Source: Glycomyces salinus
GTDB lineage: Bacteria > Actinomycetota > Actinomycetes > Mycobacteriales > Micromonosporaceae
NCBI RefSeq assembly: GCF_016428645.1
Contig: NZ_JAELXW010000010.1
Span: forward strand, 62,001 to 126,000
Direction: 5' to 3'
Length of the DNA stretch: 64,000 nt
A program made the translations under genes and the position numbers. Below the pieces are notes generated by a model. It had not been told where the DNA came from, ran no database searches, and saw nothing but the letters and a program-made list of their open reading frames with translations. Of this stretch, positions 1 to 64,000 are shown piece after piece. Numbering within the stretch: the stretch's first letter is position 1; every line of letters begins with the position of its first letter.

Positions 1-474
1 CGGGTTCAGCAGGTGGCCGACGCCGTCGCCGAAGCCCGACAGCGCCGAGTAGGCGAACACGCCCGCGCCGAGCTTGGCCCGCCCGTGCGGCCCGCCCTTG
101 TAGACCGGCAGGTAGAAGGTCAGCGGCCGGGACAGGTGCGGGGCGACCTGGCGGGTGAGTGCGCGGCGCTCGAAGTGGTTCTCGGCCACCAGCTTCACCG
201 CGCCGGTCTGGAGGTACCGCAGTCCCCCGTGGAGGAGCTTGGAGGATGCCGAGGAGGTGGCCCCGGCGAAGTCGCCGGCGTCGACCACGGCCACCCGCAG
301 CCCCGACTGGGCGGCGTGCCAGGCGGTGGAGATGCCCAGGATGCCGCCCCCGATGACCAGCAGGTCGAAGACGCCCTTCGAGAGCCGGTCGCGCATCTGC
401 GGGCGGCTGGTGGCCGCGGCGTCGTGCGCGATCGGGAAGTCGCCGGTCCCCCGGGTGGGCTGCAAGGTGGTCAT
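1..474 (-). CDS. glpD: Glycerol-3-phosphate dehydrogenase, N-terminal part (runs off window)
   Basis: Oxidises sn-glycerol 3-phosphate to dihydroxyacetone phosphate with FAD at the membrane. The first 158 residues are present; the rest lies beyond the window edge. The dinucleotide-binding motif GGGILGIS sits near residue 42, followed by GATSSASSKLLHGGLRYL, the FAD-contact stretch typical of the GlpD/GlpA family. The ATG at 474 is preceded by a GGAGC ribosome site and lies 16 bp after the glpK stop, so it is the last visible gene of the glpF-glpK-glpD operon (gylCAB in Streptomyces terms). The family assignment is firm. Confidence 0.93.
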   Translation of the reverse strand, partial: MTTLQPTRGTGDFPIAHDAAATSRPQMRDRLSKGVFDLLVIGGGILGISTAWHAAQSGLRVAVVDAGDFAGATSSASSKLLHGGLRYLQTGAVKLVAENHFERRALTRQVAPHLSRPLTFYLPVYKGGPHGRAKLGAGVFAYSALSGFGDGVGHLLNP

Positions 475-490
475 GGCCGCTGCTCCATCT

Positions 491-2032
<1,542 letters not shown>

Positions 2033-2110
2033 GTTGCGCTCCTGAACGTCGTTGTCGTGGCGGTGTTTCGATGTTGGACTGGTTGTGTCGGCGCGGTTCA
2101 CGGGCGAGCC

Positions 2111-2896
2111 TCAGCCGAAGGCGGCGTTGTAGACGACGCCGGCGGCGACCGCGCCGATGATCGGGCCGACGACCGGGATCCAGGCGTAGCCCCAGTCCGA
2201 TCCTCCCTTGCCGCGCATCGGCAGGAGGGCGTGGACTATGCGGGGGCCGAGATCGCGGGCGGGATTGATGGCGTAGCCGGTGGGTCCGCCGAGCGAGAGC
2301 CCGATCCCGACGACGGTGAGCGCCACGATCAGCGGCCCGAGGCCGCCGAGTCCGGTGCCTTCTTCGTTCAGGCCCTGGGTGAGGATCGCGATGAGCAGCA
2401 CGAAGGTGCCGATGATCTCGGTCGCCAGGTTCTGGGCGGTGTTGCGGATCTCGGGGCCGGTGGAGAAGACGCCGAGGACGGGGCCGGCCTTGGCGTGGGT
2501 GGCCTCGGCGGTGGCCTGGGCGCCGGGGCCGCCATGTGGGGCGAGGTCGGCCAGGTGGGCCTTGAAGTGGCCGTAGTAGGCGATCCAGGCCAGGAAGGCG
2601 CCGAGCATGGCGCCGGCCGTCTCGGAGGCGATGTAGACGGGGACGTCGGACCAGGGGATGCCGCCCTCGACGGCCAGGCCGACGGTGACGGCGGGGTTGA
2701 GGTGGGCGCCGGAGACTCCGGCGGCGGCGTAGGCGCCGATGAGGACGCCGAATCCCCATCCGAAGGAGATGGCGACCCATCCGGCGTCTTTGGCCTTGGA
2801 GTGCTTCAGGGTGACGGCGGCGCAGACACCGGCGCCCATGAGGATGAGCAGCGCCGTGCCGAGCACTTCGCCGATGATGATGTCGGAGGTGGACAA
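2111..2896 (-). CDS. glpF: Glycerol uptake facilitator (aquaglyceroporin)
   Basis: MIP-family channel for passive glycerol entry. Six hydrophobic helices and both pore half-helix motifs are visible: HLNPAVT in the first half and AINPARD in the second; the Asp after NPAR is the glycerol-channel signature. The start is most likely the TTG at 2896, with AAGGGAG ideally spaced before it and giving a normal N terminus (261 residues). A longer reading frame back to 2959 would translate through the operator palindrome and is unlikely. First gene of the glycerol operon, downstream of the IclR gene. Confidence 0.92.
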
Positions 2897-2928
2897 CGTT
2901 GACTCCCTTGTCAAGTTCTGAGCCGATT

Positions 2929-2951
2929 GTTGTTCGACATTGTCGACCAAC
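2929..2951. promoter_or_regulatory. IclR/GylR-type operator upstream of glpF
   Basis: A 23-bp near-perfect inverted repeat centred on T2940. The core TCGACA-T-TGTCGA (2934-2946) is perfect and the outer arms GTTG and CAAC also pair; only the 2933/2947 pair fails. It lies 33 bp before the glpF start, between glpF and its IclR-family regulator. A related site sits upstream of the regulator itself. IclR proteins bind such palindromes, so glycerol-responsive control is inferred. Confidence 0.6.
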
Positions 2952-3068
2952 GTACGCAAGTGTTCCCCGAACTCCTCGAATCGTCAATTGCATGTGACAA
3001 ATGCCACATGATTTTGCTCACAGAGGGAAAACGCCTGGGGCGCAGGCGTTTCGAGTGAAGAAAATGGG

Positions 3069-3833
3069 CTAGAAGCGGCCCGAACCGAGGTCGCGGGAGA
3101 CGGACCTGGCGCAGTCGCGGACGGCCGCGATCAGCTCGGGGCGCACGGCCCCGTCGAGGCAGACGCGCTCGACCGCGCCGGTGATGCCGACCGCGCCGAC
3201 CGCCAGGCGGTGCCGGTCGAAGATCGGCGCGGCCACCGCGGCCACGCCCTCCCAGTTCTCCTCCAGGTCGGTGGCGTATCCCCGATCGCGGATGTCCCCC
3301 AGGACCTGCTCGAGCTCGTCGAGATCGGTGACGGTGCGCGCGGTGAACGGCTCGCGCTTGGCCTCGACCAGCTCGGAGTGGGCCACCGGGTCGCAGGCCG
3401 CCAAGACCTTGCCCAGGGCCGTGGAATGCAGCGGCTGCATGGCGCCGACCTCGAGGACCTGGCGCGAGTCGTCGGGGCGGAAGACGTGGTGGACGACCAG
3501 GACGCCCTGCTGGTGGAGCACGCCGACGTAGACCGCCTCGCCGCCGGACCTGGCCAGGTCGTCGGTCCACACCAGCGCCCGGGCGCGCAGCTCGTGGATG
3601 TCGAGGTAGGAGGTGCCCAGGCGCAGCAGTTCGGCCCCGAGCTGGTAGCGGCCCGATTCGGGGTCCTGCTCGACGAAGCCCTCGTTCTGGAGCGTGCGCA
3701 GGATGCCGTGGGCGGTGGCCTTGGCCAGGCCGAGGGCGGAGGCAATGTCGGACAGCCCGAGGCGACGGTCGCCGCCCGCCAGCAGGCGCAGCATCGCGGC
3801 CGCTCGCTCCACCGACTGGATGTTCCTCGCCAT
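3069..3833 (-). CDS. gylR: IclR-family transcriptional regulator, probable GylR
   Basis: 254 residues. The N-terminal winged helix-turn-helix runs from about residue 5 to 65 (SVERAAAMLRLL, LGLSDIASALGLAKATAHGILRTL). The C-terminal IclR effector domain contains HSTALGKVLAA and later VGAVGITGAVERV, both family hallmarks. A GGAGGT ribosome site precedes the ATG. It is transcribed toward glpFKD, the arrangement of gylR-gylCAB in Streptomyces, where GylR represses the glycerol operon; that role is inferred from context and from the two related palindromes flanking the gene. Confidence 0.88.
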   Translation of the reverse strand: MARNIQSVERAAAMLRLLAGGDRRLGLSDIASALGLAKATAHGILRTLQNEGFVEQDPESGRYQLGAELLRLGTSYLDIHELRARALVWTDDLARSGGEAVYVGVLHQQGVLVVHHVFRPDDSRQVLEVGAMQPLHSTALGKVLAACDPVAHSELVEAKREPFTARTVTDLDELEQVLGDIRDRGYATDLEENWEGVAAVAAPIFDRHRLAVGAVGITGAVERVCLDGAVRPELIAAVRDCARSVSRDLGSGRF

Positions 3834-3860
3834 CGCGGCAGCACCTCCGTTCGTTCATTC

Positions 3861-3881
3861 GCGTTCGACAATGCTAAACGC
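3861..3881. promoter_or_regulatory. Second IclR-type operator, upstream of the regulator gene
   Basis: A 21-bp imperfect palindrome centred on A3871: arms GCGTT and AACGC plus central CA-A-TG pair, with three mismatched pairs between. It shares the core TTCGACA(A/T)TG with the site before glpF. Located 28 bp upstream of the regulator start, it suggests autoregulation. The rest of 3882-4113 (about 230 bp) shows no gene or strong structure. Confidence 0.45.
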
Positions 3882-4113
3882 TATCGGCTCTTGCCGACCA
3901 CGGGACTCGGGGATGGGCGCGATGGGCCGTCGCCTCGACTGGGCCCGGGCAAGGGCTTCCCCGAAGTCTTCCAGGCCCGGATTCGGGATTCGCATGGGCA
4001 CGGGCCCCGCCGCGGCTCCGGCCGTCGTGACCTCGGCTCGCAACTCTGTGTCGGTTTCGCGACAACAACCGGCTACACCGGTTTCGGGGACGGCCGGAAT
4101 GCCGCCGCTCCCT

Positions 4114-4119
4114 TAACAT
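4114..4119 (+). promoter_or_regulatory. Candidate -10 element of the toxin-like cassette
   Basis: TAACAT matches the actinobacterial TANNNT -10 pattern. A transcript starting about 7 nt downstream would reach the well-placed AAAGGAGA ribosome site before the ATG at 4156. No convincing -35 was found. Confidence 0.35.
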
Positions 4120-4155
4120 GGATGACGCGTGCCAAACCCGGCAAAGGAGACTCCT

Positions 4156-5070
4156 ATGTCCGTAGTCGAGGATTCGATCAGCCAGCTCCGCGCCGTCCGC
4201 GACTCCATAGACGGCGGCCGGACTCAGGTGTCCAGCGCCTCCGAGGAGCTCGAACGGCATCAGGGAGCGATAGACCAGGCGTCCAGGGCGATAGAGGAAG
4301 TCTCGAATTCGACCGCCACGGCCGCGGACGGACTCGAGCAACTGGCGAGCGCGACCAGAGCCCTCAATTACGACTCCACGGCCGCCAGCGTCGAGAACGC
4401 CAAGGAGCGCGTCTCCAATGCCACCGCTCACCTGCTGGCGGCCCGGCAGCACGTCGAGCAGGCCGCCAGCGAGATCGGCCTGGTGCGCCGGACGCTCGGC
4501 GAGACCTCGGGCACTCTCGACCAGTCCGACACGGCCGTGGAAGAGGCGATCAGCCGGCTTTCGTCATTGCCGTTATCGGGCGGAGCCTCCGGCGGATCGG
4601 GCGCCCGGGAGTTCCTTTCGGAGTTGCGGTTCAAACTGCCCCGGAACCACATGAGACTGGGGAACCCGCATTCGCGGCACCGGCTCCGGAAGGTGGCCAA
4701 GAGCAAATACGTGGACAAGGAGAACACGGTCGCATTGCCCTACATCGATCTGGTGAAGGACGCCGAGGCCATCAGGTCGGGCAAGGCGCTGTGGAACAAG
4801 AAGACCGAGCGGTACCACGTCAACGGCCGCCAGTACGCGGCCAAGGACAAGGACGGCAAGACCAGGCTCTACCCGGTCGCGGGCGACGGCCTGATTCCGC
4901 TGACGAGCGGCGAGTACAAGGCGCTCCAGGGGATGATGCTCGCGGGAGGCGACCGGGCGAAGCGGCCCGAGCACTTCCTGAGAAACCTCAGCATCGGCGG
5001 TGGCGACTGGGACAGGGCCGCGGTGCTGTACGAACTCACCCGCGGGGACGAAGAGGGGGACCGTCCATGA
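4156..5070 (+). CDS. Polymorphic-toxin-like protein: coiled-coil N-domain with C-terminal toxin-like region
   Basis: 304 residues. Residues 1-150 are a long polar helical region with heptad-like spacing (start SVVEDSISQLRAVRDSI), ending in a Gly/Ser hinge (GGASGGSG). The tail (about 160-304) is basic and of different composition: NHMRLGNPHSRHRLRKVAKS, then RYHVNGRQYAAKDKDGKTRL and YPVAGDG...SGEYKAL. I recall the NGR-Y...YPV-G-G...EYKAL layout from the tails of some polymorphic toxins, but cannot assign a toxin family or activity. AAAGGAGA with ideal spacing decides the ATG at 4156 over the GTG at 4129. The stop overlaps the next gene by ATGA. The N-domain is repeated as the separate gene at 5692. 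No signal peptide is visible. Confidence 0.6.
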   Translation: MSVVEDSISQLRAVRDSIDGGRTQVSSASEELERHQGAIDQASRAIEEVSNSTATAADGLEQLASATRALNYDSTAASVENAKERVSNATAHLLAARQHVEQAASEIGLVRRTLGETSGTLDQSDTAVEEAISRLSSLPLSGGASGGSGAREFLSELRFKLPRNHMRLGNPHSRHRLRKVAKSKYVDKENTVALPYIDLVKDAEAIRSGKALWNKKTERYHVNGRQYAAKDKDGKTRLYPVAGDGLIPLTSGEYKALQGMMLAGGDRAKRPEHFLRNLSIGGGDWDRAAVLYELTRGDEEGDRP

Positions 5071-5636
5071 TCTTCGAGATCATCTTCGAGCGCGGCACGT
5101 CCGCTACCGCGCTCCGGGACGCGATGGCCGAGCGGTTCGCCGTCCCTTCAGAGAGCGTGTTCATCGGCACCACCGACGAACTCGAACGGCTCCTTCTGGA
5201 TCGCAAGGACATGCCGTACCCGATGGCCGTCATCGGCGGCGAACCGCGCTCGGGAGAGTTCAGCTGCTCGCTCACCGGCCACGACCAGCTGATCGAGGCG
5301 GTCGGCGGGCTCAGCGTGGTGGCGCTGGCGACCGTGCTGTCCAAGTCGACGGGGGCCCGCGCGCTGCTCGGCGACGGCGGGTACGTCTCGGAGTGCTTCA
5401 CGATGGTGACCCCCGACGGCTGGCACGGGCGGGTCATGCTCGCCGACGACGTCCTCGACGAACCGGTGTTCAACCTGGACTACGCCCTCCAGCCGGTCCC
5501 GTCCGATCCGTCGATCCCGGTCGTCGAGGAGGCCCACCAGAAGGGCTGGTACCCCGACGGCGAGGTGCCCGAGGCGGGCTACGCCTTTCCCGAGGACGAG
5601 CCGGAGGGGCCCTCGGCCCCCGATGGGCGAGAATGA
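5067..5636 (+). CDS. Putative immunity protein paired with the upstream toxin-like gene
   Basis: 189 residues, acidic, no recognised catalytic motif, signal peptide or membrane segment. It starts FEIIFERGTSATALRDAMAE and ends in a Pro/Glu/Asp-rich tail. The ATG overlaps the preceding stop (ATGA) and has AAGAGGGGGA before it, so translation is probably coupled, as expected for toxin-immunity pairs. The function rests on position, size and acidity against the basic toxin tail; I do not recognise a named immunity family. An unrelated accessory function is possible. Confidence 0.5.
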   Translation: MIFEIIFERGTSATALRDAMAERFAVPSESVFIGTTDELERLLLDRKDMPYPMAVIGGEPRSGEFSCSLTGHDQLIEAVGGLSVVALATVLSKSTGARALLGDGGYVSECFTMVTPDGWHGRVMLADDVLDEPVFNLDYALQPVPSDPSIPVVEEAHQKGWYPDGEVPEAGYAFPEDEPEGPSAPDGRE

Positions 5637-5691
5637 GGTCCGATACTGAGTTGCGTTCGGGCTAATCCCTTTGAGATGAAGGAGCATCGGC

Positions 5692-6111
5692 ATGGCGTCG
5701 GTCGAAGATTCGATCAATGAGTTGCAGGCGGTCCAGGATTCGGTCGAGACCCAGCAGGGTGCCGTGGCTGGAGCGGGCGAGGGTTTGGAGAGCCCGCAGG
5801 GGCAGACGGGGGGCGCCGGAGAGGCGCTCGAGGGGGTCGCGGCCGACACCGAGGCGGCCATGAGCAATCTGGAGGAGCTCCAGGCGCAGACGGCCGCCCT
5901 CGGCTACGGTGAGAACGCCGAACTGGTCGGGGCGGCGCGGGATTCGGTCGAGAACGCGCGCAACCAGCTCCAGACGGTCAAGGAGCGGATCACCGAGTTG
6001 TCGGGGCAGCTCCAGACGATCAAGGACGCGCTCACCGAGACTTCGGGGCAGCTGGGCCAGGTGCACAGCACCTTCGATCAGGCCAAGACCCAGTTGCAGT
6101 CGCTCTCCTAG
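5692..6111 (+). CDS. Small coiled-coil protein, paralogue of the toxin N-domain
   Basis: 139 residues, almost wholly helical and Gln/Glu/Ala-rich. The start ASVEDSINELQAVQDSV aligns with the toxin N terminus SVVEDSISQLRAVRDSI. The end LTETSGQLGQVHSTFDQ matches LGETSGTLDQSDTAVEE of the larger protein. It therefore equals the N-domain without a toxin tail. AAGGAG precedes the ATG. It may be a delivery or assembly partner, or a relic of tail replacement; resemblance to the small DUF6244-type helical proteins of Micromonosporaceae is only from memory. Confidence 0.6.
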   Translation: MASVEDSINELQAVQDSVETQQGAVAGAGEGLESPQGQTGGAGEALEGVAADTEAAMSNLEELQAQTAALGYGENAELVGAARDSVENARNQLQTVKERITELSGQLQTIKDALTETSGQLGQVHSTFDQAKTQLQSLS

Positions 6112-6122
6112 AGCGGCCGCTC

Positions 6123-6152
6123 GGGCCCTGTCGCCTTCGGGCGGTGGGGCCC
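6123..6152 (+). terminator. Hairpin terminator with TTCG loop
   Basis: A 13-pair stem (three wobble pairs) closing a TTCG tetraloop starts 11 bp after the stop of the small coiled-coil gene. It separates the toxin-like cassette from the peptide-transport operon. The following 185 bp before the next gene shows no coding signal. Confidence 0.6.
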
Positions 6153-6337
6153 TTCGCCGTCTTCGGACCCGGCCGGAGCGGCAGTCCGAAACAGCGCCGA
6201 GATTGGAAATTTTCTTCGCATCGTTGACAACATTAGAAGTTTTCCGCCATTCTGTTCTTCTCAACAAGCCCGAGCCTCCATCGACCCGGCCGGTGGGGCA
6301 CTGCGCGCGGATCCGAATGCGAGGGAGTCCACCCCCG

Positions 6338-8158
6338 ATGAGAAGCAGCATCCCCACCAGGCGCATCGCAGCAGCGGCGGCGGCGCTGGCGGTCGCCGCC
6401 GGCGCCCTCGCCGGCACCGCGAGCGGCGCCGCCGCCCAAGACGACGTCGACCGCCTCCTGATCGCCACCGACCAGGAGGTCGACACTTTCAACCCCTTCA
6501 AGTCCCGCTACATCATCACCTACAACACGAACACGATGACCTACGAGTCGCTCATCAGGCCCTCGGCCGAGAGCTACGAGCCCGAGCCGGGCCTGGCCAC
6601 CGAATGGGAGGAGTCCGGGGACGGTCTGACGTGGACCTTCCAGATCCGGGAGGGCGCGGAGTGGTCGGACGGCGAGCCGCTGACGGCCCACGACGTGGCC
6701 TACACCTACGGCCTCTTGATCGAGAACGAGGACATCCGCGACTGGAACATCGACGTCGCCGGGAACTTCGTCTCGGCCGAGGCGACCGATGACACCACGT
6801 TCGTGCTCACGCTGAACGAGCCCGCGCCGTCGGCGATCCTGAGCTCCCAGACCTTCATCGTGCCCCAGCACATCTGGGAGGACTACCCCGACCCGGCCGC
6901 CGACGACGCCAACGACGAGCTGCCGCTGGTCGGCTCGGGGCCGTTCCAGGTCGCCGAGTACCGCACCGACGAGCTGCTCCGGCTGGAGGCCAACGAGAAC
7001 TACTGGGGCGGGGCGCCCGCCTTCGACGAACTGGTCTACGACTACTACAACGAGCCCGACGCGGCCGTGGCCGCGCTCGAGGCCGGCGAGGTCGACATCG
7101 TCAACGGCCTCAACCCCGCCCAGGTCGAGGCGCTCGAGGCCCAGGACCACGTCACGGTCAACAACGCCCAGGGGCGGCGGTTCGTCTCGATCACCTTCAA
7201 CCACGGCGCGGCCACCGCCGACGGCACGGAGTACGGCGACGGGCACCCGGCCCTGCGCGACCCGGTCGTCCGGCAGGCGATGCACACCGCGATCGACAAG
7301 CAGGAACTGGTCGACCGGGTCCTGGACGGCAACGGCACCCCCGCGACCTCGCTCATTCCGGCGATCTTCGAGCAGTGGCACTGGGAAGGCGGGGACTCGC
7401 TGGTGGAGTTCGACATCAACGAGGCCAACCGGATGCTCGACGAGGCCGGTTACGAGCTCGGCGAGGACGGCGTCCGCACCATGCCCGACTCCGACCAGCG
7501 GCTGAGCTTCCGCTTCTACCACCACGCCGACAACACCGACTACGCCACGATCGTCGAGTTCGTCTCGGAGTGGTGGGAGGAGATCGGGATCGAGGTCGAC
7601 GCCGAGCCGATCGAGCAGGGCAGCCTCAACGACCTGGTGTACCTCGGCGAGTACGACATCGCCTTCTCCGGCTGGGGCACCGGCCCCAACCCGTCCGACA
7701 TGCTCGGCATGCACACCTGCGCGGTCCTGCCGACCGGCACCGACGGCTCGGAGCGCTCGCACGAGAACTTCTACTGCGACGAGGAGTTCGACTCCCTCCA
7801 CGAGCGGCAGAAAGTCGAGTCCGACCCCGACGCACGCGCCGAGCTCGTGAAGGAGCAGCAGCGGATCCTCTACGAGGACGCGCCGGTGGTCTGGGTGTAC
7901 TACCAGAACGTCCTCGAGGCATACAACCACGATAAAGTGGACGGTCTGACGACCCAGCCGTCCGAGAACGGGATGATCACCGGCCAGGAGGGCTTCCAGT
8001 ACTCCTACTGGTCGGCCACGCCCGTCGACGGCGGCGGCGAGGAGGGCGGCGCCTCGACCGGCGTCCTCATCGGGGTCGGCGTCGCGGCCGCGGCGGTGGT
8101 GGTCGCCGCGGTGGTGTTCTTCGTGCGCCGCAGGAGCACGGCCGACGAGCGGGAATGA
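6338..8158 (+). CDS. Peptide ABC transporter substrate-binding protein with C-terminal membrane anchor
   Basis: Extracellular solute-binding protein of family 5 (DppA/OppA type), 606 residues. An N-terminal signal peptide ends near ASGAAAQ and has no lipobox cysteine. The family core starts LLIATDQEVDTFNPFKSRY. At the C terminus a Gly/Ser/Glu linker leads into a single hydrophobic helix (GVLIGVGVAAAAVVVAAVVF) followed by RRR. The protein is thus predicted to be membrane-tethered at its C terminus rather than lipid-anchored. GGGAG precedes the ATG. First gene of a nine-gene operon with permeases, ATPases and peptidases. Confidence 0.88.
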   Translation: MRSSIPTRRIAAAAAALAVAAGALAGTASGAAAQDDVDRLLIATDQEVDTFNPFKSRYIITYNTNTMTYESLIRPSAESYEPEPGLATEWEESGDGLTWTFQIREGAEWSDGEPLTAHDVAYTYGLLIENEDIRDWNIDVAGNFVSAEATDDTTFVLTLNEPAPSAILSSQTFIVPQHIWEDYPDPAADDANDELPLVGSGPFQVAEYRTDELLRLEANENYWGGAPAFDELVYDYYNEPDAAVAALEAGEVDIVNGLNPAQVEALEAQDHVTVNNAQGRRFVSITFNHGAATADGTEYGDGHPALRDPVVRQAMHTAIDKQELVDRVLDGNGTPATSLIPAIFEQWHWEGGDSLVEFDINEANRMLDEAGYELGEDGVRTMPDSDQRLSFRFYHHADNTDYATIVEFVSEWWEEIGIEVDAEPIEQGSLNDLVYLGEYDIAFSGWGTGPNPSDMLGMHTCAVLPTGTDGSERSHENFYCDEEFDSLHERQKVESDPDARAELVKEQQRILYEDAPVVWVYYQNVLEAYNHDKVDGLTTQPSENGMITGQEGFQYSYWSATPVDGGGEEGGASTGVLIGVGVAAAAVVVAAVVFFVRRRSTADERE

Positions 8159-8167
8159 AGGGCTTCG

Positions 8168-9226
8168 ATGACCGATAGCTCGCCGTCCGCGGACAGGGAC
8201 CGACAGGCCCCGTCCGCGGACCCGCCCGAGCGGCGAACCGGGCGGATCACCACGGGATTCGGCCGCTACCTGCTCAAACACGTCGGCGGCGCGGCGGTCT
8301 CGCTGCTGCTGGTGCTGTTCTCCTCGTTCTTCATCTTCCGGCTCGTCGCCGGGGACCCGATCGACCAGCTCACGCGCGAGCGGCCGGTGACCCCGGAGCA
8401 GCGGGAGGCGATGCGCGCCGAACTGGGCCTGGACCAGCCGATGTGGAACCAGTTCATCGACTACCTCACCGGGACGCTGACCGGCGACTTCGGCACCTCG
8501 TTCCAGTATCGCCGCCCGATCTTCGACCTGATCGTCGAGCGGCTCCCGGCGACCCTGCTGCTGTCGGGCACCGGAGTGGTGCTGGCGGTCCTGCTGGGGT
8601 TCTGGATCGGCTCGCGCGCCGGGTGGCGGCAGGGCAGCCGCTTCGACCGGACCCAGGTGACCACGGGGCTGCTGCTGTACTCGGCGCCGACGTTCTGGCT
8701 GGGCATGATCGCGATCCTGGTCTTCGCCAGGTCCCTGGAACTGTTCCCGGTCAACGGGATGAGATCACCCGGCACCCCCGACGACTTCCTGTCGCAGGCG
8801 GTCGACATCGGGCACCACCTGGTGCTGCCGGTGCTGACCTACACCGCGGTCGTCTACGCCGGGTACCTGATGGTGATGCGCTCCTCCATCCTCGACGAGC
8901 GCGGCAGCGACTACCTGACCACCGCGCGCGCCAAGGGCCTGCGCGACGACGACGTGCGGCGCAGGCACGCAGTCCCGAACGCGCTGCTGCCGACGATCAC
9001 CCTGGTGTTCCTGGCGATCGGCAACATCGTCAACGGCGCGATCGTCACCGAGACGGTGTTCAGCTGGCCGGGCCTGGGGAGGCTGTTCGTGCAGTCGATC
9101 TTCTACCCCGACCGGCCCATGCTCCAGGCCCTGTTCGTGCTGTTCTCCTCGACCACCATCGTCGCGGTGCTGTGCGCGGAGATCCTCTACTGGTTCCTCG
9201 ATCCCAGAATCAGGCGGGCGTCATGA
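8168..9226 (+). CDS. Peptide ABC transporter permease (DppB-like)
   Basis: 352 residues with about six membrane segments. After a hydrophilic, Pro-rich N terminus of about 35 residues, the first helix and the conserved exofacial loop (GLDQPMWNQFIDYLTGTLTG, then DFGTSFQ) match DppB/OppB permeases. The EAA-type loop is DYLTTARAKGLRDDDVRRRH. It starts 9 bp after the binding-protein stop, and its own stop overlaps the next start by ATGA. Confidence 0.93.
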   Translation: MTDSSPSADRDRQAPSADPPERRTGRITTGFGRYLLKHVGGAAVSLLLVLFSSFFIFRLVAGDPIDQLTRERPVTPEQREAMRAELGLDQPMWNQFIDYLTGTLTGDFGTSFQYRRPIFDLIVERLPATLLLSGTGVVLAVLLGFWIGSRAGWRQGSRFDRTQVTTGLLLYSAPTFWLGMIAILVFARSLELFPVNGMRSPGTPDDFLSQAVDIGHHLVLPVLTYTAVVYAGYLMVMRSSILDERGSDYLTTARAKGLRDDDVRRRHAVPNALLPTITLVFLAIGNIVNGAIVTETVFSWPGLGRLFVQSIFYPDRPMLQALFVLFSSTTIVAVLCAEILYWFLDPRIRRAS

Positions 9227-10143
9227 ACGGCGGGAAGAACGGAGCGGCGATGTCGCCGCGCGCGGTCGTGTGGGCGCGGCGGCGCCGGGCCCTGGCGCGC
9301 ACCTGGCGGGACTACCGGCGCCAGCGCGGCGGCATGGTCGGGCTGATCCTGCTCGGCGCGATCGTGCTCGCGGCGATCGGAGCGCCGCTGCTGGCCGACG
9401 GTTCCGGTCTGAGCGTCACCGAGGCCACCGGCGGCCGCATGGAGCCGCCGAGCGCGCGGTTCCCGCTCGGCACCGACGAGGTGGGCCGGTCGATACTGAC
9501 GCTGACGATCTGGGGCGCGCGGCTGTCGCTCCTGATCGGGCTGACCGCGACCGTGGTCGCCATCGTCATCGGCACCCTGATCGGCGTGACCAGCGGCCAC
9601 ATCGGAGGCTGGTACGGCTGGGTGGCGCTGCGCGTCTCGGACTGGTTCATGGTGCTGCCCAGCTTGGTCGTGGCGATCGCCCTGCTGGCGGTCATGGGCC
9701 GCAGCGCCGTCACGACGGTGGTGGTGATCGCGATCGTGTCGTGGTCGGGCACGGCCCGGCTGGTGCGGGCCCAGACGCTGACGGTGCGGGCCCGCCCGTA
9801 CCTGGAGCGGGCACGGGTGCTCGGGGCCGGCCACTGGCACCTGATGACCCGGCACATCCTGCCGAACGTACTTCCGCTGGTGCTGGCCAGCGCGACGCTG
9901 CTGGTGCCCAGCGCGATCCTGATGGAGTCCTCGCTGGCCTGGCTCGGCCTGGGCGACCCGAACATCGTCTCGTGGGGCTCGGTCCTGAACCGGGCCTGGC
10001 GCAACGGCGCGGTCTCGGCGCAGGCGTGGTGGTACCTGCTGCCGCCGGGCCTGGCGATCCTGGTGGTGGTGGCCGCGTTCATGATGTGCGGGCGCGCGCT
10101 CGAAGCGGTGTTCAACCCGCGGCTGCGGGGTGGGGGCCGGTGA
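9223..10143 (+). CDS. Peptide ABC transporter permease (DppC-like)
   Basis: 306 residues, second inner-membrane permease. The family-typical motif FPLGTDEVGRSILTLTIWGA is in the N-terminal third; the EAA-type loop is PYLERARVLGAGHWHLMTRH; the end carries SLAWLGLGDPNIVSWGSVLN, characteristic of DppC/OppC. The ATG overlaps the dppB-like stop by ATGA; a second ATG at 9250 with GGAG before it is an alternative start. The stop overlaps the next gene by GTGA. Confidence 0.93.
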   Translation: MNGGKNGAAMSPRAVVWARRRRALARTWRDYRRQRGGMVGLILLGAIVLAAIGAPLLADGSGLSVTEATGGRMEPPSARFPLGTDEVGRSILTLTIWGARLSLLIGLTATVVAIVIGTLIGVTSGHIGGWYGWVALRVSDWFMVLPSLVVAIALLAVMGRSAVTTVVVIAIVSWSGTARLVRAQTLTVRARPYLERARVLGAGHWHLMTRHILPNVLPLVLASATLLVPSAILMESSLAWLGLGDPNIVSWGSVLNRAWRNGAVSAQAWWYLLPPGLAILVVVAAFMMCGRALEAVFNPRLRGGGR

Positions 10144-11141
10144 GCCTGCTGGAGATCAGGGACCTGCACGTGACCTACCGGTCCTCGACCGGGCCGGTCC
10201 CGGCCGTGCGCGGCGTCGACCTGGCCGTGGACGCCGGGTGGACGCTCGGGGTGGCCGGGGAGTCCGGCTGCGGGAAGTCCACGCTGGCGCTGGCGGTGCT
10301 GCGGCTGCTGCCGCCGACCGCCGAGGTGGCCGGCGAGATCCTCCTGGACGGCGAGGACGTGCTCACCATGAAGTGGGGGCGCCTGCGGGCCGTCCGCTGG
10401 GCCGGCGCCTCGATCGTGTTCCAGGGCGCGATGCACTCGCTCAACGCCGTGCAGCGGATCGGCCCGCAGATCGCCGAACCCATCTTGATGCACAGCCTGG
10501 TGCACGGTAGAGGGTCCAAGGCGACCGCGTTGGAGCGGGCCGAGCGGCTCCTCGAACACGTCGGGCTGCCGAAGTGGCGGTCCGCGAACTATCCGCACGA
10601 GCTGTCCGGGGGCCAGCGGCAGCGGGTCATGATCGCCATGGCCCTGGCCTGCGAGCCCGACCTGATCATCGCCGACGAGGCGACCACGGCCCTGGACGTG
10701 ATGGTGCAGGCCCAGGTCCTCGAGCTCATCGCCTCCCTGGTGGCCGAGCACCGGGTGGGGCTGCTGATGATCAGCCACGACCTGTCGGTGCTCTCCGGCA
10801 ACTGCGACCGGGTCGCGGTCATGTACGCCGGGCGCGTGGTCGAGACCGGCCCGGCCGACGAGGTGTTCGAGCGGGCCCGCCACCCGTACTCGGCGGCGCT
10901 GGGCTCGGCGTTCCCGGCCATCGGGGACCCCCGCTCGCGGCTGCGGCCGGGCGGGCTGCCAGGAGACCCGCCGGACCCGGCCGAGCTGCCAGAGGGCTGC
11001 TCGTTCCATCCCAGGTGCGCGGTGGCCCTGGAGCGGTGCGGGACCGAGGAGCCGCGGCTGCTGGAACTGGACGGGCGGCGGCACAGCGCCTGCTTCGTCG
11101 CCCAGGGCGGCGGGCCGGTCGAATCGGAGGTGGAGCGGTGA
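10140..11141 (+). CDS. Peptide ABC transporter ATP-binding protein (DppD-like)
   Basis: 333 residues. Walker A GESGCGKST, signature LSGGQRQR, Walker B DLIIADEAT, H-loop SHDLS. The Q-loop reads FQGAM where FQDPM is common, a tolerated variant. The C-terminal oligopeptide-transporter extension with GCSFHPRCAVALERC is present. GTG start overlapping the previous stop (GTGA). Confidence 0.94.
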   Translation: MSLLEIRDLHVTYRSSTGPVPAVRGVDLAVDAGWTLGVAGESGCGKSTLALAVLRLLPPTAEVAGEILLDGEDVLTMKWGRLRAVRWAGASIVFQGAMHSLNAVQRIGPQIAEPILMHSLVHGRGSKATALERAERLLEHVGLPKWRSANYPHELSGGQRQRVMIAMALACEPDLIIADEATTALDVMVQAQVLELIASLVAEHRVGLLMISHDLSVLSGNCDRVAVMYAGRVVETGPADEVFERARHPYSAALGSAFPAIGDPRSRLRPGGLPGDPPDPAELPEGCSFHPRCAVALERCGTEEPRLLELDGRRHSACFVAQGGGPVESEVER

Positions 11142-12109
11142 GCGGAAGTCTGTCCGCACAGGAACTGTCGGTCGAGTTCGCTCTGCCGGGCGGGCGCACC
11201 GCCAAGGCCGTCGACCGGGTGAACCTGGAGGTCGCCCCGGGCGAGATCGTGGCGCTGGCCGGCGAGTCGGGCTGCGGTAAGACCACGCTGGCCCGCACGC
11301 TCCTGGGTCTGGAACGCGCCACCGGCGGCCAAGTGGTCTTCGGCGGGGAGCCGCTGTCGTATTCGGCCAGGTCGCTCAAGGCGTACCGGCGGCACGTGCA
11401 GCTGGTCCTCCAGGACCCGACCGGGGCGCTCAACCCGCGCCACACGATCTACGACGCCGTGGCCGAGGGGCTGCGCATCCACGGGATCACCGACGACGAG
11501 ACCGAGCGGGTCGCCTCGGCGCTGTCGCGGGCCGGGCTGCGACCGGCCGAGCGGTTCTTCCTGTCCTATCCGCACGAGCTGTCCGGCGGGCAGCGGCAGC
11601 GCGCGGTGATCGCCGGGGCGCTCGTGCTGGAGCCGAGCATCATCGTCGCCGACGAGCCGGTGGCGAGCCTGGACGCGTCGGTGCGCGGAGAGATCCTGGC
11701 GCTGCTGCTGCGGCTCCGCGACCAGATGGACCTCGGGGCGCTGGTCATCACGCACGACCTGGGGCTGGCCTGGAGCATCGCCGACCGGATCGCGGTGATG
11801 TACCTGGGCCGGATCGTCGAGCAGGGCCCGGTCGAGCGGGTGCTGACCGACCCGCGGCACCCGTACACGCGGGCGCTGGTGTCGGTCCTGCCGGACTCGC
11901 CGCTGCCGAAACCGATCGTGCTCTCCGGGGAGCTGCCGGACGCCTCCAGCATCCCGGGCGGGTGCCGGTTCCGGCCGCGCTGCCAGGAGGTGGCCTCGGG
12001 GCGGGCGAGCGCGGTCCTGTCCGACTGCGACCGAACCGATCCGGGCGTGCTCGCCGCCGACTCCCACGAGGTGGCCTGCCACCTGCACCGGCTGAGGGAC
12101 GGCTCGTGA
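11138..12109 (+). CDS. Peptide ABC transporter ATP-binding protein (DppF-like)
   Basis: 323 residues, second ATPase of the transporter. Walker A GESGCGKTT, Q-loop LQDPTGALNPR, signature LSGGQRQR, Walker B IIVADEPVASLD, H-loop THDLG. The C-terminal oligo-permease tail has GGCRFRPRCQE and a second Cys region. GTG start overlaps the preceding stop; the stop overlaps the M55 gene start (GTGA). Confidence 0.94.
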   Translation: MSGSLSAQELSVEFALPGGRTAKAVDRVNLEVAPGEIVALAGESGCGKTTLARTLLGLERATGGQVVFGGEPLSYSARSLKAYRRHVQLVLQDPTGALNPRHTIYDAVAEGLRIHGITDDETERVASALSRAGLRPAERFFLSYPHELSGGQRQRAVIAGALVLEPSIIVADEPVASLDASVRGEILALLLRLRDQMDLGALVITHDLGLAWSIADRIAVMYLGRIVEQGPVERVLTDPRHPYTRALVSVLPDSPLPKPIVLSGELPDASSIPGGCRFRPRCQEVASGRASAVLSDCDRTDPGVLAADSHEVACHLHRLRDGS

Positions 12110-12933
12110 GGATCCTCGTCAGCGCCGACATGGAGGGCGCGACCGGGGTGACCTGCCCGGCGGACGTCCTGCCGGGCGGCCCGGCCTGGGAGCGGATGCG
12201 GCCGGTGTTCACCGGGGACGTGAACGCGGCCGTGGCCGGGCTGCTCGTGTGGGCCGAGACGGTGCTGGTCAACGAGGCGCACTGGACGATGCGGAACCTG
12301 CTGCTGGAGCGGCTCGACCGGCGGGCGACCATGATCACCGGCCGGCACAAGCCGCTGTCGATGATGGAGGGCGTCCAATACGGCGGGATCGACGGGGTCG
12401 TGTTCCTCGGCTACCACGCCGGGGCCGGGAGCGGGGGCGTGCTGGCCCACACCTATCTGGCCAATTCGATCACCGGGGTGTGGCTCGACGGGGAGCGGGC
12501 CGGTGAGGGGCGGCTGAACGCGGCGCTGGCCGCCGAGTTCGGGGTGCCGGTGATCCTGGTGACCGGCGACGACAAGACCGTCGAGGACGCCTCGGGCTAC
12601 GCTCCCGAGGCCCTCGGCGTCGCGGTCAAGCGGTACGTCTCGCGCTACGCCGCCGAGTGCCGCACCCCTGAGGCGACCGCGCTGGACATCACCGCCGCCG
12701 CCGAGGGCGCGGCCGAGCTGGCCGGGCGGGTCGACCCGGTGGTCCTCCCCCACCGCTTCGAGATCGAATTCGACGCCGAGCACCTGGTCGGCGCCGCGAC
12801 CGTGGTCCCGGGAGTCGAGGCCGAGGGCGGGCGTCGGGTGTCGTACGAATCGGCCACCATGTACGAGGGCATCCGGTGCTTCAAGGCGGTGACCACGGTG
12901 GTCTCCGCGGCAGTAGAGGAGCAGTATGGCTGA
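12106..12933 (+). CDS. M55-family D-aminopeptidase (DppA-type)
   Basis: 275 residues. The start RILVSADMEGATGV holds the zinc-binding Asp and Glu (SADMEG) of Bacillus DppA, a decameric D-aminopeptidase. Other family stretches are LVNEAHWTMRNLL and VVFLGYHAGAG; HW replaces the more usual N-D-SH pattern. Known family members remove D-Ala from D-Ala-containing dipeptides or oligopeptides released from cell wall. GTG start coupled to the ABC ATPase by GTGA. Placement next to a peptide importer and an LD-carboxypeptidase supports murein-peptide use. Confidence 0.9.
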   Translation: MRILVSADMEGATGVTCPADVLPGGPAWERMRPVFTGDVNAAVAGLLVWAETVLVNEAHWTMRNLLLERLDRRATMITGRHKPLSMMEGVQYGGIDGVVFLGYHAGAGSGGVLAHTYLANSITGVWLDGERAGEGRLNAALAAEFGVPVILVTGDDKTVEDASGYAPEALGVAVKRYVSRYAAECRTPEATALDITAAAEGAAELAGRVDPVVLPHRFEIEFDAEHLVGAATVVPGVEAEGGRRVSYESATMYEGIRCFKAVTTVVSAAVEEQYG

Positions 12934-14263
12934 GCCGCAAGCGATCGTCGACGAGCGGGCCCTCGACGAGGTCATCCGCTTCACCTCAGAGTTGATCCGC
13001 ATCGACACCACCAACCGCGGCGGCGGAGACGGCCGCGAACGCGAGGCGGCCGAGTACGCCGCCGAGCGCCTGGCCGAGGCGGGAGTCGAATCGGAGATCA
13101 TCGAGAAGGCGCCGGGGCGGTCGAACCTGGTCGCCCGCATCGAGGGCACCGACCCCGAGTCGGCCGCGCTACTGGTGCACGGGCACCTCGACGTGGTCCC
13201 GGCCGAGGCCGCCGACTGGAGCGTCGAGCCGTTCTCCGGGGAGGTCCGCGACGGCATCGTATGGGGCCGCGGGGCGCTGGACATGAAGAGCATGGACGCG
13301 ATGGTGCTGGCGACGGTGCGGGCCTGGGCGCGGGCCGGGGTGCGACCCAGGCGCGACATCGTCGTCGCCTTCACCGCCGACGAGGAGGCCAGCGCCGAGT
13401 ACGGGGCCGGCTTCCTGGCCGACCACCACGGCGAGCGGTTCGCCGACTGCACCGAGGGCATCAGCGAGTCGGGCGGGTTCACCTTCCACGGCGGCGAGGG
13501 GCTGCGCCTCTACCCGATCGGGGCCGGGGAGCGGGGCACGGCGTGGCTGGACCTGCGCGCCCGGGGCCGGGCCGGGCACGGCTCGAAGGCCAACCCTGAC
13601 AACGCGGTCACCGCGATCGCCGAGGCGATCGCGCGGATCGGCCGGCACCGGTGGCCGGTGCGGCTGGTCCCGACCGTGCGGGCGGCGCTGACCGAACTGG
13701 CCGCGGTGTACGGGATCGAGCCCGACCTGGACGATGTGGACGGGCTGCTCGAGAGGCTCGGACCGGCCGCGCAACTGGTCGAGTCGACCGTCCGCAACAG
13801 CTCGAATCCGACGGTCCTGGAGGCCGGGTACAAGGTCAACGTGATTCCCGAGCACGCCGCCGCGCAGGTGGACGGCCGGATGCTCCCCGGCTGCGAGGAC
13901 GAGTTCGTGGCCACGATGGACGAGCTCACCGGGCCCGACGTCGAATGGCGGTTCCATCACCGCGAAGTGCCGCTGGGCGCGCCGGTAGACTCGCCGACGT
14001 TCGCGGCCATGGCGGCCGCGGTGCGCAAGTTCGATCCCGAGGGCCATCCGGTCCCCTACTGCATGTCCGGCGGCACCGACGCCAAGCAGTTCTCGCGGCT
14101 GGGCATCACCGGCTACGGGTTCTCGCCGCTGAAGCTGCCGCCCGAGTTCGGCTACGGCAAGCTCGCCCACGGCGTGGACGAGCGGGTTCCGGTCGAAGGG
14201 CTCGAGTTCGGGCTGCGGGTGCTGGAGGACTTCTTGCGCGATGTCGAAGGGAGGCCGGCATGA
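12926..14263 (+). CDS. M20-family metallopeptidase (ArgE/DapE/CPG2 type)
   Basis: 445 residues. Metal-site motifs are in order: LLVHGHLDVVP (His and downstream Asp), GRGALDMKSMD (bridging Asp), ADEEAS (catalytic Glu and metal Glu) and the C-terminal LAHGVDERV (His). The lid domain, with GRAGHGSKANPDNAV, is present. M20 enzymes hydrolyse dipeptides or acylated amino acids; the exact substrate is unknown. It overlaps the M55 gene by 8 bp and the S9 gene by 4 bp (ATGA). Confidence 0.9.
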   Translation: MAEPQAIVDERALDEVIRFTSELIRIDTTNRGGGDGREREAAEYAAERLAEAGVESEIIEKAPGRSNLVARIEGTDPESAALLVHGHLDVVPAEAADWSVEPFSGEVRDGIVWGRGALDMKSMDAMVLATVRAWARAGVRPRRDIVVAFTADEEASAEYGAGFLADHHGERFADCTEGISESGGFTFHGGEGLRLYPIGAGERGTAWLDLRARGRAGHGSKANPDNAVTAIAEAIARIGRHRWPVRLVPTVRAALTELAAVYGIEPDLDDVDGLLERLGPAAQLVESTVRNSSNPTVLEAGYKVNVIPEHAAAQVDGRMLPGCEDEFVATMDELTGPDVEWRFHHREVPLGAPVDSPTFAAMAAAVRKFDPEGHPVPYCMSGGTDAKQFSRLGITGYGFSPLKLPPEFGYGKLAHGVDERVPVEGLEFGLRVLEDFLRDVEGRPA

Positions 14264-16239
14264 CCGTCGCGCCATATGGAACCTGGAAATCTCCGATCAC
14301 GGCCGACATGGTGGCCGAAGGGGACGGCCGCCCGGGGCACCTCGGCGTGGTCGGCGGCGAGCTGTGGTGGACCGAGCCGCGTCCGGCCGAGGGCGGGCGG
14401 CGCACGCTGGTCCGCCGCCGCGCGGACGGGTCGTCCGAATCGGTCCTGCCCGAGCCTTGGAACGTCCGCAACCGGGTCCACGAGTACGGCGGCACCCCGT
14501 GGGTCGGGACGATGACCGAATCCGGCCCGGTGGTGGTGTTCTCGAACTTCTCCGACCAGCGGCTGTACCGGTTCGAACCGGACTCGGGGCGCGCTCCGAC
14601 GCCGTTGACGCCGGTCCCGATCTTTCCGAGCGGCCTCCGCTGGTGCGACATGGCGGTCGACGTCGAACGCGGCGAGGTCTGGGCGGTGGTCGAGGACTTC
14701 CTCGGCGAGCGCCCCACCGAGCTGCGGCGTTTCATCGCCGCCGTTCCGCTGGACGGCTCGGCCGTCGACGACCGGACGGCGATCCGGCCGCTGACCTCGG
14801 ACGAGTACCGGTTCACCACCGGACCCAAGGTGAGCCCGGACGGTTCGGCGGTGGCGTGGATCGTCTGGAACCACCCGCACATGCCTTGGGACGAGACGGA
14901 ACTGCGGGTCGCGACGATCACTCCCTCGGGGACGTTCGCGGACGAGCGGACGATCGCCGGCGGTTCGGGGGAGTCGATCGCGCAGGTCGAATGGGCCGGA
15001 GGCGACCTGCTGATCGCGAGCGACCGCTCCGGCTGGTGGAACCTGCACCGGGTCGACCCGGAATCCGGGGACACCGAGGCGCTGTACCCGGTCGAGGCCG
15101 AGTTCGCCGGTCCGATGTGGGGCCTGGGGATGCGGTGGTTCCAGCCGCTGGGAGACGGCCGCGTCGTCGCCGTCCACGGCAGGGGCGAGAGCCGGCTGGG
15201 CGTGTACGACCCGGCCGACCGCGGCCTGTCCCGGGTCGCCGAGAGTTGGACCGAGTGGGCCCCCGGCCTGATCGCCGACGGCGAGGTCGTCTACGGCATC
15301 GCCGCGAGCGCGACCACCGGCTACGAGGTCGTCGAGTACGACACCCGGCGAGACGCGGCACGCGTCGTCGCCCACCGGCATGTAGACCTCGTCGACCCGG
15401 GCTACTACCCCAGGCCCGAGCACCGGACCTTCACCGGTCCGGACGGCCGCGAGGTCCACGCCCACCTCTACCCGCCGCACAACCCCGACTTCGAGGCCCC
15501 CACGGGGGAACTGCCGCCCTACGCGGTCTGGGTCCACGGCGGACCGACCGGTCACGCCAGGGCCGCGCTCGACCTGGAGCTGGCCTACTTCACCTCGCGC
15601 GGCATCGGCGTGGTCGAGGTGAACTACGGCGGCTCGACCGGCTACGGGCGCGGGTACCGCGACCGGCTCCGCGGCCAGTGGGGCGTGGTGGACGTCGAGG
15701 ACTGCGCGGCAGTGGCCAAGGCTCTCGCGAAGGAGGGCGTCGCCGACCGGTCGCGGCTGGCGATCCGCGGCGGCAGCGCCGGGGGCTGGACCTCGGCGGC
15801 CTCGCTGACCTCGCCCGCGGCCGAGGGCGTGTACGCGTGCGCGACCGTCAAGTTCCCGATCCTCGACCTGTCAGGGTGGACCGCCGACGACACGCACGAC
15901 TTCGAGTCCCAGTACGTCTACTCCATCGTCGGGCCGCCCGGGGAGCTGGAGCGGCGCTCGCGCGAGCGGTCCCCGGTCCGGCACGCCGACCGGATCGAAG
16001 TGCCGTTCCTGCTGCTCCAGGGGCTGGAGGACGCGATCTGCCCTCCGGAGCAGTCCGAGAAGCTGCTGCGGGCCATCGCGGGCCGCGGCGTCCCGCACGC
16101 CTACCGGGCCTATGAGGGCGAGCAGCATGGTTTCCGGCGGGCCGAGACCATCCGCGACGCGGTGCTCGCCGAGCATTCGCTGTACGCGCAGGTCCTCGGA
16201 TTCGACGGCCCCGAACGGCGGCTGGAGCTGCGGACGTGA
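14260..16239 (+). CDS. S9-family prolyl oligopeptidase / acylaminoacyl-peptidase-like
   Basis: 659 residues. The N-terminal beta-propeller-like half has repeated WW/YRF motifs. The C-terminal alpha/beta-hydrolase half has an oxyanion region WVHGGPTGHARA, nucleophile elbow GGSAGGWTS, acid residue in GLEDAICPP and His in EGEQHGF, the complete triad of dipeptidyl-/acylaminoacyl-peptidases. No signal peptide, so it acts in the cytoplasm on imported peptides. ATG overlaps the M20 stop (ATGA). Confidence 0.9.
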   Translation: MTVAPYGTWKSPITADMVAEGDGRPGHLGVVGGELWWTEPRPAEGGRRTLVRRRADGSSESVLPEPWNVRNRVHEYGGTPWVGTMTESGPVVVFSNFSDQRLYRFEPDSGRAPTPLTPVPIFPSGLRWCDMAVDVERGEVWAVVEDFLGERPTELRRFIAAVPLDGSAVDDRTAIRPLTSDEYRFTTGPKVSPDGSAVAWIVWNHPHMPWDETELRVATITPSGTFADERTIAGGSGESIAQVEWAGGDLLIASDRSGWWNLHRVDPESGDTEALYPVEAEFAGPMWGLGMRWFQPLGDGRVVAVHGRGESRLGVYDPADRGLSRVAESWTEWAPGLIADGEVVYGIAASATTGYEVVEYDTRRDAARVVAHRHVDLVDPGYYPRPEHRTFTGPDGREVHAHLYPPHNPDFEAPTGELPPYAVWVHGGPTGHARAALDLELAYFTSRGIGVVEVNYGGSTGYGRGYRDRLRGQWGVVDVEDCAAVAKALAKEGVADRSRLAIRGGSAGGWTSAASLTSPAAEGVYACATVKFPILDLSGWTADDTHDFESQYVYSIVGPPGELERRSRERSPVRHADRIEVPFLLLQGLEDAICPPEQSEKLLRAIAGRGVPHAYRAYEGEQHGFRRAETIRDAVLAEHSLYAQVLGFDGPERRLELRT

Positions 16240-17162
16240 CCCCGCTGGAGCGCCCGCCGCGCCTGCGGCCCGGCGACCGGGTGGCGGTGGTCGCTCCCAG
16301 CGGCCCGATGCCGCCGCGCGAATTGGAGCGGGGCGTGGCCGTCCTCCGCGAGTGGGGCCTCGAACCGGTGGTGATGCCGCACGTGCTCGACGGGCATCCG
16401 GGGCTGCGGTACCTGGCCGCGTCCGACGCCGACCGGGCCGCAGACTTCGAGCGGGCCTGGAGCGACGATTCGCTCGCCGGGATCGTCGCGGCGCGCGGCG
16501 GCTACGGCGCGCAGCGGATGCTCGACCTGGTGGACTGGAACCGCCTGGCCGGGGGCGAGCCGAAGGTCGTCGTCGGTTTCAGTGACGCCACCGCGCTGCA
16601 GGAGGCGGTCGCGCTCAGGCTCGGCGTGGCGTCCCTGCACGGCCCGATGCCGGCTCTGGCGCACTTCCTCGACCACCCGGAGTCCCAGGAGCACCTGCGG
16701 CTGACCCTGTTCGAACCGGAATCGGTCCAGAAGCTGGCCCCGTCCGGGGCGCGGACGATGGTGCCCGGCCGGGCCGAGGGGGTCACCTTCGGCGGCACGC
16801 TGAGCCTGCTGGCCTCGGGCGTCGGCACCGCTGAGCACCGCCCGCGCGCGGACGGCGGCATCCTGCTGCTGGAGGAGATCGACGAGGCCGACTACCGGAT
16901 CGACCGGTTCCTGACACAGATGCGCCGCTCCGGCTGGCTGGACGGCGTCGCCGGGATCGTCCTGGGCTCGTGGACCGAGAGCGGCCCGTACGAGCGGGTG
17001 CGGTCGGTCCTGCTCGACCGCCTCGGGGACCTGGGCGCGCCGATCGTCGAGGAGTTCGGCTTCGGCCACTGCGCGCCGTCGCTGACGGTGCCGCTGGGCG
17101 TCCCCGCCCGGTTGGACGCCGACGCCGGGACGCTCGACTTCGTCGTCCCGGCGCTCCGCTAG
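16236..17162 (+). CDS. S66-family LD-carboxypeptidase (murein tetrapeptidase)
   Basis: 308 residues. Ser-Glu-His triad motifs: GFSDATAL (nucleophile Ser), LLLEEID (Glu) and GFGHCAPSLTVPLG (His). N terminus RPGDRVAVVAPSGP is typical of LdcA/YkfA. Members cleave the L,D bond releasing D-Ala from murein tetrapeptide. GTG start overlaps the S9 stop by 4 bp, and it ends the operon. Together with the M55 enzyme this resembles Bacillus dppA plus ykfA. Confidence 0.92.
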   Translation: MTPLERPPRLRPGDRVAVVAPSGPMPPRELERGVAVLREWGLEPVVMPHVLDGHPGLRYLAASDADRAADFERAWSDDSLAGIVAARGGYGAQRMLDLVDWNRLAGGEPKVVVGFSDATALQEAVALRLGVASLHGPMPALAHFLDHPESQEHLRLTLFEPESVQKLAPSGARTMVPGRAEGVTFGGTLSLLASGVGTAEHRPRADGGILLLEEIDEADYRIDRFLTQMRRSGWLDGVAGIVLGSWTESGPYERVRSVLLDRLGDLGAPIVEEFGFGHCAPSLTVPLGVPARLDADAGTLDFVVPALR

Positions 17163-17164
17163 CG

Positions 17165-18169
17165 TCAGACCGTGCGCGGGGCATAGGCCTCGGTCAGGCG
17201 GTCCATGAGGGCGTCGTTGTCGGCGTCGACGGTCTTGCGCTCGGGGTGGTCGTCGTACCAGGCGACGATCTCGCGGGCGCCCTGCTTGAACGGGGTCGCC
17301 CCTTGGCCGAACTCGGGCACGAGCGACTTGATCTTGGAGTTGTCGAAGACCATCGTGTGGGCCTTGTCGCCGAGGAGACCGGCACCCCAGTCGGGGTCGG
17401 AGGCGGCGATCGCCTCGGAGGGCACGTGGACCAGGTTCGGCTCGTCCACGCCCGCCGCGGCGGCGACGTCGCGGAAGATCCGGTTCCAGGTGGGTGCCTC
17501 GTCGCCGGTGATGTGGAAGGGCTCGCCGAGCGCGGCCTCCTTGCCGAGGAGGCCGGTGAATCCGACCGCGAAGTCGCGGCTGTGGGTGATGGTCCACAGC
17601 GAGGTCCCGTCGCCGTGGACGACGACGGGCTTGCCGGCGCGCATCCGCTCGACGACGGTCCAGCCGCCGTCGAACGGGATGAGCGTGTGGTCGTAGGTGT
17701 GCGAGGGGCGCACGATCGTCATCGGGAAGTCGTCCTCGCGCCAGGCGCGAACGAGCAGTTCCTCGCAGGCGATCTTGTCGCGGGAGTACTGCCAGTAGGG
17801 GTTCTTCAGCGGGTTCGACTCGACGACCGGCATGTGCGTCGGCGGGGTCTGGTAGGCCGAGGCCGAGCTGATGAACAGGTATTGGCCGGTGCGGCCGGAG
17901 AACAGGTCCACATCGCGCTGGACTTGCTCGGGCACGAAGTTGACCCAGTTGACGACCGCGTCGAACTCGGCGTCGCCGAGCGCGGCGCGCATCTGTTCGG
18001 GGTCGTTCGAGTCGGCCGTCAGATGCCGGACCTCCTCTGGCAGCGGCCGCAGTGCGCTCTCGCCGCGGTTGAGGACGGTCACGTCCATGCCGCGGCGGAC
18101 CGCCTCGTGCACGCACGAGGTGCTGATGACTCCGCTGCCGCCGATGAACAGTACCTTGAGATTCGACAT
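17165..18169 (-). CDS. NAD-dependent epimerase/dehydratase family protein
   Basis: 334 residues, atypical or extended SDR. The nucleotide-binding motif FIGGSGVISTSCVHEA is near the N terminus. The active-site region shows FISSASAYQ and, later, YSRDK (Tyr and Lys). VRPSHTYDHTLIPFDGG follows. Substrate unknown; the sequence resembles nucleoside-sugar epimerase-type proteins of actinomycetes. The ATG at 18169 has AAGGAG five bases before it. It ends 2 bp from the convergent LD-carboxypeptidase stop. Confidence 0.85.
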   Translation of the reverse strand: MSNLKVLFIGGSGVISTSCVHEAVRRGMDVTVLNRGESALRPLPEEVRHLTADSNDPEQMRAALGDAEFDAVVNWVNFVPEQVQRDVDLFSGRTGQYLFISSASAYQTPPTHMPVVESNPLKNPYWQYSRDKIACEELLVRAWREDDFPMTIVRPSHTYDHTLIPFDGGWTVVERMRAGKPVVVHGDGTSLWTITHSRDFAVGFTGLLGKEAALGEPFHITGDEAPTWNRIFRDVAAAAGVDEPNLVHVPSEAIAASDPDWGAGLLGDKAHTMVFDNSKIKSLVPEFGQGATPFKQGAREIVAWYDDHPERKTVDADNDALMDRLTEAYAPRTV

Positions 18170-18220
18170 TTCCGCTCCTTCGTTGGCCAGCGGCAAGCCT
18201 ACTCGCGGGCGCGCGCGGCG

Positions 18221-18249
18221 GAGGGCCGGCGGCGAAGCCGCCGGCCCTC
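18221..18249 (-). terminator. Terminator of the GH5 cellulase gene
   Basis: A perfect 13-bp GC-rich stem (GAGGGCCGGCGGC with its complement) with a GAA loop, 13 bp after the cellulase stop on the minus strand. No long T tract, as usual in high-GC actinomycetes. Confidence 0.7.
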
Positions 18250-18262
18250 GGGTTCGGTCGTG

Positions 18263-20332
18263 TCAGGCGACCGTGCCGGTGACCGAGCTGCCGGACTTGG
18301 TCACGTGGTAGGTGAGGGTCTCGCCGCTCCAGAAGTGGAAGGTGAGGGTCACCTCCTGGCCGTCGTTGACTTCGGCGAAGAAGTCCGAGGTCAACGAGAT
18401 GGTGCCCGCGTCGTAGTCGGGTTCGAAGGCCCGCGCGAACTCCTTGTAGGAGGTCCAGTTCTGCGGGCCGGCGTTGCCGGAGCCGTCGGAGTAGACGGCC
18501 TCCATGGTGGCGAGCTGGTCGCCGTTGAACTGGGTCGGGACCGCGAACGAGTCGGTCGTGCCAGAGGCGTCCTGCACCACCGGCGTGTCATAGGAGACGA
18601 CGCTGATCCGCCACGGAACCCCGGCCGAGAAGTCGGCGTGCAGGTCGGCTCGCGTGCCGTACTCGCCCGAGCCGATGAGGTCCTCGATCGTGTCGGCGCT
18701 GATGGTCAGCTGGTCACCGGAGAGGGTGTAGTCGGTCCCCTCGTCCAGCGGCGTGTCGCCGTGGCGCAGTCCCTCGAAGGTGTTGCCGTTCGGGTTCAGC
18801 GTCACGGTCGCGTCGGTGACGGTCCCGGCCCGCTCGACGAACACCTGGTCGGTCGAGGCGGTGCCGGAGCGGGTGGTCCAGCCGGCCTCCATGATCGCGT
18901 ACAGCTCCGGGTCGCTCCACTCGAAGGACGTGCGGCCGAGGTGCTGGCCGTTGTCCCACACCATGTGCGTGATGTTCCGTTCCTGCGCATAGTATTCGAG
19001 GTACTCGAAGTACTTGAGCTTCTCGCCCTGTTCGATGGTGCCGGTGTGCGCGTCGAAGCCGAGCAGGCCCCATTCGCCGAGGATCACCGGGGTTCCTTGG
19101 GCGACGAAGGAGTTGTAGACGCGGTCGAAGGAGTCGACCAGGGCCTGGCGCACTTCGTCGTTGAACGTGGTGTAGCCGGCGATGTTGACGCTGAACGGCC
19201 AGAACCCGTAGTAGTGCACCGTGGCGGCGATGTTCGGGTCGTCCAAGGAGTCGATCGTCTGGTTCAGGGCGTCCAGGCGCGGCTGCTCGTCGTTGGTGTG
19301 CAGGGTCGGGAGCACCAGCACGCGGTCGGCGTTGCCGCCGCCGGTGTCGCGCACGATCTCGTGGAAGACGGTGTTGAGCTCGTCGAGCAGGCCGTACGCG
19401 GTCGAGTCGTCGACGTCGTTGAACTGCGGCTCGTTGACGCTCTCGAACAGCAGCTCGGGCGGGGCGTCTCGGAACCGGTCGGCGAGGTCGTTCCAGATGA
19501 CCTCGTACCGGGCCATGACCTCGTCGTGGTTGCTCTGCATGTCGGCCATCCAGATCCACGAGTCGTGGTGGATGTTGATGAGCACGTACAGGTCGGCTTC
19601 GAGGGCCCAGTCCACCACTTCCTCGACTCTGTCGAGGTATGCCGGGTCGATGGCGTAGTCGGGCGCGCTTCCCTGGTGGTTGTCCCAGGTGACGGGGATG
19701 CGGATGCTGTTGTACCCCTGGGACTCGATGTTCTGGATCAGTTCCTCGGTGATCCGCGGGTTGCCCCAGGCGGTCTCGTCGTCGCCGACCGAGTCGAGCG
19801 AGTTGCCGAGGTTCCAGCCGGGCTGCATGGCGGCCACGGTCTCCATGGCGTCCGTGTCGTCGGGCGGCGGCTCGGAGGTGGTGGTCGTGGGGGTCGGCTC
19901 CCCGATGTCGCCGGTGCACTCGACCCCGTTGAGGAAGAACTGCGTGGGGCTGTCGTTGCTGCCGGACCAGGATCCGTTGAAGCCGAACGAGGTCGAGCCT
20001 CCGGAGGCGATGGTCGCGTTGTACCCGAGGTTGGAGGCGGTGACCTCGTCGCCGGAGGTGGTGACGTCGGCGTTCCATGCCTGCGTGATCTGCTGGCCGG
20101 ACGGGAAGGTCCAGGTCAGGTCCCAGCCGTCGATCGGGTCGCCGAGGTTGTGGATCGTCACGTTGCCGGTGAACCCGCCGGGCCACTGGCTGTCGACCCG
20201 GTACTCGATTTCGCAGCCTTCGGCGGCGGAGGCGACCATCGGCGCCGTGATCCCGATCCCTGCGACCACGGCGACGACGGCACCTATCAGCAAAGCGGTC
20301 CGTCTTCGGGCACTTCGTATCAAAGTCCGCAT
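18263..20332 (-). CDS. Secreted modular endoglucanase: CBM2-GH5-X2-CBM46
   Basis: 689 residues. Signal peptide 1-36 (cut near ASA|AEG). CBM2 at about 40-139 with end cysteines and paired Trp; Thr/Pro linker. GH5 domain about 160-490 with acid/base Glu in ESVNEPQF and nucleophile Glu in VILGEWGLLG; WNLGNSLDS suggests subfamily 4. Then an X2/Ig-like module (about 500-590: TLNPNGNTFEGLRHGDTPL) and a CBM46-like end (PTQFNGDQLATMEAVYSDG, TFHFWSGETLTYHVTKSG). Predicted to cut beta-1,4-glucans outside the cell. AAGGAG lies four bases before the ATG. The tripartite catalytic-X2-CBM46 end matches known Bacillus Cel5 enzymes. Confidence 0.94.
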   Translation of the reverse strand: MRTLIRSARRRTALLIGAVVAVVAGIGITAPMVASAAEGCEIEYRVDSQWPGGFTGNVTIHNLGDPIDGWDLTWTFPSGQQITQAWNADVTTSGDEVTASNLGYNATIASGGSTSFGFNGSWSGSNDSPTQFFLNGVECTGDIGEPTPTTTTSEPPPDDTDAMETVAAMQPGWNLGNSLDSVGDDETAWGNPRITEELIQNIESQGYNSIRIPVTWDNHQGSAPDYAIDPAYLDRVEEVVDWALEADLYVLINIHHDSWIWMADMQSNHDEVMARYEVIWNDLADRFRDAPPELLFESVNEPQFNDVDDSTAYGLLDELNTVFHEIVRDTGGGNADRVLVLPTLHTNDEQPRLDALNQTIDSLDDPNIAATVHYYGFWPFSVNIAGYTTFNDEVRQALVDSFDRVYNSFVAQGTPVILGEWGLLGFDAHTGTIEQGEKLKYFEYLEYYAQERNITHMVWDNGQHLGRTSFEWSDPELYAIMEAGWTTRSGTASTDQVFVERAGTVTDATVTLNPNGNTFEGLRHGDTPLDEGTDYTLSGDQLTISADTIEDLIGSGEYGTRADLHADFSAGVPWRISVVSYDTPVVQDASGTTDSFAVPTQFNGDQLATMEAVYSDGSGNAGPQNWTSYKEFARAFEPDYDAGTISLTSDFFAEVNDGQEVTLTFHFWSGETLTYHVTKSGSSVTGTVA

Positions 20333-20365
20333 AGTACTCCTTCAATGTCGGTGCGGTAGTTGAGG

Positions 20366-20382
20366 ATGACGCGCAGCGTCAT
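20366..20382. promoter_or_regulatory. Palindrome in the GH5 cellulase 5' leader
   Basis: ATGACGCGCAGCGTCAT: perfect 7-bp arms around GCA. It sits just downstream of the predicted transcription start and 34 bp before the coding start, a position suited to a LacI/TetR-type repressor. The regulator is not identified. Confidence 0.4.
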
Positions 20383-20399
20383 AGACAAACCTCAATGCA

Positions 20400-20429
20400 A
20401 GACTAAGTTGGAAGACCCAACTTTGTCAA
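20400..20429 (-). promoter_or_regulatory. GH5 cellulase promoter with palindrome in its spacer
   Basis: On the minus strand: -35 TTGACA (20429-20424), 18-bp spacer, -10 TAGTCT (20405-20400). The spacer is almost filled by the perfect inverted repeat AAGTTGGAAGACCCAACTT (20405-20423, 7-bp arms). A protein bound here would block RNA polymerase. It could instead be a weak terminator of the upstream gene, but it has no T tract. Confidence 0.5.
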
Positions 20430-20435
20430 CACGGC

Positions 20436-23400
20436 TCAGGCCGCCTCACCACCGCCGGAGTCCTCGTCGCGCCGCTTCGCGTCGTCTACCAGATCCCGCA
20501 GCCATCCGAGCCACGTCCAGGCGTCGTCGACGTCCACCTCCAGCTCCACGCCGTTGTCCAGGAGCCTCTGGAGCTTCGAGCCCCACTCCTCGACCGCCTG
20601 GAGCGCCTGCTCGAAGCGCCGGATCTCCACCAGGCATTCGACCATCGACTTGGTGTCCCGCCGGATGGCCTCCCAGTGGAGCGCCGGGTGGGACGAGACC
20701 AGTTGGCCGCGAATCTGGATGGCTCGCGCCAGCACCGAGGCCGCGCTCTCGTGGCGACCGTGCTCGACGTGCTCGCCGGCCAGGTGCTCGAGGGAGTCCA
20801 CCAGCGACAGGTGCGGGATCGGATGCTCGCTGTCGATCTGCTCCAGCATCTCCGCCTTCGTGTCGACCGCGATCAGGCTCTCGCGGTCACCGAGCCTGGA
20901 GGCGTCGTGGTCCTGGAGCTGCCAGGGGCTCAGGGCGTTTCCGAACAGCTCGAGACCGCGCTCGTGGTCGGCGGCCTCGGCCATGATCTCCAGCGCTCGG
21001 TCCCGCTGCTCGACCATCCACAGCGCCACGGCGTACTCCTGGAGCGCGCGGACGGCGCTGGGCCAGTAGTCGGTGACCTCATGGGCCACCTCGAGCCAGA
21101 CCTCGCCGGCCTCCTTCAAGGTCGCGACCGCCGGCTCCCCGCCGTGCCGCCACCACAGCCCGACCCCGTAGTCGGCGAGGGACTTGGCCAGCAGGATCCG
21201 AGAGTCGAGGTCGGACGCGAGTTCACGTCGGACGGTTACGGCCTGCGCGAAGACCTCCACCGCCTGTTCCTCTTCGTGGCGCACCCATAGCAGGTTGCCG
21301 AACCGCTCGAGGCTGTCGGCGAGCCTGACTCTGAACCGGGGGTCTCTCTCGGCCAGCCATTGCTTGATCTCGAGCAGCTCGCGAATGGTCTCGATCCGGT
21401 ACTCGTCGCCTCCGGCGTGCTCGTAGTCGAGGTACTCGAAGCACTCCTCGTATCTGTCGAGGTCCACGTCTCCGATGAGGCGCCGCAGCCGCACCGCCTC
21501 GAGCGCGGCCTCCCGAGCGTCGCGCCTCCGGTCCAGGTCGGTCAGGGCGACCGCCAGGTTCTCGAGTTCCCTGATGCTGTCGGCGTAGTCGGCGCGCCTG
21601 ACCATGCCCAGCTTGCGCCGGAACCTCACCGCGTGCATGAACACGCCCAGGGCCGCCTTGGGGTCGTCGGCGCGCCGCAACGCGATCCCGGCCTCGGACC
21701 AGGCCGCGATGCTCTCGCCATAGGCTTCGACGTCGGTGATCCCGGAACTCCAGAGGAGCTCGGCGAGCTGGTTCGCCGCCAGGACCGCGGACTCGAACTG
21801 TCCGTTGGCGATCCACAGGTCGCGCAGCCGAGCGAGCGCCGCCAGGTGCCGGGCGCACGAGTCGCCGTCGATCGCGTCGAGCCGTTCGCGCAGCTCCTTG
21901 GCCTCGCGGAGGGCTTCGAACCCGGCCTGTTCGAAGCCGAGGAGGATCTGCGCCTCGGCCACGCCTTCGAGCGCGCCCACCAGCTCGCGGTCGTTGCCGG
22001 TGTCGCGGAAGTAGCGGATCTGGAGGCTGTGCAGGGCCTTGCTGAGCGAGGCGAGCGCAGCCACGTCGCGGCTGGCGGTGATGTCGGTCCCGGCCACGAT
22101 CTGCGCCACCCGCTCGTCGTTCGACTCCTGCTCGAGGAGGGTGGTCAGCATCGAGGTCACTCTCGGGTGGTGGCTCTCGGCCACCTCGTTCCTGGCGATG
22201 CCGATCAGACGGTTGAGGTTGAGGTCCAGGACTTCGGCGGTCGAGATCGACGGGTCGTCGTCTCCTGCGATGCCGGCCAGGGTGATGCTCAGCGCGTGCT
22301 GGAACCGTTCGATGGTGTCCGGGTAGTGGTCGCAGGTGAGGCTCAGCAGGTGCACCAGGCGCGAGTAGTGGGTCGATTCGAGGTCGAGCCGCAGCAGCTG
22401 GGTCAGGATGTCGTCGAGGTCGTCGACGCTGACCAGCAGGTGCTCTGAGATCAGGTCCGGCTCGATGGCGGCGGCGCGGCGCGAGCGGCCGTCCTCGGAA
22501 TCGGGGTAGAGGCGGACGAGCGCGTTCGCCGCTTCCCGCCGGTTGGCGTTCGACTGATCGCTCCACAGCTCGGAGGCCCGGAGCAGGTTGGTGGCCTCCC
22601 TGACCGTCGGCAGGGTCATGGTCATGATCGCCACCGCGTGCAGGGCCTGGTCGCATTCGGCGGGGCTGACCTTGTTGGTGGACAGTCCGTCCTGGCCCAC
22701 CCAGCGCTTGGTCCGTTCGCGGCGCAGCAGGTGGTCGAGGAGCTGTTCGCGCAGTCCGGTCGGTCCGGGTTCGGGCAGCGTCTCGCCTCGGGCGGCCAGG
22801 AGGGCGGCGATGTGGACCAGCAGCGGCGAGTCGTACTGGTCGTCGTCGACCTGGTCGAGCAGGTCGGCCGCGTCGGCGCCGTTGCCGCGGCCCCTGGTGA
22901 AGCGCTCGAACGCCTCGATGAAGTGGGCCCGGCGGCGGTGCCCGTCGAAGGCGTCGCGGGAGAGGGTCAGGCGCACCGACTCCCCCTCCTCTCGGAGCCG
23001 CTTGTGGAGGAACCCGCCGCCTCGGTCGCTGAGCTGGTCGTACCAGCCGCCGGTGGCGCGCGAGACCAGGAGCACGCGGACCGGGCTCTGGAGGAGGTCG
23101 CCGAGCCGTTCGAGGTGCTGGAGGAAGTCGATGACTCTGGTGGTGATCGCGGGGCGCTCGACGTAGTCGAAGACGATCAGCAGCGGTTTGCGCGGGAGGA
23201 ACGAGCCCCAGGGCTTGTCGGCGTCGTCGACGGCGAACCCGGTCGACCACTCCTGGTTCTCCTTCGGGAGACGCTTGCACAGCTCGGCGGCCAGGCGGGT
23301 CTTGCCCGATCCGGCCGGCCCGGTGAGCACGCGGATCGACACTCCTCCCCCGCCGTCGTCCTCCTCGCACCATCTCAGGAGCCTCTCCAGTTCCTCTCCG

Positions 23401-24167
23401 TGGCTTTCGGAGACGAACGGCACTTGGCCGTAGCGCGCGGTGATGAGCTTGAAGTCGGTCTCGACGCCGATCGGCTCGAAGGGGTTCCTGATGAGCGGGT
23501 GGTCGGCGGCGATGAGGTGGAGTTCGGGGTCGCCGAGCGCGGCCGCCAGCCGGGGCTGGTCGAGGATGACCTTGGACGGGACGACATCGAGGACGCGGGC
23601 GCGTCCGGGGTCGAGTTCAGCGGCGACGCCGAGGAGGCAGCGCTCGCTGAGGACCATGGCGCCGGACAGGCCGGTCCAGCCGGAGTCCTCGACCGGTTCG
23701 AAGGTGGGGACGGTGAATTTCATGCGCGGCTGTCCGGCGGCCTCGATGGGGACGACGGTGCCGCCCACGACGGCGGCGGCGTATTCGTCGCCGCGCTGGT
23801 CGGATTTGGGGAAGCCGATGCAGCGGGCCGGCTCCTCGCTGTCGAAGCCGGTCAGCTCGCCCCAGATGACGCGCCCCGAGGGGGCGGCCAGTCCGGGGAC
23901 GCGCAGCAGCGCCACGTCCACTTGGGACCGATCGAGGCCGGGCTCGTCGGGGGCCGGCCAGATCACCTCGGCTTCGGTGAACTCCGCGGCGAGGATCTGG
24001 CGGGCGCTGACCCGGTCGGCCCCGACCACGTCGTGGCCGCAGGTGAGGACGAGGTCGTCGTCGACCAGGTAGCCGCTCAGCGTGTGCCGCCGCCTGGTCG
24101 CGTGGTTCTCGGTCTTGATCTCGACGACGCGGGGCTCGTGCGCTCCGAGCAGCCGGGAGCCGGTCAC
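20436..24167 (-). CDS. Trypsin-like protease - STAND-type NTPase - TPR protein
   Basis: 1243 residues, apparently cytoplasmic. N-terminal trypsin-fold domain (about 1-210) with the full triad: His45 in LTCGHDV, Asp84 in VDVALLRV, Ser168 in GLSGAM. The NTPase has Walker A GPAGSGKT (283-290) and Walker B-like LLIVFDY (329-335), with STAND-like winged-helix sequence to about 650. From about 700 to the end are helical repeats of TPR type, probably the sensor. The protease-NTPase-repeat order matches nucleotide-gated conflict (STAND/AVAST-like) proteins; an antiphage role is inferred. GTG at 24167 follows GAGGAAG; an in-frame ORF to 24344 lacks a ribosome site. No accessory effector gene lies next to it. 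Confidence 0.8.
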   Translation of the reverse strand: MTGSRLLGAHEPRVVEIKTENHATRRRHTLSGYLVDDDLVLTCGHDVVGADRVSARQILAAEFTEAEVIWPAPDEPGLDRSQVDVALLRVPGLAAPSGRVIWGELTGFDSEEPARCIGFPKSDQRGDEYAAAVVGGTVVPIEAAGQPRMKFTVPTFEPVEDSGWTGLSGAMVLSERCLLGVAAELDPGRARVLDVVPSKVILDQPRLAAALGDPELHLIAADHPLIRNPFEPIGVETDFKLITARYGQVPFVSESHGEELERLLRWCEEDDGGGGVSIRVLTGPAGSGKTRLAAELCKRLPKENQEWSTGFAVDDADKPWGSFLPRKPLLIVFDYVERPAITTRVIDFLQHLERLGDLLQSPVRVLLVSRATGGWYDQLSDRGGGFLHKRLREEGESVRLTLSRDAFDGHRRRAHFIEAFERFTRGRGNGADAADLLDQVDDDQYDSPLLVHIAALLAARGETLPEPGPTGLREQLLDHLLRRERTKRWVGQDGLSTNKVSPAECDQALHAVAIMTMTLPTVREATNLLRASELWSDQSNANRREAANALVRLYPDSEDGRSRRAAAIEPDLISEHLLVSVDDLDDILTQLLRLDLESTHYSRLVHLLSLTCDHYPDTIERFQHALSITLAGIAGDDDPSISTAEVLDLNLNRLIGIARNEVAESHHPRVTSMLTTLLEQESNDERVAQIVAGTDITASRDVAALASLSKALHSLQIRYFRDTGNDRELVGALEGVAEAQILLGFEQAGFEALREAKELRERLDAIDGDSCARHLAALARLRDLWIANGQFESAVLAANQLAELLWSSGITDVEAYGESIAAWSEAGIALRRADDPKAALGVFMHAVRFRRKLGMVRRADYADSIRELENLAVALTDLDRRRDAREAALEAVRLRRLIGDVDLDRYEECFEYLDYEHAGGDEYRIETIRELLEIKQWLAERDPRFRVRLADSLERFGNLLWVRHEEEQAVEVFAQAVTVRRELASDLDSRILLAKSLADYGVGLWWRHGGEPAVATLKEAGEVWLEVAHEVTDYWPSAVRALQEYAVALWMVEQRDRALEIMAEAADHERGLELFGNALSPWQLQDHDASRLGDRESLIAVDTKAEMLEQIDSEHPIPHLSLVDSLEHLAGEHVEHGRHESAASVLARAIQIRGQLVSSHPALHWEAIRRDTKSMVECLVEIRRFEQALQAVEEWGSKLQRLLDNGVELEVDVDDAWTWLGWLRDLVDDAKRRDEDSGGGEAA

Positions 24168-24342
24168 GGTGTCTTCCTCGCCGATTCGCGATGCATGCCC
24201 ATACAACCTATAGAGACACGAGAAGCGGGAACAGATACTCCACTGTCGCGAACCCGACACCCGCCGGTCGCGTCGGCCGGGGTTCCCGGTCGGTTCGGCG
24301 GAGGGGTAGTCGATTCGGGCGAAGGATGTCACCCTGGTCGGC

Positions 24343-25119
24343 ATGAGTGATCTGCACTGGATCGACGAGGGCGCCGGCCGTCCCCTGGTGCTGCTGCACG
24401 GCGGCTACCTGAGCCGTGAGATGTGGGACGCCCAGGTCTCGGCCCTCTCGTCGCACTACCGCGTCATCGCGCCCGACGCCCGCGGGCACGGGCGGTCGCC
24501 GAACGCGACCGGGCCGTTCCGCCACACCGACGACGTCGCCGATCTCATGCGGTACCTGGGGATCGACTCGGCCGTGCTCATCGGCCTGTCAATGGGCGGC
24601 GCGACGGCGGTCGACACCGCACTGGAGCATCCGGATCTGGTCGAGGCCCTGGTCGTCAGCGGCGTGGGGACGAGCGAGCCCGCGTTCACCGATCCCTGGA
24701 CCACCCGGGTCTGGTCCGAGTGGAACGCCGCGTTGGCGGCCGGGGACTTCGAGGCGTGTGTCGAGAAGTTCACCCTGTTCGCGGCCGGGCCCCACCGCTC
24801 GCTGGACGAGCTCGACGGCGAGGTCGTCGACCGGCTGCGCCGCATGACCGTCGCCACGATGTCCAAGCACGGCCCGGACGAGCCGAACTGGATGACCCCG
24901 GTCCCCGACACCTGGGAGCGGGCCGCGTCCATCGGGGTGCCGGTGCTGGCGATCAACGGGGCGATCGACTCCCCCGACCACATCGGCATGGCCGAGCGCC
25001 TGATCGGGACCGTCCGGTCGGGGCGGGTGGTCTCGATCGACGGCACCGCGCACTACCCGAACATGGAGCGGCCGGACCGCTTCAACGGACTGCTCGCCGA
25101 CTTCTTGGCGAACGTCTAA
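24343..25119 (+). CDS. Alpha/beta hydrolase
   Basis: 258 residues. Oxyanion motif LLHGGYLSREMW, nucleophile elbow GLSMGGATA, acid residue in INGAIDSPDH, His in DGTAHYPNMERP near the end: a complete serine-hydrolase triad of the 3-oxoadipate enol-lactonase/haloperoxidase-like group. Substrate unknown. No clear ribosome site. Divergent from the protease-NTPase gene (175 bp between the starts, with no other feature seen) and convergent with the AraC gene, whose frame runs on antisense through it. Confidence 0.85.
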   Translation: MSDLHWIDEGAGRPLVLLHGGYLSREMWDAQVSALSSHYRVIAPDARGHGRSPNATGPFRHTDDVADLMRYLGIDSAVLIGLSMGGATAVDTALEHPDLVEALVVSGVGTSEPAFTDPWTTRVWSEWNAALAAGDFEACVEKFTLFAAGPHRSLDELDGEVVDRLRRMTVATMSKHGPDEPNWMTPVPDTWERAASIGVPVLAINGAIDSPDHIGMAERLIGTVRSGRVVSIDGTAHYPNMERPDRFNGLLADFLANV

Positions 25120-25935
25120 GCGTCGGGCCTTGGCGCGCGCCTCCCGCGGACTGGCGCCCATCTCGCGTTTGAACGCCGAGCTGAAGGCGAACGGGTCCTT
25201 GTAGCCGACCGCCTTCGCCACGGCCGCCACACTGAGATCGGTGTCCGCCAGCAGGTCCTCGGCGATGCGCATCCTCCATTCGGTGAGGTAGCCCAGGGGC
25301 GGCTCCCCCATGACCTCGGTGAAGCGCTTGGCGAAATGCGCCCTGGACACGCTGGCCTCGGCGGCGAGCGCGCCGACCGTCCACGTCTCGCGGGGCCGCC
25401 GGTGGATCGCCTCGAGCGCGGGACCGACCACCGGGTCGCCCACGCCCCGGTACCAGGACGGCGCCTCCGATCCCCGCAGGTCGAACCAGCAGCTCAACGT
25501 GCAGACGAGCCCCCAGTCGAGGACTCGGTCGAGCAGGGCCTGCCCGCCCGGGCGACGCCGGCGGTCCAGCGCGTCCCGCAGGGACTCGAGCCAGAGCACC
25601 TCCTCGACCTCCTCGTCGAGTACCAACGCCCGCGGGAGGGTCCGGAGCAGGCGTTCCTGGCGCGAGCCCGCGCCGCGGTAGGAACCGAACGCCGCCGTGC
25701 CGCTTCCGGTCAGCTCGAACGCCCCGGGCCCGCGGACCAGCGCGGTGGAGCCGGGGCCGAGCTTGAATTCGGCGCCGTCGACGGCGGCCACCGCGCTCTC
25801 TCCCTCGACGAGGGTGAGGATGGTGAGCGCCGCGCCGTCGTCGAAGCGGATCGGCCGGGTCGGCTCCAGGCGCAAGTGGTCGGCGGAGGATCCGGACGCC
25901 CGCAGGCCGCCGAGCATGTCACTCAATGGGTCCAC
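24589..25935 (-). CDS. AraC-family regulator with an anomalously long reading frame
   Basis: The recognisable protein is about the first 285 of 448 residues. An N-terminal cupin-like effector domain starts VDPLSDMLGGLRASG. The C-terminal double helix-turn-helix runs from WTVGALAAEASVSRAHFAKR to AKAVGYKDPFAFSSAFKREM, ending ASPREARAKAR at about 25117. Past this point no in-frame stop occurs until 24589, so the frame runs about 530 nt antisense through the hydrolase gene as low-complexity Arg/Gly/Asp sequence. A stop in the neighbouring frame (TAG at about 25117) suggests a small indel. Divergent from the quinone reductase gene (81 bp apart), its probable target. Confidence 0.8.
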   Translation of the reverse strand: MDPLSDMLGGLRASGSSADHLRLEPTRPIRFDDGAALTILTLVEGESAVAAVDGAEFKLGPGSTALVRGPGAFELTGSGTAAFGSYRGAGSRQERLLRTLPRALVLDEEVEEVLWLESLRDALDRRRRPGGQALLDRVLDWGLVCTLSCWFDLRGSEAPSWYRGVGDPVVGPALEAIHRRPRETWTVGALAAEASVSRAHFAKRFTEVMGEPPLGYLTEWRMRIAEDLLADTDLSVAAVAKAVGYKDPFAFSSAFKREMGASPREARAKARRLDVRQEVGEQSVEAVRPLHVRVVRGAVDRDHPPRPDGPDQALGHADVVGGVDRPVDRQHRHPDGRGPLPGVGDRGHPVRLVRAVLGHRGDGHAAQPVDDLAVELVQRAVGPGREQGELLDTRLEVPGRQRGVPLGPDPGGPGIGERGLARPHAADDQGLDQIRMLQCGVDRRRAAH

Positions 25936-26016
25936 GCGAGCTAGCGTAGACGATCACCGAGGAAATCCCGATTCTCGACCATGGTTCGTCCAGAGGATCG
26001 CGGCTGTACTTGTGCC

Positions 26017-26643
26017 ATGAACGGATACAACGAAGAAGACCGTCCCGTCGCGCTCGTCGTCCTCGCCCACCACCGCTCGGACTCGCTGACCGCTTCGATG
26101 GCGGAGCGCGCTGCGAACCGCCTGGAAGGCGACGGCTACCGCGTCGACCTCCTGAACCTCCACGCCGAGGGCTTCGATCCGCGCAACTCCGTCGCAGACG
26201 AGCCCGACTACGGCGACCGGGACAAGACGTACTCGGCCGAGGTGCATCGCCACATTCGCCGCGTGCACGCCGCCGAGGTCATCGTGGTCGTCTTCCCGGT
26301 CTGGTGGTTCGGTCTCCCGGCCCTGCTGAAGGGCTGGTTCGACCGAGTGTGGAACTACGGCCTCGCGTACGGCCGCAGCAGGTCCCCGATGGAGGGAAAG
26401 CGGATGCTGTGGCTGGCCCTGGCCGGTCTCACCGCGCGGGATCCGAACGCGGACCTGGTGGCCTCGGTCCTGGAAGGGCCGCTGCGTCGCGGCGTCTCGG
26501 AGTACTGCGGCATTTCCGAGACCCATGCCGCCGTGCTGTACGACAGCGAGGGGCAGGACCTGTCCGGCGAGGCCCGCGCCGAGCACTTCCGCGGCCTCGT
26601 CACCGGAGCGGACGAGGCGGTGGACAAGCTCCTGGCGGGCTGA
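26017..26643 (+). CDS. NAD(P)H-dependent flavin oxidoreductase / quinone reductase (flavodoxin-2 fold)
   Basis: 208 residues. VALVVLAHHRSDSLTASMAE provides the FMN phosphate loop. The signature VVFPVWWFGLPALLKGWFDR, then VWNYGLAYG, is typical of the MdaB/KefF/NQO family that reduces quinones by two electrons. An ATG at 26017 is chosen because the family N terminus begins there. Divergently arranged with an AraC regulator. Confidence 0.88.
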   Translation: MNGYNEEDRPVALVVLAHHRSDSLTASMAERAANRLEGDGYRVDLLNLHAEGFDPRNSVADEPDYGDRDKTYSAEVHRHIRRVHAAEVIVVVFPVWWFGLPALLKGWFDRVWNYGLAYGRSRSPMEGKRMLWLALAGLTARDPNADLVASVLEGPLRRGVSEYCGISETHAAVLYDSEGQDLSGEARAEHFRGLVTGADEAVDKLLAG

Positions 26644-26649
26644 CCGGCC

Positions 26650-26679
26650 ACTGGGCGGCGAGCAGGCTCGCCGCCCAGT
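26650..26679 (+). terminator. Terminator after the quinone reductase gene
   Basis: A 13-bp perfect stem (arms ACTGGGCGGCGAG and complement) with a CAGG loop, 6 bp after the stop. The remaining 180 bp to the next promoter shows no gene. Confidence 0.75.
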
Positions 26680-26857
26680 CAGGTTCCGCCATAGGGACTT
26701 CCGAGTCGAGTTCACTCGAACGGCGGGAACACCCCGACCGGCGTCGAAGCGCTCCCCACTGGAATGACGCCTGGAGGCCATTGCACCGCAGGGCAACCGA
26801 GCATCATCCCACAAGGACCGTCGCCATCCGGTCGCAAAACTGACATCCCACGCAACC

Positions 26858-26886
26858 TTCACATTACTGCGGAGTAACGGTAGCCT
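26858..26886 (+). promoter_or_regulatory. Promoter of the SGNH-ricin gene
   Basis: TTCACA (26858-26863), 17-bp spacer, TAGCCT (26881-26886). It lies in a locally AT-richer stretch upstream of the ATAGGAGA ribosome site at about 26920. Confidence 0.5.
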
Positions 26887-26933
26887 ACCTATTACATCCT
26901 GTAAATATTGATGTTTCCCAATAGGAGACTGCC

Positions 26934-28511
26934 ATGTCCACCCCCCGGAAACGACTGGTCGCGGTGCTCACCTCCGCGGCCCTGATCGCCCTCGCACTGA
27001 CCACGGCCGCCGGACCGGCCCGGGCCGCGGAGCGCCCTGAGATCGTTCCGCTGCCGGAACACCTCGAGACCATCCGCGCCGCCGAGGCCACCGAACTGTA
27101 CGGCGACCCCGGCATCCTCCCGCTCGAAGAGCGCAAGTCCTCGCTGATCTCCATGGGAGACAGCCAGATCTCGGGAGAGGGCGTCGGCAACTACGATCCC
27201 GACACCCACACCGACGGCAACTGGTGCGACCGCTCCTACGACCAGGCGCTGTTCCGCACCGGCATCGAGAGCGACGTCGAGTACAACATCTCCTGCTCCG
27301 GCGCGGCCTCGCAGCACCTCATCGAGGGCAACGGGCAGCAGCAGTGGAACGAACTCAACCAGGGCGACCACCTCGCCATCAAGGCCCGCAACACCGATGT
27401 CGATCTGGTGTGGATCATCGTCGGGGCCAACGACGAGGGCGGCATCGAGTTCGGCCCCACCGCCACCCAGTGCGCGACCAACCGCATCCTCTTCCTGGGA
27501 CCGTGCTGGCCCGACCACACCGACGACTGGGAGGCCCGAGTCGAGGTGAGCCGCCAGGGCGTCGAGACCGCGATCGGCTCGGTCCGGCAGACGATGACCG
27601 ACGCCGGTTACCTCTCCGCCGACTACGACATGGTCGTCATGTCCTACGCCAGCCCCGGAGGCCCCGACGTCGAGGACAACCCCGACTTCCCCGGCTGGTA
27701 CCGGGGCGGGTGCCTGCTCTACCTGGCGGACGCCGCTTTCGCCCGCAATAAGGCCGTGCCCCTGTTCGAGCAGGGCATCCGCCAGGCCGCGCTCAACCAG
27801 GACGTCCGCTACCTCAACGCGCAGCGCCTGTTCGACGGCCACGGCGTCTGCGAGGAGGAGCCCTGGGCCCGCGGGGTCTACACCGAGGTCGGGCTGCTCC
27901 CCTCCGAGCACGCCTTCCGGCAGTCGCTGCACCCCAACTACCTCGGGCACGGCGCTTTCGCGCAATGCATCACGCAGTTCTATGAGCGTCCCGAGTGGGA
28001 CACCTCCACCTGCGTCGATCCCGCCAGTACGGGTGGTGCCGTGCTCTATGAGGGACTGTTCGAGTTCAAGGACGTCAAGAACACCGACAGCGGCCTGTGC
28101 ACGGACGCCGAGGGATACGACTCCAGGAACGGCACCGCCCTGCTGTCGGCCGAGTGCAACGGAGGCCGCAACCAGGGCTTCTGGTACGACGAACAGCGGC
28201 GGTCACTGCACGTGGAGCTCACGCACGACCGCTGCGTGGACGTGGAAACGGGCAGCATGGAGGCGGGAACAGCGCTGCTGCTGTGGGACTGCCACGGCGG
28301 CCTCAACCAGGAGTTCGTCCTGACCGACACCGGAATCCATCCGGCCGGCCACTCGGACCTGTGCCTCGGCTTCGACGGTACCGGTGCCGAGGCGCCCCTG
28401 ATCCTGACCGAGTGCGGGACCGCCGCGAGCGGGTTCGAACTGGCCGCTCGCGACTACGACGACCCGGCCGGATACGGCTACGACGACTGGATCGGGGCGA
28501 GCGTCTACTGA
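26934..28511 (+). CDS. Secreted SGNH hydrolase with C-terminal ricin-type lectin domain
   Basis: 525 residues. Signal peptide 1-32 (end ARAAE). SGNH/GDSL esterase domain to about 350: block I SMGDSQISGEG, block III GANDEGG, block V HPNYLGHGAF with the catalytic His. Paired cysteines are numerous, as in Streptomyces secreted lipases. After about residue 360 a beta-trefoil ricin-B domain has three repeats with Q-x-F/W-like ends (NQGFWYD, NQEFVLTD). Likely an extracellular esterase targeted to carbohydrate or cell-surface glycans. AGGAGA precedes the ATG. Confidence 0.88.
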   Translation: MSTPRKRLVAVLTSAALIALALTTAAGPARAAERPEIVPLPEHLETIRAAEATELYGDPGILPLEERKSSLISMGDSQISGEGVGNYDPDTHTDGNWCDRSYDQALFRTGIESDVEYNISCSGAASQHLIEGNGQQQWNELNQGDHLAIKARNTDVDLVWIIVGANDEGGIEFGPTATQCATNRILFLGPCWPDHTDDWEARVEVSRQGVETAIGSVRQTMTDAGYLSADYDMVVMSYASPGGPDVEDNPDFPGWYRGGCLLYLADAAFARNKAVPLFEQGIRQAALNQDVRYLNAQRLFDGHGVCEEEPWARGVYTEVGLLPSEHAFRQSLHPNYLGHGAFAQCITQFYERPEWDTSTCVDPASTGGAVLYEGLFEFKDVKNTDSGLCTDAEGYDSRNGTALLSAECNGGRNQGFWYDEQRRSLHVELTHDRCVDVETGSMEAGTALLLWDCHGGLNQEFVLTDTGIHPAGHSDLCLGFDGTGAEAPLILTECGTAASGFELAARDYDDPAGYGYDDWIGASVY

Positions 28512-28561
28512 CGCCCGCCCGCGCCGACCCGGTGCGCCGCCGAACGGCCCCGGGCACGATA

Positions 28562-28598
28562 GAAGCCGCTGCCCTTCAATCCGAAGGTCAGCGGCTTC
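28562..28598. terminator. Bidirectional terminator between SGNH gene and cold-shock gene
   Basis: Perfect 10-bp arms GAAGCCGCTG and CAGCGGCTTC with an inner CCTTC/GAAGG pairing. Placed between two convergent genes, so it can serve both. Confidence 0.7.
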
Positions 28599-28617
28599 GT
28601 GTCTTCAGAGACAGGAC

Positions 28618-28821
28618 TTACAGAGCGCGCAGGTTAGCGGCCTGCGGACCCTTGTTGCCCTGCTCGACGTCGAATTCCACCCGCTGGTTCTCCTCGAGCG
28701 ACCTGTATCCGTTGCCGGAGATCGCGGAGAAGTGAACGAAGATGTCCGGTCCGTTGTCCTCCGGAGCGATGAAGCCGAAGCCCTTCTCCGAGTTGAACCA
28801 CTTGACGGTGCCTTGCGCCAT
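28618..28821 (-). CDS. Cold-shock domain protein
   Basis: 67 residues, whole-length CspA-type single OB fold. RNP1-like [10 protein letters not shown] and RNP2-like IFVHFSAI are intact and bind single-stranded RNA or DNA. Start [15 protein letters not shown] is typical of actinobacterial Csp. The 256 bp upstream (28822-29077) holds no gene; csp mRNAs commonly carry a long structured 5' leader, and this segment could be one, but I did not resolve a promoter. Confidence 0.96.
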
Positions 28822-29077
28822 TACAAAATATCCTTGCGAAGTTGATTCTCAGGCCAGCGGTGGTGTCCCCCAGGTGTTGCCCCTGGAAGCTCCGTTCCGC
28901 CGTACGGCCCGATACTGCCGCCATCTCTGGCGCTAAGCCGCCCCGACTCTTATCGAATCGAGGTGACCATAGAACCTTACAGCATTTCCGACGCCCGGCG
29001 TCCGACGCGGTCGGTTTCTCCGCACTGATCTTCGCCACAACGGCCGATTTTCCGCGGACGCCAGGGCCCGCTAGGCG

Positions 29078-29842
29078 TTATTGCAGGTCAGTGAGGAGGT
29101 CGTCGAGGGCCTTGCTGAGGGCGTCGGCGTTGGCCGGGCCGAACCAGGTGGTGCGGATGCGCTCGTTGTTGCCCTTCGGGGTCTCGTGGTCGGCGGCGAG
29201 ACGGCTCAGCGAACGGGTCTCGTCGCCCAGGGCGCGGCCGACGCCTTGGAAGAGACCGCGGACGTAGCGGTCGGCGTCGCCGGGGTCGATGCCCTGGTCG
29301 ACCGCCCACGACGTGAGCGCCGCGAGGTATGCGTAGTGGGTGGTCAGCGTCCCCGTCAGTGCGGAGAAGACGTTGAAGGCGGACTCATCGGCGACCGGGA
29401 GCACCCCGCCCAGTCGCTCGAAGAACGCGTCCGCCACCGGGTGGGAGGGACACGTCACCGTGACCGATCGGCGTTCACGGACTGACGGGAGGGGGATGGC
29501 CCGCACCAGCGCGGCATCGGTCGCCAGGATCCGGCGCAATTCATCGTTGCCGACTCCGGCCATCGCGTTGACCACCGTCTTGTCGCCGTCCACGCTCAGG
29601 CCGCCGAGCGCTTCGTGCCGGTCCTGGCGGCGCACAGCGATGACGACCAGCTCGGACCGGTCGACCACCGCCTGGTTGTCAGCGCAGACCCGCACGCTCT
29701 CGTAGCGGGACGACAGCTCCTCGCCCGCGCGGACGCCCCGAGGGGAAAGGAATACCGCCGGCGTCGCATCGACGCCCTCGCAAACGCCCTCGACGAGGGC
29801 CCGGCCGAGCTCCCCCACCCCGATGATGCCTATGCGTTCCAC
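29078..29842 (-). CDS. Pyrroline-5-carboxylate reductase-like NAD(P)-binding protein
   Basis: 254 residues. Rossmann motif RIGIIGVGELGRALVEG at the N terminus, then VVIAVRRQD. The C-terminal helical part (SALTGTLTTHYAYLAALTSW) matches the dimerisation domain of the P5CR family. The gene is not in a proline cluster and the sequence is divergent, so it may be a paralogue of ProC acting on another substrate. GTG at 29842 is chosen because GGAGG stands eight bases before it; an ATG at 29857 overlaps that ribosome site. Confidence 0.75.
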   Translation of the reverse strand: MERIGIIGVGELGRALVEGVCEGVDATPAVFLSPRGVRAGEELSSRYESVRVCADNQAVVDRSELVVIAVRRQDRHEALGGLSVDGDKTVVNAMAGVGNDELRRILATDAALVRAIPLPSVRERRSVTVTCPSHPVADAFFERLGGVLPVADESAFNVFSALTGTLTTHYAYLAALTSWAVDQGIDPGDADRYVRGLFQGVGRALGDETRSLSRLAADHETPKGNNERIRTTWFGPANADALSKALDDLLTDLQ

Positions 29843-29962
29843 AGCGAATACCTCCATTGCCAGTAGTGCAGTCGCCCCAGAGTAAGCCGAGAGCACCTCA
29901 AAGAAGCCAAAGCCTCATAATGGCGCTGTCACCACGACGGCACAATCCGGAGGCCGCATTTC

Positions 29963-31144
29963 ATGAACCGTGCATCCAGTGATGTGGAAGCGTTCGAAGC
30001 ACGCGCGGCCGACGCCGACCTGGACGATCTGCGCGCGCGGCTGGCCGCGGCACGACTGCCGGAGCGCGAGACGGTCTACCGGGCCGCGCCCGACCCTCGC
30101 CGCTGGGACCAAGGCGTTCCCCTCGCCGACCTGGTCGATCTCGTGGACTACTGGCGTACCGGCTACGACTGGCGGTCGTTCGAGGGGCGCCTCGACCGGA
30201 TCGGGCAGTTCCGCACGGTCATCGACGGCCTGGGAATCCACTTTCTGCATCGCCGGTCCTCGCGCGCGGACGCCGCTCCGCTGATCTTGACGCACGGTTG
30301 GCCGGGCAGTATCGCCGAGTTCACCCATGTCATCGACGAGCTGGCCGATCCGAGCGACACCGCCACTCCGGCATTCCACGTGGTGGTTCCGTCGCTCCCG
30401 GGCTTCGGTCACAGCGACAAGCCGGCCGCCACCGGGTGGGGAACCGGGAGGATCGCCGCCGCCTGGGTGGAACTGATGGGAAGACTCGGCTACAGCAGGT
30501 TTCTGGCCCACGGCGGCGACTGGGGAGGCGTGATCACCACGGTTCTCGGCGGCAGGTTCCCGGAGCGGGTGCTCGGCATCCACTCAACGCTGGCGCAGGC
30601 ACCGCCCGGGTTGACGGCAGACGGGTTGACGCCGGATGAGCGCAGATGGACCGAGGAGACCCGCCGTTTCTGGCAGCACCGCGCGGCGTACGCGAAGCAG
30701 CAGGCGACCCGGCCCCAGACCATCGGCTACTCGCTGGTCGACTCGCCGGTGGGCCTTCTCGCCTGGATCCTCGACAAGTTCTCCGAGTGGACGGACACCG
30801 AAGACAGTCCGTTCGAGACGATTTCCAGAGACAGGATTCTCGACGACGTCACCCTGTACTGGCTGACTCGGACCGGCGCATCGGCGGCCCGCATCTACTA
30901 CGAGAGTCACGGCGGTGTGAACGCGCTCGACTCCGGGCTTCGGGTCGACGTCCCGTCGGCGATCAGTGTGTATCCCCGCGACATCGAGAAGTGTCCGCGC
31001 GCCTGGGCGCAAGAGCGCTATCGGCGGATCGTCCGATGGAGGACGCCCGAGACCGGAGGACACTTCCCCTCGCTGGAGGTTCCCGAGTCGTTCGTCAAGG
31101 ACCTGCAAGAAGGTCTCGCGGCAGTGATGGCCGCCGCTCGGTAG
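29963..31144 (+). CDS. Epoxide hydrolase (EHN-domain alpha/beta hydrolase)
   Basis: 393 residues. N-terminal EHN domain (about 5-110: DLRARLAAARLPERE, WRTGYDWRSFEGRLD). Hydrolase core with oxyanion HGWPGS, nucleophile Asp in HGGDWGGVI, cap tyrosines, and His in ETGGHFPSLE. Opens epoxides to diols by an alkyl-enzyme mechanism. Close to microsomal-type epoxide hydrolases; the substrate is unknown. It precedes a broken FAD oxidase gene, so an original catabolic pair is possible. Confidence 0.88.
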   Translation: MNRASSDVEAFEARAADADLDDLRARLAAARLPERETVYRAAPDPRRWDQGVPLADLVDLVDYWRTGYDWRSFEGRLDRIGQFRTVIDGLGIHFLHRRSSRADAAPLILTHGWPGSIAEFTHVIDELADPSDTATPAFHVVVPSLPGFGHSDKPAATGWGTGRIAAAWVELMGRLGYSRFLAHGGDWGGVITTVLGGRFPERVLGIHSTLAQAPPGLTADGLTPDERRWTEETRRFWQHRAAYAKQQATRPQTIGYSLVDSPVGLLAWILDKFSEWTDTEDSPFETISRDRILDDVTLYWLTRTGASAARIYYESHGGVNALDSGLRVDVPSAISVYPRDIEKCPRAWAQERYRRIVRWRTPETGGHFPSLEVPESFVKDLQEGLAAVMAAAR

Positions 31145-31289
31145 TCTCCCCGCAGGCCCTCGCCCACCGGTCGCTCAACCGGACCGGATCGCGTCAATGG
31201 CGGTGTCGAAGTAGGTGCTCAACGGCCTGTCGCCTCCGTTGCGGGTCCACGTCTCGCCGGCGAGGCGACGGCTTCCTTCTCAACGTCGC

Positions 31290-32019
31290 GAGTATGGCCG
31301 CCGACGCGGTCGTGGCCACGGCCCTGGCCGCCCGCGCCAGAAGATCTCAACGGGTTCTCCGCGGTCTTGAAGGTGCCGCCCGGGCCGCCCTTCCCCGAGC
31401 CGATCCACGGCGACAAGGTGTGTGCAGTGGTGTGGTACTACAGCGGCGACCTGGAGCGGAACGACCTGGAGGAGGTCCTGTCCGTGGTGAACGATCCGGC
31501 CCCGCCGGCGTTCCACTTCACCGCGCCCATGCCGTACCCCGCGCCGCAGAGCATGTTCGACGAGGAGATTCCCAAGGGACTCCAGTGGTACTGGCGCGGC
31601 GACTTCTTCGAGACTATCTCCGGCGCCGCGATCGAGGTGCACGAGCGGTACGGCCGCGGCCTCCCCAACGACCTGTCGGCCATGCACCTGTACCCCGTGG
31701 ACGGGGCCGCGCACCGGGTCGGCGCGGACGAGACGGCCTAGGCGTACAGGGACGCCAAGTGGTCGGGGGTGGTCGGCGGCATCGATCCCGAGCCCGCCAA
31801 CGCCGACATGATCCGCCAATGGTGCGTCGACTACTGGACCGACCTGCATCCGCATTCCATGGGCGGCTCCTACGTCAACTTCATCGGCGCCCAGGAGGGC
31901 CCGAACGCGTCAAGTCCACCTACAGGGGCCACTTCGACCGCCTCGCCGAGATCAAGCGCACCTACGACCCGGACAACTTCTTCCACGCCAACCAGAACAT
32001 CCCACCAGCAGCCGCCTGA
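31290..32019 (+). pseudogene. Broken FAD-linked oxidase (berberine-bridge type), C-terminal half only
   Basis: One frame reads PEDLNGFSAVLKVPPGPPF, VCAVVWYYSGDLERN, FHFTAPMPYPAPQSMFD and GLQWYWRGDFF, all typical of the substrate domain of FAD-binding (BBE-like) oxidoreductases. An in-frame TAG (31739-31741) interrupts it. The frame resumes with WSGVVGGIDPEPANADMIRQ and GSYVNFIGAQEGPNA. A frameshift near 31910 then leads to RLAEIKRTYDPDNFFHANQN, the family C terminus, and the true stop (32017-32019). The FAD-binding N-terminal domain is missing. At least three lesions, so not functional. Confidence 0.8.
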
Positions 32020-32152
32020 AGAAGGAACCGGACAGGACGAACTGGCGCAGGCCGCGCGCAACCACCGATGGCAACTGCGGCCGCTCATCTCGACCTGTCG
32101 GGCGGTATTCCCCGTGTGAAGCCCGACCGGAGCGACGACCGTCTCGGATCGC

Positions 32153-32158
32153 TATCAT
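32153..32158 (+). promoter_or_regulatory. -10 element of the tRNA-like genes
   Basis: TATCAT, ending 9 nt before the first base of the extended acceptor helix (32168), so initiation would fall at or just before the tRNA-like transcript. The -35 is weak. The rest of 32020-32152 contains no recognised feature. Confidence 0.45.
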
Positions 32159-32167
32159 TCCGAGCAA

Positions 32168-32245
32168 TGCTCCGATGTAGCGCAGAGGCCGTCGCGCCTC
32201 CATGGCATGGAGGAGGACGCCGGTTCGAATCCGGCCACCGGAGCA
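32168..32245 (+). tRNA. tRNA-like gene 1, Ala-type anticodon GGC, extended acceptor helix
   Basis: A complete cloverleaf: acceptor 32171-32177/32236-32242 with one A-C mismatch (positions 5:68); U8; D arm GCGC with loop AGAGGCCG carrying A14 and G18G19; anticodon stem CCTCC/GGAGG and loop ATGGCAT (U33, anticodon GGC); 5-nt variable loop AGGAC; T arm GCCGG-TTCGAAT-CCGGC. The acceptor helix extends three more pairs outward (32168-32170 with 32243-32245) to 10 bp. No CCA is encoded. G21 replaces A21, and the 13:22 pair is C-U. It differs from normal actinobacterial tRNA-Ala, so it is called tRNA-like. It shares its core with the copy 4 nt downstream. Confidence 0.65.
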
Positions 32246-32249
32246 GGAC

Positions 32250-32327
32250 CCGTGGCCTGTAGCGCAGAGGCCGTCGCGCCGATACCGCATATCGGAGGAC
32301 GTCGGTTCGAATCCGACCAGGTCACGG
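32250..32327 (+). tRNA. tRNA-like gene 2, Ala-type anticodon CGC with G3:U70, extended acceptor helix
   Basis: Same architecture as the first copy, starting 4 nt after it. Acceptor 32253-32259/32318-32324 has a G3:U70 wobble, the AlaRS identity pair; three further pairs (32250-32252 with 32325-32327) again make a 10-bp helix. D arm is identical to copy 1. Anticodon stem CCGAT/ATCGG, loop ACCGCAT (anticodon CGC, but C33 in place of U33). Variable loop AGGAC. T arm GTCGG-TTCGAAT-CCGAC. Stems differ from copy 1 by compensatory changes. No CCA encoded. It ends 24 nt before the SDR start codon. Confidence 0.65.
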
Positions 32328-32351
32328 CATTCACGGTATGGGACGGGTGGC

Positions 32352-33680
32352 ATGGACGAGCCGACAGACGCGGAGTTGGAGGCGTTCGACGCGGTGGTCG
32401 CCAAGTTGCGTTCGCTGCCGGCCGATGACCGGACCAGGCTTCGTGCCGAACAGGTCGCCGCCTCATTCGTGCGGGACGGCCGACGACGGCGCAAGAAGTC
32501 GCGTGCGCAGCAGGATGCGGCCACGGACGGGGACACACTTGCCTCCACCGCCACCGGAAATCTGGAGCGACGGCCCGACGCTCCCCTGGCCGCGCCGGGG
32601 CGTCCGGGAACGCTGGCGCGGCCACGCCGATGTTATATCTGCAAGCGCAGCTACCGCCGAGTCGACGGTTTCTACCACCAGCTCTGCCCACCCTGTGCGT
32701 CCGAGAACTCGATACGCCGGCAGGCCGGCACCGACCTGACAGGGCGCAGCGTCCTGCTGACCGGCGGCCGCGTCAAGATCGGCTTCGAGTTGGCGCTGAT
32801 GATGCTCCGCGACGGGGCTGAAGTCACCGTCACTACCAGGTTCCCGAACGATGCGGTTCGCAGATTCCATAGCGTTCCGGGCAGCGAGGAGTGGTCGGAT
32901 CGTCTGGAGATCGTCGGGATAGACCTGCGTGATCCCCGCCAGGTCCTCGGCTTGTGCGATCGCCTGCTGACGCGGGGCCGACCGCTGGACATATTGGTCA
33001 ACAACGCCGCACAGACCCTGCGGCGCCCCGCCGAGTGCTACCAGGCACTGATCAAGAACGAGCTCGCCGCGCTCCCCGCGCGCAACGTGTGGAGCGCACC
33101 CGGTTACCGGACCCCGGAAGTCAGCGTCCTGCCCGCCGCGGCGCTCGATCTGGTCGCATCCGACGTCGACGCCGCCGGACTGCTGCCCGACGACTCGACG
33201 GCGAACTCCTGGTCTGCGCGACTCGGTGCCCTCGATCCGGCTGAAATCCTCGAAACCTACCTGGTCAACGCATTCACTCCCACGCTGCTGTGCGATAGGC
33301 TCCTGCCGCTCTTGACCGCGTCTTCCCACTCCCGGCGCTACATCGTCAACGTCACCGCCGTCGAAGGCCGGTTCGCGGTGCGCAACAAGACCGCGCGCCA
33401 CCCGCAGACCAACATGCCCAAGGCAGCGCTCAACATGCTCACCCGCACCAGCGGACCAAGTCTCGTCGAACAAGGCGTTTACATGTGCGCGGTCGACACC
33501 GGATGGATCACCGACGAGAATCCGGCTCCGAAGCGAGAGCGGATGGCGGCAAACGGATTCCGCACCCCACTGGACATCGTAGACGGGGCGGCACGCGTCT
33601 ACGACCCCATCGTGCGAGGCGAGGCGGGCTCGCCTGTGGCGGGTGTGCTCCTCAAGGACTACAGAGAGGTCGACTGGTGA
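32352..33680 (+). CDS. Zinc-ribbon SDR-fold protein linked to tRNA-like genes
   Basis: 442 residues. N-terminal helical, Arg-rich stretch with a basic patch (GRRRRKKSRAQ). A zinc-ribbon-like CYICKRSYRRVDGFY...LCPPC follows at about 98-118. Then an SDR Rossmann domain: TGGRVKIGFELALMML, the NNAAQT motif, VNVTAVEGRF, and TNMPKAALNML where the catalytic YxxxK normally stands, so Tyr is replaced by Thr and the active Ser by Ala while Lys remains. The end LLKDYREVDW is conserved in similar Streptomyces SDRs as I recall. Classical dehydrogenase chemistry is doubtful. Its stop overlaps the LRR gene start (GTGA). Only a weak GGGTGG ribosome site precedes the ATG. Confidence 0.75.
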   Translation: MDEPTDAELEAFDAVVAKLRSLPADDRTRLRAEQVAASFVRDGRRRRKKSRAQQDAATDGDTLASTATGNLERRPDAPLAAPGRPGTLARPRRCYICKRSYRRVDGFYHQLCPPCASENSIRRQAGTDLTGRSVLLTGGRVKIGFELALMMLRDGAEVTVTTRFPNDAVRRFHSVPGSEEWSDRLEIVGIDLRDPRQVLGLCDRLLTRGRPLDILVNNAAQTLRRPAECYQALIKNELAALPARNVWSAPGYRTPEVSVLPAAALDLVASDVDAAGLLPDDSTANSWSARLGALDPAEILETYLVNAFTPTLLCDRLLPLLTASSHSRRYIVNVTAVEGRFAVRNKTARHPQTNMPKAALNMLTRTSGPSLVEQGVYMCAVDTGWITDENPAPKRERMAANGFRTPLDIVDGAARVYDPIVRGEAGSPVAGVLLKDYREVDW

Positions 33681-34876
33681 CGGACGCACCCACAGAAACG
33701 TTCGCCGGGATCGGCCCTGTCGCTCCCCGCGCGGCAGTCGAACTCGGTGACTTGATCAGGTGGCTCGAATCTGGCGATCCCGCTGCGCGGCGGCTGGATT
33801 TCACCGCCGGCACCGCAATGCCAGACGGCCGTCTCGACCTGTGCAAACAGGCGCTCGGGCCCAACGGGGCAGCCCGTGTCACAGAGGCGCTTCGGCCGAG
33901 GCAGGTACGGCACCTGCTGCTCGGCACGAACGGACTGGGCGATCTCGGCGCCGACGCGGTCTCGGAGCGGGCGTCGTCTGCGGAACTCGAGACGCTATAT
34001 CTGGGTTGCAACGGCATCACGGCGGCGGGAGCCTGCCGCCTTGCGGACAACCTTCTGGCCTCCCCTCAAGTCCTGTCCGGGTTGTGGGTCAAACGGAACC
34101 CGATCGGGCCGGCCGGCGCCGAAGCAGTGACCGGCATTGTGTCCCGCCTTGAGCGCCTTCGAACGCTCGATCTCGTGCAGACTGGAATCGACGCTGAGGC
34201 CGCGGGTGTGCTCGTACCGACTCTGCTTGCCGCCTCGGATCGAGGGCAGGGCGTTGAGCGCCTCTATGTCAGCGGAAATCGGCTCGGGACGAAAGGCGCC
34301 GCCGCCTTGGCCCCCTTGGTCGCGAACGGAGCCGTATCGGAGCTGTACGTTTCCGCCGCAGGGCTGGGTGATCGCGGCGCGGAAGAATTCGGACGCGCGC
34401 TCAAGGCGGCGCCGTACGGCAGACTCAAGAGGCTATCGCTCGCCAGCAACGGGATCGGCCCAGAGGCGAGCGCGCGAGTTATCATTGCGGGAGTCGCCAA
34501 TGGAGTCGAAGTGCTGGACCTCGGCCGAGTAAAGGCGGCCAATGCACTCTCGGCCGCTGACAACCGCATCGACGAGTCGGCCGCCGAATCGATCGGCAGG
34601 GCGCTCTCGAAAGCGCCACATCACATGACGCACCTCGCCTTGGCGAACACCGGCATGCGCAGCCGCGAGGCGCAACGCCTCTTGGACTTCGCCGTGCACG
34701 CGCAAACGCCTACGCGCTACTTGCTCGGCAAGGGCATCGCGGCGAGCATTCGCACCCGACTCAACTCGCCTTGCGAACACCTGCCGCTCCGGCCTACCCC
34801 GAGTGCCGACGCCAAGGCCATCACCAGTCTCCACCGCAGCGCGGCCGGCGGAAGCCGTTCACCGCTGCCGAGATGA
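33677..34876 (+). CDS. RNase-inhibitor-like leucine-rich repeat protein
   Basis: 399 residues, no signal peptide or membrane segment. From about residue 70 to 350 it has 27-30-residue repeats of ribonuclease-inhibitor (RNI) type: LGTNGLGDLGADAVSE, LGCNGITAAGACRLADNL, KRNPIGPAGAEAV, SGNRLGTKGAAALAPL, ASNGIGPEASARVI. Such horseshoe proteins bind protein or RNA partners. GTG start overlapping the SDR stop shows a two-gene operon downstream of the tRNA-like genes. Function unknown. Confidence 0.8.
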   Translation: MTDAPTETFAGIGPVAPRAAVELGDLIRWLESGDPAARRLDFTAGTAMPDGRLDLCKQALGPNGAARVTEALRPRQVRHLLLGTNGLGDLGADAVSERASSAELETLYLGCNGITAAGACRLADNLLASPQVLSGLWVKRNPIGPAGAEAVTGIVSRLERLRTLDLVQTGIDAEAAGVLVPTLLAASDRGQGVERLYVSGNRLGTKGAAALAPLVANGAVSELYVSAAGLGDRGAEEFGRALKAAPYGRLKRLSLASNGIGPEASARVIIAGVANGVEVLDLGRVKAANALSAADNRIDESAAESIGRALSKAPHHMTHLALANTGMRSREAQRLLDFAVHAQTPTRYLLGKGIAASIRTRLNSPCEHLPLRPTPSADAKAITSLHRSAAGGSRSPLPR

Positions 34877-34879
34877 GCG

Positions 34880-35398
34880 CTATTCACTCGAGCGGGCCCG
34901 CTCCCGGTGGGCGCGGACCTTGGCGATGCTGCCACATGAACGGCCGTCGGGCCCGCCCGCGGTCATCAGGCACCAGCGTTTGCTGGCGTTGCGGCTGTGG
35001 TCGTAGAAGATCCAGCGGCAGTCCGGACAGGCTTTGAGCCGATTCCAGCGTGCGGCCGCGACAGCCTCCAGCACCGCGCAGACCAGATCCCCGGCAAGGC
35101 CGGAGCTGTGAGTGAAGTGCAGTCCGTTCTCCCCCACCTTCGGCTGAATCGCCAGTCGCTCGATCCAGGGGTTCACGATCTCCGCGGTGTCGGTGGACCG
35201 TTCGACCGCCGACCGTAGATCGTCTCGAAGCGCCTTGAGCCGACTCCGTTGCGATCGCGACGCTCCCGATCGTTCGACGTACTCGTCGAAGTGGTCCTCA
35301 GGTTCCCGGGTGTCGTTGGGGATCAACCAGGTATTGAGCAGGCCGCGAACCGCCTCGAGGCCATCCGGGGCCTCCTGACCACTAGAACTGTTAACCAC
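34880..35398 (-). CDS. CGNR zinc-finger-type regulator (ABATE domain)
   Basis: 172 residues. N-terminal ABATE-like helical domain (LEAVRGLLNTWLIPNDTREP). C-terminal zinc finger CPDCRWIFYDHSRNASKRWC ending in CGSI instead of the family CGNR, with further cysteines. These proteins are thought to bind DNA. The GTG at 35398 follows a TATGAT -10 by 6 nt, so the mRNA is probably leaderless; the frame is open further upstream (to 35647), but that part overlaps the divergent gene. Tail-to-tail with the LRR gene (3 bp apart). Confidence 0.75.
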   Translation of the reverse strand: MVNSSSGQEAPDGLEAVRGLLNTWLIPNDTREPEDHFDEYVERSGASRSQRSRLKALRDDLRSAVERSTDTAEIVNPWIERLAIQPKVGENGLHFTHSSGLAGDLVCAVLEAVAAARWNRLKACPDCRWIFYDHSRNASKRWCLMTAGGPDGRSCGSIAKVRAHRERARSSE

Positions 35399-35404
35399 CG
35401 AACA

Positions 35405-35417
35405 ATCATACCGGTAT
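35405..35417. promoter_or_regulatory. Divergent leaderless promoters with shared palindrome ATACCGGTAT
   Basis: The perfect palindrome ATACCGGTAT (35408-35417) overlaps the minus-strand -10 TATGAT (35410-35405), which precedes the CGNR GTG by 6 nt. On the plus strand, TAACCT (35438-35443) precedes an ATG at 35450 by 6 nt. One bound regulator could control both genes. Confidence 0.45.
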
Positions 35418-35443
35418 ACAAGCCATCCGACTCGTGCTAACCT

Positions 35444-35974
35444 ATGAAAATGATAGCTGGTTATCACTTGGCTGAGCTCCACGCTGCGGGTCCGCACCCG
35501 GGCCTCGGGTCCGGACTCTCGCTCTTCGGCCAGTTCATAGGGAGTTGGGACCTGCGCGTCCGCTTCTTCAACGAGGAAGGCGACGTCTCCTTTGACGAAC
35601 CGGGGACCTGGTCGTTCGGCTGGATTCTCGACGGACGGGCAGTCCAAGACCTCCTCACCTACCCGAATGCGGGGAGCGCGCGACCGGGCGAACGGGGCAT
35701 CGGCACGTCTATACGGCTATACGACGCCGCAACCGGCACCTGGAGCGTCTACTGGCTCGGTGCGACTTCGAACACCCGGATCACCCTGACCGCCAAGGCG
35801 ACCGACGATGGCATACGACTGGACGGCCCCGACGTCGACGGCAGCCCACTGCGCTGGACCTTCACCGACATCACCCCCGGCAGCTTCCAGTGGCAGGGTC
35901 GAATCCAAGATGCCGACGGCTCCTGGCGTCTGGAACAGGACATGCTCGCGCACCGCCGCAAGGACCGCGGATGA
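35444..35974 (+). CDS. DUF1579-like calycin-fold protein
   Basis: 176 residues if started at 35444 (174 from the ATG at 35450, which better fits a leaderless transcript). LFGQFIGSWDLRVRFFNEEG and WSFGWILDGRAVQDLL, followed by alternating strands (GTSIRLYDAATGTWSVYWLG), match DUF1579-like beta-barrel proteins of unknown function. Divergent from the CGNR gene. Its stop overlaps the next start by ATGA. Confidence 0.7.
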   Translation: MKMIAGYHLAELHAAGPHPGLGSGLSLFGQFIGSWDLRVRFFNEEGDVSFDEPGTWSFGWILDGRAVQDLLTYPNAGSARPGERGIGTSIRLYDAATGTWSVYWLGATSNTRITLTAKATDDGIRLDGPDVDGSPLRWTFTDITPGSFQWQGRIQDADGSWRLEQDMLAHRRKDRG

Positions 35975-36501
35975 GCCGCCGAGTCATGTGGACCGCCCTG
36001 CAGTGGCCCGGCTCCGAGCACCTCGACCAGTGCGTCGCCGCCGACGCGATCATCGCCGACGGGCTCGTCATCGCGACCTCCGAGGGCGTGCCGATCCGGC
36101 TGGCCTATCGAATCGAATGCGACCCGCAATGGCGCAACACCCAACTCGAAACCGGTTACCGATACGAGCCCGCAGGCTTCCGCGCCGATCTAGAGGCAAG
36201 CAGCGACGGCCTCGTCACCGACTACCCAGACCTATGGACCATTGACTTAAGCCATTGTGAACAGTGTGATCGTTTCGCACCTGACGCTCCCCCAATTAGG
36301 GCCATCGCGGCCGGTGGTTCCCATGGAGATGACCGGCCCTGCGCTGTTCACAGGAGAACAACATCGGTTCAGCCGCTGCGGTTCGATTCGACGGTGGTTC
36401 ACCGAGGTCTCGGGCGGCGCCGTCCTCGCATCGCTCCACGCTCATCAGGGCGCCCAGGCGGTCCCTGGCCTCGACCAGGTTACGGCCTCGACCGGCCATA
36501 G
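35971..36501 (+). pseudogene. Truncated putative glycolipid-binding protein
   Basis: The first 92 or so residues (MSRRVMWTALQWPGSEHLDQ ... DLWTIDLS) match the N-terminal half of actinobacterial glycolipid-binding proteins of about 185 residues (PF06475-like, from memory). After about 36250 the similarity stops and the frame runs on to 36501 as Arg/Pro-rich shadow sequence. ATG overlaps the preceding stop (ATGA), so it was an operon partner of the DUF1579-like gene. The break coincides with another truncated gene on the other strand. Confidence 0.6.
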
Positions 36502-36552
36502 CTCCACTGGATCGTCCGGAGAGACGTTCAGGATTCGAAATCGAAGTGCCAT
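36445..36552 (-). pseudogene. Remnant of a small protein encoded next to the AbiEii-like gene
   Basis: 35-residue frame starting MALRFRILNVSPDDPVELWP, three bases after the AbiEii-like stop on the same strand. I recall this style of N terminus (N-VSPD-PV--WP-E) from HTH proteins encoded beside such nucleotidyltransferases. It then ends abruptly (TGA at 36445-36447), so only the first 20 or so residues look genuine. Tentative. Confidence 0.35.
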
Positions 36553-36555
36553 CGC

Positions 36556-37203
36556 TCATCCCCTTGCGAACTGCTCGGCAAGTTCCGCACAGGCGGCGAC
36601 CGCGTTCGACCAGTCGGTCCACCGCACGCTGAGGTTGCGATAGGCTCCGATCTCGGCGGTGACCTCGAAGTCCGCCGGAGGCGGTTCGCTGAGCTGGCGG
36701 ATCAACTGCGACCGGACCCCTTCCTCCTCGCTGAGATGGTCGGCGTAGAACTCATCGATGCCACTCAGGACCGCTGCCGCGCGCTCGATGCCGTAACGCG
36801 CGCTCAAGGCCGCCACGTCGAGATGATCCCGAGTCTGGTTCCGCCGCACGATCAGGAACGCCTTCACCCGCAAGGTCTCAGCGGGTGTGGGCACCCGAAG
36901 CACCCGGCCACTGCCCAACTCGATCTCGGCGGTCTCCAACGGCCGCCGGCGTATCAGTTGCCGCACGCCAGTCTCGATGTCACTGAGTCTGCCGAAGATG
37001 ATCTTGCCCGGACGCACCCGATTGGTGACCCACTCTCCCTCGGACTCCAACGCCTCGAGCGCGACATCGAACCGATCTCGGAGGTCAGCCACCACACGGT
37101 CGTGATCATACGAATCTCGATGCCCGGCATACAACGCCGCGGCCGAGCCACCCACCAGGACCGCATCCGGAACCAGCTCCTGAAGCCGCTCTGAACCCGC
37201 CAC
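36556..37203 (-). CDS. AbiEii-like nucleotidyltransferase
   Basis: 215 residues. The fold start LVPDAVLVGGSAAALYAGHR holds the GGS nucleotide-binding motif. An acidic SYDHDRVVADL stretch follows where DxD metal ligands are expected, and TPAETLRVKAFLIVRRNQTRD then HLDVAALSARYG in the C-terminal half. It belongs to the nucleotidyltransferase superfamily used as toxins (AbiEii, MenT) or housekeeping modifiers. GTG start, 8 bp from the divergent HTH gene start. Its companion downstream is truncated, so any toxin-antitoxin role is unproven. Confidence 0.65.
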   Translation of the reverse strand: MAGSERLQELVPDAVLVGGSAAALYAGHRDSYDHDRVVADLRDRFDVALEALESEGEWVTNRVRPGKIIFGRLSDIETGVRQLIRRRPLETAEIELGSGRVLRVPTPAETLRVKAFLIVRRNQTRDHLDVAALSARYGIERAAAVLSGIDEFYADHLSEEEGVRSQLIRQLSEPPPADFEVTAEIGAYRNLSVRWTDWSNAVAACAELAEQFARG

Positions 37204-37211
37204 CGCAGGTC

Positions 37212-37526
37212 ATGTCCCTGGTTCCGCGCCTAGCGGCCCCATTGGCGGCCCCAGCGGCAAAACCGGCGGTAGCTGGTCCGGCGGTGACTCGTCTCGACGA
37301 CTCTCATACGGCAGTCGTGGCGGGCCCCACACGCCCATGGCAGCTTTACGACCGGCTGACCTCGGAGGACATCGACACGATCGTCCGCGCCTACGCCGCC
37401 GGAGCCATCCAGAAGGACCTGGCGGCCAAGTTCAACATCAGCGTCGGCAGCATCCGGCGAATCCTCCGCGAACACGGCTACGGACGTCAGGGCGGTCGGC
37501 CGGGTCTCGATACAGTACGGAGGTGA
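37212..37526 (+). CDS. Small helix-turn-helix protein (resolvase-type HTH)
   Basis: 104 residues. The C-terminal half LTSEDIDTIVRAYAAGAIQK, then FNISVGSIRRILREHG, is a Hin/resolvase-like HTH (HTH_7). The first 35 residues are low complexity and may not be translated; a GTG at 37317 is an alternative start. No recombinase catalytic domain, so it is a regulator or a relic. It overlaps the next gene by GTGA. Confidence 0.6.
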   Translation: MSLVPRLAAPLAAPAAKPAVAGPAVTRLDDSHTAVVAGPTRPWQLYDRLTSEDIDTIVRAYAAGAIQKDLAAKFNISVGSIRRILREHGYGRQGGRPGLDTVRR

Positions 37527-39067
37527 GCAGACGCAAACGGAACCAGCGAAGGATCGAGCGGCTCGAGGAGCGCAGCGAAGCCCGCCAGGTGATGGCCGCG
37601 TTCGAATCGATGCTCGGCGAGCTCGTCCCGACGATGATCGACATGGGCGATCATCTGACGCAGACTGATGACCCCTTCGAGGCCGAATGCGTCGGCGGCG
37701 GCACGTTGCTGCCACTGCTGGCGACCGACATGTTCGCCAAGGCCGGCGTCGCGAGGCGGTTGGCCGAGGCCCTGGCCGCCGAGGGCGGCCCGGCCGCGCT
37801 GGCGGTCCTGCGTCTCATGACCGAACTCGATACGGACTGGCGGGTGTCGTTCGCCGCTGAACTGGCCGACGGCGTGGCCGCGGCCGGTGCGAGCGAGCCG
37901 CCGTGGGTGGGGTCGTTGCGCGCCCCGGTGGAGGCGGTCGAGTTCCTGCGGTATACGGCCGCTGAGGAGCCGTCGCTGGCGATGGTCCTGGCCGGCTTCC
38001 GCCGCGAGGGGGAGGTCCACGGGTTCAGCGTCGGCGTCGATCTCGCCGATTGCGGCGCGGCCGACCTGGTCGAGCCGATCTCCGCTGCGGACTATGACGA
38101 GGTCCTCACCATGGTTGAAGCCCAGTTCTCCACTGGAGCTTCGGGATGGGCGATGGAACGGCTCGACCACGAAGAGGCCGGGCGGTTCCTGACCGGGGCG
38201 CTCCAGGCCGCGCTCGAGCATTTCGCCGAGGATGACGAGGAACCCGATCTGATCGACCCGGACGAGGAGTCCGACGAGGACGGGCCGCTGGAGAAGGAGC
38301 AGATCATCGGGCTGGGAGCCCTGCTGTCGATGCGGCTGCGCGCCGCCGGATTGCAGGGCCCGGCTCTCGGCCACGGTGAGCACGTCCCGGCTCACCTGCG
38401 CGAACAATTGGCCCCTGCACAGCCGTCGATCGCGCAGATGATGCGGATGCTTAGCGGCGAGCCCGGGACGACACCGCTGCCGCCCCAGGCGAACCGGACC
38501 GGACCCGCCGAGGTCTACCGCCTGCGGGTGGACATCAAGGGCGCCAAGCCACCGATCTGGCGGCGCCTGGAAGCACTCGGCGACACGACGCTGGGCGGGC
38601 TGGACGACATCCTGCAGATCGCGTTCGATTGGGACGGCTGGCATCTGCACCGGTTCGACACCGCCTACGGCGACTTCGGCGACTCTACTCAGGAGCCCTC
38701 GTTCGGCGACGAGTTCCAGGTGACGATCGAGCAGGTCCTCCACGCCAAGGGCGATAAGCTGACGTACACCTACGACTTCGGCGACGGCTGGGAGCACACG
38801 GTCAAGGTCGAACACGTCGGCCCGCCCGAGCCGGGCACGGATTATCCGCGCTGTATCAAAGCCCAACTTGCAGCGCCTCCGGAGGACTGCGGCGGGATCT
38901 GGCGCTACCAGTGGCTGCGCGAATCCCTCGCCGACACCGCTCACCCCGACCACGCCCTGGCCGTGGAGTTCGTCGGGGAGCACGACCGCGCCTACTACCT
39001 GCCCGAAGCGCCCGACGCGGCCGAGCTCGACCGCAGACTCCGGGCCGACGACGGCACGGAGCAATGA
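37523..39067 (+). CDS. Plasmid pRiA4b ORF-3-like family protein
   Basis: 514 residues. The C-terminal third carries YRLRVDIKGAKPPIWRRLEA, LDDILQIAFDWDGWHLHRF and LTYTYDFGDGWEHTVKVEHV, the hallmark of the pRiA4b ORF-3 domain (PF07929). The N-terminal 300 residues are helical and acidic without a recognised motif. GTG at 37523 has GGAGG just before it and overlaps the HTH stop. The family is often plasmid- or island-borne; biochemical function unknown. The 160 bp after the stop has no clear gene. Confidence 0.8.
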   Translation: MSRRKRNQRRIERLEERSEARQVMAAFESMLGELVPTMIDMGDHLTQTDDPFEAECVGGGTLLPLLATDMFAKAGVARRLAEALAAEGGPAALAVLRLMTELDTDWRVSFAAELADGVAAAGASEPPWVGSLRAPVEAVEFLRYTAAEEPSLAMVLAGFRREGEVHGFSVGVDLADCGAADLVEPISAADYDEVLTMVEAQFSTGASGWAMERLDHEEAGRFLTGALQAALEHFAEDDEEPDLIDPDEESDEDGPLEKEQIIGLGALLSMRLRAAGLQGPALGHGEHVPAHLREQLAPAQPSIAQMMRMLSGEPGTTPLPPQANRTGPAEVYRLRVDIKGAKPPIWRRLEALGDTTLGGLDDILQIAFDWDGWHLHRFDTAYGDFGDSTQEPSFGDEFQVTIEQVLHAKGDKLTYTYDFGDGWEHTVKVEHVGPPEPGTDYPRCIKAQLAAPPEDCGGIWRYQWLRESLADTAHPDHALAVEFVGEHDRAYYLPEAPDAAELDRRLRADDGTEQ

Positions 39068-39227
39068 CCAGCGCCGCCCGTCACTAGTCGGCGTCTCCCT
39101 GGTCGGCGGCCACGACGACCCCGAAGTCTGGAAAGCGCGGAGTGCTCGACGAAGGTCATGCGCGAACAGCTCCTGGCCCGATTTTCGATCACTTGGGGGC
39201 CGACCCCCATCGCCACGTCGAAACGGA

Positions 39228-39259
39228 CCAAACCCGGCAGGATTACCTGCCGGGTTTGG
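39228..39259 (-). terminator. Terminator of tRNA-Leu
   Basis: A perfect 14-bp stem (CCAAACCCGGCAGG and complement) with an ATTA loop, 13 bp beyond the 3' end of tRNA-Leu on the minus strand. Confidence 0.85.
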
Positions 39260-39272
39260 CTAAGAAGATCTG

Positions 39273-39358
39273 TGCGCGAGGGGGGACTTGAACCCCCACG
39301 TCCATTAGTAGGACACTAGCACCTCAAGCTAGCGCGTCTGCCATTCCGCCACTCGCGC
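39273..39358 (-). tRNA. tRNA-Leu (GAG)
   Basis: 86-nt class II tRNA. Acceptor GCGCGAG/CTCGCGC with discriminator A; anticodon stem CTAGC/GCTAG with loop TTGAGGT (anticodon GAG); long variable arm GTCCTACTAATGGAC; T arm with GTTCAAGTC. No CCA encoded. It forms the right boundary of the accessory region. The 156 bp on its upstream side to the next gene shows no gene. Confidence 0.95.
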
Positions 39359-39514
39359 GGGCACACACAGAGTCTATCTGGAGTTTGTTTTGCCTGCCAG
39401 TGGGGTATTTAGGCCTCCCCGGCACGCGAGATGAAACTTTACACGACCTCTGGGGTGGACGCGCAAGGGGGTTCGCGGTCGGGGGGTGGTGTGCGCGGCG
39501 GCTAGGCTGGGGGC

Positions 39515-40528
39515 ATGACCGTGACCGCGCCTCGACTCCCTGACGCGGCGCTGGCACATTGGGACCTCGGTCAGATCTACCGGATGCAGCGGGTCCAGAC
39601 CGGGTTGATGAACCGGAGTTGGCGGGTCGACGCGTCCTCCGGGTCGTATCTGCTCAAGCTGTTCCGGGATGTCACCGGCTCCGAGTTGCAGTTCCAGTTC
39701 CACGTGTTGCAGACCTTGGGCGCGTCAGGGGTGCCGGTGGTCCTGCCCACTCCGAGTCGGGCGGGGATGTCGACGATTCTGCTGGAGGGCGAGGAGTTCG
39801 GGGTCTTCCCGTGGGTCGGCGGGCGGCACCGGTCGGGCCTGTCGATGTCTCGGGAGGCATGCAGGGAGCTGGGTTCAGTCGTCGGGAGACTGCACCGCAC
39901 GCTGCATTCCGCCATTCCGGCCGACCGGCCTCCCAAACCGGAGAACCCGCCCACCACCGACGCGGCGCTCGGCAAGGTCGACCGCCTGTTGGAGCTGGTC
40001 GCGGCCGGGCGCGGGGACAAGACCGGGTTCGAGGCCACCGCCGAGCAGACCCTGCGGTTGAAGCGGGGACTGCTGGTCAGGCTCGGGGACCGGCGCCCCC
40101 CGGATCTGGCGCCGCAGTTCGTGGGATACACGCACGGAGACCTGCACCCGCACAACGTGCTGCACGGCCCCGACGACCGGGTTTCGGCCGTCCTGGACTG
40201 GGACCGGTTGACCGTGGCTTCTTATGCGCGGGAGATGGCCCGCGCCGCGGTGTTCTATTTCACGTACGGTGACGAGCGCGGGCTGGACACCGAGCGCATC
40301 CGGGCCTTCGCCGGCGGCTACCGGTCGGCGTTCGACGTCGGGGAGCCCGAGATCGGGCTCGCGACGCACCAGCTGTGGTGGGACCGGCTGACCGACAACT
40401 GGGTCATCGAGTGGCACTACGTGCGGCACAACTCGGCCTGCGACCACCTGCTGCCGGGCCAGACCGGGCTGGTGAAATGGTGGACCATCCACTACTCGCA
40501 GGTCGAACAGGCACTCATGGGCCGCTAG
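39515..40528 (+). CDS. Aminoglycoside phosphotransferase / homoserine kinase II-fold protein
   Basis: 337 residues. Kinase-like fold: SYLLKLFR supplies the ATP-binding Lys, catalytic loop YTHGDLHPHN, metal-binding VLDWDRL. N terminus QTGLMNRSWRVDASSGSY is like homoserine kinase type II and related APH proteins. The small-molecule substrate is unknown. No ribosome site is seen near the ATG, suggesting a leaderless message. Confidence 0.82.
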   Translation: MTVTAPRLPDAALAHWDLGQIYRMQRVQTGLMNRSWRVDASSGSYLLKLFRDVTGSELQFQFHVLQTLGASGVPVVLPTPSRAGMSTILLEGEEFGVFPWVGGRHRSGLSMSREACRELGSVVGRLHRTLHSAIPADRPPKPENPPTTDAALGKVDRLLELVAAGRGDKTGFEATAEQTLRLKRGLLVRLGDRRPPDLAPQFVGYTHGDLHPHNVLHGPDDRVSAVLDWDRLTVASYAREMARAAVFYFTYGDERGLDTERIRAFAGGYRSAFDVGEPEIGLATHQLWWDRLTDNWVIEWHYVRHNSACDHLLPGQTGLVKWWTIHYSQVEQALMGR

Positions 40529-40574
40529 TCATTCAAAGTGACATCCGGGTGCGGTCTCTGCGAGAATGGCTCCC

Positions 40575-41672
40575 ATGAGCGAACTTCCCCTCCTCCACCT
40601 CCAGGGCAGCCCCTATCGCCAAGGGGTCCAGCACGGTCGGCGGCTCCGGCGGCAGATCGAGACCAACATCGAGGTGTACCGGTCGCGGATGCTGACCTCG
40701 GGGCTCAAGGAGAACGAGCTCACCGAGCGAGCACAGCGCTTCCTGGGGCTGTTCACCCGCGAGGACGCCGGGTACCGGGCGATCATGGACGGGATCGCCG
40801 AGGGCTCGGGGCAGCAGATCCTCGACATCGCCCTGCTGAACGCCCGGTATGAGCTGCTTTACAGCGCCTGGAGCGAGTTCGGCAAGCCCACCGCCGAGTC
40901 GATCCGCGGGGAGTGCACGTCCTTCGGCGGCCCCGACGGGGTCTTCGTCGATGGGGGAACTCATATCGGGCAGAACTGGGACTGGTTCACCGGTGTCGAG
41001 GGCGCACTCGTCCAGTGGAAGGCCGGGGAGACCACGGTGCTCGGCTTCACCGAGGCCGGGGTCGCGGGGGCCAAGATCGGGATCAACAGCGCCGGGCTCG
41101 GCCTGTGCATCAACGGGTTGGGCGCCAGCGTCGACGACTGGAGGATCGACTCGGTGCCGCTGCACCTGCGCACCTGGCGGGTCCTCCAGTCCACCGACCT
41201 CCAGCAGGCGATCGGGCACGCGCTGGCGCCGCGTCCGGCCTGCTCGGCCAACTTCTTCGTCGGCAGCGCCGCCGACGGGGTCGCCACCGTCGAGACCTCC
41301 CCGGTCGGCTCGCGCGTGATCTACCAGACCGGGCAGGGGCCGCTGGTCCACGCCAACCACTTCCGCGACCCCGAGGCGCTCGGGGTGTTCGAGAGCTGGC
41401 TCCAGAGCGGCCGGGTCTCCACGTTTCACCGCTGCGAGCGCATGGAGACGCTGCTGGCCAAGGAGGCCCCGGTGTCGGTCGAGCGGCTGCACGCGGCCAT
41501 GCGCGACCACGACGGCGGACCGATCGCGATCTGCCGCCACCCGGTCGAGTCCGACCCCGAGGAGCTGCGGACGCATACCGCGCTGGCGGTCCACCTGGAG
41601 TTGGACTCGCAGCGGTTCAGCTACACGTGGGGCCCGCCGTGCGAGTCGGAGTTTTCCACCGTCGCGCTGTGA
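40575..41672 (+). CDS. C45-family peptidase / acyltransferase-like Ntn-hydrolase
   Basis: 365 residues. Resembles the acyl-CoA:6-aminopenicillanate acyltransferase family. The segment RGECTSFGGPDG carries the Cys that becomes the N-terminal nucleophile after self-cleavage; GQNWDWF and GINSAGLGLCINGL are further family stretches. Substrate unknown. Start chosen at 40575 (family-like MSELPLLHLQGSP); an ATG nine bases earlier is possible and no ribosome site decides. The end overlaps the convergent methyltransferase gene by 52 bp. Confidence 0.85.
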   Translation: MSELPLLHLQGSPYRQGVQHGRRLRRQIETNIEVYRSRMLTSGLKENELTERAQRFLGLFTREDAGYRAIMDGIAEGSGQQILDIALLNARYELLYSAWSEFGKPTAESIRGECTSFGGPDGVFVDGGTHIGQNWDWFTGVEGALVQWKAGETTVLGFTEAGVAGAKIGINSAGLGLCINGLGASVDDWRIDSVPLHLRTWRVLQSTDLQQAIGHALAPRPACSANFFVGSAADGVATVETSPVGSRVIYQTGQGPLVHANHFRDPEALGVFESWLQSGRVSTFHRCERMETLLAKEAPVSVERLHAAMRDHDGGPIAICRHPVESDPEELRTHTALAVHLELDSQRFSYTWGPPCESEFSTVAL

Positions 41673-42481
41673 CGGGGCGCCGGCTGCGCCAGTTCCCAGC
41701 AGGCGACCGCGGTCGCCGCGGCGACGTTGAGCGAGTCGACCCCGGCGTGCATCGGGATCACGACCGTGCGGTCGCAGGCCGCGAGCGCGGCCGGAGTGAG
41801 GCCCGGGCCCTCCGCGCCGAACATCAGGGCCGGGCGGGCCCTCTCGGCGGCCGCCACTTCGCCGATGTCGATCGCCCCTGAGGAGGGGCTGAGGCCGATG
41901 AGGGTGTATCCGGCGTCGCCGATCTGCTTGAGCCCGTCGGGCCAGGGGTCGAGGTAGGCGTACGGGAGGGCGAACACCTCGCCCATGCTGACGCGGACGC
42001 TGCGCCGGTAGAGCGGGTCGGCGCTGTCCGGGGACAGCAGGACGCCGCCGAAGCCTAGCCCGGCCGCCACGCGGAAGATCGCGCCGATGTTGGTGTGGTT
42101 GTTGATGCCTTCGAGGACCATCAGGCGATTGGAGGCGGCCAGAACCTCGGCGGGCGCGGGCAGGGGCTTGCGGTGGAACGACGCGAGCGCGCCGCGGTGG
42201 ACGTGGAAGCCGGTGACGGCTTCGAGCACTTCGGGCCCGGCCGCGTAGCAGGGCGCCCCGTCGGCCAGGTGGGCGAGCTGGTCGGCTCGTTTGGCGTCGA
42301 TGAGCATCGAGCGCATGCGGTACCCGGCGCGCAGGGCCCTGGTCACGACCTGGTGGCCTTCGGCGATGAACAGGCCGTGGGGCTGCTCGAAGCGGGTGCG
42401 CAGAGCCAGGTCGGTCAGGGCGCGGTAGTCCCCCAGGCGTTCGTCGTCGGGGTCGTCGATGGCGGTGACTTCGTCGGACAC
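41621..42481 (-). CDS. TrmH/SpoU-family RNA 2'-O-methyltransferase
   Basis: 286 residues. SPOUT knot motifs in order: GINNHTNIGAIFR (motif 1), LMFGAEGPGL (motif 2) and IPMHAGVDSLNVAAATAV (motif 3), plus an N-terminal substrate-binding region. Target rRNA or tRNA not determined. GTG at 42481 with CACAAT six bases before it fits a leaderless start; the frame is open further upstream, but that sequence crosses a terminator. Confidence 0.88.
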   Translation of the reverse strand: MSDEVTAIDDPDDERLGDYRALTDLALRTRFEQPHGLFIAEGHQVVTRALRAGYRMRSMLIDAKRADQLAHLADGAPCYAAGPEVLEAVTGFHVHRGALASFHRKPLPAPAEVLAASNRLMVLEGINNHTNIGAIFRVAAGLGFGGVLLSPDSADPLYRRSVRVSMGEVFALPYAYLDPWPDGLKQIGDAGYTLIGLSPSSGAIDIGEVAAAERARPALMFGAEGPGLTPAALAACDRTVVIPMHAGVDSLNVAAATAVACWELAQPAPRHSATVENSDSHGGPHV

Positions 42482-42506
42482 TCCTCGATTGTGCCCGACG
42501 CGCGGC

Positions 42507-42539
42507 GGGTGGCCCGGGGACGCCGTCCCCGGGCCACCC
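42507..42539 (-). terminator. Terminator of the SPFH gene
   Basis: A perfect 15-bp GC stem with a 3-base loop, 9 bp after the SPFH stop on the minus strand. Confidence 0.8.
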
Positions 42540-42548
42540 TTCACCGTG

Positions 42549-43598
42549 TCACTCCGAAGGCGGGAGCTCGGCGGTCCCGGACTTCTTCTTCTGCTGGGTG
42601 GTCTCGCTGAGCTTCTGGACTTCGCGGGCGGCCTTCTGGGCCTCCTCCAGGGCCTTGGCGGCCGCGTCGTCCAGTTGGAGGGCGCTGGTGTCGACCTCGA
42701 CCTCCTCGTCCTCCTGCTGGGGGACGCCGACTCCACCGCCGAAGGCGTTGCCGAAGCTGCCGAGGGCGCGGGTGAGCTCGGCGGGGATGACCCACACCTT
42801 GTTCGCGTCGCCCTGGGCGATCTCGGGGAGCTTCTGGAGGTACTGGTAGGCCAGCAGCCGCTCGGTGGGCTTGGCGTTGTGGATGGCCGCGAACACGGTC
42901 TGGATGGCCTTGGCCTGGCCGTCGGCGCGCAGCACCTCGGCGTCGCGCTCACCCTTGGCGCGCAGGATCTGGGACTGCTGCTCGCCCTCGGCCTGCAGGA
43001 TCTCGGAGCGCTTGGTGCCCTCGGCCTGGAGGATGACGGCGCGGCGGTCGCGCTCGGCGCGCATCTGCTTCTCCATCGCGTCGCGGATGCTCGGCGGCGG
43101 TTCGATGGCGCGCAGTTCGACGCGGGTGACCTTGAGGCCCCACTTGTCGGTGGCCTTGTCGAGTTCGGCGGCCAGCCGGGAGTTGATCTCCTCGCGGCTG
43201 GTGAGGGTCTTCTCCAGGTCCATCGCGCCGACGACGTTGCGCAGGGTCGTGGTGGTCAGCTGCTCGACGCCAGCGAGGTAGTCGTCGATGTTGTAGACCG
43301 CGGAGGTCGGCTGCGTGATGATGTAGTAGAGGACGGTGTCGATGTGGACCATCAGGTTGTCCTCGGTGATGACCGGCTGCGGCGGGAAGTTGACCACCCG
43401 TTCGCGAAGGTCGACCTTGGCCCGGACGGAGTCCACGAAGGGCACCAGGAGACGGGGCCCGGGCTCGAGGGTGCGCCGGTACCGGCCGAGGCGCTCGATG
43501 ATGTAGTTCCACTGTTGAGGGACGATTCGGATCGACCGTGCGAGCACGATGATCACGAATACCGCGATGATGAGTAGGAGAATTCCGATCGGTTCCAT
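42549..43598 (-). CDS. SPFH/Band-7 membrane protein (stomatin/HflK-like)
   Basis: 349 residues. One N-terminal transmembrane helix (GILLLIIAVFVIIVLA), then the SPFH domain (IVPQQWNYIIERLGRYRRTL, EVVNFPPQPV-like region, YNIDDYLAGVEQLTTTTLRN). A long Glu/Ala-rich coiled coil (RSEILQAEGEQQSQILRAKG) and acidic tail follow. Forms oligomeric scaffolds on the inner membrane. The ATG overlaps the NfeD stop as TAATG; NfeD-SPFH pairs function together in many bacteria. Confidence 0.93.
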   Translation of the reverse strand: MEPIGILLLIIAVFVIIVLARSIRIVPQQWNYIIERLGRYRRTLEPGPRLLVPFVDSVRAKVDLRERVVNFPPQPVITEDNLMVHIDTVLYYIITQPTSAVYNIDDYLAGVEQLTTTTLRNVVGAMDLEKTLTSREEINSRLAAELDKATDKWGLKVTRVELRAIEPPPSIRDAMEKQMRAERDRRAVILQAEGTKRSEILQAEGEQQSQILRAKGERDAEVLRADGQAKAIQTVFAAIHNAKPTERLLAYQYLQKLPEIAQGDANKVWVIPAELTRALGSFGNAFGGGVGVPQQEDEEVEVDTSALQLDDAAAKALEEAQKAAREVQKLSETTQQKKKSGTAELPPSE

Positions 43599-44047
43599 TA
43601 GCTCTGCTTCCAAACGATGACGGTGGCTCCTTTGATTTCTACCACTGTCGCGTGATCACCGGGTTCCAGCACCTGGTCGGGCTCCAGTGGGTAGGCGGTC
43701 CAGTTGTCGCCGGCGATCTCGACCAGTCCCCCGCTGTCGTCGATCTTCTCCAGCACGAGCGCTTCGGAGCCCTCGATGGCTTTGGTTCCGATCGGGTGGG
43801 ACGGCGAGCTCGAGTCCGTGGAGAGGACCTGCTTGAGGAAGGGTCGCAGGCCCCACAGGGCGGCGAGGGATCCTCCGCCGAGGGCGATGACCTGGACCCA
43901 GAGGGGCAGGCCGAGGGCGGCCGCGACGGCGGCGAGGGCCGCGCCGCCGGCGACCATGGCGAGCACGAGGGTCCCGGTGAACAGCTCCGCGACGCCGAGG
44001 ATCACGGCGACGATGATCCAAATGAACGTTTCCACATTCACAAGCAT
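43598..44047 (-). CDS. NfeD-family membrane protein
   Basis: 149 residues. Two or three hydrophobic helices (FIWIIVAVILGVAELFTG, LVLAMVAGGAALAAVAAALG, LWVQVIALGGGSLAALWGL) followed by a small OB-fold domain (GTKAIEGSEALVLEKI ... DHATVVEIKGATVIVWK). Short NfeD without protease domain, partner of the overlapping SPFH gene. The start codon is uncertain (ATG 44047 or nearby GTGs; no ribosome site). Confidence 0.88.
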   Translation of the reverse strand: MLVNVETFIWIIVAVILGVAELFTGTLVLAMVAGGAALAAVAAALGLPLWVQVIALGGGSLAALWGLRPFLKQVLSTDSSSPSHPIGTKAIEGSEALVLEKIDDSGGLVEIAGDNWTAYPLEPDQVLEPGDHATVVEIKGATVIVWKQS

Positions 44048-44061
44048 GTCACGATTCACAG

Positions 44062-44095
44062 ATGCGGGCCCGAGCCGGTGGGCTCGGGCCCGCAT
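44062..44095 (-). terminator. Terminator after ferrochelatase gene
   Basis: A perfect 15-bp stem (ATGCGGGCCCGAGCC and complement) with a GGTG loop, directly after the hemH stop. It separates fabG-inhA-hemH from the NfeD-SPFH pair. Confidence 0.8.
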
Positions 44096-44096
44096 T

Positions 44097-45137
44097 TCAG
44101 CGTGCGCGGTTCTTGTCTGGGGCCGGCGGGCGGCGCGCCGGGCAGCACCCTTCGACCAGCGGGTCCCATGCCGGGAGCTTGCCCAGGCGCTTGACCGGGG
44201 CTCCGGAGACTCGCTCGGCGACCAGGTCGCGGAACATGCCGACCAGGTCGGCCCCGATCTCGGGGGTTCCGGCCCGCAGGTACCGCAGGCCGAGGCCGGA
44301 GGCGGTCTCGGCGGCCTCGTTGTCGAGGTCCCAGAGCACCTCGATGTGGTCGGAGAGGAACCCGACGGGGCTGACCACGACGGTGTCGACTCCTTCGGAG
44401 GCGAGCACCTTCAGGTGGTCGTTGATGTCCGGTTCGAGCCAGGGCATGGCCGGCGGGCCCGAGCGGGACTGCCAGACCACGTCGTGGGGCCCGTCCCAGC
44501 CGGCGTGCTCGGTCACGAGCGCGGCGGCCTCGGCGACCTGGTCGGAGTAGCGGGCGCCTTCGGGGCCGGAGCACTCCTCCATCGAGGCGGGGATGGAGTG
44601 GGCGGTGAAGACCACTCGGGTGTTCGAGGTGTCCTCGATCTGGTCGAGGGAGGCCCGCAGCTGGGCGGCGAAGCCGCCGATGAAGCCGGGGTGGTCGAAG
44701 AAGTGGCGGACCTTGTCGATGACCGGCGCGCTCTCTCCGACGGCGGCGCGGGCGGCGTTGACGTCCTCCACGTACTGGCGGCACGAGGAGTAGGAGCCGT
44801 AGGCGCTGGTGCAGATGGCCAGGGCCCGCTTCACGCCGTCGCCGGTCATCTGGGTGACCGCGTCGACCAGCATCGGCGGCCAGTTCCGGTTGCCCCAGTA
44901 GATGGGCAGGTCGATGCCGGAGGCGCGGAATTCGGCGCGCAGGGCGCCGATGACTTCGCGGCACCACTGGTTGATCGGCGAGATGCCGCCGAAATGATGG
45001 TAGTGCTCGGCGACCTCCGCGAGGCGCTCCTCGGGGATGCCGCGGCCGCGGGTGACGTTGCGGAGGAACGGGAGTACGTCGGCCGGTCCTTCGGGTCCGC
45101 CGAAGGAGACCAGCAGGACTGCGTCGTAGTCTGGCAT
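44097..45137 (-). CDS. hemH: Ferrochelatase (coproporphyrin type)
   Basis: 346 residues. DAVLLVSFGGPEGPADVLPF at the N terminus; catalytic His in FTAHSIP; SPVGFLSDHIEVLWDLD near the C-terminal third. Cysteines in SSCRQY and GCCPARR could ligate the [2Fe-2S] cluster known in actinobacterial enzymes. Actinobacteria insert iron into coproporphyrin III, so cpfC is an alternative name. Starts 11 bp after the inhA stop; the fabG-inhA-hemH order is the mycobacterial one. Confidence 0.94.
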   Translation of the reverse strand: MPDYDAVLLVSFGGPEGPADVLPFLRNVTRGRGIPEERLAEVAEHYHHFGGISPINQWCREVIGALRAEFRASGIDLPIYWGNRNWPPMLVDAVTQMTGDGVKRALAICTSAYGSYSSCRQYVEDVNAARAAVGESAPVIDKVRHFFDHPGFIGGFAAQLRASLDQIEDTSNTRVVFTAHSIPASMEECSGPEGARYSDQVAEAAALVTEHAGWDGPHDVVWQSRSGPPAMPWLEPDINDHLKVLASEGVDTVVVSPVGFLSDHIEVLWDLDNEAAETASGLGLRYLRAGTPEIGADLVGMFRDLVAERVSGAPVKRLGKLPAWDPLVEGCCPARRPPAPDKNRAR

Positions 45138-45148
45138 ACGGGCGCCTA

Positions 45149-45931
45149 TCAGCTTTCGGTGCGCTCGACTCCGACGGCGTGGAAGCCGCCGTCGACATGC
45201 AGGATCTCGCCGCTGGTGGCCGGGAACAGGTCGGACAGCAGCGCGGCGCAGGCCTTGGCGACCGGTTCGGAGTCGGTCAGCGACCATCCGAGGGGGGCGC
45301 GCTTGGTCCATGCCTCCTCGAACGCCTCGAAGCCGGGGATGGACTTGGCGGCCATGGTGCGCTGCGGCCCGGCCGAGACGAGGTTGACGCGGATGCCCTT
45401 GGGGCCCAGGTCGCGGGCGAGGTAGCGGTTGGCGGACTCGAGTCCGGCCTTGGCCACGCCCATCCAGTCGTACACCGGCCAGGCCTGGCTGGCGTCGAAG
45501 GTGAGTCCGACGATGGAGCCTCCGCTTCCCATCAGCGGCAGGCAGGCGGTGGCCAGCGCCTTGTAGGAGAAGGTGGAGACCTGGACGGCCTTGGCGACGT
45601 CCTCCCACGGGGTGTCCAGGAAGTTCCCGCCGAGCGCCGAGGGCGGGGCGAAGGCGATCGCGTGGAGGACGCCGTCGATGCCGTCGACGTGCTCGCGGAC
45701 CTTCCCGGCGAGCGTGTCGAGCTGCTCGGGGTCGGTGACGTCGAGTTCGACTACGGGGGCGGGTTTGGGGAGCTTGGCGGCCATGCGCTCGACCAGGGAC
45801 ATGCGGCCGAAGCCGGTGAGCACGACCTCGGCACCCTGCTCCTGGGCGTATTTGGCGACGCCGAAGCCGAGGGACTGCTGGGTGATGACCCCGGTTATGA
45901 GCAGTCGTTTGCCGTCCAGGATTCCAGACAT
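45149..45931 (-). CDS. inhA: NADH-dependent enoyl-ACP reductase
   Basis: 260 residues. Cofactor loop ITGVITQQSLGFGVAKYAQE. Active-site Tyr and Lys in VYDWMGVAKAGLES. Substrate region FDASQAW and SAGPQRTMAAKSI. Closest in style to InhA/FabI of Actinobacteria, reducing the enoyl group in type II fatty acid elongation. CGGAGG ribosome site before the ATG; 33 bp from fabG. Confidence 0.94.
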   Translation of the reverse strand: MSGILDGKRLLITGVITQQSLGFGVAKYAQEQGAEVVLTGFGRMSLVERMAAKLPKPAPVVELDVTDPEQLDTLAGKVREHVDGIDGVLHAIAFAPPSALGGNFLDTPWEDVAKAVQVSTFSYKALATACLPLMGSGGSIVGLTFDASQAWPVYDWMGVAKAGLESANRYLARDLGPKGIRVNLVSAGPQRTMAAKSIPGFEAFEEAWTKRAPLGWSLTDSEPVAKACAALLSDLFPATSGEILHVDGGFHAVGVERTES

Positions 45932-45964
45932 CGGTTCCTCCGTGATTCTTATGTGTTGAAACGC

Positions 45965-46783
<819 letters not shown>

Positions 46784-46810
46784 TCACGCACCGTGTGGCG
46801 TCCGGCACCG

Positions 46811-47761
46811 TCACGGAACTCGGTTCGACCAGGCCAGGCTCAGCCCTGCGGCGGTGAACAGCAGGACAAGGGCGATGCCGATGAACCACTGCGAGATGTC
46901 CTCGGCGATCGTGCTGTAGCCGAGGGACGAGCCCATGTCCTCGTAGACCGCGCGGAGCTCCTCGACCGAGGCGGCCTCGTGGTAGCTGCCGCCGGTGTCG
47001 TCGGCGAGACCGGCGAGGGCCTCGCGGTCGACGGGGACGCCGACGAGCTGCCCGTCGAGTTCGATGGTGCCGGCGTCGGTGCCGAAGCCGACCGTGGAGA
47101 CCGGGACGTTGGCGGCCGAGGCGGCCTCGGCCGCCTCGCCGATGCCGCGCCCGGCGGTGCGGTAGCCGTCGGACATCAGCAGGATGTGGGCCGGAGCGAG
47201 CTCGCCGTTCTCGTCGGCGGGGACCTGCTGGACGGCCTGGAGGGAGGCGAAGACGGCGTCGCCGGTGGCGGTGGCTTCGGCGAGGGTCAGGCCGTTGATG
47301 GCGCTGGCGACCTGGGCGTGGTCCTTGGTCGGCGGGACGGTGACCTGGGCGTATCCGGCGAAGGAGACCAGGCCGACGTTGTACTGTTCGGGCAGTTCGC
47401 TCACGAAGTCGGCCGCGGCGGTCTTGGCGGCGTCGATGCGGGTGGGGTCCACGTCCTCGGCCATCATGGACAGCGAGACGTCCAGGGTGAGGATGACCGT
47501 GGCCCGCTCCTGGGGGTCTTCGACGTCGACCGCGGGTTTGGCCATGCCGCCGACCAGCACCGCCAGGGAGATCACGATCAGCCCCGCGGGGATGTGGCGC
47601 CGCCAGCCGGGCAGGCGCGGGACGAGCTTGGCCAGCAGGGCGGTGTTGGCGAAGCGCACGGCGGTGCGCTGGCGCGAGTACTGGGCCCAGACGTACACCG
47701 CGGCCAGCGCGGCCACGGCGATCAGTCCCAACAGCCATGCCGGTTCGAGCAGGCGGATCAA
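46811..47761 (-). CDS. VWA-domain membrane protein (BatA-like)
   Basis: 316 residues. Two N-terminal membrane helices (LLGLIAVAALAAVYVWAQYS; PAGLIVISLAVLVGGM), a von Willebrand A domain with MIDAS motif DVSLSM and LLMSDGYRT, and a C-terminal helix (WFIGIALVLLFTAAGLSLAW). TTG start with GGAGA four bases before it. Last of the moxR-DUF58-VWA set, which in other bacteria assists folding or metal loading of partner complexes. Confidence 0.9.
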   Translation of the reverse strand: MIRLLEPAWLLGLIAVAALAAVYVWAQYSRQRTAVRFANTALLAKLVPRLPGWRRHIPAGLIVISLAVLVGGMAKPAVDVEDPQERATVILTLDVSLSMMAEDVDPTRIDAAKTAAADFVSELPEQYNVGLVSFAGYAQVTVPPTKDHAQVASAINGLTLAEATATGDAVFASLQAVQQVPADENGELAPAHILLMSDGYRTAGRGIGEAAEAASAANVPVSTVGFGTDAGTIELDGQLVGVPVDREALAGLADDTGGSYHEAASVEELRAVYEDMGSSLGYSTIAEDISQWFIGIALVLLFTAAGLSLAWSNRVP

Positions 47762-47776
47762 CGGGTCTCCATTCGT

Positions 47777-48670
47777 CTAGCGGTAGGCGGCGAGGTGGCG
47801 TCGTTCGGCGATGAACGTGGCGATGTCGCGCAGCCAGTCGCGGCCGGTGGAAAGTCGCAGGTGGGTCGCGCCGGCTCCGCGGATGCCGGTGGCGATGCGC
47901 TCGCGCTGCTCGGCGGCGGCGGCCTCGTAGCGGGCGCGGAAGCGGGCGTTGCCGGTCTGGACCTCGACATGCGAGCCGGTCTCGGGGTCGATGAGGTCGA
48001 GGACGCCGACGTCGGGCAGGCGCAGCTCGGCGGGGTCGACGATCTCGACGCACATGACCTGTTGGCGGACGGACAGGCGGCGCAGCTCGCGGGCCCAGTC
48101 GCCTTCGTCTATGAAGTCGGAGACGACCACGGCCAGGCCGCGGCGGCGGGTGTGGCGGCGGGTCTTGTCGAGCAGCTCGGCGAGGCTGCCGGGGCCGTCG
48201 CCCTTGGGCAACTGGGTGACCGCCCGCAGCAGCGAGCGGGCGCCTCCCCTGCCGGGGCGCGGGGGGATGGCGCGCGCCGGGCCGCCCTCGGTGACGACGG
48301 CGCCGATGCGGTTGCCGCCGCGTCCGGCCAGGTAGGAGAAGGCGGCGACGGCGTTGATGGCCAGGTCCCGCTTGAGCATGTCGACGGTGCCGAAGTCCAG
48401 ACTCGGCGACAGGTCGACCGCGAGCCACGCCTCGAGTTCACGGTCGGCGACGGTGGTGCGCACGTGCGGGACGGTGGTGCGGGCGGTGACCGGCCAGTCC
48501 ATGCGGCGCACGTCGTCTCCAGGCCGGTATTCGCGCGCCTCGCCGGCCTCGGTGCCGGGCCCGGGCAGGAGACCGAGGTAGTCGCCGTGGAGCAGGCCGT
48601 CGAGCCGGCGCGCGATGTGCAGTTGCAGCCGGTCGAGTGGACCCAGGTCGGCGGTGTTCACCCTGACCAC
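47777..48670 (-). CDS. DUF58-domain protein
   Basis: 297 residues. The hallmark YRPGDDVRRMDWPVTARTT is followed by a VWA-like region (AVDLSPSLDFG). No membrane helix in this short form. GTG start, 3 bp after the MoxR stop, between MoxR and VWA genes; probably a MoxR substrate or adaptor. Confidence 0.92.
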   Translation of the reverse strand: MVRVNTADLGPLDRLQLHIARRLDGLLHGDYLGLLPGPGTEAGEAREYRPGDDVRRMDWPVTARTTVPHVRTTVADRELEAWLAVDLSPSLDFGTVDMLKRDLAINAVAAFSYLAGRGGNRIGAVVTEGGPARAIPPRPGRGGARSLLRAVTQLPKGDGPGSLAELLDKTRRHTRRRGLAVVVSDFIDEGDWARELRRLSVRQQVMCVEIVDPAELRLPDVGVLDLIDPETGSHVEVQTGNARFRARYEAAAAEQRERIATGIRGAGATHLRLSTGRDWLRDIATFIAERRHLAAYR

Positions 48671-48673
48671 GCT

Positions 48674-49723
<1,050 letters not shown>

Positions 49724-50063
49724 CTCGGCTCCTGCTCCCACATGGTTCGGACTGGTCCCGTCGATACTAATTCGCCCGTACGAGGATCGTGAGCGAGCCG
49801 GTCCCTTCGGGTGCGGTTCGACTCCGATCCCCTTGTGTCGCCGGTGTTCTCGAGGGCGGTTCCGGGCGTTGCCGGGGTTGGAAAACTGCTTTGCCCGAAA
49901 CGGTGACACGCCGCGCGGATTCATTCCGTTGATGCAGAATGTGGGGGCGCTATGCTTTGTGCAAGCCGCGCGCAGCTTCCCCCGTGGTTGCGCGCGGCTC
50001 CCTTTTTGCCCTGTCGTTCCCGATTCGAACGCACGTCCGCGACCGGTCGTGGTCGGCCGGTTC

Positions 50064-50069
50064 TAGAAT
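50064..50069 (+). promoter_or_regulatory. -10 element of a leaderless transcript
   Basis: TAGAAT, followed by 7 nt and the ATG at 50077. With no ribosome site, the mRNA probably begins at the start codon. Confidence 0.5.
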
Positions 50070-50076
50070 CGCTCAC

Positions 50077-50640
50077 ATGCAGCGCCGCCGCCAGGCCCTC
50101 CTCCTTCCCGGACGCAACTACGGAGTGCAGGGACCGCTCCTGATGTTCAGCCACGTCGCCCTCCAGTCCAGGGGCGCGAGGATCTTCCCGATCGACTGGC
50201 GCGAGCCCGACCGGCTGGCGGCCGACGAGCAGTCCATGGTCGAGGGCGTGTGCGAGCAGGTCGAGCGGGTGCTCGACCGGGTCCACAACGACGACCCGCC
50301 GCTGCTGGTCGGCAAGTCCCTGGGCACGGCCGCGGCCGTCCTGGCCCAGCACCACAGCCTCCCGGCGATCTGGTTCACTCCCCTGCTCGGCGATTATCCG
50401 ATCGTGCAGGCCCTGCGGCGCGCGACCGCGCCGTTCCTGCTGATCGGCGGCACCGGCGACCGGGCGTGGAACTCCTCGCTGGCCCACGAGCTGCCCGGCG
50501 AGGTCTGCGAGATCCGCGGGGCCGACCACGGCATGTTCATGCCCGGGCGGCCGCTGGTCGACTCCGCCCACGTCCTGGCCGAGGTCATCGAGGCGGTCGA
50601 GGCGTTCATCGACACAGCCGTGTGGCCCCGCCACGGTTGA
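50077..50640 (+). CDS. Small alpha/beta hydrolase
   Basis: 187 residues. Short hydrolase-fold protein: ALLLPGRNYGVQGPL oxyanion side, nucleophile elbow VGKSLGTAAA, acid residue in GGTGDRAWN, His in GADHGMFM. A dienelactone-hydrolase-like small hydrolase of unknown substrate. Start fixed by a -10 (TAGAAT) seven bases upstream and the lack of a ribosome site. Confidence 0.78.
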   Translation: MQRRRQALLLPGRNYGVQGPLLMFSHVALQSRGARIFPIDWREPDRLAADEQSMVEGVCEQVERVLDRVHNDDPPLLVGKSLGTAAAVLAQHHSLPAIWFTPLLGDYPIVQALRRATAPFLLIGGTGDRAWNSSLAHELPGEVCEIRGADHGMFMPGRPLVDSAHVLAEVIEAVEAFIDTAVWPRHG

Positions 50641-50654
50641 GGCGGCCGTTGCAG

Positions 50655-50660
50655 CAGAAT
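50655..50660 (+). promoter_or_regulatory. -10 element of a second leaderless transcript
   Basis: CAGAAT, followed by 6 nt (CGAGCT) and the GTG at 50667. Confidence 0.4.
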
Positions 50661-50666
50661 CGAGCT

Positions 50667-50870
50667 GTGACCGCAGAAACTCAGACTCCGGTCTGCTCCG
50701 CGCGCGGCTGCCGCCGCAAGGCCGAGTGGATGCTCCACTGGCGCAATCCGCGCCTCCACGGCCCCGAGCGCGTCAAGCGCTGGGCGGCCTGCGACGAGCA
50801 TGTGGAGTCGCTGCGCTCGTTCCTGACCGCGCGCCGATTCCCATGCGAGACCGTGAAGCTGGATGATTGA
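50667..50870 (+). CDS. Small conserved actinobacterial protein with Cys/His pairs
   Basis: 67 residues. CSARGCRRKAEWMLHWRNP and WAACDEHVESLRSFL give a C-x4-C...C-x2-H pattern compatible with one zinc. I recall similar short proteins next to PH-domain membrane genes in Actinobacteria. GTG start, leaderless. It lies 3 bp before the first PH-domain gene, so they probably share a transcript. Function unknown. Confidence 0.7.
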   Translation: MTAETQTPVCSARGCRRKAEWMLHWRNPRLHGPERVKRWAACDEHVESLRSFLTARRFPCETVKLDD

Positions 50871-50873
50871 CAC

Positions 50874-51380
50874 ATGAGCCGAAGCGCAATCCCCGTCTGG
50901 GACCGGTGGCCGACCGAACTCGACTGGCGGCCGATGGCGGCCGAACTGCGGACGGTCCGCCTGCTGGGCATGACCGTGCGCCTGCTGATCCTGGCGGTGG
51001 TGATGCTGGTGCCGCTGGTCCTGTGGCTGGGCCCGGTCGGGGTCGCGATCGCCTTCGGCGTCGCGGCGGCCCTGGCCGCGCTCCGCACGTGGGTCATCGT
51101 CCGGGCCGTCCGCGCCTGGGGCTTCGCCGAACGGGAGAAGGACCTGCTGGTCAAGCACGGCCTGATGTTCCGGGAGCTGAGCATCGTCCCTTACGGGCGG
51201 ATCCAGCTGGTGGACCTGAAGGCCGGTCCGATCGAGCGGGCCTTCGGGCTGACCACGGTGCAGATCCGCACGGCCGCGCTCGGCGCGGTCACCGAGATCC
51301 CCGGGCTCGACCCGGACGTGGCGCAGGGCCTGCGCGACCGGCTGGCCGCACGTGCCGCCGAGGTCAGGGAGGGGTTGTGA
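50874..51380 (+). CDS. PH-domain membrane protein (YdbS-like, bPH2)
   Basis: 168 residues. Two membrane helices in the middle (LLILAVVMLVPLVLWLG; VGVAIAFGVAAALAAL), then a bacterial PH-like domain with the motif VPYGRIQLVDLKAGPIERAF. Forms a pair with the following larger PH protein, as YdbS-YdbT in Bacillus. Stop overlaps the next start (GTGA). Confidence 0.88.
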   Translation: MSRSAIPVWDRWPTELDWRPMAAELRTVRLLGMTVRLLILAVVMLVPLVLWLGPVGVAIAFGVAAALAALRTWVIVRAVRAWGFAEREKDLLVKHGLMFRELSIVPYGRIQLVDLKAGPIERAFGLTTVQIRTAALGAVTEIPGLDPDVAQGLRDRLAARAAEVREGL

Positions 51381-52813
51381 ACGACCTCGAAGGCGAGGCC
51401 GAGCAGCGGCCCGCTCCGACCGTCGCCGCCTACCCGCTGGGGCCGGGCCTGGCCTCGGTGGCCCCGGTCGAGATCCCCAAGCGGCGGCTGCATCCGCTCA
51501 CGCCGCTGCTGGAGAGCTTCCGGCTGCTGATGGTGGTCGTGCTGGCCTCGTCGTGGCAGATGTACATCCAGGAGAACGGCCGCATCGCGCTGGTCATCGT
51601 GATCCTCGCCGGCGGGTTCGGCGCGGTCAGCGGCCTCCTGTCGTGGCTGTTCACCGGGTATCGGGTGGTCGGCGGCGAACTCCAGATCGCCGAGGGCGTC
51701 CTGATCCGCAAGAGCCGCACGCTGCCGCTGGAGCGGCTCCAGGGCATCGAGGTGGCGCAGCCGCTGCGGGCCCGGCTGTTCGGGCTCGCGCAGCTGCGGA
51801 TCGAGGTCGCCGGGGCCTCCGAGACCGAGGCGCCCCTGTCGTACCTGCGCATCGGCGAGGCCCGGGAGCTGCGGGAGGAGCTGCTGGCGATCGCCGGTCG
51901 CGGCGCGCGGGCCGAAGCCGGCGAGGCCGAGGACGACGAGGCCGCCGAGCCCGGCCCGCCGATCGCGCACGTGCCGACCAAGCGGCTCATCATCGGCTCG
52001 GCGCTCGAGGCGCTGCCGGCGAACGTCCTGGTCTTCGGGATCATCTTCGCCGTCATGGTCGGCGGCAACGCGGCCCTGCAAGCCTCGGGGGTCGAGACCG
52101 AGGTCTGGATCGCGGCCGCACCTATCCTGTTCGGCCTGGCCAGTTCGCTGATCCAGACGATCTCCTCGATCCTGCGCGACTGGAACTTCACGCTCTCGCG
52201 CGCCGACGGGCGGCTGCGGGTCGAGCGGGGCCTGACCGAGAAGAGCAGCAACATCGTCCCGCTCCAGCGGGTCACGGCAGTCAGCATGGACCTGCCGGTG
52301 ATGTGGCGGCCCAAGCGGTGGCGGCGGGTGCAGGTCTCGACCGCCTCGCTCGCGCAGCAGAGCGCGGAGGCGATGCTGCGCGGCAACGGCCTGCTGCCGG
52401 TGGGCACCGTGGACGAGGCCGTGCGCGTGGCCGAGACCGCGCTGCCGGGCATCGCCTGGAGCGAGGTCGAGTCGGTCCTGACCCGCCCGCCGCGGCGGGC
52501 CCGCTGGCGCACGCCGCTGAGCTGGCGAGTCCGCGGGGCCGGTCTCGGCGGGGCGTTCTTCGCGGTCCGCTCCGGCCTGTTGAAGACGACCACGGTGGCC
52601 GTCCCGTACGCGCGCATCCAGCAGGTGCAGGTCAAGCAGGGACCGCTGCAACGGCTCCAGCGGCTGGCGACCGTACGGGCCCGGACCGTAGGAAGCCTCG
52701 AGCAGAACGCGGTGGCGGTGCACCGAGACGAGGCCGAGGCGGTCGCGCTCGCGGCCGAGCTGCGGGCGCGCGCCGACGCGGCGGCCGCGGCCGAGGAGCC
52801 ACGGCTCAGCTAG
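51377..52813 (+). CDS. PH-domain membrane protein (YdbT-like, multiple bPH2)
   Basis: 478 residues. Several membrane helices and three bPH2 modules, each with the recurring strand-helix motif (LPLERLQGIEVAQPLRARLF; VPLQRVTAVSMDLPVMWR; VPYARIQQVQVKQGPLQR). An acidic linker lies near residue 180. Role at the membrane unknown. GTG start coupled to the smaller PH protein by GTGA. Convergent with hisG. Confidence 0.88.
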   Translation: MNDLEGEAEQRPAPTVAAYPLGPGLASVAPVEIPKRRLHPLTPLLESFRLLMVVVLASSWQMYIQENGRIALVIVILAGGFGAVSGLLSWLFTGYRVVGGELQIAEGVLIRKSRTLPLERLQGIEVAQPLRARLFGLAQLRIEVAGASETEAPLSYLRIGEARELREELLAIAGRGARAEAGEAEDDEAAEPGPPIAHVPTKRLIIGSALEALPANVLVFGIIFAVMVGGNAALQASGVETEVWIAAAPILFGLASSLIQTISSILRDWNFTLSRADGRLRVERGLTEKSSNIVPLQRVTAVSMDLPVMWRPKRWRRVQVSTASLAQQSAEAMLRGNGLLPVGTVDEAVRVAETALPGIAWSEVESVLTRPPRRARWRTPLSWRVRGAGLGGAFFAVRSGLLKTTTVAVPYARIQQVQVKQGPLQRLQRLATVRARTVGSLEQNAVAVHRDEAEAVALAAELRARADAAAAAEEPRLS

Positions 52814-52839
52814 AGGCGGTGTTCAAGGACCCCCGGTGT

Positions 52840-53685
52840 CTAGAGGCGGCAGGCGTCGATGTTGGAGGCCAGGATGCCGCGCGCGCCCAGTTCGTAGAGC
52901 GCGTCCATGACCCGGTGCAGGTCGCTGCGCTCGGTCATGGACTGCACGGCCATCCAGCCTTCCCGATGAAGCGGGGAGACCGTCGGCGACTCGATGCCGG
53001 GGGTCAGCTCGACGGCGCGTTCGAGCAGTTCGGCGCGCACGTCGTAGGCGAGCATGACGTAGGAGCGGGCCACCAGGACGCCGCGCAGGCGCCGCAGGAG
53101 CTGGCCGACCGGCCCGGTGGCGCCGTTGCCGGTCTTGCGGACCAGGGTGGCCTCGGACTTCATCAGCGGGTCGCCGAACACGGCGAGCCCGGCCTGCTTG
53201 AGGGTGGTGCCGGTCTCGACGACGTCGGCGATCGCGTCGGCCACGCCCAGGGCGATGGCGTTCTCGACCGCCCCGGCGAGCTCGATGATCTCGGCATCGA
53301 CGCCGTGGGTGTCCAGGTCGCGGCGGACCACCCCCGGGTAGGAGGTGGCGATGCGGCGCCCGTCGAGTCCGGCGACCGAGTCGACGGTGCCGGGGCGGGC
53401 GGCGTAGCGGAAGGTCGAGCGCCCGAAGCCGAGGGCGAGGACTTCCTCGACCTCGACGCCGGAGTTGATGGCGAGGTCGCGGCCGGTGATACCGAGGTCG
53501 AGGTCGCCGGAGGCTACGTAGGTGGCGATGTCGCCGGGGCGCAGGTAGAAGAATTCGACGTCGTTGCCTTCGTCGATGACCTGGAGGTCGCGGCCGGACC
53601 GGCGTTGGCGGTAGCCGGCCTCGGTGAGCATGTCGATCGCGCCTTGGGACAGGGCGCCCTTGTTGGGCACGGCGATGCGGAGCAT
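52840..53685 (-). CDS. hisG: ATP phosphoribosyltransferase
   Basis: 281 residues, long form with a C-terminal ACT-like histidine-feedback domain. First step of histidine biosynthesis, joining ATP and PRPP. RIAVPNKGALSQGAIDML at the N terminus, GDLDLGITGRDLA, and the PRPP-binding region IADVVETGTTLKQAGL are intact. Follows hisE by 26 bp, the mycobacterial hisE-hisG order. Confidence 0.95.
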   Translation of the reverse strand: MLRIAVPNKGALSQGAIDMLTEAGYRQRRSGRDLQVIDEGNDVEFFYLRPGDIATYVASGDLDLGITGRDLAINSGVEVEEVLALGFGRSTFRYAARPGTVDSVAGLDGRRIATSYPGVVRRDLDTHGVDAEIIELAGAVENAIALGVADAIADVVETGTTLKQAGLAVFGDPLMKSEATLVRKTGNGATGPVGQLLRRLRGVLVARSYVMLAYDVRAELLERAVELTPGIESPTVSPLHREGWMAVQSMTERSDLHRVMDALYELGARGILASNIDACRL

Positions 53686-53711
53686 GTGGCTGGAGCCTTT
53701 CGGAGAGCGGA

Positions 53712-53975
53712 CTAGAGGTACTTGTAGACGTCGTCGAGGCTGATCCCGCGGGCGATCATCATCACCTGCAGGTGGTAGAGAAGCTGGGAGATCTCCTCGG
53801 CGGCGGCGTCGTCCGACTCGTACTCGGCTGCCATCCAGACCTCCGCGGCCTCCTCCACGATCTTCTTGCCGATGGAATGCACCCCGGCGTCGAGGGCGGC
53901 GACGGTGCCGGAGCCCTCGGGGCGGGCGAGTGCTTTCTCGGAGAGTTCGGCGTAGAGCTGCTCGAAGGTCTTCAC
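53712..53975 (-). CDS. hisE: Phosphoribosyl-ATP pyrophosphatase
   Basis: 87 residues. MazG-like helical fold with metal-binding Glu residues in [15 protein letters not shown] and [14 protein letters not shown]. Second step of histidine biosynthesis. GTG at 53975 is fixed by a -10 TAGAAT (53988-53983) seven bases before it, implying a leaderless his transcript; an in-frame extension upstream is not credible. Confidence 0.93.
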
Positions 53976-53982
53976 GTGCGGA

Positions 53983-53988
53983 ATTCTA
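53983..53988 (-). promoter_or_regulatory. -10 element of leaderless hisE-hisG transcript
   Basis: TAGAAT on the minus strand, 7 nt before the hisE GTG, the same layout as at 50064. Confidence 0.5.
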
Positions 53989-54110
53989 CGTGTCCAGCGG
54001 GCGGGAACCGAGCCGCTACGCCCCAGCTCACGGCGGCGCACACCCTGAGATCTGCGTCGCACCGGGCCGGAGTGGCGGGCGGACCGATTTGTCGGAACTC
54101 AACTGGTTCA

Positions 54111-54147
54111 CATGCTGGACATTAATTGGGTCGCATGCTCTAATTAA
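54111..54147. promoter_or_regulatory. AT-rich repeat region upstream of GH12 cellulase
   Basis: Contains TTAATT (54122-54127) and AATTAA (54142-54147) as arms of an inverted repeat with a 14-bp spacer, plus two CATGCT...TAATT units (54111 and 54134). Its AT content stands out from the surroundings. Likely holds the promoter and a regulator site of the cellulase; the exact -10 and -35 were not resolved. Confidence 0.35.
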
Positions 54148-54215
54148 CAAATCGATATTCCTGAATCGGGAATGCCGCAGATCGTCACGAAACGCGAACA
54201 GAAAGCAGTGCCCTC

Positions 54216-54920
54216 ATGCGACGCAGATCTCTCCTTACCGCCGCGATCGCCGCCCCCCTCGCCACGGCCGGGGCCGTCGGCGGACTTCAGAGCGCCGCCC
54301 AAGCCGCCGCCTGGTCCTCCAGCGACCGGTGGGGCCAGTGGCAGGACGGCCCCTACACGCTCTACAACAACATCTGGGGCTCGGGCTACGGATACCAGTC
54401 GATCTGGGCGAACTCCTACAACAACTGGGGCGTGTGGGCCGACCACCCCAACACCGGCGGCATCAAGTCCTACCCGAACGTGTCATACACGCTGGGCCGC
54501 AACATATCCAACATGGGGAACGTCTCCAGCTCGGCGAACGTGTCCGTCCCGTCCGGCTGGGGCACGGCCTACAACACCGCCTACGACGTGTGGGGCAACG
54601 GCCACGACCACGAGATCATGATCTGGACGAACTGGACTTCGAACGTCGGCCCGATCGGCGGCTTCCAGACCAACGTCAACCTCGGCGGCCGAGGCTGGAG
54701 CTACTACCAGGGCAGCAACGGCGCGAATCCCGTCTACAGCTTCCTGGCCCACAGCCAGACCACGGACGGATGGGTCGACATCGCCGCCCACTGCCGGTGG
54801 CTGCGCGACACCGGCCGCATCGGCAACGTCCGCATCGACCAGATCCAATTCGGCTGGGAGATCACCTCCTCGGCCGGCGGCCACAACTTCAACGTCAACA
54901 GCTACTCCCTGTGGACGTGA
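54216..54920 (+). CDS. Secreted GH12 endoglucanase
   Basis: 234 residues. Tat-type signal (MRRRSLLTAAIAAP, ending AAQAAA). GH12 jelly-roll signature: nucleophile Glu in HDHEIMIWTNW and acid/base Glu in IQFGWEITSSAGG, with many surface Trp/Tyr/Asn. No carbohydrate-binding module. Cuts internal beta-1,4-glucan bonds. Unlinked to the other two cellulases but with its own AT-rich regulatory region. Confidence 0.92.
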   Translation: MRRRSLLTAAIAAPLATAGAVGGLQSAAQAAAWSSSDRWGQWQDGPYTLYNNIWGSGYGYQSIWANSYNNWGVWADHPNTGGIKSYPNVSYTLGRNISNMGNVSSSANVSVPSGWGTAYNTAYDVWGNGHDHEIMIWTNWTSNVGPIGGFQTNVNLGGRGWSYYQGSNGANPVYSFLAHSQTTDGWVDIAAHCRWLRDTGRIGNVRIDQIQFGWEITSSAGGHNFNVNSYSLWT

Positions 54921-54981
54921 TCACCGGCCGCGTCCGCGGGCCGCGGCTCTCCCGCCTCACCGGGAGGCCGCGGCCCATTTC

Positions 54982-55266
54982 CTAGGTGAGTCGTCGAGTC
55001 AGGTGGACGGCCACTTCTTCGCCGGCTTCGCTCTTGCCGATGGCCTTGCACAGCGCGGCCCTGACCGGGAGCCAGTGCGGGCCCCCGCCCGAGGGCATGA
55101 GCGTCGCCGCGAACTCGTGGCCGTCCATCGTCCCTTCGACCTTGACGGCCCTGCGCGTGCCGAGCAGCTCAGCTGAGCCGGGCACCGTCAGGAACGTCGG
55201 GAACGCGCCGTCCTTCTCGATGGGGGCGGTGAAGGCGTGGTCGATCGCCGCTGGGAACTCACTCAT
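54982..55266 (-). CDS. DUF1905-domain protein
   Basis: 94 residues. FPTFLTVPGSAELLGTRRAV, then VEGTMDGHEFAATLMPSGGG and HWLPVRAALCKAIGKSEAGE, follow the DUF1905 beta-barrel pattern. Function unknown. AAAGGAAG precedes the ATG at 55266; in-frame sequence farther upstream has no start support. Confidence 0.85.
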   Translation of the reverse strand: MSEFPAAIDHAFTAPIEKDGAFPTFLTVPGSAELLGTRRAVKVEGTMDGHEFAATLMPSGGGPHWLPVRAALCKAIGKSEAGEEVAVHLTRRLT

Positions 55267-55417
55267 GGGAGCTTCCTTTCTGTCGTCACCGATACGACGA
55301 CCCGAGCGGCGCAGATTCATCGCACGGCCCGCAACGGCCGGGTCGCGCGGACCTTGCGCGCGTGTGTCCACTGCGGCATGATCGTTTCGATCCCGCCCCT
55401 CCCGACCGAAGGCCGCC

Positions 55418-56899
55418 ATGACGACACTCCCGACGCTCCGGCCGCTCGCGCGCGGCCACCTCGTGGCCGCCTCGGCGGTGCTCGTCGCGGCGCTGGCGGC
55501 CACCAACGGCCGCTACGACTACCACCGCGACGAGCTGTACTTCCGCATGCTGGAACCGGCCTGGGGATACGTGGACCAGCCGCCGCTGACGCCGCTTCTG
55601 GCCCAAGGATCGATCGCGGTCTTCGGCGACAGTCTCTGGGCCGTCCGCGTCCCGGCCGTGCTGTGCATGGTCGCGGTGCTGTGGCTGGCCGCGCTGCTGG
55701 CGCGCGAGTTCGGCGGCGGCGAGGGGGCGCAGGCGCTGTGCGCTTGGGGCCTGTGCTTCGCGGGGGTGGCGGCCGCGTTCGGGCACCTGATGTCCACGGC
55801 CACCGTCGACCTGCCGATCTGGCTGGCGGTGATGCTGTTCGCGGTCCGGGCGCTGCTGCGCGAGCGGCCGCACTGGTGGCTCGCAGCCGGAGCGGCCGCG
55901 GGAATCGGGCTCTACAACAAGCACCTGGTGGTGCTGCTGGTCGCGTGCCTGGGGGTCGCGCTACTGGCCGTCGGGCCGCGGCGGGCCTTCGCCCGGTGGC
56001 AGCTGTGGGCGGGCATCGGCCTGATGCTCCTGATCGGGTCACCGAACCTGGTCTACCAGGTGGCCAACGACTGGCCGCAGCTCGAGATGGCCCGAGCGGT
56101 GGCCGACGACGGCGGCACCGAGGCCCGGATCCTGCTGCTGCCGTTCCAGCTGCTCCTGCTGGGTCTGTTCCTGGTGCCGATCTGGGTCGCCGGGATCGCG
56201 GCGCTGCTGCGCCGGCCCGAATGGCGGCCGGTTCGCGCCCTCGCCGTGGCCTACCCGGTCATGCTCGTCGTCGTGCTCGTCACCGGCGGCCAGATGTACT
56301 ACCCGCTGGGCCTGCTGATCGCCCTCTACGCCGCCGGATGCGTCCCGGCCGCCGCGTGGGCGCGCACGGCCGACCGGCGCCGGACCCTGATCGTGGGCGT
56401 GGCGGCCAACTCGGCGGTCTCGGCGGTGATCGCGCTGCCGCTGCTGCCGGTCGGCGTCGTCGGCCACACGCCGATCCCGGCGATGAACTCCACGATCCCC
56501 GACCAGGTCGGATGGCAGACCTACGTCGACCAGATCGAAGCGGTCTACGCCTCGCTCCCTCCCGAGGAGCAGGCCGCGGCGATCATCCTGACCTCGAACT
56601 ACGGCGAGGCCGGGGCGGTCGACCGGTACGGGGAGAACCTGCCGGAGGTCTACAGCGGGCACAACGAGCTGCACGACTACGGCCCGCCGCCGCATGACGC
56701 GACCGTCGTCGTGGGCGTCCAAGCGCCGCCGCTGCCGACGCCGCTGCTCCATCGGTACTTCGGCAGTTGCGAGGCCGTCGCGTACATGGACAACGAGGTG
56801 GGCGTCGACAACGAGGAGCAGGACCAGATGATCGTCGTCTGCCGCGACCCGGGCCGGGAGTGGGCCCAGATGTGGCCGGACTTCCGGCACTACGACTGA
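55418..56899 (+). CDS. PMT/ArnT-like membrane glycosyltransferase
   Basis: 493 residues with about ten membrane helices. The first external loop has the catalytic acidic motif YDYHRDELYFRMLE followed by YVDQPPLTPLLA, typical of GT-C dolichyl-phosphate-mannose-type transferases. The C-terminal soluble part (ILTSNYGEAGAVDRYGENLP) is shared with related actinobacterial proteins. Sugar donor and acceptor unknown. GAAGG before the ATG. Confidence 0.85.
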   Translation: MTTLPTLRPLARGHLVAASAVLVAALAATNGRYDYHRDELYFRMLEPAWGYVDQPPLTPLLAQGSIAVFGDSLWAVRVPAVLCMVAVLWLAALLAREFGGGEGAQALCAWGLCFAGVAAAFGHLMSTATVDLPIWLAVMLFAVRALLRERPHWWLAAGAAAGIGLYNKHLVVLLVACLGVALLAVGPRRAFARWQLWAGIGLMLLIGSPNLVYQVANDWPQLEMARAVADDGGTEARILLLPFQLLLLGLFLVPIWVAGIAALLRRPEWRPVRALAVAYPVMLVVVLVTGGQMYYPLGLLIALYAAGCVPAAAWARTADRRRTLIVGVAANSAVSAVIALPLLPVGVVGHTPIPAMNSTIPDQVGWQTYVDQIEAVYASLPPEEQAAAIILTSNYGEAGAVDRYGENLPEVYSGHNELHDYGPPPHDATVVVGVQAPPLPTPLLHRYFGSCEAVAYMDNEVGVDNEEQDQMIVVCRDPGREWAQMWPDFRHYD

Positions 56900-56911
56900 G
56901 CCCGCCCGCTC

Positions 56912-57382
56912 CTAGCCGAGGGAACGGATCGCCAGGGCCGCGCCGAGCGCGGCGATGACGGCCTCGTAGCCCTTGTCCTCGGTCGAGTCCGCGAACCCGG
57001 CCCGCGCGCGGGCCTGCTCCTGGTCGTCGACGGTCAGCACCCCGTGGGCGACCGGCGTCGACTCGTCCAGCGCCACGCGGGTCAGCCCCTCGGTCACCGA
57101 CTTGCAAACGTACTCGAAGTGGGCGGTGCCGCCGCGGATGACCGTGCCGAGCGCGACCACCGCGTCGCAGCGGCGGGCCAGCGCCTGGGCGACCACCGGC
57201 AGCTCGACCGACCCGGCCACGCGGATCACCGTCGGCTCGACGGCCTTGGCGTCGGCGGCGGCGTCCAGGGCGCGGGCCAGCATCTGGTCGACGATCTCGG
57301 CGTTCCAGTCGGTGGCGACGATGCCGAGGGTCAGCCCCGAGGCGTCGGGGACCTTGATCTCGGGTGCTCCGTGTCCGGCCAT
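56912..57382 (-). CDS. ribH: 6,7-dimethyl-8-ribityllumazine synthase
   Basis: 156 residues. Family motifs [47 protein letters not shown] (catalytic His region) and the C-terminal [17 protein letters not shown]. Penultimate step of riboflavin synthesis, forming icosahedral or pentameric assemblies. The start lies 1 bp after the ribBA stop; last gene of the rib operon. Confidence 0.95.
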
Positions 57383-57383
57383 C

Positions 57384-58625
57384 TCAGGCGGCCTCCGCGA
57401 CGATCTTGGACGGCAGGCCCTCCAGCAGGTGGCCCATGCGGTCGCGCTTGGTGGTCAGGTAGGCGAGGTTGTCGGGCGTGATGTGGGTCGGCCCGACGAC
57501 CCGGTCGATGACCTCGAGGCCCTGGCCTTCGATGCCGGAGCGCTTGTCCGGGTTGTTGGTCAGCAGCCGCATCGACTTGACGCCCAGGTCGGCCAGGATC
57601 TGCGCCCCGATCGCCCAGTCGCGGGCATCGGCGGGCAGGCCGAGCTCCAGGTTGGCGTCGACGGTGTCGCGCCCGGCGTCCTGGAGCTGGTAGGCCTGGA
57701 GCTTGTGGACCAGGCCGATGCCGCGTCCCTCGTGGCCGCGCATGTAGAGCACCACGCCGCGGCCCTCGGCCTCGACCGCGCTCAGGGCTGCCTGGAGCTG
57801 CGGACCGCAGTCGCAGCGCAGCGACCCGAAGGCGTCGCCGGTGAGGCACTCGGAGTGGACCCGGACCAGGACGTCGCTGCCGTCGCCGATGTCGCCCTTG
57901 ACGATGGCGACGTGCTCGTTGCCGTCGTACACCGAGCGGTAGCCGACGGCGGTGAACTCGCCGGCCTCCAGCGGCAGGCGGGCCTCGGCCAGGCGCTTGA
58001 CGTGGGTCTCGTTGCGCCGCCGCCAGGCGGCCAGCGCGGCGACGGTGATGAGCTTGAGGTCGTGCTCGTCGGCGAAGGCGCGCAGGTCGGGCAGCCGCAT
58101 CATGGTGCCGTCGTCGTGCATCATCTCGCTGAGCACGCCGACCGGCTCCTTGCCGGCGAGGCGGGCGAGGTCCACGGCGGCCTCGGTGTGGCCGGTGCGG
58201 ACCAGGACGCCGCCGTCCTTGGCGCGCAGCGGGACGACGTGTCCGGGCCGGGTGAGGTCGTCGGCGGTGGTCTCGGTGCCGGCCAGGACGTTGATGGTGC
58301 GGGCCCGGTCGGCGGCCGAGATGCCGGTGGCGATGCCGTGCCTGGCGTCGACGGTGACGGTGTAGGCGGTGCCGCGCGGGTCCTGGTTCTGCCCGTGCGC
58401 CGGGGGCAGTTGGAGCCGGTCGGCCCGCTCGGCGGGCATCGGCACGCAGATGTAGCCGCCGGTGTGGCGGATGGTGAAGGCCACCAGTTCAGGGGTGGCG
58501 TCCTCGGCGGCGAAGATGAGGTCGCCCTCGTTCTCGCGGCCCTCGTCGTCGGCGACGATCACGGGCTTGCCCGCCGCGATGTCGGCGATGGCGTCCTCGA
58601 CGCCGTCCAGTCGGATGTCGCTCAT
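57384..58625 (-). CDS. ribBA: Bifunctional DHBP synthase / GTP cyclohydrolase II
   Basis: 413 residues. N-terminal RibB (about 1-200): [16 protein letters not shown] metal site, [17 protein letters not shown]-terminal RibA with zinc cysteines in [20 protein letters not shown] and GTP-binding [18 protein letters not shown]. Supplies both riboflavin precursors. ATG overlaps the ribE stop by ATGA. Confidence 0.96.
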
Positions 58626-59218
58626 CGGGCTTCCCCGTTTCCGTTCGCGCTCAGGAGCTTTTCGATGTGTTTGGCGGTGACGTCGACCTCGATGTGGACG
58701 GGGTCGCCGACCTGCTTGCGGCCCAGGGTGGTCGCTTCGAGGGTGGCGGGGATGAGGCCGACGGTGAAGTCGTCGCCGTCGATGGCGGTGACGGTGAGGG
58801 AGGTGCCGTCGATGGTGATCGATCCCTTTTCGACGACGTACTTGGCCAGGCCCTCGGGCAGACGGAAGGAGACTTCCTCCCATTCGGCGGCGGGGGTCCG
58901 GGCGGTGATCTCGGCGACGCCGTCGACGTGGCCCTGGACGAGGTGCCCGCCGAGGCGGGTGGTGAGGGTGGCGGCGCGTTCGAGGTTCACCCGGTCGCCG
59001 GGCGCGAGGTCGCCGACGGCGGTGCGCCGGTAGGTCTCGGCCATCACGTCGGCGGTGAGTACGTCGCCGTCGATCATCACGACGGTCAGGCAGCAGCCGT
59101 TGACGCTGATCGAGTCGCCGAGGGCGACATCGGAGGTGACGAGCGGGCCGCGGACGGACAGGCTCGATTCTCCGGTCTTGACGACCTCGCCGAGCTCCTC
59201 GACGATTCCGGTGAACAT
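58622..59218 (-). CDS. ribE: Riboflavin synthase alpha chain
   Basis: 198 residues in two homologous lumazine-binding halves: [12 protein letters not shown] at the start, [12 protein letters not shown] and its repeat [15 protein letters not shown]. Dismutates two lumazines to riboflavin. First gene of ribE-ribBA-ribH, about 100 bp downstream of an FMN riboswitch. No ribD in the operon. Confidence 0.95.
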
Positions 59219-59319
59219 CGGGTGGTTCCCCCTACCTGCTGCTGTATCGGTGCGCACGCAGGCGGGGTGAGAGAATGCACGCGGGGCCGGGCGGTCTCCC
59301 GTGGCTCCGCGACGCGTCT

Positions 59320-59448
59320 GCTCCCATCCGGACTCTGACCGTCGGTCCCGGATTCTCACCGGGTCAACCGTCCGCTGGCTGCGGACGGGTCGCGGACTTG
59401 CGGCTCTGGAGCCGCTCACCGCCGGTTCGGAATTTCACCGACCCCGCT
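59320..59448 (-). promoter_or_regulatory. FMN riboswitch (RFN element)
   Basis: Minus-strand leader of ribE. It opens with GGGGTCGGTGAAATTCCGAA and CCGGCGGTGAGC, then contains AGTCCGCGACCC, a variable helix (CGTCCGC...GCGGACG), GGTGAGAATCC, GGGACCGACGGTCAGAGTCC and closing GGATGGGAG. These are the conserved RFN blocks in order. FMN binding should repress ribE-ribBA-ribH. Confidence 0.92.
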
Positions 59449-59517
59449 GACGCGCGATTGCTATCCAGAATTCTGCCACGGCCGCAAGTGAGAGGTCTCT
59501 ATTCCGTGAGTGTTGTC

Positions 59518-60555
59518 TCACTCGGCGGGCTCGGGCGACCAGAAGACCGGGCGTCGGCCGCTCCCGGGCGGCCTGCCTTCGGCGAAGGCCACAAAGGGGC
59601 CCGAATGGGATTTCGCGACCGATTTGAGCGCGGTGGCCTCGGCGACCGCCTCGTAGGCGTCGGTGAAGCGCCTCCGCGTCGACAGCGCCACGCCGATCGA
59701 GAGGGTCGGGAGCCGGGAGCGGGTGACGCGCCGGTCGCGGTCGGCGTGCTCGATGTAGCCGCGCTCGACGTCGAGCGGGTCGCACAGCTCGCGGACCCGG
59801 ACGGCGAAGTGGTCGTTGAGGAAGCCGGTGACGGCCTTGGCGTGCTCGGGGGCGCACAGGATGGTGAAGTCGTCGCCGCCGACGTGGCCCAGGAAGACCG
59901 GGGCGGCCCCGGCGTCGCCGGCGGCGGCGTAGACGCATTCGGCCAGGCCCTTGATGAACTCGTCGCCGCGCACGAAGCCGTAGACGTCGTTGACGGCCTT
60001 GAAATGGTCGATGTCGATGTAGCACAGAGCGAACGGGTGGCCGCGTTTGATCCAGGAGTTGAGTTCGCGCAGGATGCGGTCGTTGCCGGGCATGCCGGTC
60101 AGGGGCGACGACTCGCGGACCTCGCGGTGGCGGCGGATGGCCGAGTCGATGCGGGCCGAGACCTCGGCCGGGTCGAACGGCTTGGCGACGTAGTCGTCGG
60201 CCCCGGCCTTGAGCCCGGCGATCTTGTCGGCCGAGGTGGGCCTGGCGCACAGCAGGATGATCGGCAGGCTCGCGGTGGCGGGGTCGGCCCGCAGCTGCCG
60301 GGTCAGGGCGAGTCCGTCGATGAACGGCAGGTCGGCTTCGAGCAGCACGATCCCGGGGCGGCGGAGCGCGATTCCGGCCAGCGCCTGGTAGCCGTCGCGG
60401 GCCAGGGCCGTGTCGAAGCCGTCGGCGCGCAGCCGGGCGGCCAGGAATTCGGCCATCTCGGGGTCGGAGTCGGCTATGAGGACCAGTTCGGGGGGCGAGT
60501 TCGGCCCGCCGCCGGGGCGGTTCCGAGGCGAGGGGGGTGATGAGGACGGGGACAT
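59518..60555 (-). CDS. REC-GGDEF protein with altered phosphoacceptor
   Basis: 345 residues. Response-regulator receiver (about 23-143) with acidic pocket IADSD, Lys125 in VAKPFD, but Glu73 (LLEADLP) where the phosphorylated Asp should be. The GGDEF domain (about 148-320) has SPLTGMPGN, DIDHFKAVND and GHVGGDDF (226-230): GGDDF where GGDEF/GGEEF is usual. May still make c-di-GMP or act as a sensor; phosphorylation by a classic kinase is unlikely. No TM segment. It lies between ribE and rpe. Confidence 0.85.
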   Translation of the reverse strand: MSPSSSPPSPRNRPGGGPNSPPELVLIADSDPEMAEFLAARLRADGFDTALARDGYQALAGIALRRPGIVLLEADLPFIDGLALTRQLRADPATASLPIILLCARPTSADKIAGLKAGADDYVAKPFDPAEVSARIDSAIRRHREVRESSPLTGMPGNDRILRELNSWIKRGHPFALCYIDIDHFKAVNDVYGFVRGDEFIKGLAECVYAAAGDAGAAPVFLGHVGGDDFTILCAPEHAKAVTGFLNDHFAVRVRELCDPLDVERGYIEHADRDRRVTRSRLPTLSIGVALSTRRRFTDAYEAVAEATALKSVAKSHSGPFVAFAEGRPPGSGRRPVFWSPEPAE

Positions 60556-60562
60556 GCCGCGC

Positions 60563-61249
60563 TCATCGGGCGGCTTCGGCCAGGGCTCGCAGCCTCCGGC
60601 AGGCCTCGGCCGGATCGTCGGCGCCGAAGACGGCGGTTCCGGCCACGAAGGAGTCGGCTCCGGCCTCGGCTGCGGCGGCGATGGTGTCGTCGGCGATGCC
60701 GCCGTCGACTTCGATGCGCAGTTCCAGGTGGCCGCCGCGGGCGTGGTTGCGGGCGGTGCGGACCTTTTCGAGCATCTCGGGGATGAACGACTGGCCGCCG
60801 AATCCGGCCTTGATGGTCATGATCAGGAGCGTGTCGAACTCGGGCAGGAGGTCCAGGTACTCCTCGACGGGCGTGTCGCGGTCTATGGCGAGCCCGGCCT
60901 TGGCTCCGGCGGCCCGCAGCCGCTTGGCCAGGGTGACCGGGTCGGCGCTGGCCTCGGCGTGGAAGGTGACGTTGTAGGCGCCCAGTTCGGCGTAGCCGAC
61001 CGCCCACCGCTCGGGGTCCTCGATCATCAGGTGGCAGTCGAGGGGGACGTCGGTGGCGGCCTTGAGGGACTTCACCACGGGCGGCCCGATGGTCAGGTTG
61101 GGGACGAAATGGTTGTCCATGACGTCGACGTGGAGCCAGTCGACGTCGTCGGCGACTCGGGCCCCGGCCTCGGCCAGCCGGGCGAAGTCGGCCGCCAGCA
61201 GGCTCGGAGCGATGACGGTGTCGGGCTGTGCCGCTTCGATCTGTGCCAC
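60563..61249 (-). CDS. rpe: Ribulose-phosphate 3-epimerase
   Basis: 228 residues. TIM barrel with [27 protein letters not shown] (metal His/Asp), [26 protein letters not shown] and [11 protein letters not shown]. Interconverts ribulose 5-P and xylulose 5-P. GTG at 61249 is preceded six bases by a TACACT -10, so a leaderless start is likely. Confidence 0.95.
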
Positions 61250-61255
61250 ACGCAC

Positions 61256-61261
61256 AGTGTA
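61256..61261 (-). promoter_or_regulatory. -10 element of rpe
   Basis: TACACT on the minus strand, 6 nt before the rpe GTG; a fourth example of the leaderless layout in this window. Confidence 0.4.
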
Positions 61262-61306
61262 GGTCGCACCACGGCGACACAGGCCCGACACCGGACGGGA
61301 AGTGAA

Positions 61307-62635
61307 CTAAGCGGTGCATTCGACTGCGGGAACGGCGCTTTGGCCGCTGCCGATGAAGCCGAACGCGTTGCGGGTCTCATTCGATGAGATCGAGCCGTTC
61401 CAGCCGACGTCGTCGGCGGTCACGGTCGATCCGCTCTGGGACAGGTCGACGTTCCAGGAGCTGGAGACCGACTGGCCGGAGGGCCAGTCCCAGGTGAGGG
61501 TCCAGCTGTCGATGGACGCGGAACCGGCGGTGATGTGCACGTCGGCCTGCCAGCCCGAGCCCCAGTCGTTGACCACGACGAGCTCGGCGGTGCAGGCCGC
61601 ACCCGGGTCGCCGGTGGGGTCGTCGGAGGACGGGTCGTCGGGAACGTCGTCGGTCGTGCCGGGGTCGGTCGGGTCGATGTCGCCGGGCCAGTCGGATCCG
61701 GCGTTCTGGGCCAGCTCGTAGGCGAGGTCGGGGATGAACTGGCCGGCCGAGCCGGCGCAGCCGTCGGCCTCGCCGGGCAGTTTGACCCACAGGAGGGCGT
61801 CGATGCCGTTCAGGCCGGGGCTGGTGGTCGGGTATTGGCCGATCGCGCGCCCGGGCGGGTCGCACCACTCGGCGTCGGAGGTCGGGCCGTTGCCGTTGCG
61901 GCTGGTGTCGATGACCGCGCCCTTGTCGGAACCGACGATGTTCTGGATCTGGTGGGCGTAGGAGGTCGACTCCTCGGTGGTGCGGTAGTTCGAGGTGTTC
62001 AGCGCGAAGCCGTCGGCGTACTGGATGCCGGCGCCTTGGAGGCGGCTGGCGGCCTCCCCGGGTTCGAGCCAGTCGGAGTTGCCGATGTCGAGGTAGACGT
62101 GTGCCTGGGAGGAGGCGCCCTTGAGCGCCTGGACGGCGTAGATCAACGACTGGTCGCGTTCGCTGCCCGCGCACGGGTGCGGGAGGGTGTCCGGTTCGAC
62201 GATGATGTAGGCCGGGCCGGAGAGCCCGGCGGCGAACTGGTCGATCCAGTCGCGGTAGGCGCTATGGCTGGGCGCGCCGCCGCCGGAGTGGCCTCCGCAG
62301 TCGCGGTCGGGGATGTTGTAGACGACCATGACGGGCGCGGCCCCGTCCGCGGCGGCCTGGGAGACGACCGAGGCGACCTGACTCTGGATCTCGCCGGGGT
62401 TGTGGACTGCGAACCAGGTTCCGGCGGGGGTCTGGGCGATGCGCTCGTCGATCAGGGTGGCCCGGGAGTCGCCGGGATTCTCGGCCACCCAGTCGGCCGC
62501 TTGAGTGTTCGGGTTGGTCCACAGGGTCTCGCCCTGGGCGGACGCGTTCGGGGCCAGCAGGAGACCGGCGGTCAGGGCCGCGCCGGCGGCGCCGGCCAGC
62601 GCGGCGATCGCGGTGAGTCTGCGTCTTGGCTTCAT
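61307..62635 (-). CDS. Secreted GH6 cellulase with C-terminal CBM2
   Basis: 442 residues. Signal peptide ends near APNASAQG. GH6 catalytic domain to about 310: VYNIPDRDCGGHSGGG with the proton-donor Asp (family motif IPxRDC), YIIVEPDTLPH, ALNTSNYRTTEES, DTSRNGNGP, LLWVKLPGEADG. Asp/Pro/Thr linker (330-350), then CBM2 (about 350-442) with GSGWQADVHI and WNGSIS, end cysteine EC. Acts on cellulose outside the cell. AGGAGCG before the ATG. It sits between rpe and rsmB, which are usually adjacent. Confidence 0.93.
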   Translation of the reverse strand: MKPRRRLTAIAALAGAAGAALTAGLLLAPNASAQGETLWTNPNTQAADWVAENPGDSRATLIDERIAQTPAGTWFAVHNPGEIQSQVASVVSQAAADGAAPVMVVYNIPDRDCGGHSGGGAPSHSAYRDWIDQFAAGLSGPAYIIVEPDTLPHPCAGSERDQSLIYAVQALKGASSQAHVYLDIGNSDWLEPGEAASRLQGAGIQYADGFALNTSNYRTTEESTSYAHQIQNIVGSDKGAVIDTSRNGNGPTSDAEWCDPPGRAIGQYPTTSPGLNGIDALLWVKLPGEADGCAGSAGQFIPDLAYELAQNAGSDWPGDIDPTDPGTTDDVPDDPSSDDPTGDPGAACTAELVVVNDWGSGWQADVHITAGSASIDSWTLTWDWPSGQSVSSSWNVDLSQSGSTVTADDVGWNGSISSNETRNAFGFIGSGQSAVPAVECTA

Positions 62636-62701
62636 CGTTACGCTCCTTCGAGGTCGACTCCACCGGTGAGGGCGGTGAAATTTATGTTCGTCGATTTATC
62701 G

Positions 62702-62730
62702 ATGGTAGCGGTCCCATGCGATGATGTCGA
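62702..62730 (-). promoter_or_regulatory. GH6 cellulase promoter overlapped by CebR-like box
   Basis: Minus strand: -35 TCGACA (62730-62725), 17-bp spacer, -10 TACCAT (62707-62702). The segment 62703-62716 reads TGGTAGCGGTCCCA, 12 of 14 matches to the Streptomyces CebR box TGGGAGCGCTCCCA, and overlaps the -10. Cellobiose-released repression is inferred. Confidence 0.5.
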
Positions 62731-62744
62731 GAGCAGGGTCGATC

Positions 62745-62759
62745 ATTCGTCAGACGAAT
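62745..62759. promoter_or_regulatory. Palindrome between rsmB and GH6 cellulase
   Basis: ATTCGTCAGACGAAT: perfect 7-bp arms around one base, 5 bp after the rsmB stop and 15 bp upstream of the GH6 -35. A second regulator site for the cellulase is possible; the arms are too short and AT-rich for a terminator. Confidence 0.35.
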
Positions 62760-62763
62760 AACG

Positions 62764-64000
62764 TCAGGTAGTGCGGCGCAGCAGTGCCAGGAACATCGCG
62801 TCGGTGCCGTGCCGGTGGGGCCACAGCTGCGCGAACTCCCCTCGTTCGGCCTCGGGCACCACCGCGGTGATCGAGGCCGGTTCGACCGATTCGACCTCCG
62901 GGCGGCCCAGCGCCGCCGAGACGACCTCGACGGTCTCCTCGACTACCGGCGAGCAGGTCACGTACGCGATCACGCCGCCGGGCCGGACCAGTTCGACCGC
63001 CGCCGACAGCAGCTCGCGCTGGAGGACGGCGAGGCCGTCGATGTCGCCGCGGCGCTTGCGCCAGCGGGCCTCGGGGCGCCGCCGCAGCGCGCCCAGTCCC
63101 GAGCAGGGAGCGTCGACCAGCACCCGGTCGGCGCTGCCGGGGACGCCGAAGTCGCGGCCGTCGGCGGTGTGGACGGTGACCGGCAGGCCCTTGGCGGCCT
63201 TCGCGACCAGTTCGGCGCGGTGGGCCTGGACCTCGACCGCGTCGACGGCCGCGCCGCGCTGGGCGGCCAGGGCGCCGAGCAGCGCGGTCTTGCCGCCGGG
63301 GCCGGCGCACAGGTCGACCCAGGTCCGGTCCGGACCGCGCAGCGGCGCGTCGGCGAGCGCGGCGGCCACGAGCTGGCTGCCTTCGTCCTGGACGCTCGCG
63401 CGCCCGGTGGCGACGGCCTTGATGCGACCGGGGTCGCCGCCGTGCAGGTACACCGCGTACGGCGACCAGCGCCCGGCCTCCCCTCGGGCCTTGGCGGCCA
63501 GGTCGTCGCGGTCGATGCGCCCGGGTTTGGCGCACAGGTGGACCGGTGCGGCGTCGTTGTTCGCCGCCAGGGCCGCCGGAGTCTCGTCGGGGCCGAGGAT
63601 CGACTCGAACTCCTCGACTATCCACTTCGGGTGGTTGTGGCGCAGAGCGAGGTCGGCGATGCGGTCGCCGGTGGACAGGCGGTCGATCCAGCTTTCGAGG
63701 TCGCGCGCGGCGACCTTGCGCAGCACCGCGTTGGTCAGGCCCGACACGCGCGGGCTGACGGCGGCCTTGACCAGGCCCACGGTGGTCGAGACGGCCGCGT
63801 GGGTGGGGATGCGCGTGTAAAGCAGCTGGTAGGCGCCCAGGCAGAGCGCGTCGACCAGGTCGGCCTGGAGCCGGTCGAGGTCGCGGCCGGAGGCGGCCTC
63901 GAGGATCGCCTCCAGGGTGCCGAGGCTGCGGAGGGTGCCGTAGGTCAGCTCGGTGGCCAGCGCGGAGTCCCGGCCGTCGAGGCCGGTGTTGGCCAGCAGT
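62764..64000 (-). CDS. rsmB: 16S rRNA m5C967 methyltransferase, C-terminal part (runs off window)
   Basis: About 412 residues are visible; the N terminus lies beyond the window end. The NusB-like domain is partly present (LLYTRIPTHAAVSTTVGLVK). The SAM domain has VDLCAGPGGKTALLGALA, VLVDAPCSGLGALRRRPEAR (Pro-Cys catalytic loop) and YVTCSPVVEETVEVV (second Cys), the signature of RsmB/Fmu. Frame open to the last base. Confidence 0.92.
   Translation of the reverse strand, partial: LLANTGLDGRDSALATELTYGTLRSLGTLEAILEAASGRDLDRLQADLVDALCLGAYQLLYTRIPTHAAVSTTVGLVKAAVSPRVSGLTNAVLRKVAARDLESWIDRLSTGDRIADLALRHNHPKWIVEEFESILGPDETPAALAANNDAAPVHLCAKPGRIDRDDLAAKARGEAGRWSPYAVYLHGGDPGRIKAVATGRASVQDEGSQLVAAALADAPLRGPDRTWVDLCAGPGGKTALLGALAAQRGAAVDAVEVQAHRAELVAKAAKGLPVTVHTADGRDFGVPGSADRVLVDAPCSGLGALRRRPEARWRKRRGDIDGLAVLQRELLSAAVELVRPGGVIAYVTCSPVVEETVEVVSAALGRPEVESVEPASITAVVPEAERGEFAQLWPHRHGTDAMFLALLRRTT

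Follow-up and report, generated by a model that had tools for sequence, protein, structure and literature searches.

We describe a type of actinobacterial locus in which at least one tRNA-like RNA, the first of them preceded by a -10 box, lies before a gene encoding a zinc-ribbon SDR protein and/or an RNI-type LRR protein, and for which no description was found in the literature searched. The window, i.e., the whole stretch of 64,000 nt that was analyzed (Glycomyces salinus GCF_016428645.1, contig NZ_JAELXW010000010.1, 62,001-126,000, forward strand), carries one such locus (Table 1). Its two elements are separated by 4 nt, the start codon of the SDR gene follows 24 nt past element 2, and the SDR stop overlaps the GTG start of the LRR gene at 33677-33680. 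The sequence confirms, coordinates included, the arrangement reported in an earlier note, namely two adjacent cloverleaves, a -10 box and two overlapping genes. We propose, with a probability of about 0.38, that these loci encode an RNA-protein system in which mimics of anticodon arms act as bait or decoy for a reader or cutter of such arms and are held by the SDR and LRR proteins; the kind of function, be it conflict or translation control, is what we infer here.

Table 1. Features of the tRNA-like RNA/SDR/LRR locus in the window
Feature	Position	Strand	Evidence	Remarks
TATCAT, -10-like box	32153..32158	+	Sequence	Box found before most first elements
tRNA-like element 1	32168..32245	+	Sequence, ARAGORN, Rfam, fold	R1 80.3 bits
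tRNA-like element 2	32250..32327	+	Sequence, ARAGORN, Rfam, fold	R1 78.4 bits
Zinc-ribbon SDR protein	32352..33680	+	Pfam, alignment, model and fold match	442 aa
RNI-type LRR protein	33677..34876	+	Pfam, model, PDB profile and fold match	399 aa, GTG start

Both elements take a cloverleaf fold (z = -2.70 and -2.67) and are called tRNA-Ala by ARAGORN (GGC and CGC, respectively), which lists these RNAs as ordinary tRNA genes, so that they can escape notice. Against Rfam RF00005 they score 49.3 and 43.4 bits, above the cut-off of 29, and rank as the two lowest among the 52 tRNA matches of the genome. The acceptor stem of element 1 (UGCUCCGAUG/CACCGGAGCA) spans 10 bp with a single A.C mismatch, that of element 2 (CCGUGGCCUG/CAGGUCACGG) 10 bp with a single G.U, and the anticodon loops are AUGGCAU, with U at position 33, and ACCGCAU, with C at this position. 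The tRNA elbow is kept in the family, with a short D-loop (AGAGGCAG) and the T-arm GGUUCGAAUCC, and its elements, which have a D-arm/T-arm core in common, covary strongly: in the 62 of 135 elements left by length, pairing and redundancy filters (set A1), 95.8% of the cells are paired, two-sided changes occur in 16 of 21 pairs, and none of 500 shuffles was as good. The near-identical cores and compensated stem differences noted before in the window's pair thus extend to these 62 elements. Several families have arrays of 2 to 5 co-directional elements before the same gene. In 1 of 45 loci neighboring elements have the same anticodon, against 4.1 expected (P = 0.064; P = 0.10 for unique pairs), and complementarity within arrays was rejected because this departure is not significant.

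Of 111 first elements, 102 have a TANNNT box between 24 and 10 nt ahead of nucleotide 1 of the acceptor, compared with a mean of 6.3 and at most 13 in shuffles, pointing to putative promoters of their own. A position directly after a -10 box and before the gene, with a start codon as close as in the window, would also suit cis-acting leaders, i.e., tRNA-like structures that form the beginning of the mRNA and regulate how it is processed or translated, perhaps with the SDR or LRR protein feeding back on it. We regard this as improbable, since no gene is consistently found next to the four stand-alone elements (L164-L167), the one of L165 being followed by a strong hairpin, since further elements come after the SDR or LRR gene, and since leaders would leave the arm mimicry described below unexplained.

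The association of RNAs and proteins recurs in many genomes. Of 80 relatives fetched by the SDR protein alone, 59 have an ARAGORN tRNA call upstream of the SDR gene, which argues that the RNA-SDR association is not due to chance, and an LRR homologue follows the SDR gene in 39 of the 80 loci. An independent search of 394 genomes for LRR2, a diverged LRR family, gave loci with a tRNA-like RNA in 13 of 13 cases; R1 separates imperfectly, the LRR2-linked elements scoring about 47-80 bits and housekeeping tRNAs up to 65.7 bits, and the claim for these elements therefore rests also on position and core sequence. The earlier note had proposed a single system made up of RNAs and proteins and had named their co-occurrence elsewhere as the check; the RNAs do recur by SDR/LRR homologues far beyond chance, which supports the proposal. 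LRR genes are present in 45 of 62 RNA-bearing genomes (none found in the other 17) versus 0 of 19 RNA-less ones, a comparison for which the tree-corrected test had no power because of too few changes of state. One locus (L163) has SDR and LRR genes without any element, even with the filters off. Plasmids hold SDR relatives in 23 records, and of four examined, one, from Deinococcus, has a tRNA gene upstream, whose R1 score is 44.4 bits, whose D-loop differs and whose assignment is by position alone. Plasmids gave no LRR match; phage records gave no SDR match and viral contigs, searched by exact peptide patterns only, no confirmed relative. Since tRNA genes often flank genomic islands, coincidence or an integration site at an island edge might be invoked, yet this is already contradicted by the arrays, by the recurrence at LRR2 loci elsewhere and by the rarity of the core pattern, which 6 of 150 genomes from the order have and 144 lack (the reversed pattern occurs in none); we consider it exceedingly improbable.

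Judged from their sequences, the RNAs of the family look unfit for charging and protein synthesis. Instead of the 7-bp acceptor stem of a translating tRNA, both elements of the window have stems of 10 bp, with a mismatch in element 1. In the family the T stem is constant at 5 bp and the acceptor stem reaches up to 10-14 bp, with 11-12 bp in all nine distinct elements of L153-L156 and L164-L168, and a plain 7-bp stem in many proximal elements; the scan allows no bulges, so that some bulged stems are counted short, and by the same rule stems of at least 9 bp turn up in 11 of 44 housekeeping scans as well. The long variable arm is missing in 13 of 13 Ser types, 3 of the 32 Ala types have G3:U70 (within the window element 2 has it, by 7-bp numbering, and element 1 does not), and position 73 of Gly and Cys types is A or G, rarely C or U. 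Long stems and missing identity elements support the previous view that neither RNA is a housekeeping tRNA. Among the 147 elements used for arm statistics (from the 150 of set A3, out of 155 matches), U33 is present in 129 and C37 in 29. The canonical elbow, the frequent U33 and the 7-bp stems would be compatible with extra or mistranslating tRNAs, charged and codon-reading, for which the Streptomyces tRNA-ProA with its own synthetase offers a precedent; the long acceptor stems, C37 and the identity features make this quite unlikely, as does the lack of a synthetase gene adjoining the window's two elements.

The two protein assignments made earlier were both upheld. The SDR protein matches Pfam adh_short and adh_short_C2 and has a Rossmann fold by model and fold match. 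It carries TNMPK where a classical SDR has the catalytic YxxxK, and TNMxK is found in all of the 33 rows aligned; the structure alignment of the SDR was made without eight rows of the first alignment (L130-L133, L141, L144-L146). As the SDR is a nucleotide-cofactor fold and tRNA-dependent biosynthesis is common in Streptomyces, the RNAs might be imagined as aminoacyl-tRNA donors for a reduction or transfer by the SDR outside the ribosome. This is very unlikely given the missing catalytic Tyr, the poor charging identity of the RNAs and the anticodons, which vary between close relatives, as the amino acid then would. The LRR protein matches Pfam LRR_6 (model pLDDT 88.5), and ribonuclease inhibitor is its top PDB profile match and second by fold, i.e., it combines leucine-rich repeats with the ribonuclease-inhibitor fold that define the RNI type. 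PADLOC gave no match for either protein of the window. The LRR alignment was built without L034, L035, L036, L154, L155, and L156. Recoding, considered after six LRR homologues had been flagged for one in-frame TGA, was dropped, tblastn placing stops, if any, only C-terminally. A frameshift within the LRR gene of L056 and another break in L072 were presumed to reflect assembly error or decay.

Anticodon arms are exchanged on the constant body, with Ala-, Gly-, Asp-, Glu-, Ser-, Cys-, and Trp-tRNA-like arms, and anticodons differ between close relatives. Four of 89 distinct arms match housekeeping arms at all 17 nt, and in a test of 86 of the 89, against part of the tRNA genes of one Streptomyces genome, mean flank identity was 9.03 of 14 versus 6.68 after label shuffling (none of 2000 as high; related elements are not independent). 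The housekeeping arm of the same anticodon was best or tied for just 25 of the 86. According to our bait or decoy reading, the RNAs would not serve as translation adaptors and would instead present a genuine-looking arm to whatever reads or cuts such arms, possibly an anticodon nuclease that belongs to a toxin, comes from a rival or is part of a phage-triggered defence. The SDR and LRR proteins would grip the elbow of the RNA, either protecting the molecule or detecting that it has been cut. This reading is favored by the linkage, the putative own promoters, the poor fitness for charging, the arm mimicry and the conflict-type context of the LRR2-linked loci. It is weakened by the frequent U33 and the many 7-bp proximal stems, as in working tRNA, by the low share of best same-anticodon arms, by the genomes without LRR, the locus without element and the lack of a nuclease gene within the locus, as well as by G3:U70 in element 2 and the long stems among housekeeping scans. 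The conserved elbow, the dispensable acceptor end and the dedicated proteins would also fit a tRNA-based scaffold that senses no attack, with the RNAs tethering or gating a complex engaged in RNA quality control or tRNA modification in the manner of YrlA and Ro60; this appears unlikely, as it leaves the exchange of anticodon arms unexplained and the window holds no Rfam Y RNA match at gathering score.

The LRR2-linked loci, here called type 2, often continue with ankyrin, MoxR and vWA genes, MoxR and vWA being found in 9 of the 13 having enough downstream sequence, and this continuation speaks somewhat for a conflict-type system. Of 18 genomes tried, 13 have a DUF2201-vWA relative, including some without tRNA-like RNAs, so that its bare presence tells little, and the genome of the window has no such match. 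PADLOC matches on the ankyrin proteins cover only the ankyrin repeats, and viral contigs hold no confirmed relative of these proteins; a loose pattern hit at least 120 stretches of viral contigs, none of which was used in the results. Under the bait or decoy reading, a signal might pass in type 2 loci to the ankyrin protein and the MoxR ATPase-vWA pair, which would give this machine an RNA input. We tentatively raise the doubtful but possible idea that these loci are immune or stress systems of a new bacterial class, with exchangeable arm baits on a non-chargeable scaffold, an SDR-LRR(-ankyrin) reader and, in type 2, MoxR-vWA wiring. This would represent a bacterial guard of the transfer RNA pool, with a bait repertoire evolving fast via swaps of anticodon arms. 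Anticodon-arm mimics with dedicated partners would be a way for bacteria to watch or shield this pool, and arm exchange on a constant body provides a direct experimental handle on what is mimicked.

Several known systems resemble parts of these loci. The bacterial Y RNA YrlA is a tRNA-mimicking non-coding RNA acting with the Ro60 protein and shares with the window the pairing of such an RNA with a protein partner, whereas the elements of the window are whole cloverleaves with exchangeable anticodon arms. Lengthened acceptor stems also characterize allo-tRNAs, whose novel cloverleaf structures, reportedly presented by Mukai et al. in 2017, are said to keep a 12-bp acceptor branch, unlike the stem lengths of the present family. 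The Streptomyces tRNA-ProA is likewise an unusual tRNA, with an Ala anticodon and a partner gene dedicated to it, yet this partner is the synthetase ProRSx that charges it (PMC9437257). The MoxR-vWA ternary systems (Kaur et al., 2020, PMC7159879), whose main text names tRNA once and ankyrin or DUF2201 never, resemble type 2 loci in that a MoxR ATPase and a vWA protein are joined by a variable third one, but differ from the operon of the window, which has no MoxR or vWA gene (tblastn of the window gave no match). Finally, the tRNA-Other of Bacillus cereus (PMC3399842) is tRNA-like and non-translating; it is a single island element in a larger regulatory RNA, with no SDR/LRR partner named in the abstract, and is akin to the elements of the window in being a tRNA-like element presumed to act outside translation.

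The earlier note had described two tandem tRNA-like RNAs behind a putative -10 element, followed by genes for a zinc-ribbon SDR protein and an RNI-type LRR protein, and on inspection of the sequence all the features it listed were found where it had placed them, the LRR gene overlapping the SDR stop codon. Both RNAs (elements 1 and 2) are called as tRNAs by ARAGORN and by Rfam, and both fold into a cloverleaf (z near -2.7); they are the two weakest among the 52 tRNA matches of the genome.

Features of the window at and around the tRNA-like elements, with further observations
Feature	Position	Strand	Remarks
TATCAT box	32153-32158
tRNA-like element 1	32168-32245		closing stem 10 bp, one mismatch
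tRNA-like element 2	32250-32327		closing stem 10 bp
SDR gene	start 32352
CGNR zinc-finger protein gene	34880-35647	-	convergent to LRR gene
FMN riboswitch	59312-59455	-	96.5 bits
tRNA-His call (ARAGORN)	9656-9752	+	no Rfam confirmation at cut-off; probably spurious

The RNAs recur with the SDR gene. Named bacterial and archaeal genomes were scanned with the SDR protein alone, and the loci of the best 80 of 114 relatives were kept, mostly from Streptomyces and Kitasatospora, with one or a few each from Actinacidiphila, Allokutzneria, Saccharothrix, Phytomonospora, Wenjunlia and a record named Streptosporangium. In 59 of these 80 loci ARAGORN, blind to the element family, places a tRNA upstream of the SDR gene. 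A covariance-model search of the kind proposed in the earlier note, with a model built from 62 elements (R1), gives at least one R1 element upstream of the SDR gene in 60 of the best 80 loci, in line with the note's proposal that RNAs and proteins belong together. The other 20 have no R1 element upstream; for one of them (L090) an 81-bit element lies on the same contig ~9 kb upstream, and the R1 maximum in the remaining 19 genomes is 65.7 bits, the level of housekeeping tRNAs. Outside the best 80, two apparently decayed elements precede an intact-looking SDR relative (L135, 1279-1428). Element bearers and non-bearers are intermingled in one well-supported clade of 83 rows in the SDR tree, with 6 changes of element state over all 93 rows, and the eight more distant SDRs of the tree are without elements. 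On a Deinococcus plasmid (L131, 3540-3742), an SDR relative is closely preceded by a tRNA-like element of the Ala(TGC) type called by ARAGORN; the D-loop of this element differs and it reaches only 44.4 bits with R1, so that a link across phyla is possible, on this single case. A weak second match lies nearby on the other strand of L131.

The D-arm/T-arm core pattern was found in 6 of 150 whole genomes of the window's order, and its reversed control in none. The LRR was found in 5 of 298 genomes of this order: the four within the 150 (G000, G033, G111, G133) are all among the six core-pattern genomes, with a partial LRR match far from the RNA in G111, and the fifth (G236) has SDR and LRR with no element in the locus. 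Among 31 genomes picked for element-bearing loci, the 68 core-pattern matches, assigned by contig position, fall at SDR loci (59), at loci of the diverged family LRR2 (5) and at stand-alone CCA-type elements (4), against no match for the reversed pattern.

Across the 62 elements, standard pairs make up 95.8% of paired cells and two-sided changes are seen at 16 of the 21 pairs, a result that none of 500 shuffles equalled. The acceptor and anticodon arms vary, whereas the D-arm core and the T-arm hardly change. Anticodons of 147 elements are GCC (24), GGC (23), CTC (22), CCA (22), GTC (17), GCT (13), CGC (9), GCA (7) and others (10); where at least two elements precede the SDR gene, the distal one favours GCC, GGC and GCT and the proximal one GTC, CTC and CGC, and CCA is found in 21 of 25 elements downstream of it. 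A -10 box stands ahead of 102 of 111 first elements (shuffle average 6.3), suggesting that the elements likely have their own promoters. Some elements stand alone (L164-L167, around 4730-5160 in each); their anticodon arm is of the Trp-like CCA kind, their acceptor stems measure 11-12 bp, their neighbour genes are inconsistent and, in L165, a strong hairpin comes after the element.

In the SDR protein the zinc ribbon is invariant and TNMxK replaces YxxxK in 33 of 33 aligned rows; its model (pLDDT 76.5) matches classical SDRs in fold. For the LRR protein (model pLDDT 88.5), the closest match by sequence profile is mammalian ribonuclease inhibitor; by fold, an NLRP2 structure comes first and ribonuclease inhibitor second. 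An LRR homologue follows the SDR gene in 39 of the 80 best loci. Counted over 81 whole genomes with the LRR2 family included, RNA and LRR occur together in 45, RNA only in 17, LRR only in none and neither in 19 (Fisher 5.7e-9), a count for which the tree-corrected test is powerless, with only 4 RNA-state changes on the tree.

Would the RNAs serve as additional tRNAs? By their sequences, the identity elements of the family appear mostly unsuited to charging. With one mismatch allowed, the acceptor stem reaches at least 9 bp in 70 of 138 SDR-locus elements versus 11 of 44 housekeeping scans; in all nine distinct elements of L153-L156 and L164-L168 it is 11-12 bp long. The long arm is absent from 13 of 13 Ser-type elements, 3 of 32 Ala types have G3:U70, one of them being window element 2, and C37 occurs in 29 of 147 elements. 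Contrary to a non-tRNA reading, U33 is retained in 129 of 147, and the stem is 7 bp in many proximal elements. The anticodon arms resemble those of housekeeping tRNAs, taken here from one Streptomyces genome (G684, L170-L219). Outside the anticodon, an element arm shares on average 9.03 of 14 positions with the housekeeping arm of the same anticodon versus 6.68 with labels shuffled (0 of 2000 as high), related elements not being independent in these statistics; the same-anticodon housekeeping arm gives the best match, alone or tied, for only 25 of 86 arms. Identity over 17 nt was found for 4 of 89 distinct arms (Trp CCA, Glu CTC, Ala GGC, Asp GTC), and in window element 1 the arm agrees over its inner 13 nt with that of its own genome's tRNA-Ala GGC. 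In G684, ARAGORN also reports a tRNA-like gene to which it assigns an unusual four-base anticodon (ctga).

Computation establishes the linkage, the fold with its covariation, likely promoters, the arm similarity and the poor fit of most identity elements to charging. We tentatively favour, at a probability of roughly 40%, that the RNAs are bait or decoy. The RNA would act in trans via its anticodon arm, and the elbow would be the part by which it is held; the best-fitting agent would be one that reads anticodon arms whatever the rest of the molecule, for which anticodon nucleases would be the obvious class (for example VapC and PARIS AriB). Most of the remaining probability is shared by readings of the RNAs as a scaffold, a cis-acting leader, an extra tRNA or an aminoacyl donor.

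A query with LRR2, which marks a second type of locus (type 2), found 18 of 394 genomes: 13 carry LRR2-type genes (64-82% identity), and the other 5 carry the window's type. Each of the 13 LRR2 genes has an R1 element in its locus (the weakest at 47 bits), eight directly upstream, two about 1.4 kb upstream and three in wider stretches; the order RNA-SDR-LRR2 is found in 5 of 13, and an ankyrin protein gene comes next in 11 of 13 genomes. Downstream sequence sufficed in 13 type 2 loci, of which nine continue with a MoxR ATPase and a vWA/DUF2201 protein (G884, G804, G815, G832, G133, G652, G682, G033, G845), three (L245, L162, L243) have neither MoxR nor vWA, and L242 has a vWA piece only. In L162 an element precedes an ankyrin protein, and in L160 (5860-6999) one stands directly before the gene of an APH-like kinase, which has a weak match to TCAD9. 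On Streptomyces plasmids, too, MoxR and vWA adjoin the ankyrin protein's N-terminal part, and no R1 element was found in the three inspected of nine such plasmid records. The MoxR-vWA unit can thus occur by itself, and RNA, SDR and LRR look like an input added to it.

In the open-licence papers searched, we found no description of an RNA-SDR-LRR system. MoxR-vWA ternary conflict systems have been described (Kaur et al., 2020; PMC7159879), in a main text that names neither ankyrin nor DUF2201 and mentions tRNA once. Unlike these systems, the window operon has no MoxR or vWA gene, and its genome has no DUF2201-vWA match; we therefore do not class the window locus as a member of the MoxR-vWA ternary systems.
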